This document shows, one piece after another, positions 1-26,207 of a stretch of DNA of 26,207 nt (position 1 is its first letter; the number at the start of each line of letters is the position of its first letter). The DNA is taken from positions 1 through 26,207 of IMG/VR virus record IMGVR_UViG_3300042898_001164, one strand, 5' to 3'. This DNA comes from a virus. Both the position numbers and the translations under genes were made by a program. The notes under the pieces were generated by a model. That model was given only the letters and a program-made list of their open reading frames with translations, searched no databases and was not told the origin of the DNA.

Positions 1-1
1 T

Positions 2-100
2 AAGGACTTTGCATATAAAATAGCACAAATACCTGATGAAATACTTATTCTTAAACAGACTAATACTGAGTTGACTATATCTATAACTAAGAAGCTTTAA
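2..100 (+). CDS. C-terminal end of an upstream gene (partial)
   Basis: The frame starting at base 2 is open from the window edge to a TAA at 98-100 and gives 32 residues ending TISITKKL. It lies just before the promoter of the clamp-loader gene. In T4 the gene at this position is 45 (sliding clamp), but the visible residues do not let me recognise a clamp, so no function is given. Only the tail of the protein is present. Confidence 0.5.
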   Translation, partial: KDFAYKIAQIPDEILILKQTNTELTISITKKL

Positions 101-102
101 CT

Positions 103-132
103 GTGTACATTTAATAGTGCATAGTGTATATT
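103..132 (+). promoter_or_regulatory. Early-type promoter ahead of gene 44
   Basis: GTGTAC at 103-108 and TATATT at 127-132 are separated by 18 nt. The same GTGTAC...TATAAT-like pattern recurs at least ten times in the window, always just upstream of genes. It resembles the extended -35 element GTTTAC of T4 early promoters. A ribosome binding site (GAGGAG near 150) and ATG 164 follow. Confidence 0.7.
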
Positions 133-163
133 GAATATTGGTCACATGTGAGGAGTTTATATT

Positions 164-1108
164 ATGAATAACCAACAAGAGTTTCTCTGGGTGGAAAAAT
201 ATCGTCCTAAGACGATTGCCGACACCATTCTACCTGATGATCTAAAGAAGACTTTCCAACAATTCGTAGATCAAAAAAATATCCCTAACCTAATCCTAGC
301 GGGTGGTGCCGGTGTCGGTAAGACCACCGTGGCACGTGCCATGCTAGAAGAACTAGAGTGCGACTATATCGTCATCAATGCTTCGATGAAGGGTAATATC
401 GATACTCTACGTAATGAGATCCAGAACTTTGCATCCTCGGTGTCTTTCACTGGCGGTCGTAAGTATGTCATCCTAGATGAGGCTGACTACCTGAATGCAA
501 ACTCTACTCAACCTGCACTCCGTAACTTCATGGAAGAGTTCTCTAAGAACTGCGGGTTCATCCTAACTTGTAACTTCAAGAACCGGATCATCGAACCACT
601 ACACTCTCGATGCTCAGTGATCGACTTCAAGATCACAAAGAAGGATATGCCGGCTCTAGCTATGCAGTTCTTTAAGCGCGCCTCTGGTATCCTCAACACT
701 GAGAATGTTAAGTTCGATAAAGATACCCTTCTTGCAGTCATCGCCAAGTACTATCCTGACTGGCGTCGTGCACTGAATGAATTGCAACGGTACTCTGCCA
801 CTGGTGCAATCGATTCGGGTATCCTGATCAACATGTCCGAAGAGTCCTTTAAGGTACTTCTTAAGCACATGAAGGCTAAGGACTTCAGTTCTATCCGTAA
901 GTGGGTCGGTGAATACTCTGATCTGAATTCGGCTGAGATCTTCCGTAAGTTCTATGACAATGCATCTGATGTATTGACTCCAAACTCGGTACCACAGTTG
1001 ATCATCCATATTGCTGACTATCAATACAAGGCAGCATTCGTAGCTGACCATGAAGTCAATCTTCTAGCATTCCTAGTAGAGATCTTGGCCGACTGCGAGT
1101 TTAAGTAA
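164..1108 (+). CDS. 44: Clamp loader large subunit (gp44-like AAA+ ATPase)
   Basis: This is the ATPase subunit of the sliding-clamp loader, which opens the gp45 clamp and places it on primer-template DNA for the phage polymerase. The 314 residues begin with the clamp-loader signature EKYRP (11-15). They carry Walker A GGAGVGKT (47-54), Walker B ILDEAD (103-108) and the SRC arginine-finger motif (148-150). T4 gp44 is about the same length. The start is the ATG after GAGGAG. The stop overlaps the start of the gene 62 homologue (TAATG), so the two subunits are probably translationally coupled, as in T4. The assignment is firm from motifs and order. Confidence 0.96.
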   Translation: MNNQQEFLWVEKYRPKTIADTILPDDLKKTFQQFVDQKNIPNLILAGGAGVGKTTVARAMLEELECDYIVINASMKGNIDTLRNEIQNFASSVSFTGGRKYVILDEADYLNANSTQPALRNFMEEFSKNCGFILTCNFKNRIIEPLHSRCSVIDFKITKKDMPALAMQFFKRASGILNTENVKFDKDTLLAVIAKYYPDWRRALNELQRYSATGAIDSGILINMSEESFKVLLKHMKAKDFSSIRKWVGEYSDLNSAEIFRKFYDNASDVLTPNSVPQLIIHIADYQYKAAFVADHEVNLLAFLVEILADCEFK

Positions 1109-1491
1109 TGAGTTCCCCCTTCGACTTTATCAATGCGGTCTCTCAGACCAAGAAAGATATATTCAAGGAGGATCCACAGGCAAACAAAGACTACGTTCCA
1201 TACATCATTAATAAAGGCCTATCGTACTTTACCGATACAATTCTCTATGCTAATGAGTTGAATCGTTGTGCCCATCTAGATCATGATATGCAATTTTACT
1301 ATCTTATAAATAGTATCAGACCACAGAAGCGTTATGCTAAGTGGGTCAAAAAGATATCAGAAGATGATTTAGAACTGGTTAAGGTACATTATGGATATAA
1401 TGATGATAAAGCTCGCCAAGCCATGTCTATCTTATCAGATGATCAGATCAAGTTGATAAGAAAAAGTAGAGAACAAGGCGGCACAAAATGA
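1108..1491 (+). CDS. 62: Clamp loader small subunit (gp62-like)
   Basis: This is the non-ATPase partner of gp44 in the clamp-loader complex. The 127 residues start SPFDFINAV and contain the stretch KGLSYF followed by ANELN and HLD, then YLINSIRPQKRYAKW; this pattern matches gp62 proteins as I recall them. T4 gp62 is longer (about 187 residues), so this is a short form. The start ATG overlaps the gene 44 stop (TAATG) and the stop overlaps the regA start (ATGA), which places it inside the 44-62-regA operon. A sequence TATAAATA lies inside it at 1305-1312 and might act as a late promoter for regA, but this is unproven. Confidence 0.88.
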   Translation: MSSPFDFINAVSQTKKDIFKEDPQANKDYVPYIINKGLSYFTDTILYANELNRCAHLDHDMQFYYLINSIRPQKRYAKWVKKISEDDLELVKVHYGYNDDKARQAMSILSDDQIKLIRKSREQGGTK

Positions 1492-1886
1492 ATGCGAGTA
1501 TTATTCAATCCCTAGTGGAAGTTACGTTAAATGATGCTGATGACTTCTTGAAAGTCAAAGAGACTCTCACACGGATTGGTATCCCTTCTCGTAAGGATAA
1601 TACTCTATATCAGTCTTGTCATATATTGCATAAGCAGGGCAAGTACTATATCACTCATTTTAAAGAGCTGTTTGCTCTTGACGGTAAACCTACTGACTTC
1701 TCTGAGAGTGACATCGCCAGACGTAATACCATAGCTAATCTACTAGCAGAATGGAACCTAGTCAAGCTGGTCGATGTAGCAAAGTCTATAGAGCCTATTG
1801 CTCCTATTAGTCAAGTCAAGATCATCGTCTTCAAAGACAAAGCCAATTGGAACCTACAGAGTAAGTATAATATCGGACACCGGTAA
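1488..1886 (+). CDS. regA: RegA translational repressor
   Basis: RegA is an RNA-binding protein that represses translation of early phage mRNAs by occluding their initiation sites; in T4 it includes 44, 62 and its own message among its targets. The 132 residues contain EVTLNDADDFLKVKETLTRIGIP, then LYQSCHILHKQGKYYITHFKE and a C-terminal SKYNIG, all closely resembling T4 RegA (EITLKKPEDFLKVKETLTRMGI; YTIGN end). The ATG at 1488 overlaps the gene 62 stop. A GTG at 1515 would give an N-terminus aligning exactly with T4 RegA, but it has no visible ribosome binding site, so the ATG is preferred. The 62-regA order is the T4 order. Confidence 0.95.
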   Translation: MNASIIQSLVEVTLNDADDFLKVKETLTRIGIPSRKDNTLYQSCHILHKQGKYYITHFKELFALDGKPTDFSESDIARRNTIANLLAEWNLVKLVDVAKSIEPIAPISQVKIIVFKDKANWNLQSKYNIGHR

Positions 1887-1899
1887 TTTAGGATATATT

Positions 1900-2088
1900 A
1901 TGAGTGATGGATGGAGTGTGATACCACCTGGGGACAGTCAATTTAGAACAACTGTATCACCCGAAAGGTGGCAGATGGATATGTTTGGGGATGGATCGGT
2001 CATTATTAGATTCTTTAAGAAACCAAGTATCCTACGACGTATAACTTGTACTATTTTATTTGGTACCAAGTGGAAGACGTTTAGATGA
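1900..2088 (+). CDS. Small protein of unknown function
   Basis: A 62-residue ORF starts at ATG 1900, preceded by AGGA near 1890. It begins MSDGWSVIPPGDSQF and contains ERWQMDMFGDGSVIIRFFKKPS, then a basic, hydrophobic C-terminus. It sits 13 nt after regA, and its stop overlaps the start of the next ORF (ATGA). I do not recognise the family. The open frame extends upstream into regA, but there is no reason to use an earlier start. It is supported mainly by packing between genes and the overlap chain. Confidence 0.55.
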   Translation: MSDGWSVIPPGDSQFRTTVSPERWQMDMFGDGSVIIRFFKKPSILRRITCTILFGTKWKTFR

Positions 2089-2156
2089 TAAGTATTATGA
2101 TTTGTTTTATAGTAACTATCATTTGTATCGTTATTATATTATTAAAGGGTATATAA
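2085..2156 (+). CDS. Tiny single-pass membrane peptide (23 aa)
   Basis: A very short ORF (MISIMICFIVTIICIVII then LLKGI) is almost wholly hydrophobic and could form one membrane helix. Its ATG overlaps the previous stop (ATGA) and its TAA overlaps the next ATG (TAATG). It is thus threaded exactly between two genes, the usual sign of a coupled phage ORF. It may be a real membrane peptide or only a translational bridge to the cytidylyltransferase gene. No family is recognised. Confidence 0.45.
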   Translation: MISIMICFIVTIICIVIILLKGI

Positions 2157-2554
2157 TGAGAATTGGATTTACGTGTGGCGCATTTGACCTACTACATGCA
2201 GGCCATGTACTAATGTTGGCTGAGGCCAAGGCGCAATGTGATTGGCTCATCGTAGGACTTCAAACAGATCCTACCAATGATAGAAACAATAAGAATAAAC
2301 CGGTTCAGACGACCTTTGAGAGATATACTCAACTTAAAGGTTGTAGGTTCGTTGACGAGATCGTTCCTTATGATACTGAAGATGATCTATTCAATCTACT
2401 ATCGACTTATAATATCGATGTTCGTATTGTCTCTGACGAGTATAAAGATACTACGTTTACTGGAAAGCTTTTAGGCATCAATATCTACTATAATAAAAGA
2501 TCACACAATTTTAGTTCATCTGAGCTAAGAAAACGACTAATTAGTAATAAATAA
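2156..2554 (+). CDS. Cytidylyltransferase-like nucleotidyltransferase
   Basis: The 132 residues match the HIGH-type nucleotidyltransferase superfamily (glycerol-3-phosphate cytidylyltransferase / TagD type). The N-terminus is GAFDLLHAGH with the HxGH nucleotide-binding motif at 14-17. A C-terminal SSSELRKR replaces the ISTT-type motif of TagD. The family transfers a CMP or AMP group to a phosphorylated substrate; the substrate here cannot be read from the sequence. The start is ATG 2156, overlapping the preceding stop (TAATG). The open frame runs further upstream, but the earlier part reads through the 23-aa peptide gene. Similar genes are common in large T4-like phages. Confidence 0.8.
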   Translation: MRIGFTCGAFDLLHAGHVLMLAEAKAQCDWLIVGLQTDPTNDRNNKNKPVQTTFERYTQLKGCRFVDEIVPYDTEDDLFNLLSTYNIDVRIVSDEYKDTTFTGKLLGINIYYNKRSHNFSSSELRKRLISNK

Positions 2555-2611
2555 CTTCGCTGATGCCATAATGGGTCAGCATAATACTCTCGCTTTTATA
2601 GGAGAATTAAT

Positions 2612-3070
2612 ATGATTAACAAACACTACTTCATTGGCTTCGATGACGTGTTCAAGACTCTAGAAGAGTTTCAACGTAACACAAAGGTCACGATGCCAAC
2701 ATTCCCCCCTTACAATATTAAAAAGATCGATGAGAATAAATTTCTTATTGAGATTGCTGTTGCCGGCTACGGTAAACAGGATATTGAAGTAGAATATCAA
2801 GATGGGATTCTATCGGTCAAGTCTGATGGACGGTCAGATCTCAATGATCTAATCGATGAAAAAGACCACGTATATCTGTGGCAAGGAATCGCCAAACGGG
2901 CATTTAACCACCGATTCAATCTAGCTGATACTGTTCAAGTGAAGACAGCTAAGATGGTCAATGGTATGTTAAAACTTTGGTTAGAAAACATTATACCAGA
3001 TCACAAAAAACCTCAAAAGATCAATATTGAGGATGATGACTGGGAAGAACATATCACAAAAACATTATAG
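2612..3070 (+). CDS. Small heat-shock protein (Hsp20/alpha-crystallin)
   Basis: This is a 152-residue ATP-independent chaperone of the IbpA type. The alpha-crystallin domain covers about residues 35-135. It shows PPYNIKKIDENKFLIEIAVAGYGKQDIEV near its start, then an Arg/His-rich segment AKRAFNHRFNLAD and a final strand NGMLKLWLEN corresponding to the usual G-x-L motif. The start is ATG 2612 after a good TAGGAG site. It is followed at once by a strong terminator hairpin. Hsp20 genes occur in several T4-like phage lineages; a role in protecting phage or host proteins during infection is inferred. Confidence 0.92.
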   Translation: MINKHYFIGFDDVFKTLEEFQRNTKVTMPTFPPYNIKKIDENKFLIEIAVAGYGKQDIEVEYQDGILSVKSDGRSDLNDLIDEKDHVYLWQGIAKRAFNHRFNLADTVQVKTAKMVNGMLKLWLENIIPDHKKPQKINIEDDDWEEHITKTL

Positions 3071-3078
3071 ACTAAATT

Positions 3079-3105
3079 GGGGGCGACGAAAGTTGCCCCC
3101 TTTCT
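3079..3105 (+). terminator. Rho-independent terminator after hsp20
   Basis: A 9-bp stem GGGGGCGAC (3079-3087) / GTTGCCCCC (3092-3100) with one G-U pair and a GAAA tetraloop is followed by TTTCT. It lies 8 nt after the Hsp20 stop and overlaps a downstream TATAAATA box by one base. Confidence 0.88.
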
Positions 3106-3112
3106 ATAAATA
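3105..3112 (+). promoter_or_regulatory. T4-type late promoter for the nucleotidyltransferase gene
   Basis: An exact TATAAATA lies 23 nt upstream of ATG 3136, directly after a terminator. It is the consensus T4 late -10 element read by gp55/gp33/clamp-assisted polymerase, and a gp33 homologue is encoded in this window. Confidence 0.7.
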
Positions 3113-3135
3113 AAGTAGCAAATCACGGGGTCATC

Positions 3136-3873
3136 ATGGCATTAACTTTCGAAGCATTCAATCTAACTCTTCAGTATCATGATGACATCAATCGATTGAT
3201 CTGGGACGATGACGATCAGATGCAGCCATTAGTCAGAGATGTTTTAATGAAGATTGCTGGAGCATGGCAAGAGTTTGCACATATTCCTACATCGGCCATC
3301 AAGGACATCGTAGTGACCGGTGGCAATGCCAACTATAACTATACACCTATGTCGGACATCGATATCCACCTATTGGTCGACATGCGTAAGATCTCTAAGG
3401 ATAAAGAACTAGTTGATGACTATCTGTTTGATAAGAAGGCTCTATGGGCGCTTCAACACCCAGACATTAAAGTCCTAGGCTATCCTGTAGAGCTCTATGC
3501 TCAGAACTATACCGAGAAGGCATCTGACCAAGGTATCTATTCTATCAAGAACGATAAGTGGATCCAGAAGCCCAAGAAGACTGCAGTTAACTTCAATGCA
3601 GACAAAGGCCTTAAGCGTAAGGTCAAAGAGTACATGAAGACTATCAACCAGCTCATCAAGAGTGATGGTGATAATACTCAGCAGATCTCAGCCCTCAAGA
3701 CTAAGTTTAGACTTATGCGTGGTGCTGGTATTGCTAGAGCCGGTGAATTCTCTTATGAGAATCTTCTCTACAAAGAGCTACGTAATCGTGGGTACATTGA
3801 TAAGATGAACAAGTACCTAGAGAAGATCAGATCCAGAGAGTACTCACTCTACCCATCAGAAAAGACCAGCTAA
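3136..3873 (+). CDS. Pol beta-type nucleotidyltransferase domain protein
   Basis: A 245-residue protein with the fold signature of the DNA polymerase beta-like nucleotidyltransferases: GG at 62-63 in VTGGNANYNYT, then SDIDIHLLVD (73-82) with the paired catalytic aspartates D74 and D76. The remainder is helical and Lys-rich with no second domain I recognise. Proteins of this type are widespread in T4-like phages of marine and soil bacteria; the substrate is unknown (tRNA, protein or small molecule are all possible). It is transcriptionally separate: a terminator lies upstream and an exact late promoter box sits 23 nt before its start, so it is probably expressed late, unlike its replication neighbours. 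Confidence 0.78.
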   Translation: MALTFEAFNLTLQYHDDINRLIWDDDDQMQPLVRDVLMKIAGAWQEFAHIPTSAIKDIVVTGGNANYNYTPMSDIDIHLLVDMRKISKDKELVDDYLFDKKALWALQHPDIKVLGYPVELYAQNYTEKASDQGIYSIKNDKWIQKPKKTAVNFNADKGLKRKVKEYMKTINQLIKSDGDNTQQISALKTKFRLMRGAGIARAGEFSYENLLYKELRNRGYIDKMNKYLEKIRSREYSLYPSEKTS

Positions 3874-3885
3874 ACTCAAATACTT

Positions 3886-3915
3886 GTGTACATTAATACG
3901 CCGATGGTGTATATT
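3886..3915 (+). promoter_or_regulatory. Early-type promoter ahead of DNA polymerase gene
   Basis: GTGTAC (3886-3891) and TATATT (3910-3915) are separated by 18 nt. The -10 region and its 3' flank (GTGTATATTGAATATTG) are identical to those of the promoter before gene 44, suggesting coordinated expression of clamp loader and polymerase. Confidence 0.7.
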
Positions 3916-3942
3916 GAATATTGCAGTAGTTTGAGGTGATGA

Positions 3943-6435
3943 ATGGAATTCTATACTGATGTCAGCCTTCGTGGCAGTACTATCTATCTTCGTGGTAAAA
4001 AAGACGGTAAGCGTGTTCAACGTAAGATCGACTATAAGCCATACTTATTTTTAAATTCTAAGTCCAGTGATACCAAGTACAAGTCCCTGTACGGTAAGCC
4101 GGTAGACAAGGTCGAGTTCGACTCTGTATATGAAGCTCGTGACTTCCTCAAGCGGTATGCTGATGTCGATGGTGTTGAGATCTATGGTCTCGATAAGTTC
4201 GCCTATACTTTCATCAATGACTTCTATCCTGGTACCGTAGACTTTGATCCTTCTCAGATCAACATCGGTAACATCGATATCGAGACTGAGTCAGAGGGTG
4301 GATTTCCTAACATCGCCACTGCAGATCAACCGGTCACGGCCATCACCATCAAGTGTAAGGACAAGATCGTAGCACTCGGTTGTGGTGACTTCAATCCACC
4401 TGATCACGTGACATATATCCAGTGCATGAATGAGAGTCAACTACTCCTTAAGTTCCTAGACGCATGGAATGCGATGGACCTTGATATCATCACAGGTTGG
4501 AACGTAGAGTTCTTCGATATCCCGTATCTCGTCAATCGGATCACTCGTGTCCACGGTGAAGATTTTGCCAAGAAGTTATCCCCATGGCGGATGCTAGAAG
4601 ATAGTACCGTAGAGATCATGGGGCGTAAGCAGCAGGTGTACAAGCCTAAGGGTATCTGTACACTAGACTTCATGCAACTTTACAAGAAGTTCACCTATAC
4701 GAACCAAGAGTCGTACAAGCTGGATCATATTGCATTCGTCGAGCTAGGTCAACGTAAGTTGGACTACTCTGAGTATGATAGCCTACGTGATCTTTACAAG
4801 AACGACTTCCAGAAGTTCATGGAGTATAACGTCCAAGATGTGCTTCTCGTAGAACGTCTTGATGAGAAGATGAACCTCATCTCTCTTGCACTGACCGTTG
4901 CCTATGATGCAAAGATTAACTACTCTGACGTATTCACCTCTGTGCGTCTATGGGATACTATCATCCATAATCATCTGATGTCACAGAACATCGTGATCTC
5001 GATGAGCAAGAATAGTGTGAAGCCAGATCAGTTCGCTGGTGCCTATGTGAAGGATCCTATCACTGGTATGCACGAAGATGTGGTATCATTCGATGTGGAA
5101 TCTCTATATCCATCCATCATCGTACAGTACAACATCTCACCTGAGACATTCCGTGGTAAGTATGCTGCACGGTTCTCGGTCGATAACCTACTCGATGGTG
5201 CCATGGCAAGTCCTCATGCTCAAAAGACCATGCATGACAACAACTGCTGTATGACTGCTAATAGTTGCATGTGGGATCGAGACTTCAAGGGTGCATTCCC
5301 TCAGTTGGTCGAGAAGATGATGATCGAACGTAAGCTGTACAAGAAGCAGATGATCGAGGCTCAAAAGGAATACGAACTCAACAAGACAGTAGAACTTCGA
5401 AACAAGATCTCTAAGTTCAATAACCTTCAGATGGCCCGTAAGATCCAGCTCAACTCACTCTATGGTGCTCTCGGTAATCAGTACTTCCGTTGGTTCGAGA
5501 TCGAGTTCGCTGAGGCCATCACACTGACCGGTCAGTTTGCTATCCGTTGGACCGAGAAGAATGTCAATGACTTCCTCAACAAGATGCTGGATAGCAAGAA
5601 GGATCGTGTCATCGCCATCGATACTGACTCAGTCTATCTCAATCTATCTGATCTCGTCAAGACTGCACTAAAGGATCCTAGTATCGAGAAGCGTGTCGAT
5701 TATCTAGACAAGGTCTGCGGTGAAGTCCTCGAGAAGAAGATCAAGAAGAGTTTTGATGATCTTGCCAATCTTATGAATGCCTATACTCCATTCCTAAAGA
5801 TGAAGCGTGAAGCCATTGCCAACAAAGGCATCTGGACTGCAAAGAAGCGGTATATCCTCAATGTCTATGACAATGAAGGTGTTCGATACGCAGAACCAAA
5901 GCTAAAGATGATGGGTATCGAAGCAGTCAAGTCCTCTACTCCTGCAGCCTGTCGTGAGAAGATTAAGAGTGCACTTAAGCTCATCATGGGTGGTGACGAG
6001 AAAGACGTCATCAACTTCATCGAAGACTTCCGTAAGGAGTTCAAGACACTTCCATTCGAAGATGTTGCGTTCCCTCGTGGTTGCAACAACCTAGCTGAGT
6101 ACCGTGACAGGTCCTCAATCTACAAGAAGGGTACTCCGATCCATGTTCGTGGTGCTCTAGTCTACAACAAGCTTCTAGCAGATCGTGGTCTAGCAGATCG
6201 ATACGAGACTGTCAAGGAAGGTGAGAAGATCAAGTTCTGTTATATGCGTGTGCCCAATCCTATTAGGGAGAACGTCATCTCTGTGGTGAATACCTTACCA
6301 CGAGCTCTAGACCTCGATCAGTACATCGACTACAATCTCCAATTCGATAAGTCTTTCCTAGAACCACTCAAGTCCATCCTCGACAAGATCGGGTACGACA
6401 CCGAAAATAGAAACACGCTTGACGCATTTTTCTAG
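3943..6435 (+). CDS. 43: Family B DNA polymerase (gp43-like)
   Basis: This is the replicative polymerase with 3'-5' proofreading. Exonuclease motifs: Exo I NIDIETES with D112 and E114, Exo II NVEFFDIPYL with D192, Exo III YNVQD (295-299). Polymerase motifs: A with D384 and SLYPS (387-391), B with NSLYG (504-508), C DTDS (560-563). The C-terminus keeps a short hydrophobic tail (DAFF), which in T4 gp43 is the clamp-binding end. Length is 830 against 898 residues in T4. The chosen ATG follows GAGGTGATGA. No intein or intron is visible. It acts with gp44/62, the clamp, gp41 and gp32, all but the clamp encoded here. Confidence 0.98.
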   Translation: MEFYTDVSLRGSTIYLRGKKDGKRVQRKIDYKPYLFLNSKSSDTKYKSLYGKPVDKVEFDSVYEARDFLKRYADVDGVEIYGLDKFAYTFINDFYPGTVDFDPSQINIGNIDIETESEGGFPNIATADQPVTAITIKCKDKIVALGCGDFNPPDHVTYIQCMNESQLLLKFLDAWNAMDLDIITGWNVEFFDIPYLVNRITRVHGEDFAKKLSPWRMLEDSTVEIMGRKQQVYKPKGICTLDFMQLYKKFTYTNQESYKLDHIAFVELGQRKLDYSEYDSLRDLYKNDFQKFMEYNVQDVLLVERLDEKMNLISLALTVAYDAKINYSDVFTSVRLWDTIIHNHLMSQNIVISMSKNSVKPDQFAGAYVKDPITGMHEDVVSFDVESLYPSIIVQYNISPETFRGKYAARFSVDNLLDGAMASPHAQKTMHDNNCCMTANSCMWDRDFKGAFPQLVEKMMIERKLYKKQMIEAQKEYELNKTVELRNKISKFNNLQMARKIQLNSLYGALGNQYFRWFEIEFAEAITLTGQFAIRWTEKNVNDFLNKMLDSKKDRVIAIDTDSVYLNLSDLVKTALKDPSIEKRVDYLDKVCGEVLEKKIKKSFDDLANLMNAYTPFLKMKREAIANKGIWTAKKRYILNVYDNEGVRYAEPKLKMMGIEAVKSSTPAACREKIKSALKLIMGGDEKDVINFIEDFRKEFKTLPFEDVAFPRGCNNLAEYRDRSSIYKKGTPIHVRGALVYNKLLADRGLADRYETVKEGEKIKFCYMRVPNPIRENVISVVNTLPRALDLDQYIDYNLQFDKSFLEPLKSILDKIGYDTENRNTLDAFF

Positions 6436-6464
6436 TGTACTTTAATTCAGAACAGTGTACTATA
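6435..6464 (+). promoter_or_regulatory. Early-type promoter after polymerase gene
   Basis: GTGTAC (6435-6440) begins on the last base of the gene 43 stop codon and is followed by TTTAATTC. The -10 element is TACTAT (6458-6463) or the nearby TATAAC (6461-6466). It would drive the small membrane gene, uvsX and the helicase. Confidence 0.6.
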
Positions 6465-6493
6465 ACAATATGATCCAAACACAGGAGAGATCA

Positions 6494-6727
6494 ATGTCTA
6501 AATTCTTCCAATGGCTCGGTCGCGAAGCCTTCTCGATCTTCATGCTAATCGCGTTTGCATGTATCGGTGCACTGCTGATCTTATCGGCTGACCGGGCTAC
6601 CCGTGAACAAGAGCAAGTCATCCGTGACAATCCACAGTGTGTCATACTCGACCGTGGTAGCAAAGGCTACTTCTATATGATGTGTCAAGGTACTGTCCAA
6701 ATCATCCAACCACGTGAGGTAAAATGA
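6494..6727 (+). CDS. Small membrane protein upstream of uvsX
   Basis: A 77-residue protein starts at ATG 6494, preceded by AGGAGAG. In-frame ATGs at 6455 and 6470 lack this site and fall in the promoter. One hydrophobic helix spans about residues 14-33 (AFSIFMLIAFACIGALLILS), followed by a charged segment and two cysteines (near 49 and 64). The arrangement suggests a short N-terminal tail, one membrane anchor and a soluble tail of about 44 residues. Its stop overlaps the uvsX start (ATGA). I do not recognise a family; T4 has no equivalent between 43 and uvsX. Confidence 0.65.
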   Translation: MSKFFQWLGREAFSIFMLIAFACIGALLILSADRATREQEQVIRDNPQCVILDRGSKGYFYMMCQGTVQIIQPREVK

Positions 6728-7782
6728 GCGCTTTACTAGCTAGACTAAAAAAGAATTCTACTATCGAAGATACTGACATCTTGGCTGAGTCTAAGTTCTT
6801 TAATAAGAAGGATATGATTCCTACCAGTGTACCGGCGATTAACATCGCTCTATCTGGTAGTCTAAATGGTGGTCTAGCTCCAGGTCTGACGATCTGGGCT
6901 GGTCCATCCAAGCACTTTAAGACATCGTTCAGTCTACTCATGGCTAAGGCCTACATGGACAAGTATGATGATGCTGTGCTTCTATTCTATGACTCAGAGT
7001 TCGGTACTCCACAGGCCTACTTTGATTCTTTCAAGATCGATACCAGTCGTGTCCTACATACTCCGATCACTGACGTCGAACAACTAAAGTTTGATATCAT
7101 GAAACAGTTTGAAGAGATCAAGCGTGGTGATCATATCATCATCGTCATCGACTCAGTAGGTAACTTGGCTTCGAAGAAAGAAATTGAGGATGCTCTAAAG
7201 CAGAGCTCTTCTGCCGATATGACTCGTGCTAAGCAACTTAAGTCATTGTTCCGTATGGTCACACCTCACCTCACCATCAAGAACATTCCATTGATCGTGG
7301 TTAACCACACCTATCAGACTATGGAAATGTTCTCGAGGGCTGTCGTATCTGGTGGTACTGGCATCTATTATTCTGCTGATAATATCTACATCCTTGGCCG
7401 TCAACAAGAGAAAGATGGCCAGGAAGTTGTCGGTTTCAACTTCATTATCAACGTCGAGAAGTCTCGATTCTCTAAAGAGAAGAGCAAGATCCCCATCGAA
7501 GTTACGTGGGAAACTGGCATCTCGAAGTGGTCAGGTCTACTCGATATGGCACTAGACTCTGGTCATGTGATCAAGCCAAAGAACGGCTGGTATCAAAAGG
7601 TCAACATGGAGACTGGTGAAGTTGCTGACAAGAGCTATCGTCGAGCTGATACTAACACCGCTGCATTCTGGAATCCTATCCTATCGTCACCGTCTTTCAA
7701 TAAGTATGTTGAAGACACATATCAGGGTGGCAATGGTAGTATCATGCAGTATGAAGATGACATCGATGGAGAAGATGATTGA
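6724..7782 (+). CDS. uvsX: UvsX RecA-like recombinase
   Basis: This strand-exchange protein forms filaments on single-stranded DNA and drives recombination-dependent replication in T4. The 352 residues contain Walker A GPSKHFKT (60-67), Walker B-like IIIVIDSVGNL (about 139-149) and the VVNHTYQ segment typical of UvsX. C-terminal acidic residues (EDDIDGEDD) match the acidic tail of RecA-type proteins. T4 UvsX is about 390 residues. The start overlaps the preceding stop (ATGA), and the stop overlaps the TTG start of the helicase gene. The order 43-uvsX-41 is that of T4. Confidence 0.96.
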   Translation: MSALLARLKKNSTIEDTDILAESKFFNKKDMIPTSVPAINIALSGSLNGGLAPGLTIWAGPSKHFKTSFSLLMAKAYMDKYDDAVLLFYDSEFGTPQAYFDSFKIDTSRVLHTPITDVEQLKFDIMKQFEEIKRGDHIIIVIDSVGNLASKKEIEDALKQSSSADMTRAKQLKSLFRMVTPHLTIKNIPLIVVNHTYQTMEMFSRAVVSGGTGIYYSADNIYILGRQQEKDGQEVVGFNFIINVEKSRFSKEKSKIPIEVTWETGISKWSGLLDMALDSGHVIKPKNGWYQKVNMETGEVADKSYRRADTNTAAFWNPILSSPSFNKYVEDTYQGGNGSIMQYEDDIDGEDD

Positions 7783-9197
7783 TAGAGAATACGATCCTTG
7801 CGCACCTACTTACTAATGAAACGTATGCCCGTAAGGTGCTTCCGTTCATTAAACTAGAGTACTTTCAAGATAATAGTCACAAGCTAATCTACAAGACTGT
7901 GGCATCTTATCTTGAAAAGTACAATGTTCTACCATCCAAGGAAGCTGTGGTCATTGATCTGAATAAGGTCAATGGCTTATCTTCTGACATGCACGAGACT
8001 ACACAAGCAAAGGTCAATGGCCTTCAAGCAGATGTATTGACCGACATGGTGTGGTTGGTAGATCAGACTGAGAAGTATTGCCAAGATCGTGCTGTCTATA
8101 ATGCGATCATGGAGTCTATTACCATCATCGACGGTAAGACCTCTGACAAGGACAAGGGTGCAATCCCTCAGATCTTGTCAGAGGCTCTGGCCGTATCATT
8201 TGATAACAGTGTAGGCCACGACTTCCTACAAGATACCGAGTCTCGTTACGAGTTCTATCATCGTAAGGAGGAGAAGATCGCATTCGATCTGGACTACTTC
8301 AACAAGATCACACGTGGCGGTCTACCTCGTAAGAGTCTCAATGTGGCTCTTGCAGGTACAGGTGTCGGTAAGACACTCTTCATGTGTCATGCTGCAGCGG
8401 CCAATCTGACCACTGGGTACAATGTGCTGTATATCACTATGGAGATGTCTGAAGAACGCATTGCAGAGCGCATCGATGCCAACTTACTCAATGTGACGGT
8501 CGATGAGCTCAAGATCCTACCTAAGGATGTCTACGAGAAGAAGATGGATCGTCTACGGTCCAAATGTAAAGGTCGTCTGATCGTGAAGGAATATCCTACA
8601 TCATCGGCCGGATCTGGTAACTTTAGGCACCTACTTCAAGAGCTCAAGCTCAAGAAGAAGTTTGCTCCTGATATCATCTACATCGACTATCTCAACATCT
8701 GTGCATCCTCACGTATGAAGATGGGTGCCAATGTGAACTCATACACGTACATCAAGGCGATCGCTGAGGAGCTTCGTGGTCTTGCTGTGGAGTTCAATCT
8801 ACCTATCGTCACAGCCACTCAGACAAACCGTGATGGCTACAATAGCTCTGATGTGGATCTGACCAATACGTCAGAGAGCTTCGGTCTACCGGCCACGGCT
8901 GATCTGATGTTCGCCATCATATCCACTGAGGAACTCGAGAACATCGGTCAGCTCATGATCAAGCAACTCAAAAATCGTTACAACGATCTAGGTCTGCATC
9001 GATCATTCGTTATCGGTGTGGATCGTGCTAAGATGCGTCTATATGATGTAGAGGTATCTGCACAGAGTACGTTCAAGGTGGATAAGCCGGTCATGGACAA
9101 CTCTGGTTTCGGTGAACGTGCTGCTGAGGATGACTCGATGCAATTCATGTCACGTAAGGCTGGTCGGAAGGACTTCTCCAAGCTGCAATTAAGCTAA
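7779..9197 (+). CDS. 41: Replicative DNA helicase (gp41/DnaB-like), TTG start
   Basis: This hexameric 5'-3' helicase unwinds the replication fork and partners primase. The 472 residues include a DnaB-like N-terminal helical domain (1-150) and a RecA-fold core with Walker A GTGVGKT (193-199), MEMSEERIAERIDANLL and Walker B IIYIDYLNIC (about 296-305). The start is taken as TTG 7779. The resulting N-terminus MIENTILAHLL aligns with T4 gp41, a GGAG lies at 7768-7771, and the first in-frame ATG comes only at residue 71. An ATG at 7775 is in another frame and terminates quickly. The helicase loader gp59 is encoded at 15970. Confidence 0.95.
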   Translation: MIENTILAHLLTNETYARKVLPFIKLEYFQDNSHKLIYKTVASYLEKYNVLPSKEAVVIDLNKVNGLSSDMHETTQAKVNGLQADVLTDMVWLVDQTEKYCQDRAVYNAIMESITIIDGKTSDKDKGAIPQILSEALAVSFDNSVGHDFLQDTESRYEFYHRKEEKIAFDLDYFNKITRGGLPRKSLNVALAGTGVGKTLFMCHAAAANLTTGYNVLYITMEMSEERIAERIDANLLNVTVDELKILPKDVYEKKMDRLRSKCKGRLIVKEYPTSSAGSGNFRHLLQELKLKKKFAPDIIYIDYLNICASSRMKMGANVNSYTYIKAIAEELRGLAVEFNLPIVTATQTNRDGYNSSDVDLTNTSESFGLPATADLMFAIISTEELENIGQLMIKQLKNRYNDLGLHRSFVIGVDRAKMRLYDVEVSAQSTFKVDKPVMDNSGFGERAAEDDSMQFMSRKAGRKDFSKLQLS

Positions 9198-9214
9198 TTG
9201 TTTTTAAAATAAGT

Positions 9215-9244
9215 GTGTACTTTAATTCCTTAATGTCGTATGAT
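9215..9244 (+). promoter_or_regulatory. Early-type promoter ahead of HAD gene
   Basis: GTGTAC (9215-9220) with TTTAATTC after it and TATGAT at 9239-9244 (18-nt spacing) forms the recurring early promoter. It abuts a late box at 9244-9251. Confidence 0.6.
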
Positions 9245-9251
9245 ATAAATA
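9244..9251 (+). promoter_or_regulatory. T4-type late promoter box ahead of HAD gene
   Basis: An exact TATAAATA lies 20 nt before ATG 9272 and overlaps the end of the early -10 element, giving a tandem early/late promoter. Confidence 0.6.
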
Positions 9252-9271
9252 TGATAAAGGAAACTACCAAT

Positions 9272-9909
9272 ATGATGTACGACACGTTCAAAGACTACCT
9301 CTCTGAAGCTCTGGATCCCGTCTCTAAGACGGCTCACTTGTTCGATATCGATGAGACGCTATTCGCTCACGATCATGACAAGTTGAAGATCCATGTGAAT
9401 GACGAGCACGGTAACGTGTCCACTCTCTAACCAACCAGCAGTTCAATACGCATAAATTGCATCCTGGACACAGCTACGACTTCTCTGATTTTAAGTCGTC
9501 TGCTGTGTTCCAGAGATCTGCTCATCCTATCCGTAAGATGATCGCCAAGATGAAGGCCATCCATAAACGTAACAAGAACGTTGAGATGGTCACAGCTCGT
9601 GCCGACCTAGATGATAAGCACAAGTTCGGTCGTCATCTCAAGAAGTATGGTATCGATATCGGTAAGATCCACGTACGTCGTGCCGGTAATCTTGGATCCG
9701 GTCCTCCAGCCTTGAACAAGAAGGCCGTCATTCACGGTCTGATCAAGGCCAATGGCTACAAGAAGGTCCACTTGTACGATGACAGCCACGACAATCTTGA
9801 TAAGTTTCTTGAGCTCAAGCAGCATCATCCTGATGTCGAGTTCCATGCACACCACGTGCACCATGATCCTGTGACTGGTAAGACCACCGTCACCACGAGA
9901 AAACTTTAA
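9272..9909 (+). pseudogene. HAD-like phosphatase split by a 2-nt frameshift
   Basis: The first frame encodes an N-terminal part with the HAD nucleophile motif LFDIDETLF (DxDxT type) and stops at TAA 9428-9430. The downstream part continues in another frame as LTNQQFNTHKLHPGHSYDF, with VTARAD (motif II region) and LYDDSHDNL (motif IV type DD), and ends at 9909. Removing one CT from the CTCTCT run at 9423-9428 would rejoin the frames as VSTLTNQQF. I recall intact phage HAD proteins with a similar junction. The start is ATG 9272, or 9275, after AAAGGA; the frame is open upstream only through promoter sequence. It may be an inactivated gene, a recoded gene or a sequence error. No canonical -1 slippery heptamer is visible. 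Confidence 0.75.
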
Positions 9910-9926
9910 CAAAAACGAAAATAACT

Positions 9927-9955
9927 GTGTACTTTAATTGAGAACGGTTTATATT
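9927..9955 (+). promoter_or_regulatory. Early-type promoter and leader cassette (copy 1)
   Basis: GTGTAC (9927-9932), 17 nt, TATATT (9950-9955). The 57 nt from 9927 to 9983 recur identically at 10677-10733. The leader carries TGATC (9968-9972) and GATCA (9984-9988) flanking the ribosome binding site AAGGAA. Confidence 0.8.
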
Positions 9956-9987
9956 AATAATATAAGCTGATCACAAGGAAAAAGATC

Positions 9988-10326
9988 ATGACTAAGTTCA
10001 CCAAAGAAAACCTCAGCACCCACGCTGGCTACATCCACTATCAGCCACACGCCGACAGCTACTACGAAGATCGTAAGTTTGTTGCTCGCTTCAAACATGC
10101 TCGTGACGGTGTTGCTTCTTTCAAAGCCTTCCTGATCAAGAACTTCACCGTTGAAGAGTACTTTGCTCTGCTTGATTGTGGTATGGCTCCACTGATGATC
10201 GTCCAGGAAAAAGGATATATCCTTCCTCATATCAAGGCCTGGTTGAAGCGTGATGGCTACGAAGTTTCGACGGCTGGTTTTGACCAGTACATTAAGGATC
10301 GGATCAGTGTACGGAAGGCTGCATGA
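9988..10326 (+). CDS. Protein of unknown function (112 aa)
   Basis: A soluble 112-residue protein starts at ATG 9988, 7 nt after AAGGAA. It is rich in aromatic and charged residues (HAGYIHYQPHADSYYEDRKF) and has a mostly helical second half ending in a basic tail (RISVRKAA). There is no signal peptide or membrane segment and no motif I recognise. It is the first gene of a three-ORF operon under the early-type promoter at 9927; its stop overlaps the next start (ATGA). Confidence 0.75.
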   Translation: MTKFTKENLSTHAGYIHYQPHADSYYEDRKFVARFKHARDGVASFKAFLIKNFTVEEYFALLDCGMAPLMIVQEKGYILPHIKAWLKRDGYEVSTAGFDQYIKDRISVRKAA

Positions 10327-10481
10327 TGACAGTAGGTGAGCTAATGGAGCAGCTCAAACAAGTGCCTGAAGATCTTCCTGTACGCGTATCGAGCATGCAT
10401 CAATATCATAATGACATTGATTATATACACCTCTTCAATGATCCAAACGAGCTTTGGATTTATTCTAAGGAAAAACCATAA
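10323..10481 (+). CDS. Small protein of unknown function (52 aa)
   Basis: The ORF starts MMTVGELMEQLKQVPEDLPVRV and ends NELWIYSKEKP. The N-terminal pattern T-V-G-E-L-x-x-x-L-K-x-x-P-x-D-L-P-V is one I recall from many small phage and bacterial proteins of unknown function, which supports it being real. ATG 10323 overlaps the preceding stop and the TAA overlaps the next ATG (TAATG), so it sits in an unbroken coupled chain. Confidence 0.7.
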   Translation: MMTVGELMEQLKQVPEDLPVRVSSMHQYHNDIDYIHLFNDPNELWIYSKEKP

Positions 10482-10687
10482 TGAACTATCATGCTGCAAT
10501 GCACCGAGGATTCTCATACGCGTCTGAGGTGGTAGATGACGATGACGTCAGCAAGATCTATCACTTTGCATATGACATCACAAAACGTAAGCTGCTCCCG
10601 ATTCAGGGGTCATCCTATGATCGATTGTCACAAGAAGAATTTAATGCGCAAATTGAGCTCATTATCGAAAATAGTAGTGTACTTTAA
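10481..10687 (+). CDS. Small protein of unknown function (68 aa)
   Basis: A 68-residue acidic protein starts at ATG 10481, overlapping the previous stop. It contains an Asp run (VVDDDDVSK) and a helical C-terminus (LSQEEFNAQIELIIENSSVL). Its last codons are formed by the GTGTAC -35 element of the next promoter, so the reading frame runs into a promoter cassette. This is consistent with trimming of the 3' end by cassette insertion. No family is recognised. Confidence 0.65.
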   Translation: MNYHAAMHRGFSYASEVVDDDDVSKIYHFAYDITKRKLLPIQGSSYDRLSQEEFNAQIELIIENSSVL

Positions 10688-10705
10688 TTGAGAACGGTTT
10701 ATATT
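10677..10705 (+). promoter_or_regulatory. Early-type promoter and leader cassette (copy 2)
   Basis: GTGTAC (10677-10682), 17 nt, TATATT (10700-10705). The segment 10677-10733 is identical to 9927-9983. The promoter overlaps the 3' end of the preceding ORF. Confidence 0.8.
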
Positions 10706-10738
10706 AATAATATAAGCTGATCACAAGGAAAAAAGCTC

Positions 10739-10834
10739 ATGTTCTATCGCATCGCCTACAACGTCATCTCCTTCGCCGCTGCCGCGTTCTTCGTGTACGC
10801 AGTGGCATTTTTTGCTATTTGCGTTACTAACTAA
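10739..10834 (+). CDS. Tiny membrane peptide (31 aa)
   Basis: A 31-residue ORF has its own early promoter and an AAGGAA ribosome binding site at about 10725-10730. The sequence is a short polar start (MFYRIAYNVI) followed by one continuous hydrophobic helix rich in Ala and Phe to the end (...CVTN). It should span the inner membrane once. It is too short for default gene callers, but the dedicated promoter and leader argue that it is expressed. Function unknown; small early membrane peptides of T4-like phages often act on host processes, but that is inference. Confidence 0.65.
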   Translation: MFYRIAYNVISFAAAAFFVYAVAFFAICVTN

Positions 10835-10841
10835 AATAGTT

Positions 10842-10870
10842 GTGTACTTTAATTCACAACTGCTTATAAT
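10842..10870 (+). promoter_or_regulatory. Early-type promoter and leader cassette (copy 3)
   Basis: GTGTAC (10842-10847), 17 nt, a perfect TATAAT (10865-10870). The leader has TGATCA at 10883-10888 and again at 10901-10906, flanking the ribosome binding site. Confidence 0.82.
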
Positions 10871-10905
10871 AACAATATAAGCTGATCACAAAAAGGAAAT
10901 TGATC

Positions 10906-11067
10906 ATGAACGTTGTTACTCGGGATATCGCTGCAAAGCTCAAGATCGATCTAGAAGTCGCTCTTAAGATCCAGGATGCTATGGAATGTGACGGATTTGA
11001 CTTCAGCGAAGCCACCTATCGGGCTATCTTCAAAGAAGCAAAGTATCAATATTCCTTGATGAACTAA
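10906..11067 (+). CDS. Small protein of unknown function (53 aa)
   Basis: A 53-residue ORF starts at ATG 10906 after AAAAAGGAAA. The sequence (MNVVTRDIAAKLKIDLEVAL then QDAMECDGFDFSEATYRAIF) looks like a compact, soluble, helical protein of mixed charge. It has its own early promoter upstream and another immediately after it, so it is a single-gene unit. No family is recognised. Confidence 0.65.
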   Translation: MNVVTRDIAAKLKIDLEVALKIQDAMECDGFDFSEATYRAIFKEAKYQYSLMN

Positions 11068-11074
11068 AATAGTT

Positions 11075-11103
11075 GTGTACTTTAATTCACGACTGGTTAT
11101 AAT
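11075..11103 (+). promoter_or_regulatory. Early-type promoter ahead of DUF932 gene
   Basis: GTGTAC (11075-11080), 17 nt, TATAAT (11098-11103). It is very similar to the copy at 10842, but the leader diverges after ATATAAGCTGA and lacks the repeated TGATCA. Confidence 0.8.
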
Positions 11104-11161
11104 AACAATATAAGCTGACTACCTAACTTTCACAAACACACACAGAAACGGAAAATATATC

Positions 11162-12127
11162 ATGGCTCACGAACTCGAGATGATCGGCGATCAGGCTTCA
11201 ATGGCTTACGCTGGTGAACTTCCTTGGCACGGTCTCGGCACTGCCGTCCCTGCTGACCTAACCCCTGAGCAGATGCTCAAGGCTGCCAACCTCGATTGGA
11301 CTGTCGAGAAGGTTCCTGCTTTTGCAAATATCGCCGGTGAGAATATCGCCGTCGGTAAGTCCGCTCTTGTCCGATCCTCTGACAACAAGATCCTCGACGT
11401 TGTGTCTGATGACTGGAATCCAGTCCAGAACCACGCAGCCTTCGAGTTCTTTGCTGAGTATGTCAATGCCGGTGACATGGAGATGCACACCGCTGGATCT
11501 CTCCACGGTGGTCGTAACATCTGGGCATTGGCTAAGGTCAAGGACAGCTTCTTTGACCTCTTCGGTGGTGACAAGGTGGAAGGCTTCTTGCTCTTCTCTA
11601 ATCCTCACCAGTATGGCAAGAGCATCGACGTACGGTTCACTCCGATCCGTGTGGTGTGTAACAACACCTTGTCATTGTCCTTGAGCAAGCAGTCTGAGCG
11701 TATGGCTAAGATGAACCACCGTCGTGAGTTCAATGCCGATGCCGTCAAGGAAACTTTGGGCATTGCCACCGACAAGCTGGCAAAGTACGAAGAGATGGCT
11801 AAGTTCCTCGGTTCTAAGCAGTACACCAACGAGACCATCGTAGAGTACTTCAACCGAGTGTTCCCGATGACTACCGGTGCTAAGCTGCTCACCAATGAGC
11901 CGGCATCTCGTGCAGCTCGTCAAGCTGTAGAGATCTTGCACACTCAGCCTGGTGCACAGTATGCCGAGGGTAGCTGGTGGCAAGCATTCAATGCAGTCAC
12001 CTACCTCACTGACCACGAGCTTGGTCGTTCGTCGGATACCCGAATGTCCTCTGCTTGGTTCGGTGCTAATCAATCCCGTAAGGTTACGGCCCTTAATCTG
12101 GCCGTCGAAATGGCGGAGGCCGCATAA
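11162..12127 (+). CDS. DUF932 (TIGR03299-type) phage/plasmid protein
   Basis: A 321-residue protein starts MAHELEMIGDQASMAYAGELPWHGLG, which fits the N-terminal signature of the DUF932 / phage-plasmid TIGR03299 family, including the PWHGLG motif. Later conserved stretches include RFTPIRVVCNNTLSLSL (about 161-177). Length agrees with the family. The family is common on phages and plasmids, but its biochemical role is not known to me. It starts at ATG 11162 after GGAAA and overlaps the next ORF by TAATG. GC is somewhat higher than in the small ORFs around it, like the core replication genes. Confidence 0.9.
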   Translation: MAHELEMIGDQASMAYAGELPWHGLGTAVPADLTPEQMLKAANLDWTVEKVPAFANIAGENIAVGKSALVRSSDNKILDVVSDDWNPVQNHAAFEFFAEYVNAGDMEMHTAGSLHGGRNIWALAKVKDSFFDLFGGDKVEGFLLFSNPHQYGKSIDVRFTPIRVVCNNTLSLSLSKQSERMAKMNHRREFNADAVKETLGIATDKLAKYEEMAKFLGSKQYTNETIVEYFNRVFPMTTGAKLLTNEPASRAARQAVEILHTQPGAQYAEGSWWQAFNAVTYLTDHELGRSSDTRMSSAWFGANQSRKVTALNLAVEMAEAA

Positions 12128-12288
12128 TGAGAACTTCTGATATTGAACTAGTCGATGGCGTATATATAGTCAACCTATACGAAGACGGGGAGCTGGTCGA
12201 AGTTCGGCCGGTTCCTAATAAGAGTCTACGATATGTTGAAGATGTTTCTATAAATTGGGACATGGGGATCATCAAGATCGATAAATAA
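12127..12288 (+). CDS. Small protein of unknown function (53 aa)
   Basis: A 53-residue acidic ORF starts MRTSDIELVDGVYIVNLYED at the ATG overlapping the DUF932 stop (TAATG) and ends at TAA 12286-12288. The pattern suggests a small beta-rich domain. No family is recognised. It is supported by translational coupling and by the next gene following with its own ribosome binding site. Confidence 0.6.
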   Translation: MRTSDIELVDGVYIVNLYEDGELVEVRPVPNKSLRYVEDVSINWDMGIIKIDK

Positions 12289-12305
12289 AAAAAAGGAGAT
12301 TGACT

Positions 12306-12476
12306 ATGTATATCGTTAAGACTAACTCTGCACACATTCGTGCCATATCTTTAAAGGATGCAATTGACCACGCAGAAGTTCAAGGCCAGAAGGCTACGAT
12401 CTGTGAGGAAAATAGTAATGCAGTCCTCTATGAGTGGTCACCAGACCGAGGTCTTCAACAATTCTTAGTTGATTGA
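12306..12476 (+). CDS. Small protein of unknown function (56 aa)
   Basis: A 56-residue ORF has a strong AAAAGGAG site 8 nt before ATG 12306. The sequence (MYIVKTNSAHIRAISLKDAI ... LYEWSPDRGLQQFLVD) reads as a small soluble mixed alpha/beta domain. It sits in a run of short ORFs under the promoter at 11075. No family is recognised. Confidence 0.65.
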   Translation: MYIVKTNSAHIRAISLKDAIDHAEVQGQKATICEENSNAVLYEWSPDRGLQQFLVD

Positions 12477-12479
12477 TTG

Positions 12480-12698
12480 ATGGACAGCTTAAGCCAGAAA
12501 TTTCTACCTGGTCTATTAGAGCGACATGAGCTGCCCAAATGGTTCATTGACCTAGCAGACTCTAGATCGTTAGGTCATATGGAGTATATTATCTGGGATA
12601 CTGCCGATAAAAATATCATTCACGCAGACTATTTTATAGACGGTGAATTTCTAGAATGTAAACGATTTGACGTGAGAATTAAAAAGAGGAACACATAA
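12480..12698 (+). CDS. Protein of unknown function (72 aa)
   Basis: A 72-residue ORF starts at ATG 12480, 3 nt after the previous stop. A TTG just upstream is also in frame but not needed. It begins MDSLSQKFLPGLLERHELPKW and contains SLGHMEYIIWDTADKN. The C-terminus is basic (RIKKRNT). It overlaps the next gene by TAATG. No motif is recognised; the coupled layout supports it. Confidence 0.65.
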   Translation: MDSLSQKFLPGLLERHELPKWFIDLADSRSLGHMEYIIWDTADKNIIHADYFIDGEFLECKRFDVRIKKRNT

Positions 12699-12934
12699 TG
12701 GGTAAAAAGCGCGCTCGCAAGAAGCTAGTATCTAAAGGTTTACGTACCAAGGTATCTAACGGCGTCAGGACCACCACGGACTACCTGACGAAGCTACAGA
12801 ATATCTCTAAGGCATGGAAGCAATTCAAGAATCCATGGATGACCATCGAGAATCCTGATAAGTCGGCTACTAATCGACGTCATATCAAGGTACGCACCAA
12901 CGATTTGTGGGGCGATCCTAAGTACTCCAAGTAA
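12698..12934 (+). CDS. Small basic protein of unknown function (78 aa)
   Basis: A 78-residue, strongly basic protein begins MGKKRARKKLVSKGLRTKV and contains a hydrophobic-aromatic centre (ISKAWKQFKNPWMTIENP). The charge suggests nucleic-acid or ribosome binding, but no domain is recognised. It starts at the ATG overlapping the preceding stop and itself overlaps the next gene (TAATG). Confidence 0.7.
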   Translation: MGKKRARKKLVSKGLRTKVSNGVRTTTDYLTKLQNISKAWKQFKNPWMTIENPDKSATNRRHIKVRTNDLWGDPKYSK

Positions 12935-13260
12935 TGTCACTAGGATCATTCTTCGACGAAGAGGATGTTCCTATCCAGACGGTGGCGGAACGAATCAAGC
13001 AGCGTAGATGTCAGATGCTGGTTCATTCGTACCTCTACTATGGATTAGACACACCGATCGTCAGTGATGGCCAGTGGCAATCCTGGGCTGATGACCTCGT
13101 CGAATTGCAGAAGACTAACCTACATATAGGTTTCTACGATTCGGAATTCAAGGACTGGGACGGATCCACTGGCTGTCATCTACCTCATGACAATTGGACC
13201 AAAAATAAATCAAAATACTTGTGTACTTTAATTCAGGATGGTGATATATTGGTATTATAG
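12934..13260 (+). CDS. Hypothetical protein resembling a LigA Ia-type segment
   Basis: A 108-residue protein contains RRCQMLVHSYLYYGLDTPIV followed by SDGQWQSWADDLVELQ. The pattern (YYxLD..-SD-x-x-W/Y-D-x-L) resembles the N-terminal Ia domain of NAD-dependent DNA ligase, which binds the nicotinamide mononucleotide part of NAD. The rest of a ligase is absent, so this is a stand-alone domain at most. Similar short proteins occur in other phages. The last 16 or so residues are encoded by the promoter cassette at 13212-13250, suggesting that the natural C-terminus was replaced when the cassette arrived. Confidence 0.65.
   Translation: MSLGSFFDEEDVPIQTVAERIKQRRCQMLVHSYLYYGLDTPIVSDGQWQSWADDLVELQKTNLHIGFYDSEFKDWDGSTGCHLPHDNWTKNKSKYLCTLIQDGDILVL
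13212..13243 (+). repeat. 32-nt direct repeat, left copy
   Basis: These 32 nt are identical to 13741-13772. The repeat contains the -35 element of an early promoter and brackets the HD hydrolase gene, so the gene sits between two promoter copies. Confidence 0.9.
13221..13250 (+). promoter_or_regulatory. Early-type promoter ahead of HD hydrolase gene
   Basis: GTGTAC (13221-13226), about 18 nt, TATATT (13245-13250). It overlaps the 3' end of the upstream ORF. Confidence 0.7.
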
Positions 13261-13289
13261 GGGATGTGCCCCGATCGAAAGAGATGAAA

Positions 13290-13742
13290 ATGAAAAAAGG
13301 TGAAATGCTAAACAACATGCTTCTGCTAGCAACTACCGCACACGCAGGACAATATGATCGTGGTGGTACACCTTACATTCTTCATCCCATGAAGGTCATG
13401 CACTATCTTAAAACGACTGATGAGGAGTTAATGTGTATCGCTCTTGGTCATGACGTTATTGAAGATACGAAGACGACATATGTTGATCTGGTTAATATTG
13501 GCATGACACCACGTATCATTAATGCCATTAAAGCTCTGACTAAGCAACCTGGACAAACTTATGATGAGTATAAGCAATTAGTTTTTGCAAACGAAGATGC
13601 TATGCGTGTTAAGCTTTGCGACCTTCGTCACAACACTGATATCCGTCGCCTGAAGGGTGTATCTGAAAAGGATATTGAACGAATGGCAAAGTATCAGCGC
13701 TTTTATCTTGAAATTCAAAATAAGCTGATTGCAGGAAATTAA
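13290..13742 (+). CDS. SpoT/MESH1-like HD hydrolase (small alarmone hydrolase)
   Basis: The 150 residues match the hydrolase domain of RelA/SpoT proteins: AHAGQYDRGGTPYILHP (H32), GHDVIEDT (H54, D55, E58, D59) and VKLCDLRHN (D111). These are the metal ligands and catalytic residues of (p)ppGpp 3'-pyrophosphohydrolases such as MESH1. No synthetase, TGS or ACT domain is present, so it is a small alarmone hydrolase type. A role in removing (p)ppGpp during infection is inferred; other nucleotide substrates are possible. The start is set at ATG 13290, 6 nt after AAAGAG; ATG 13284 abuts that site and a GTG at 13266 has none. The gene is flanked by a 32-nt promoter-bearing direct repeat and lies next to the tmRNA gene. 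Confidence 0.88.
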   Translation: MKKGEMLNNMLLLATTAHAGQYDRGGTPYILHPMKVMHYLKTTDEELMCIALGHDVIEDTKTTYVDLVNIGMTPRIINAIKALTKQPGQTYDEYKQLVFANEDAMRVKLCDLRHNTDIRRLKGVSEKDIERMAKYQRFYLEIQNKLIAGN

Positions 13743-13772
13743 AATACTTGTGTACTTTAATTCAGGATGGTG
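13741..13772 (+). repeat. 32-nt direct repeat, right copy
   Basis: Identical to 13212-13243. It overlaps the stop codon of the HD gene and provides the -35 element and spacer of the tmRNA early promoter. Confidence 0.9.
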
Positions 13773-13778
13773 TATTAT
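13750..13778 (+). promoter_or_regulatory. Early-type promoter of the tmRNA gene
   Basis: GTGTAC (13750-13755), 17 nt, TATTAT (13773-13778). Transcription would begin near 13785, just before the acceptor piece. Confidence 0.75.
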
Positions 13779-13783
13779 AGTAA

Positions 13784-13791
13784 TATAAATA
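13784..13791 (+). promoter_or_regulatory. T4-type late promoter box of the tmRNA gene
   Basis: An exact TATAAATA lies 6 nt downstream of the early -10 element. Late initiation would fall at about 13797. The tmRNA thus has tandem early and late promoters. Confidence 0.65.
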
Positions 13792-13796
13792 GATTT

Positions 13797-14121
13797 GTTC
13801 GTTGATGCGGACTGATAACTGGTTGTGACACGGGTGCGAATCCCGTCGCCTCCACCACAGATACATTAGCCTTTGAGTGCAGTCCGAAAGGATCAAGAGA
13901 TAACTTCAAAGACCTCATATAACCAAGCTAGTGTATCTTTGATGGGGGCGAATAGAATCGAGCAGCAGTGCCTAGGAATGTGGAGAACACGGTAAGAAAC
14001 GACCGCCAATCAGTTCAAAACGTACAAATGCTAACGATAATAGTGTTATGGAATCTTACGCTCTAGCAGCTTAAGTAATCCGGGGTTTTGGTAGTTTCCC
14101 TAGCAACAGAATAAACTGCCA
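13797..14121 (+). ncRNA. ssrA: Circularly permuted (two-piece) tmRNA gene
   Basis: tmRNA rescues stalled ribosomes and adds a proteolysis tag. The order here is permuted. The acceptor piece comes first: T stem ACGGG (13830-13834)/CCCGT (13842-13846), acceptor strand CGCCTCC (13847-13853), then A-CCA to 13857. An intervening segment of 86 nt follows. The coding piece starts GGGGGCG (13944-13950), which pairs fully with CGCCTCC and places a G-U at pair 3, the alanine identity element. P2 forms between coding GCAGCAGT (13962-13969) and acceptor ACTGGTTGT (13818-13826) with one bulge. The tag ORF GCT 14030 to TAA 14074 encodes ANDNSVMESYALAA. A pseudoknot follows: GGG 14083-14085 with CCC 14098-14100, and GGTAGTTT 14090-14097 with AAACTGCC 14113-14120. 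The outer ends are estimates. Two-piece tmRNA is known from Alphaproteobacteria and a few other lineages. Confidence 0.92.
13859..13938 (+). other. Intervening segment of pre-tmRNA with 12-bp closing stem
   Basis: AGATACATTAGC (13859-13870) pairs with GCTAGTGTATCT (13927-13938) over 12 bp with one U-G pair, directly next to CCA and a few nt before the coding piece. Inside, CTTTGA (13871-13876) pairs with TCAAAG (13906-13911), and TCC-GAAA-GGA (13883-13892) forms a tetraloop hairpin. The stem would stack near the acceptor helix and present both junctions for RNase cutting. Confidence 0.75.
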
Positions 14122-14148
14122 CCCACACACAAACACAGGATAAACAAT

Positions 14149-14391
14149 ATGACTAAAGACAATTCACCGTACTTTCTTCGCCTAGAACTTATTAAGATTG
14201 CTAAAGATATTCTTCTAGAAGATTACCAGAATAGCAAGCTGGCCAAAGAAAATGACTATTATGCACAGCGTGAAATCAACGATCGTAAGGGGATGCCAGT
14301 TGCGCCATTCCCTATTATCCCTTTCACAGTGACGCAAGAGGCCATCATCAAGTTGGCTACGGCCTTAAATGGCTTCGTTTCAAAGCAATAA
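14149..14391 (+). CDS. Conserved T4-superfamily protein of unknown function
   Basis: An 80-residue protein starts MTKDNSPYFLRLELIKIAKD and contains APFPIIPFTVTQEAIIKLATALNGFV. I recall closely similar short proteins (YFLRLELIKMAKEML... and a final helix LNDFVS) from T4-like cyanophages, where they are unassigned. The start is ATG 14149, with AGGA 10 nt upstream and 28 nt after the tmRNA end. No membrane segment is present. Confidence 0.8.
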   Translation: MTKDNSPYFLRLELIKIAKDILLEDYQNSKLAKENDYYAQREINDRKGMPVAPFPIIPFTVTQEAIIKLATALNGFVSKQ

Positions 14392-14416
14392 ATAAACCTA
14401 CATCATGGAGACTACA

Positions 14417-14659
14417 ATGAGTGAAGCTACAGCTACCAATGGCCAGCTTAAGGCTTTCCTAGAACGTATTGAACGTGTCGAGGAAGATATGGATGCTCTG
14501 AAGGAAGATCGCAAGTCGATCTACGATGAGCTAAAGGGTGAAGGCTATGATGCAAAAATTATGCGTCGAGTCGTGCGTCTTCGGAAGCAAGATCCGGCAA
14601 AACGTCAGATGGAACAAGCAGAAGTTGACTTGTATCTGGCGGACCTTGGAGAAGTATAA
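14417..14659 (+). CDS. gapR: GapR-like nucleoid-associated protein (DUF2312)
   Basis: The 80 residues match the DUF2312/GapR family: GQLKAFLERIERVEEDMDAL, then DELKGEGYDAKIMRRVVRLRKQDPAKRQ and a final LYLADLG. In Caulobacter, GapR is a small coiled-coil protein that clamps overtwisted DNA ahead of replication and transcription and stimulates topoisomerases. The family is centred on Alphaproteobacteria, so the gene is host-related. The start is ATG 14417, 6 nt after GGAG; ATG 14405 in frame has no such site. Lys/Arg residues of the central helix that would contact DNA are kept. It overlaps the next gene by TAATG. Confidence 0.92.
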   Translation: MSEATATNGQLKAFLERIERVEEDMDALKEDRKSIYDELKGEGYDAKIMRRVVRLRKQDPAKRQMEQAEVDLYLADLGEV

Positions 14660-14991
14660 TGAAGAAGACGTCGCTAACTAACTTTGATGCACCTACTGTC
14701 GTCCATAATGATCAGTTTAATATCCGATCAGACGACTATCTAGACGACTTAACTTTGAATAAAATTGTTGTTCTTCCACTTAGGAGACTACAGGGCAACG
14801 TTGAAAGTAAGACCGGCAAGGACACGACTATCATTGTCATTGCAGGTTCAGGATCAATGGAGGTTAACGGTTCGAGTGTACCAGTTTCAGTCGGCGATGT
14901 GCTATGCATTAAGTCAAATGAAATTTATACCGTCATTAATGACAGTCTCGAATCCGTTTTACAATTTGTTTCAGTCTACACTAAGAACTAA
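14659..14991 (+). CDS. Cupin-fold small protein
   Basis: A 110-residue protein has a single cupin-like barrel: LPLRRLQGNVESKTGKD near 38-54 replaces the usual G-x5-HxH metal motif. Next come IIVIAGSGSMEVNGSSVPV and VGDVLCIKSNEIYTVIND, the second cupin motif (G-D-x6-P-x-x-H-x-x-x-N) with its Pro and His lost. The missing histidines make metal-dependent catalysis unlikely; a binding or sugar-related role is possible but unproven. The start overlaps the gapR stop (TAATG). Confidence 0.72.
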   Translation: MKKTSLTNFDAPTVVHNDQFNIRSDDYLDDLTLNKIVVLPLRRLQGNVESKTGKDTTIIVIAGSGSMEVNGSSVPVSVGDVLCIKSNEIYTVINDSLESVLQFVSVYTKN

Positions 14992-15028
14992 GAAATAAAT
15001 TGACTTCCTCCCCATAAAGGAGAAGCAA

Positions 15029-15565
15029 ATGATTACTCTAAACTTTAAGTCAGAAGTAGCAATACTTCTGGCATTTTTAGCCATCGTCAGCATGCAAATC
15101 GCTGCATACAGATATGAATCACAAGTACCAATCGTGATATACGTTACTCAACCGGTCATGGTACCTACGCCGGTTGTTAATAAGACTCAACTTAAATGTC
15201 TTGCTGAAGCCATCTACTTTGAAGCACGAGATCAATCAATTCAAGGACAAAAAGCTGTTGGACACGTCATCGTGAACCGTACAAAGGAAGATCAATTCCC
15301 TAATACGGTCTGTGGTGTAGTCCATGAGAAGAAATCCGGACGTTGTCAGTTCTCATATTTCTGTGAAGGTCTTGGTGCACCTACTGATATTGATGCATAT
15401 AATCAAGCTAAGACAATTGCTCGGCAAGTTCTACATAGTGATCATGATATCACTAGTGGAGCTCTATTCTATCATACCAAGGATGTCCATCCTGTATGGA
15501 ATAGAAAGATGCAAAAGGTTGCAGATATAGGTGATCATGTTTTTTATAATTTAAAGGCGGTATAA
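15029..15565 (+). CDS. SleB-type cell-wall hydrolase with N-terminal membrane anchor
   Basis: A 178-residue protein. Residues 9-26 form a hydrophobic helix (signal anchor or cleaved signal), followed by a Pro/Val-rich linker. The Hydrolase_2 (SleB/CwlJ) domain runs from about 53: LAEAIYFEAR (58-67, catalytic Glu), GHVIVNR, FPNTVCGVV, CQFSYFC and GALFYHT. SleB proteins cleave peptidoglycan as lytic transglycosylases. The anchor suggests export through the Sec system, like a signal-anchor-release endolysin; it is the best endolysin candidate in the window. The start is ATG 15029 after AAAGGAGAAG. It is coupled to the next ORF by TAATG. Confidence 0.88.
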   Translation: MITLNFKSEVAILLAFLAIVSMQIAAYRYESQVPIVIYVTQPVMVPTPVVNKTQLKCLAEAIYFEARDQSIQGQKAVGHVIVNRTKEDQFPNTVCGVVHEKKSGRCQFSYFCEGLGAPTDIDAYNQAKTIARQVLHSDHDITSGALFYHTKDVHPVWNRKMQKVADIGDHVFYNLKAV

Positions 15566-15741
15566 TGCAAGCTAACGATGTACTTAATAAGACAGCTGAG
15601 GTACAATGGTGTTGGGACAGATTTGACAACATCCTATTTGTTTTGAATGATAATGAATTATCTGATACTTACAAACTAGACTATGTCAAATATTTTGTTA
15701 AAATGGGACTCAAGGGTCGCCAAGATGAAAGAGAGACCTAA
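15565..15741 (+). CDS. Small protein of unknown function (58 aa)
   Basis: A 58-residue ORF begins MQANDVLNKTAEVQWCWDRF and ends GRQDERET. It overlaps the hydrolase stop at its start and the gp33-like start at its end (both TAATG). It is probably a helical soluble protein. No family is recognised. Confidence 0.65.
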   Translation: MQANDVLNKTAEVQWCWDRFDNILFVLNDNELSDTYKLDYVKYFVKMGLKGRQDERET

Positions 15742-15968
15742 TGGCTATTAGTACTAAGGCTCGTGATTTTTATGAGGCCATCGAGAATTTGGTATGGAAG
15801 CATGACATGGAATATATTGATGCTATCGTCATGCACTGTGAGAAGCATAATATTGAGATCGAGAGTATCGTGAACCTTATTAAAAACAATGAGAACTTTA
15901 AGAGTAAGGTTCAAATTGAAGCTGAAAACTTAAACTACCTACCAAAGACTGCTCGATTGGATTTTTAA
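15741..15968 (+). CDS. 33: Late transcription coactivator (gp33-like)
   Basis: In T4, gp33 bridges the host RNA polymerase beta-flap and the sliding clamp to activate late promoters with gp55. The 75 residues include MEYIDAIVMHCEKHNIEIESI and KVQIEAENLNYLPKT, a pattern close to gp33 proteins of T4-like phages (T4: EKIQSEAIDENLL). The C-terminus ARLDF resembles the T4 gp33 end TNTLDFLL, the clamp-binding motif. It lies directly before gp59 and near gp32, matching the T4 gene neighbourhood. The presence of TATAAATA boxes in this window fits a working late-promoter system. Confidence 0.85.
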   Translation: MAISTKARDFYEAIENLVWKHDMEYIDAIVMHCEKHNIEIESIVNLIKNNENFKSKVQIEAENLNYLPKTARLDF

Positions 15969-15969
15969 T

Positions 15970-16554
15970 ATGGAAGCCTATGACGCATACCAAATGTGTT
16001 TGGCTCTCAAGAGGCACTTTACTCTTGGTAGCACGTATGACTTCATAAAGTATAACGGTAAGACGAATGCGTCTAAGACGTCGTTCGATACTCGGAAGGA
16101 TAAGTACTCCTTCCATAAGTTATCTAAGAAGGATCATCCCCTTCATTTTATGATAGCTAATATTATTGAATATGGTCCATCGGTGTGGATCGGCGATATG
16201 GTCACTGACTCAAAGTATGAGGAGACTTATACTAAGTGGCTAAAGCGTCGAGAGTCTATCAGCTATATCTTTAAGTCTGACTTAGAGAACTTAGATGGTG
16301 ACTTCGAGTCTAACTTCGTCATCGCCGATGGACAATATCCTAAGCTACTTCAACTCTATATGAAGAAGCGTATATGCATCGAGACCTTGATCATATTGAA
16401 TGACATCCTCAAGTTCATTCCTCAGTGGAATAAACAGATCGAAGATACCATCATGTGGCCAGATATATATAATACATGCATCAAATACCGGCCATTCATG
16501 GAATATGATAAGGCCAAATTGAAGAAGATTGCTCTACAAACTTTATACGTATAG
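15970..16554 (+). CDS. 59: Helicase loader (gp59-like)
   Basis: gp59 loads the gp41 helicase onto forked DNA covered by gp32. The 194 residues start YDAYQMCLALKRHFTLGSTYDFIKYNG and contain TRKDKYSFHKLSKKD and KWLKRRESISYIFKSDLENL, matching the conserved N-terminal DNA-binding and C-terminal helicase-binding regions of gp59 as I recall them. T4 gp59 has about 217 residues. It starts 1 nt after the gp33-like stop. Its partners gp41 (7779) and gp32 (16750) are both encoded here. Confidence 0.93.
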   Translation: MEAYDAYQMCLALKRHFTLGSTYDFIKYNGKTNASKTSFDTRKDKYSFHKLSKKDHPLHFMIANIIEYGPSVWIGDMVTDSKYEETYTKWLKRRESISYIFKSDLENLDGDFESNFVIADGQYPKLLQLYMKKRICIETLIILNDILKFIPQWNKQIEDTIMWPDIYNTCIKYRPFMEYDKAKLKKIALQTLYV

Positions 16555-16620
16555 AATGGAGATACATGGTTAAATTGACTATCAATAAAGCCGCTAAGAA
16601 TCACTATATATATAATATGG

Positions 16621-16695
16621 GCGGATGTAACTCAGTGGTAGAGTGTCAGCCTTCCAAGCTGTTCGTCGCAAGTTCGAACCTTGTCATCCGCTCCA
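16621..16695 (+). tRNA. tRNA-Gly (anticodon UCC)
   Basis: A full cloverleaf is visible. Acceptor stem GCGGATG (16621-16627)/CATCCGC (16685-16691); D arm ACTC-AGTGGTA-GAGT; anticodon stem TCAGC/GCTGT with loop CTTCCAA, anticodon TCC; T arm GCAAG-TTCGAAC-CTTGT with a normal TTCGAAC loop. The discriminator T and CCA are encoded (16692-16695). The codon read is mainly GGA. It lies alone between gp59 and gp32. Confidence 0.96.
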
Positions 16696-16749
16696 TATAG
16701 TACTACATAAACATACATTGCAATATAACAACATACACGGAGAACTACT

Positions 16750-17685
16750 ATGACTATGGACTTCAATTCACTAAAGCGTTCCAGCCAATCTTCGCTATCG
16801 GCTCTAACGAAAGAGATCTCTAAGATCAATACTCCTAATTCAAAGCCTGGTGAAGATACCCGCTTCTGGAAGCCAGAAGTTGATAAGGCAAAGAACGGTT
16901 CTGCTACGATCCGTTTCCTTCCTGCACCAGCCGGTGAAGATATGCCATTCGTACGTGTCTGGGATCATGGTTTCCAAGGTCCTACAGGTAAGTGGTATAT
17001 CGAGAAATCACTAACCGCAATCGGTCAGCCTGATCCAGTTGCTGAGTATAACTCAGAGCTCTGGAATATCTCAGATGACGATAACTCGCCTACTCGTAAG
17101 CAGGCACGGGCTCAAAAGCGCCGTCTGCACTTTATATCAAACATCCTTGTTATCTCTGATCCTGCTAATCCTGCTAATGAAGGTAAGGTATTCCTTTACC
17201 AGTACGGCAAGAAGATCTTTGATAAGCTCAATGATTTGATGAACCCTCAATTTGCTGATGAAGAGGCCGTCAACCCATTTGACCTATGGAGTGGTGCAAA
17301 CTTTAAGCTTAAGATCCGTCAAGTTGAAGGCTATCGTAACTATGATAAGTCTGCCTTCGATGCACCTTCACCTGCTGATCGTGATGACGACCGTCTTGAA
17401 GCTATCTGGAAGAGTGAATACGCTCTAAAGGAATTTGTTGATCCTAGCAAGTTCAAGAGCTATGATGAACTTAAGACTAAGTTGAACTTGGTACTTGGCA
17501 ATACTGGCTCTGGTCAGATTACTCGTGCAGAGAACATCAAGCTACCACAATCATCTGCTCCGGTCTTTAAGGCTAAGGAAGCAGCTCCTGCTGCAGTCGC
17601 AGAGGATACGGTGCCTTGGGCAACGGATGATGATGAAGATCTATCCTATTTCGAGAAGCTAAAGAAGTTAGCTGACGAAGACTAG
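16750..17685 (+). CDS. 32: Single-stranded DNA-binding protein (gp32-like), cysteine-free
   Basis: gp32 coats single-stranded DNA and organises replication, recombination and repair. The 311 residues show the family pattern: an N-terminal cooperativity segment (FNSLKRSSQSSLSALTKEI, with an R/K-S-S type LAST-like motif), then core ATIRFLPAPAGEDMPFVRVWDHGF, TGKWYIEKSLTAIG and QKRRLHFISNILVI. An acidic C-terminal tail (DDDEDLSYFEKLKKLADED) matches the partner-binding tail. T4 gp32 holds a zinc ion through His64 and three cysteines; no cysteine occurs anywhere in this protein, so the zinc site is absent. The start is ATG 16750 after GGAG. A strong terminator follows. Confidence 0.95.
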   Translation: MTMDFNSLKRSSQSSLSALTKEISKINTPNSKPGEDTRFWKPEVDKAKNGSATIRFLPAPAGEDMPFVRVWDHGFQGPTGKWYIEKSLTAIGQPDPVAEYNSELWNISDDDNSPTRKQARAQKRRLHFISNILVISDPANPANEGKVFLYQYGKKIFDKLNDLMNPQFADEEAVNPFDLWSGANFKLKIRQVEGYRNYDKSAFDAPSPADRDDDRLEAIWKSEYALKEFVDPSKFKSYDELKTKLNLVLGNTGSGQITRAENIKLPQSSAPVFKAKEAAPAAVAEDTVPWATDDDEDLSYFEKLKKLADED

Positions 17686-17707
17686 ATTCCTGGAAGGGAG
17701 ATGAAGA

Positions 17708-17734
17708 GGGGCAGCGAAAGCTGCCCCTTTTTTT
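17708..17734 (+). terminator. Strong rho-independent terminator after gp32
   Basis: A perfect 8-bp stem GGGGCAGC (17708-17715) / GCTGCCCC (17720-17727) with GAAA loop and seven T residues. It lies at the junction with the convergent minus-strand gene ending at 17733. On the minus strand the hairpin lacks a T run, so it mainly stops plus-strand transcription. Confidence 0.95.
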
Positions 17735-19817
17735 ATGTGAAGGTACGTAGATCTAATGAACCACGTGGGCCTAATGTAGGCATGCTGACCGATGGAGGTG
17801 TAGAAGTCGTTGAAGAGCTTGGAGCATTGATGTTGACCATAGGGGCCTTAGCTTCTGACTTTGCATCTCTAGCTGCAGCATTCTTCTTATTCGCTTGTGT
17901 CAGCTCTTGGGTCTGAGGTGTAGGTCCATCAGATTTAGCTTGCATTGCTTGTGACTCTTGTGTTTCAGCAGGTTCACCAGGTTTACCGGCCTTTTCAGGT
18001 TGTTTACCTTCACCTTTTAGACGTTCTGCAGCTGCAAGCTTCTTGGCATCTTTACCCTTCTTGTAGTGTTTATATGCTTTGTATCCTAGGAAACCAACAC
18101 CAGCAATTGCAGCAGCACCAAGGATCCAAGGTGCAGCAGCCACAGCGGCGGCACCCAATCCAGCGGCTGCAGCACCAGCACCAGCTGCGGCTGCAGTTCC
18201 GCCGGCAGCTAATGCAGCTCCACCAGCTGCAGTTCCACCAGCAGCTAACGCAGCTCCACCAGCAAGAGCAGCACCTTCAGCAACTACTGCACCACCAGCG
18301 AGCGCTGCACCAGTACCAGCTGCAGCAGCTCCGCCAGCAAGAGCAGCACCCTCGCCTGCAGCCACGGCTCCACCGGCCATGCCACCACCAGGTGGCATCT
18401 TGATACCTTGGCTAAATTTAGGTCTCTTAAGATCTTTTAATTTCTCTAGAGCTGCACGTTTTTGATTAGGTGGAAGTTTCTCTACGGCTTCAGCAGGACT
18501 TTCACCAGTAGGTGTCCTGCTAAGGCGCTTTGCTGGACGTCTACCTGCACGTCTACCACGTCTAGATCTACGTGATCGTCTTTGTTTCTTATCACCACGG
18601 TCTTCAGTTTCACGATCGCCTTGATCAGCGTGTTGTTGATTGCCTTGATCGTCTGTACCAGTTTCATCTTTAGTTGCAGGTAATGCGTCTTTGATAGCCT
18701 TTGATATAGCATCAGCAAGTTTATTGATGACGTCTGCAGCCATGCGATCGATATGGACTACAGTAGGTTTAGTGTGTTGTGTCTCAGACGCCGTAGGAGG
18801 CGCTGATGGTCCTCCAGGAGCAGTTGGTGCATTACCGTGTTCTTGATGGTACTCAGCTACTTTTTCTTTAGCTGCACGTTGACGATCCAATGCATTGAAT
18901 AACAATTTTGTAGGTGGCATCGCTTTCTCAAACGACTCGCGTAGTCTACCACCAGGTCCAAAGCCCATCTGTGCACGTATATCACTCATGATACCACCCA
19001 CGCGTGATTGTTCACGCACAGGACGTTCAGGTACTATAGTTGTAGGTGCTGGTGTTGCAACAGGCTCAGTAGCTTCTGAAGCGCGGACCATCTTACGGGT
19101 AGTTTCATTGTGATACCGTAATGTGCGCTCATTAAATGTGTAACCTGGTTTAATCGTAGGTGCAGTAGGTGTAGGCGCAACCGTAGGAGTAGCCGTAGTG
19201 GGTGTAGGAGTAGCTGTTTCAGGAGGCGCAGGTGGAGCAGAAGGATTACTTCTTTGTTGTTCACGTGCGTTATCTTGTTCAGCCCTACGTCTGTCTAGTG
19301 CCTTAAACAAGATTTTAGTCGGAGGCATAGCCTGTTCAAAGGACTCACGTAGTCTACCACCAGGTTTAAAGCCGAGTTGATCTGTTATACTCGTAAACAG
19401 ACTAGGTACTTCAGGTGCTGGTTGACGCTCTGCAGGTGCAATTGATGCAGCAGTGTCTTCTTTATCCTTTTGTTTAACACCCATGATCTCAATGAGAGAT
19501 TCGATAGATTTAGTTAACTCTTCAAGATGTTTGTTTAATTTATTATCAGTAGATTCTAATGCATGTACTTCTGAGTTTAACTTAGTATCAGTACTGTTTA
19601 ATTTCTTAATATCAGCATCAAGTTGACCAACACTACCTCCTCCTGCTGGAGAAGGTAGCGGTGTTATCACTGCAGTAGTAGCAGCTTTATCTTTAATTAA
19701 AGCAGCGTCAAGTACCTTGGCGAACGATGTGTCCACTGGTTTTTTAGTTTTTTTGTCTATCCAACCAGCGGTTGTCTTTATAAAGATCTGTCCGCCAAGA
19801 GTTATTGAGTTAGCCAT
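17733..19817 (-). CDS. Large repeat-rich virion protein candidate (possible tape-measure/hub protein)
   Basis: A 694-residue protein of modular build. It has an N-terminal segment (MANSITLGGQIFIKTTAGWI), a coiled coil at about 64-114 with repeated LNSTDTKLNSE / LESTDNKLNKH, and a duplicated unit at 140-180 and 276-316 sharing GGRLRESFE and AMPPTK. Between and after these lie Pro/Thr linkers, then a Lys/Arg-rich patch (411-430) and an Ala/Gly-rich hydrophobic stretch at about 477-575 with GxxxG patterns and WILGAAAIAGVGFLGY. A disordered Pro/Ser tail ends it. I do not recognise the family. It heads toward the hub genes 51 and 26, so a tail or hub role is inferred; coiled coil plus hydrophobic segment would suit a tape measure. 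The start overlaps the holin-like stop (TAATG). Confidence 0.8.
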   Translation of the reverse strand: MANSITLGGQIFIKTTAGWIDKKTKKPVDTSFAKVLDAALIKDKAATTAVITPLPSPAGGGSVGQLDADIKKLNSTDTKLNSEVHALESTDNKLNKHLEELTKSIESLIEIMGVKQKDKEDTAASIAPAERQPAPEVPSLFTSITDQLGFKPGGRLRESFEQAMPPTKILFKALDRRRAEQDNAREQQRSNPSAPPAPPETATPTPTTATPTVAPTPTAPTIKPGYTFNERTLRYHNETTRKMVRASEATEPVATPAPTTIVPERPVREQSRVGGIMSDIRAQMGFGPGGRLRESFEKAMPPTKLLFNALDRQRAAKEKVAEYHQEHGNAPTAPGGPSAPPTASETQHTKPTVVHIDRMAADVINKLADAISKAIKDALPATKDETGTDDQGNQQHADQGDRETEDRGDKKQRRSRRSRRGRRAGRRPAKRLSRTPTGESPAEAVEKLPPNQKRAALEKLKDLKRPKFSQGIKMPPGGGMAGGAVAAGEGAALAGGAAAAGTGAALAGGAVVAEGAALAGGAALAAGGTAAGGAALAAGGTAAAAGAGAAAAGLGAAAVAAAPWILGAAAIAGVGFLGYKAYKHYKKGKDAKKLAAAERLKGEGKQPEKAGKPGEPAETQESQAMQAKSDGPTPQTQELTQANKKNAAARDAKSEAKAPMVNINAPSSSTTSTPPSVSMPTLGPRGSLDLRTFT
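18870..18992 (-). repeat. Internal duplication, copy 2 (within the 694-aa gene)
   Basis: Encodes residues 276-316 and is nearly identical over its core, at DNA level too (ACGTAGTCTACCACCAGGT-type stretch on the plus strand), to 19278-19400. It is an in-gene duplication of about 41 codons. Confidence 0.8.
19278..19400 (-). repeat. Internal duplication, copy 1 (within the 694-aa gene)
   Basis: Encodes residues 140-180, with GGRLRESFE and AMPPTKILFKALDR; the partner copy lies at 18870-18992. Confidence 0.8.
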
Positions 19818-20071
19818 TAGCCATTTGATCCATCATCTTTAGTGATATTTTTAGGTGCAAACTTCTCTAGTCCAGTGAATCCTAATCCAGCAATGACGAT
19901 ATACATAATCGCATTGAAGATGAACTCATCGATCTTGTACCCACCGAATAGATTAGCCAAAAATCCAGTAGCCATTAGAATGACACATAGAATAGTGACT
20001 AGACGCTTAGATGATACTTGTCCATCTACATCTGACATCATCTCTTTAATTGTAGCTTTGATTCCGTTCAT
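19817..20071 (-). CDS. Holin-like two-helix membrane protein
   Basis: An 84-residue protein with two hydrophobic helices at about 24-43 (LVTILCVILMATGFLANLFG) and 50-68 (FIFNAIMYIVIAGLGFTG), an N-terminal charged segment and a polar, charged C-terminal tail. Size, two helices and tail charge fit small class II-type holins, which form lesions that release endolysin, but no family signature is certain. It is coupled to the large virion protein gene by TAATG. It starts at an ATG preceded on the minus strand by AGGAA. The SleB hydrolase at 15029 could be its lysis partner. Confidence 0.65.
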   Translation of the reverse strand: MNGIKATIKEMMSDVDGQVSSKRLVTILCVILMATGFLANLFGGYKIDEFIFNAIMYIVIAGLGFTGLEKFAPKNITKDDGSNG

Positions 20072-20080
20072 TGTATGTTC

Positions 20081-20233
20081 CTATGCTTGAAGGCGGTTGT
20101 TTTCTTCCTCAATATATTGTTGTAGCATAGCAACGTAGATATCACGTTCAAAGGGTATTAAGTCTTCAACTTCAGTTATGGAATATTTATGATACTGAAG
20201 CAGATTAAATGTTAAAACGTAGTAATTAGCCAA
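20081..20233 (-). CDS. 51: Baseplate hub assembly catalyst (gp51-like), non-ATG start
   Basis: On the minus strand after gp26 a frame reads LANYYVLTFNLLQYHKYSIT then EVEDLIPFERDIYVAMLQQYIEEENN and ends at TAG 20081-20083. The P-F-E-R-D-I-Y motif is the hallmark of gp51 in T4-like phages, where it helps gp26 and others assemble the baseplate hub. No ATG precedes the conserved part in frame. TTG at 20231-20233 gives 50 residues, and an ATT at 20246-20248 is another option just after the gp26 stop. Small size and lack of ATG make it easy to miss. The order 26-51 matches T4. Confidence 0.8.
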   Translation of the reverse strand: MANYYVLTFNLLQYHKYSITEVEDLIPFERDIYVAMLQQYIEEENNRLQA

Positions 20234-20250
20234 AGAGGTATGGCTAATGG

Positions 20251-20958
20251 CTACTGAAAAAAATCGTCTATACCTTGCAGAGTGATAGTCTTCTCAGTCC
20301 CTGCTGTATCTCTATAGTGAAGGTCGTGCTTTAAGACAGGCATAGTCTCAAAGAACTGAGAGATCTTTTGAAAATGCTTACCGGGAAGTGCTTCGATAAA
20401 TGTATCTAGTTCATCATCGGTATAGTCTGCTGTATCATAGGTAGTCTCTTCATCATAGATCGTAGTAATACACTTCTTGACTAAAACCAATGTAGCTTCT
20501 GTATCTTCTAGATTAGATGCATCGACTGCATTCAATATCTCGATGGTAGGATATTGCATGATCACACCGAGAGTGTCATCGAACTTGATGACCAAATTAT
20601 GATCATCACTGAATGTAACTTCTAGAGCATCTAGATCTACATTGAACTCATAGATCTTACCGTCAGTATTATCACGATAACGAAGCTCGACATCGTTGCC
20701 TACAGACTTTGCACGGATTTTTAGGAAGCAGTACTCTAGATCAAAGGCAGGCATTAGGCCAATATCCTTTGGTAGATCTAGCATACAGTTATTGACGATC
20801 TGACGAATAGCTCGAAGCCGATCAGCAGTCGCTTCACTCTCTTGAGCAATCAATAGAAGTTTCTCTTCTTTAACTGTAAATGGCCTAAACGTCAATTTAG
20901 TTTTATCAGAAGGTAGAGTCAATTCAAAAATTGGATATTTAATCTTAGGCAAAGACAT
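20251..20958 (-). CDS. 26: Baseplate hub protein (gp26-like)
   Basis: The 235 residues begin LPKIKYPIFELTLPSDKTKL, then FRPFTVKEEKLLLIAQESE, AIRQIVNNCMLD and FDLEYCFLKIRAKSVGN, a pattern that is strongly that of T4 gp26 (RPFTVKEEKILL; FDIEYLFLKIRAKSVGN). gp26 is needed for assembly of the central baseplate hub. T4 gp26 is about 208 residues; this one has an acidic C-terminal extension. It starts at an ATG preceded by GGAG on the minus strand. gp51 follows directly. Confidence 0.92.
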   Translation of the reverse strand: MSLPKIKYPIFELTLPSDKTKLTFRPFTVKEEKLLLIAQESEATADRLRAIRQIVNNCMLDLPKDIGLMPAFDLEYCFLKIRAKSVGNDVELRYRDNTDGKIYEFNVDLDALEVTFSDDHNLVIKFDDTLGVIMQYPTIEILNAVDASNLEDTEATLVLVKKCITTIYDEETTYDTADYTDDELDTFIEALPGKHFQKISQFFETMPVLKHDLHYRDTAGTEKTITLQGIDDFFQ

Positions 20959-20973
20959 ACTATAGATCTCCTA

Positions 20974-21642
20974 TTATGGTTTAGTTGTCACTGGTCGTAC
21001 TGGAATTCCAGTAATTTGTGATGATTGAAGAGGCGCGCCACTATTACTTCCACCACGAACTTGTTGTCTAGGTGCAGGCTGTGCTGGTCTCTGTTGAGTA
21101 TAAACACGATATTTAAATGATACTGGAATAAGCACAATATTATCTATTGATCCCCAACTGAGATCCACATTACCGATAGTCTCTGGAAATACATCATAGA
21201 AAGTGTATATGATGATCATGTTACCTTCAGAGTCGTAGTGCTTTATAGTTACAATAGGTGCAACGTACTCATTACGATAAGATACTTGAAAGCTGTTATC
21301 TTGGCCACCTATAATACCATAGATGCTGTCAGTCCAGTCTTTAAACATCTGAAGTAGTTCAGCCTTACCATCACTAAAGAAGTTTATATTAAGATCTGCA
21401 AATGATACATTGAGTGGGAAGTACTCTTCATATGTAGTACCACCACGACGAATCGCAGTAGTCTTTATAGTGACACTTGGAATGTTGACTGATGATGCAG
21501 CCATGGTCAATAACGGTTCATTGTTAAAGTACTTTTGTTTCAAGAATGCAGGTAAGGTGAACTCTACTTCAAAGTGAGTAGCTCGGCCGAACCCATTATT
21601 CTGTGAGAACTTACTGACGAAACTATTTGGATTAAACGCCAT
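20974..21642 (-). CDS. 54: Tail-tube-fold baseplate protein (gp54-like)
   Basis: A 222-residue protein starting MAFNPNSFVSKFSQNNGFGRATHFEVEFTLP. Around 45-95 it carries the tube-fold pattern MAASSVNIPSVTIKTTAIRRGG, then FADLNINFFSDGKAELLQMFKDW. This pattern is shared by T4 gp19 (tube), gp54 and gp48. With gp48 encoded at 22773 and no sheath gene near, gp54, the tube initiator on the baseplate, is the best fit, though shorter than T4 gp54 (about 320). A Pro/Gln/Arg-rich tail ends it. It lies between gp26 and a gp2-like gene on the minus strand, 1 nt overlap with the latter. Confidence 0.72.
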   Translation of the reverse strand: MAFNPNSFVSKFSQNNGFGRATHFEVEFTLPAFLKQKYFNNEPLLTMAASSVNIPSVTIKTTAIRRGGTTYEEYFPLNVSFADLNINFFSDGKAELLQMFKDWTDSIYGIIGGQDNSFQVSYRNEYVAPIVTIKHYDSEGNMIIIYTFYDVFPETIGNVDLSWGSIDNIVLIPVSFKYRVYTQQRPAQPAPRQQVRGGSNSGAPLQSSQITGIPVRPVTTKP

Positions 21643-22283
21643 TACTTTAGTGCTTTCCTGCTATCTGACCAGACTTGAGAATTAGTTGCGCCTTGGAAGC
21701 TCTCGGTTGGGAGGAACAAGGCAATGTCCCATGTATTAGGAGATACTAATATAAACTTAGATCTAAACTGTGAGTACAGATATCTCTTTATACATGGTTT
21801 AAAGTCACTGAATTGAGTTGCAGAATTAAGTATATTGTAGCTAATCTTGATCTTAGCCATATCAGTTAGAGCCGGATCATTTATCTTAGAATATAGAGCA
21901 TCCATCAATAGAGCTCTCAACTGCGGTTGAAGGTAGTGAAAGTTGATTCCTAAGAATCCATCATTCAGCATCTTGAATGGAAAGATCAACGGAAATGCAT
22001 CGTAATACGGTAGTGTAGCCTTATGTTTAGCTTCATAGGCAAACATGTACATACTACCTGGGACTACAGAAGTTCTAATCTGAGACGTCTCTTGGAGCAG
22101 CCTGTTCGTAGATATAGAGTTATAGGTGCGCGCAGTATTACGGAACCACTTGATAGATGACGCATCACGACCAGGAACTCTACCTGTACGCATAGCCTTC
22201 TTGAGTATATCACCGAAGATATACTTTGAAGTAGGCGGTCCCCAGTTCATCCAGGGAGTAGCGTTATTGATCTTCGTGGCCAT
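21642..22283 (-). CDS. Conserved T4-like virion protein, possibly DNA end protector gp2
   Basis: A 213-residue protein with a conserved centre GSMYMFAYEAKHKATLPYYD then FPLIFPFKMLNDGFLGINFHYLQP and RALLMDALY, and an end DIALFLPTESFQGATNSQVW with SDSR. I recall this pattern in T4-like phages next to gene 4 and believe it to be the gp2 type, which caps DNA ends in the head and protects against RecBCD, but am not certain. T4 gp2 is about 274 residues. Its start overlaps the gene 4 stop, which supports a head-completion role since gp2, gp50 and gp4 act together in T4. Confidence 0.6.
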   Translation of the reverse strand: MATKINNATPWMNWGPPTSKYIFGDILKKAMRTGRVPGRDASSIKWFRNTARTYNSISTNRLLQETSQIRTSVVPGSMYMFAYEAKHKATLPYYDAFPLIFPFKMLNDGFLGINFHYLQPQLRALLMDALYSKINDPALTDMAKIKISYNILNSATQFSDFKPCIKRYLYSQFRSKFILVSPNTWDIALFLPTESFQGATNSQVWSDSRKALK

Positions 22284-22720
22284 TAGTGGTTGAGTCCTAA
22301 TTCTTTCTCGGTGACTATCTGAAAGTCCCAGCCTCTAGCTTCACAAAAAGCTTCAGCGAACTGCCATTTAGCTTTATTTATCACATACGTCTTGACCTCT
22401 GTAATGTACCTATTACGGTTCTTATTAGGTCTAGGTTCTTGTGTCTCTTTAAATGGTTTAATCTCTATTAAAGATTCTTTTATAGTACCATCGGCTCTTT
22501 TGATCTTGACCCAGAAGTCTACGAAGTATCTGTGCACTCTATTATCGATAGGTGATTTATATGGTACTACAATCTCTTCAGAGGACCAAGAGATAACATC
22601 TGCATGGCTATCTAAATAAGACATAAATCGGCTTTCCCAACGAGATCTATAGATGATGTTCGTTGGATCTCCGTTGTACTTCTTCGGATTATTTGGTTTA
22701 AACTTGCCTTGATACGCCAT
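22283..22720 (-). CDS. 4: Head completion nuclease-fold protein (gp4-like)
   Basis: The 145 residues (T4 gp4 about 150) start MAYQGKFKPNNPKKYNGDPT then IIYRSRWESRFM. A PD-(D/E)XK layout is visible: E of WES (about 30), D of VDFW (about 68) and the E-x-K of IEIKP (about 86-88), as in TnsA-like nucleases. In T4, gp4 is a head-completion protein needed before tail joining. It is the first gene of the minus-strand block, with a candidate late promoter 33 nt upstream in the divergent gap. Confidence 0.9.
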   Translation of the reverse strand: MAYQGKFKPNNPKKYNGDPTNIIYRSRWESRFMSYLDSHADVISWSSEEIVVPYKSPIDNRVHRYFVDFWVKIKRADGTIKESLIEIKPFKETQEPRPNKNRNRYITEVKTYVINKAKWQFAEAFCEARGWDFQIVTEKELGLNH

Positions 22721-22728
22721 GATTTTAC

Positions 22729-22736
22729 TATAAATA
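22729..22736 (+). promoter_or_regulatory. T4-type late promoter for gp48 operon
   Basis: An exact TATAAATA in the 52-nt divergent intergenic gap, 36 nt before ATG 22773. Expected to drive the baseplate genes 48, 53, 27-like and 5. Confidence 0.8.
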
Positions 22737-22752
22737 TAATGAATCTACATTC

Positions 22753-22760
22753 TATTTATT
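22753..22760 (-). promoter_or_regulatory. Candidate late promoter for the minus-strand structural operon
   Basis: On the minus strand AATAAATA, one base from the TATAAATA consensus, lies 33 nt upstream of the gene 4 start, in the same gap as the plus-strand late box. It is the only late-like box near the start of this block. Confidence 0.5.
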
Positions 22761-22772
22761 AGGAACCAATAC

Positions 22773-23744
22773 ATGTCAGTAGGACAAGCCGCACATCCAT
22801 CTACAGCTATTAAGAAAAGTAAAGAGAGTGCGCAGCCATCTCGCTTGCAGTTTCCCTATGACTATACTTTAGATAATAACTGGTGCGCGATCACATTTTA
22901 TGAATATGCACGTGGCAATCCGCTTCAACCTCCTAAGAAAGAAAATGGACAAGCGATATACTTACCGATCCCATTCTCTGGAATGGAAGACAATATTAAG
23001 CTAGATTATAGTGAAGTAGCTTTAGGTGCAGCCATCGGCGGCGCACTAGGAACCGCTGGCGGGCCAGGTGGATTCGTTCAAAAGGCTGCATCATGGTGGG
23101 CGGGTGCGGGACTTGGTTTAGCTACTACAGCTGCTGGTGCAGTCGCCGATGCTGCTGGTGGTAAAGCCGGTAAAGCAGCAGCTGAACAAGCTATGGGTGT
23201 TATTAACAATCCTAATATGTCCCTATCATTTAAGGGTGTTGATCTTAGGAAACATACATTCTCATGGAGACTTATAGCTAAGACTCCAGAAGAAAGTGGT
23301 ATTATTGAAAAGATATTGAATACATTTAAAACATCTGCTTTACCAAGAAAAACATTGGGCGCATCTGTTCAACTATCATATCCTAAGATAGCATACATTG
23401 AATTCTCTCCTAGAGATATTATCAAAGTCAGTAGACTTGGATGCTTCCTAGATTCAGTAAGTATAAAGTATGATGGTGATGGTCACCCTGCATTTTATAA
23501 GGGAACTGGCGATCCAGTTATTGTTGATCTCACACTTCATTTTACTGAACGTAGTATTATGACAGCTGAAGATTTTATGGATGAAAATGCACTATCTACT
23601 CAACGTAGCAAGAATAATGGTGCAATCATTGGTGCAGCCGTTGGTAGTGTGGCCGGTCCGATTGGTACAGTGGTCGGTGGTGCAATTGGTGCAGCAGTTG
23701 GTGCTAGTTCAAAACCTTCTACAAATAATAAGGGTAAGGTATAA
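22773..23744 (+). CDS. 48: Baseplate tail-tube cap protein (gp48-like)
   Basis: gp48 caps the baseplate and starts the tail tube. The 323 residues start with a polar segment, then LQFPYDYTLDNNWCAITFYEY, a motif typical of gp48 in T4-like phages. The tube-fold part includes MSLSFKGVDLRKHTFSWRL, a segment PEESGIIEKI, YIEFSPRDIIKVSRLGCFL and VDLTLHFTERSIMTAEDF. Two Ala/Gly-rich hydrophobic inserts lie at about 84-140 and 287-318. T4 gp48 is about 364 residues. The exact late box upstream and TAATG coupling to gp53 support a late baseplate operon. Confidence 0.85.
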   Translation: MSVGQAAHPSTAIKKSKESAQPSRLQFPYDYTLDNNWCAITFYEYARGNPLQPPKKENGQAIYLPIPFSGMEDNIKLDYSEVALGAAIGGALGTAGGPGGFVQKAASWWAGAGLGLATTAAGAVADAAGGKAGKAAAEQAMGVINNPNMSLSFKGVDLRKHTFSWRLIAKTPEESGIIEKILNTFKTSALPRKTLGASVQLSYPKIAYIEFSPRDIIKVSRLGCFLDSVSIKYDGDGHPAFYKGTGDPVIVDLTLHFTERSIMTAEDFMDENALSTQRSKNNGAIIGAAVGSVAGPIGTVVGGAIGAAVGASSKPSTNNKGKV

Positions 23745-24346
23745 TGGCCCAGTATTTTAATGTATTCCCTAATATTAGTTATAATGATGTAACTGCCAAG
23801 AACATTACTATGAGAGCCGGTATCCTTGATACATTCAAGAATACTGCTACCAACTTCTATGCATATACTATATCAGACGGTCAGACTGCAGACTCTATAG
23901 CATATGACTATTACGGAGATCCTAACTATGTATGGATCATCTATTATTGTAATGATATTCTTGATCCTTACTATGATTGGCCACTAGATACTGTAGACTT
24001 CGAAAAGTTTTTGAATAAGAAATATGGTAGTCTAGCTGCATCTAAAGAGACTATCGTATTCTATAAAAAGAAACCTGTCGACTATTATGTTAACGACTTA
24101 TCCAATGAATTTATATTAGCATCAGCATATAATCCTAATGTCGATGGTTATGGGTGGTCTAAGATTACCCTGGATGATGATATTAGAATCTCTAGTGCTG
24201 TTGCTGTAGATCCTGCTATTTGGGCAGAAGTAGATGCATATACCTACGAGTCTGAAGTCAATAATAATAAAAGATTTATTAAGTTGTTAGATGTCAGTCT
24301 TATAGCTAGTGTTGAAAAACAGTTTAGAGAGATCATGAATGGCTGA
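23744..24346 (+). CDS. 53: Baseplate wedge protein (gp53-like)
   Basis: The 200 residues start MAQYFNVFPNISYNDVTAKN and contain the LysM-like stretch YTISDGQTADSIAYDYYGDP followed by NYVWIIYYCNDILDPYYDWPL, the well-known signature of gp53 proteins in T4-like phages. In T4 gp53 joins wedges to the hub in the last step of baseplate assembly. Length agrees with T4 (about 196). It overlaps gp48 (TAATG) and its 3' end overlaps the next gene by 8 nt. Confidence 0.93.
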   Translation: MAQYFNVFPNISYNDVTAKNITMRAGILDTFKNTATNFYAYTISDGQTADSIAYDYYGDPNYVWIIYYCNDILDPYYDWPLDTVDFEKFLNKKYGSLAASKETIVFYKKKPVDYYVNDLSNEFILASAYNPNVDGYGWSKITLDDDIRISSAVAVDPAIWAEVDAYTYESEVNNNKRFIKLLDVSLIASVEKQFREIMNG

Positions 24347-25943
24347 AACTAATAGTAATGTCAGTGGTAACTCTAACTATCGTGGCCACGGTACACTCAA
24401 ATCTATGTCTGCTGTTATAAAAAATGTTAATAATAGTAAGTCACTAGACGTATCATCTATCATTATCGATATAGCCATATACGAAGATATCTTTGCTAAG
24501 ACTATGTACGGAGTTGTAGCCATCAAAGATGGTATTAATCTGATGAATGGTATGACCAAGGATAAGACCGGTGGTACAGTACCATTCCCTATCGTAGGTG
24601 AAGAATATATAGAGTTTACCTATGAAGTTATTGGATTTAAACCTATCACGCGGCGTTTTGCTATCAACGCTATCAAGCAGATTAAGATCAATGAATCGTT
24701 GACTACTCGTGACTATGTCATTGAATTCTGTTCTGAAGAGCACTTGATTGACTCTACACTTTTAGTTCAAAAGAGCTATCAAGATCAGATCTCTAATATG
24801 GTCGAGGATGTGCTCAAGAAATATCTTAAGGTAGATCAAGAGATCACTGGTGGAAAGCGCAAGAAGACCTACGATATTCAACCTACAAAAGGTAAACAGA
24901 ACTTAGTTATTCCTAGACTATCACCTTTAGAGACCCTAGACTTTTTGGCTCGTAGATCCATTGCCGAGACAGTATTCCAATCTGCATCATATCTATTCTT
25001 TGAGAACTCTGATGGGTTTAACTTCTGTGATATTGAATATCTTATCAGAAGAGGTAAGAAGAAATTTAAAACAGATACTAAACAGTATACGTACTACTAT
25101 GAGAATCCTAGGATCTCTAAGCCGTTGGGCGGCGTCCAAGACGATACTAAAACCTTTAAGACGATCATCGGTATGACACAAAAACATAAGTTTGATACTA
25201 TCGAGAAGCTCAGGAACGGATACTTTGAGAATCAGCTGTTCTCGTATGACTTTAATGCAAAGAAATTAAACGAAAAAACATTTAAGTTCATCGATCAATA
25301 TCCTAATCTGAATACACTTGGAGCTGGTGGAACTATCGCTGAAGCATCTTATCCAGAGAATAGTATAGACTTTATTAGATCTGTTACTGGATCCACAGAA
25401 GGTGGTGATAAAAATGTAGCAGCTGCTGCAACTAAAGGTGCCGCTGCTGGTGCAGCTGTCGGTGGTGTTGCTGGAGCTGTAATTGGAGCTGCTGTACTAG
25501 GTATCTTTGAATTGATGAAGGATGCGCCACAGAGTAAAGCAACAAAGATCTTTTTAATTCCTAAAGACTCTACCCAACCGGACACCTTTCTAGAAGATGT
25601 ATATACTAATAGAGCTTCTTACATGACACGGTTTGCACAAAACATGTTCTCTGCTGATGTATATGGAGATCCTAATATAACAGTCGGTGACGTCATTTCT
25701 ATTGAACTTCCAGAGATCATCGGTACTACTGGTGATAAGGCTCAATATGATACATTCTTGTCTGGTTATTTTATGGTATCTGGTATTCATCATAAGTTGA
25801 CTTCTGAGACTTACTATGCTACATTCGATTTATTCAAGAATGGCTTCTCTGAGCCTGTTATCTCTACTGACTCCGGTGAACGCCCTGAGCCATCTAACTC
25901 TGCATATCTAAATAATGCTGCTGAACTTGGAGTAAAAAAATAA
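24339..25943 (+). CDS. 27: Baseplate hub protein (gp27-like)
   Basis: A 534-residue protein directly before gene 5. In T4, gp27 is the trimeric hub ring that bridges tube and gp5 spike. Features: an N-terminal tube-like domain with VSSIIIDIAIYEDIFAKTMYG, then YQDQISNMVEDVLKKYLKV and LSPLETLDFLARRSIAETVF (about 186-205), which is common to gp27 and VgrG-type hub proteins. A hydrophobic Ala/Gly-rich insert runs at about 357-390 (GAAAGAAVGGVAGAVIGAAV). A C-terminal domain includes VGDVISIELPEI. T4 gp27 is about 391 residues, so this form is larger. Position and pattern support the call; a search is needed for certainty. Confidence 0.75.
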   Translation: MAETNSNVSGNSNYRGHGTLKSMSAVIKNVNNSKSLDVSSIIIDIAIYEDIFAKTMYGVVAIKDGINLMNGMTKDKTGGTVPFPIVGEEYIEFTYEVIGFKPITRRFAINAIKQIKINESLTTRDYVIEFCSEEHLIDSTLLVQKSYQDQISNMVEDVLKKYLKVDQEITGGKRKKTYDIQPTKGKQNLVIPRLSPLETLDFLARRSIAETVFQSASYLFFENSDGFNFCDIEYLIRRGKKKFKTDTKQYTYYYENPRISKPLGGVQDDTKTFKTIIGMTQKHKFDTIEKLRNGYFENQLFSYDFNAKKLNEKTFKFIDQYPNLNTLGAGGTIAEASYPENSIDFIRSVTGSTEGGDKNVAAAATKGAAAGAAVGGVAGAVIGAAVLGIFELMKDAPQSKATKIFLIPKDSTQPDTFLEDVYTNRASYMTRFAQNMFSADVYGDPNITVGDVISIELPEIIGTTGDKAQYDTFLSGYFMVSGIHHKLTSETYYATFDLFKNGFSEPVISTDSGERPEPSNSAYLNNAAELGVKK

Positions 25944-26207
25944 TGCATAACTTTATGGGAAGAGACGGTTTCTACTGGTTCTTCGGCAAAGTCGTTGATA
26001 GACAAGATCCACTATGTTTAGGCCGTGTGCGTGTTCGTGTCTACGGTATCCATCCAGATGATGAAAATTTAGTCCCTAATGATCATTTACCATGGGCAAT
26101 GCCTATTCAACCCATTACATCAGCAGGTTTTAGTGGTGTTGGAAGATCACCTACTGGTCCTATCGAAGGCACTCAAGTCTTTGGGTTCTTTGCAGATGGT
26201 GCAGAGT
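25943..26207 (+). CDS. 5: Baseplate hub spike, N-terminal OB domain (gp5-like, partial)
   Basis: The ATG overlaps the previous stop (TAATG) and the frame is open to the window edge, giving 88 residues. The sequence has GRDGFYWFFGKVVDRQDPLC then LGRVRVRVYGIHPDDENLVP and a DHLPWAMPIQPITSAG segment, the OB-fold signature shared by T4 gp5 and phage spike/VgrG proteins. Whether a lysozyme domain and beta-helix follow cannot be seen. Confidence 0.9.
   Translation, partial: MHNFMGRDGFYWFFGKVVDRQDPLCLGRVRVRVYGIHPDDENLVPNDHLPWAMPIQPITSAGFSGVGRSPTGPIEGTQVFGFFADGAE

Follow-up and report, generated by a model that had tools for sequence, protein, structure and literature searches.

A circularly permuted, two-piece tmRNA gene at a conserved position in T4-like phage genomes

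Is the region at 13,797 to 14,121 of this viral DNA a real tmRNA gene, and if so, what would a T4-like phage do with a ribosome-rescue RNA? The window (the whole stretch analyzed, 26,207 nt) is a fragment of a T4-like phage, as a preliminary description made from the letters alone had claimed: gp44, gp62, regA, gp43, uvsX, and gp41 lie to the left of the RNA gene and gp33, gp59, and gp32 to its right (PHROGs and Pfam). The gene itself occupies a 406-nt gap between a gene for an HD protein, which ends at 13742, and the ORF at 14149.

Identification and anatomy of the gene

We conclude that the region is a real circularly permuted, two-piece tmRNA (ssrA) gene of the alphaproteobacterial type, an identification carried by the covariance-model scores. 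The Rfam model for tmRNA_permuted (RF04321) matches 13796-14074 over its full length with 105.9 bits (E = 5e-20; curated cut-off [GA], 47 bits), and alpha_tmRNA (RF01849) matches 13757-14123 with 90.5 bits (E = 1.3e-23; model positions 1-355 of 355; GA, 50 bits). The ARAGORN call, also a permuted tmRNA*, spans 13762-14165 and gives the tag ANDNSVMESYALAA. The preliminary description had proposed a full tmRNA in permuted order and of alphaproteobacterial type, and the finders that handle permuted genes agree with it on both points. Two further contigs, L002 and L003, carry an identical 394-nt tmRNA stretch, so the gene is not an assembly artifact. A search with 12 kb of the window returned no near-identical isolate phage.

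ARAGORN and our reading of the sequence place the acceptor piece ahead of the coding piece, with an encoded CCA and a G3-U70 acceptor helix. The parts of the gene and its landmarks, all on the + strand, are as follows.

13736-13772, +: repeated promoter-like element, with an exact TGTGTACTTTAATT at 13749-13762, then TATTAT (repeat copies)
13784-13791, +: TATAAATA, tentatively a T4 late-promoter-like box
13796-13857, +: acceptor piece, with the P2 3' strand, T arm, acceptor 3' strand, and encoded CCA (RF04321 and RF01849 matches)
13818-13826 and 13962-13969, +: 3' and 5' strands of the P2 helix, 8 pairs and one bulge (sequence; comparative pairing test)
13830-13846, +: T arm, ACGGG-UGCGAAU-CCCGU (sequence)
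13847-13853 with 13944-13950, +: acceptor helix, CGCCUCC with GGGGGCG, 7 bp, third pair G·U (G3·U70) (sequence)
13854 and 13855-13857, +: A, then the encoded CCA (sequence)
13858-13943, +: intervening sequence (IVS), 86 nt, predicted to be cut from the precursor (sequence; pairing of ends)
13944-14123, +: coding piece, with the acceptor 5' strand, D-like loop, P2 5' strand, tag, and last pseudoknot (RF01849 match to 14123)
14030-14074, +: tag reading frame, ANDNSVMESYALAA at 14030-14071 plus UAA (ARAGORN)
14090-14120, +: last (PK2-like) pseudoknot, stem GGUAGUUU (14090-14097) with AAACUGCC (14113-14120), GGGG at 14082-14085 pairing into the loop (sequence; CGGGGU...CCUAGCAACAG kept in L250 and L253)
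15741-15968, +: gp33, late-transcription coactivator, the start of the gp33-gp59-gp32 landmark (Pfam PF16805, E = 5.5e-17)
15970-16554, +: gp59, helicase loader (Pfam PF08993/PF08994)
16750-17685, +: gp32, single-strand DNA-binding protein (PHROG 224, E = 1.2e-112; Pfam PF08804)

The encoded CCA, the acceptor helix with G-U as its third pair, the T arm, and the PK2-like pseudoknot were found in the same places as in the preliminary description, and ARAGORN independently gives the tag, with the proteolysis-type end ALAA that had been claimed. The P2 helix between the two pieces, also claimed there, rests on comparison rather than on single-sequence energy, because shuffle tests of this sequence were not significant: 494 of 1,000 dinucleotide shuffles were as good as its P2 and 42 of 300 as good as the cofold of the two tRNA-like parts. 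In a set of 52 distinct permuted tmRNAs, most of them from viruses, P2 pairing averages -5.7 kcal/mol for cognate strands versus -3.3 kcal/mol for noncognate ones, and none of 5,000 permutations was as low. It is this comparative signal that points to a P2 helix here.

The promoter-like element directly ahead of the tmRNA is one of seven copies of a repeat (TGTGTACTTTAATT plus an AT-rich box) at 9.2-13.8 kb, mostly directly ahead of genes; the TGTGTACTTTAATT core has nine matches with two or fewer mismatches against 0.31 expected. A 68-nt intergenic element is also present in five copies that are 65-100% alike (9916-9983, 10666-10733, 10831-10898, 11064-11131, and 13739-13806), and these elements are probably phage promoters. 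The TATAAATA-type box occurs five times in the window versus 1.8 expected, a count that 5 of 100 shuffles reach, and L253 has a similar late-promoter-like box at the corresponding position.

The neighboring genes are of some interest in themselves. The HD protein (13266-13742), whose gene carries a separate copy of the repeated promoter-like element, matches the RelA/SpoT hydrolase region below the cut-off (TIGR00691, E = 7e-14) and is possibly a phage ppGpp hydrolase. Positions 12934-13260 encode the N-terminal NAD+-binding domain of LigA by itself (PF22745, E = 8e-27), and the rest of the ligase is absent. Two genes after the tmRNA is a gene for a GapR-like DNA-binding protein (14405-14659; PF10073, E = 2.4e-24). 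GapR, which we take to be an alphaproteobacterial nucleoid protein, offers a hint to the phage host. The T arm was also tried as a host marker, in a pattern search of genome contigs; it does not identify the host, as the matches were mostly to one-piece tmRNAs of Elusimicrobia and Acidobacteria, with one in a Rickettsiales MAG.

Conserved position and intervening sequence

The phage two-piece tmRNA is not an isolated case; many T4-like viruses carry it at a conserved position. More than 20 T4-like viral contigs have a permuted tmRNA upstream of gp33-gp59-gp32, often with a SleB-type cell-wall hydrolase in between. Ten of the 11 closest tested gp32 relatives hold one (Rfam), and the eleventh (L249) ends inside the slot. 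Rfam confirmed ten loci that ARAGORN had called, and a further 14 loci yielded 2 positives. Of the 50 records that contain an HD-gene relative, 14 have a permuted tmRNA above the cut-off, and one is present in 12 of the 32 gp32 loci for which 5 kb or more of upstream sequence is available; both counts are lowered by fragmentary records and ARAGORN misses. The tags in the slot vary, nearly all keeping an AND/ANE-like start and an ALAA end. Two occupants upstream of gp32 (L255, 6588-6984, and L321, 7111-7416) fit beta_tmRNA (RF01850) best; their relatives are of the alpha type.

The record is a 26-kb IMG/VR fragment, and contamination of the contig by host or prophage DNA might be suspected. However, T4-like genes flank the tmRNA on both sides, and the same gene order recurs in other, independent contigs as well as in the Melnitz isolate. 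This synteny already refutes contamination, to which we give almost no credence.

The ends of the IVS (13859-13870 and 13927-13938) pair in a 12-bp helix (-17.0 kcal/mol). Across loci, this helix is typically 8-13 bp (about 11 bp) and continues the acceptor stem, stacked under it. Cognate ends pair at -13.9 versus -5.6 kcal/mol for noncognate ends in 31 phage loci (0 of 5,000 permutations), so the helix covaries strongly. The helix is not a phage invention, because several chromosomal genes have paired IVS ends too. Its likely role is to hold the precursor for cleavage by RNase P and at the 3' end. Phage IVSs are about three times as long as the sampled chromosomal ones (median, 86 nt in 19 slot genes versus 29 nt in 29 chromosomal genes drawn from the best-scoring ones; Mann-Whitney p = 2e-8, uncorrected for kinship). 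In a 333-kb viral record (L004, IMGVR_UViG_3300032242_000723) with a permuted tmRNA at 492-802 (CCA at 554), the IVS matches the skipping-rope RNA family RF02924 at 559-651 (46.8 bits; cut-off, 36.7), and that family may in part represent a phage tmRNA IVS.

Most phage copies score 90-120 bits versus 140-167 bits for the chromosomal genes listed, as might be expected of a decaying host ssrA carried over by chance. We consider such decay very improbable, as the slot is conserved, the frame is intact, and cognate P2 and IVS strands pair. Moreover, relatives at ~68-75% identity, L250 and L253 among those compared, retain the resume region, tag end, and last pseudoknot, whereas the IVS and flanks have diverged. 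In a rough tree of the mature tmRNA parts, the window groups with L250/L251 and L253, apart from 30 sampled chromosomal genes; this tree is only indicative, being based on short sequences and a host sample of best-scoring genes, with no support values read. Given the lower scores and this grouping with phage relatives, the phage copies appear to be long established in phages and not recently acquired from hosts.

Proposed role during infection

Our preferred reading is that the locus encodes a functional permuted ssrA that would work as a second tmRNA, supporting ribosome rescue during infection (probability of roughly 85%). It is favored by the agreement of ARAGORN and two Rfam models, the T4-like gene set, cognate P2 and IVS pairing, the shared slot, and the kept tag ends; against it count the many related T4-like records without a tmRNA and a P2 that by itself is not stable beyond chance. 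From the anatomy and established tmRNA biology, we can outline how the RNA would be transcribed, processed, charged, and used for tagging to the benefit of the phage. A single precursor would be transcribed from the tmRNA's own phage promoter, and the IVS would fold back, its helix continuing the acceptor stem. RNase P would then create the 5' end at G13944, and 3'-end processing would expose the CCA at 13857, leaving two RNAs that the acceptor helix and P2 hold together. The tmRNA would be charged by host AlaRS through its G3-U70 pair. Together with host SmpB, it would enter stalled ribosomes and add A-ANDNSVMESYALAA, and the tagged product, with its ALAA end, would go to ClpXP-type proteases. 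In this way, the phage tmRNA would add to the rescue capacity of the host at a time when infection disturbs host mRNA.

A search that recovered SmpB in 10 of 14 control genomes gave no phage SmpB in the window, in Melnitz, or in 17 related viral records; host SmpB is therefore presumably used. The lack of a phage SmpB in these records also fits the main rival to ribosome recycling, in which an intact-looking tmRNA interferes with or redirects host trans-translation, either by competing for SmpB and AlaRS or by tagging chosen targets for amino-acid recycling. Hosts already have their own ssrA (chromosomal tmRNA in 270 of 289 sampled alphaproteobacteria), which counts against a clear benefit to the phage and is likewise in keeping with interference or redirection. 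The tag-less tmRNA of phage DS6A inhibits E. coli tmRNA, according to PMC11915505, and PMC9004378 suggests amino-acid recycling through tagging of chosen targets for Melnitz. Nevertheless, a full frame and the usual ALAA degradation end are kept across divergent phages, which is what a working tag would be expected to show. Our first choice is ribosome recycling during infection, and we regard interference or selective tagging as unlikely.

A broader scenario is more tentative than our preferred reading, and we consider it less likely than not. The RNA may be a dedicated ribosome-rescue RNA in a fixed slot ahead of gp33-gp59-gp32 in T4-like phages of alphaproteobacteria, and in some T4-like phages whose gene is of the beta type, phage adapted and with its own tags. 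Its long helix-closed IVS might serve as a second RNA product or in processing control, and alpha and beta types might be swapped on host change.

Comparison with known systems

Permuted tmRNAs are also found in several other isolate phages. The tmRNA of phiCbK-like Caulobacter phages is also permuted, and its T arm is 93.5% alike over 31 nt. These phages differ in not being T4-like by taxonomy (Dolichocephalovirinae), in the long tag VAANDNDVVAFASAREAIAA, and in a tmRNA that is unannotated in the record; in phiCbK (L091, JX163858), it lies at 1439-1878 (RF04321, 71.4 bits). Unannotated permuted tmRNAs are likewise present in Brevundimonas phage Kabachok (L090, ON529852; 1469-1724, RF04321, 57.1 bits) and Rhodobacter phage RcSimone-Hastad (L089, MW677525; 1737-2150, RF04321, 108.7 bits, tag ANDNVRMDAQALAA).

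Alphaproteobacterial chromosomal ssrA (RF01849, e.g., that of Caulobacter) shares the piece order, encoded CCA, G3-U70, P2, tag, and final pseudoknot, and in several genes the paired IVS ends. It differs in its higher model scores and in the shorter IVS (the median of 29 nt given above for 29 best-scoring genes).

Further close parallels are T4-like myophages. The suspicion in the preliminary description that such a tmRNA might be new for a T4-like phage does not hold, as two-piece tmRNAs were reported in 2022 for two T4-like phages, the methylophage Melnitz and the pelagiphage Mosig (PMC9004378), and Melnitz carries its tmRNA in the same slot. That paper puts the number of two-piece tmRNAs in isolate phage genomes at 53, of which 50 are marine or aquatic, and identifies a permuted tmRNA in 17 of the 47 contigs that resemble Melnitz; PMC11915505 gives 79 unique tmRNA sequences from bacteriophages and includes a description of RF04321. 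Mosig is, on the evidence of PMC9004378, a T4-like myophage with a two-piece tmRNA. Melnitz (a Methylophilales phage, MZ577097) is a T4-like myophage with an alpha-type permuted tmRNA and paired IVS ends. Its tmRNA (tag ANDNYVPVDYALAA) lies directly upstream of gp33-gp59-gp32, whereas four genes separate the tmRNA from gp33 in the window; its IVS is 142 nt versus 86 nt. In Melnitz, a glutamine riboswitch (RF01739) directly follows the tmRNA, whereas none is near the window's gene, where Rfam gave no other RNA family or riboswitch at E values up to 1.

Phage permuted two-piece tmRNAs are thus already known in related marine T4-like phages, and the window adds a clear further case. Relative to the accessible parts of PMC9004378 and PMC11915505, what is added is the conservation of the slot over many contigs, the covarying IVS helix and longer phage IVS, and the beta-type occupants. 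With the slot conserved, it becomes possible to test in culturable relatives, for example Melnitz and its host, why a phage would carry an RNA for ribosome rescue.
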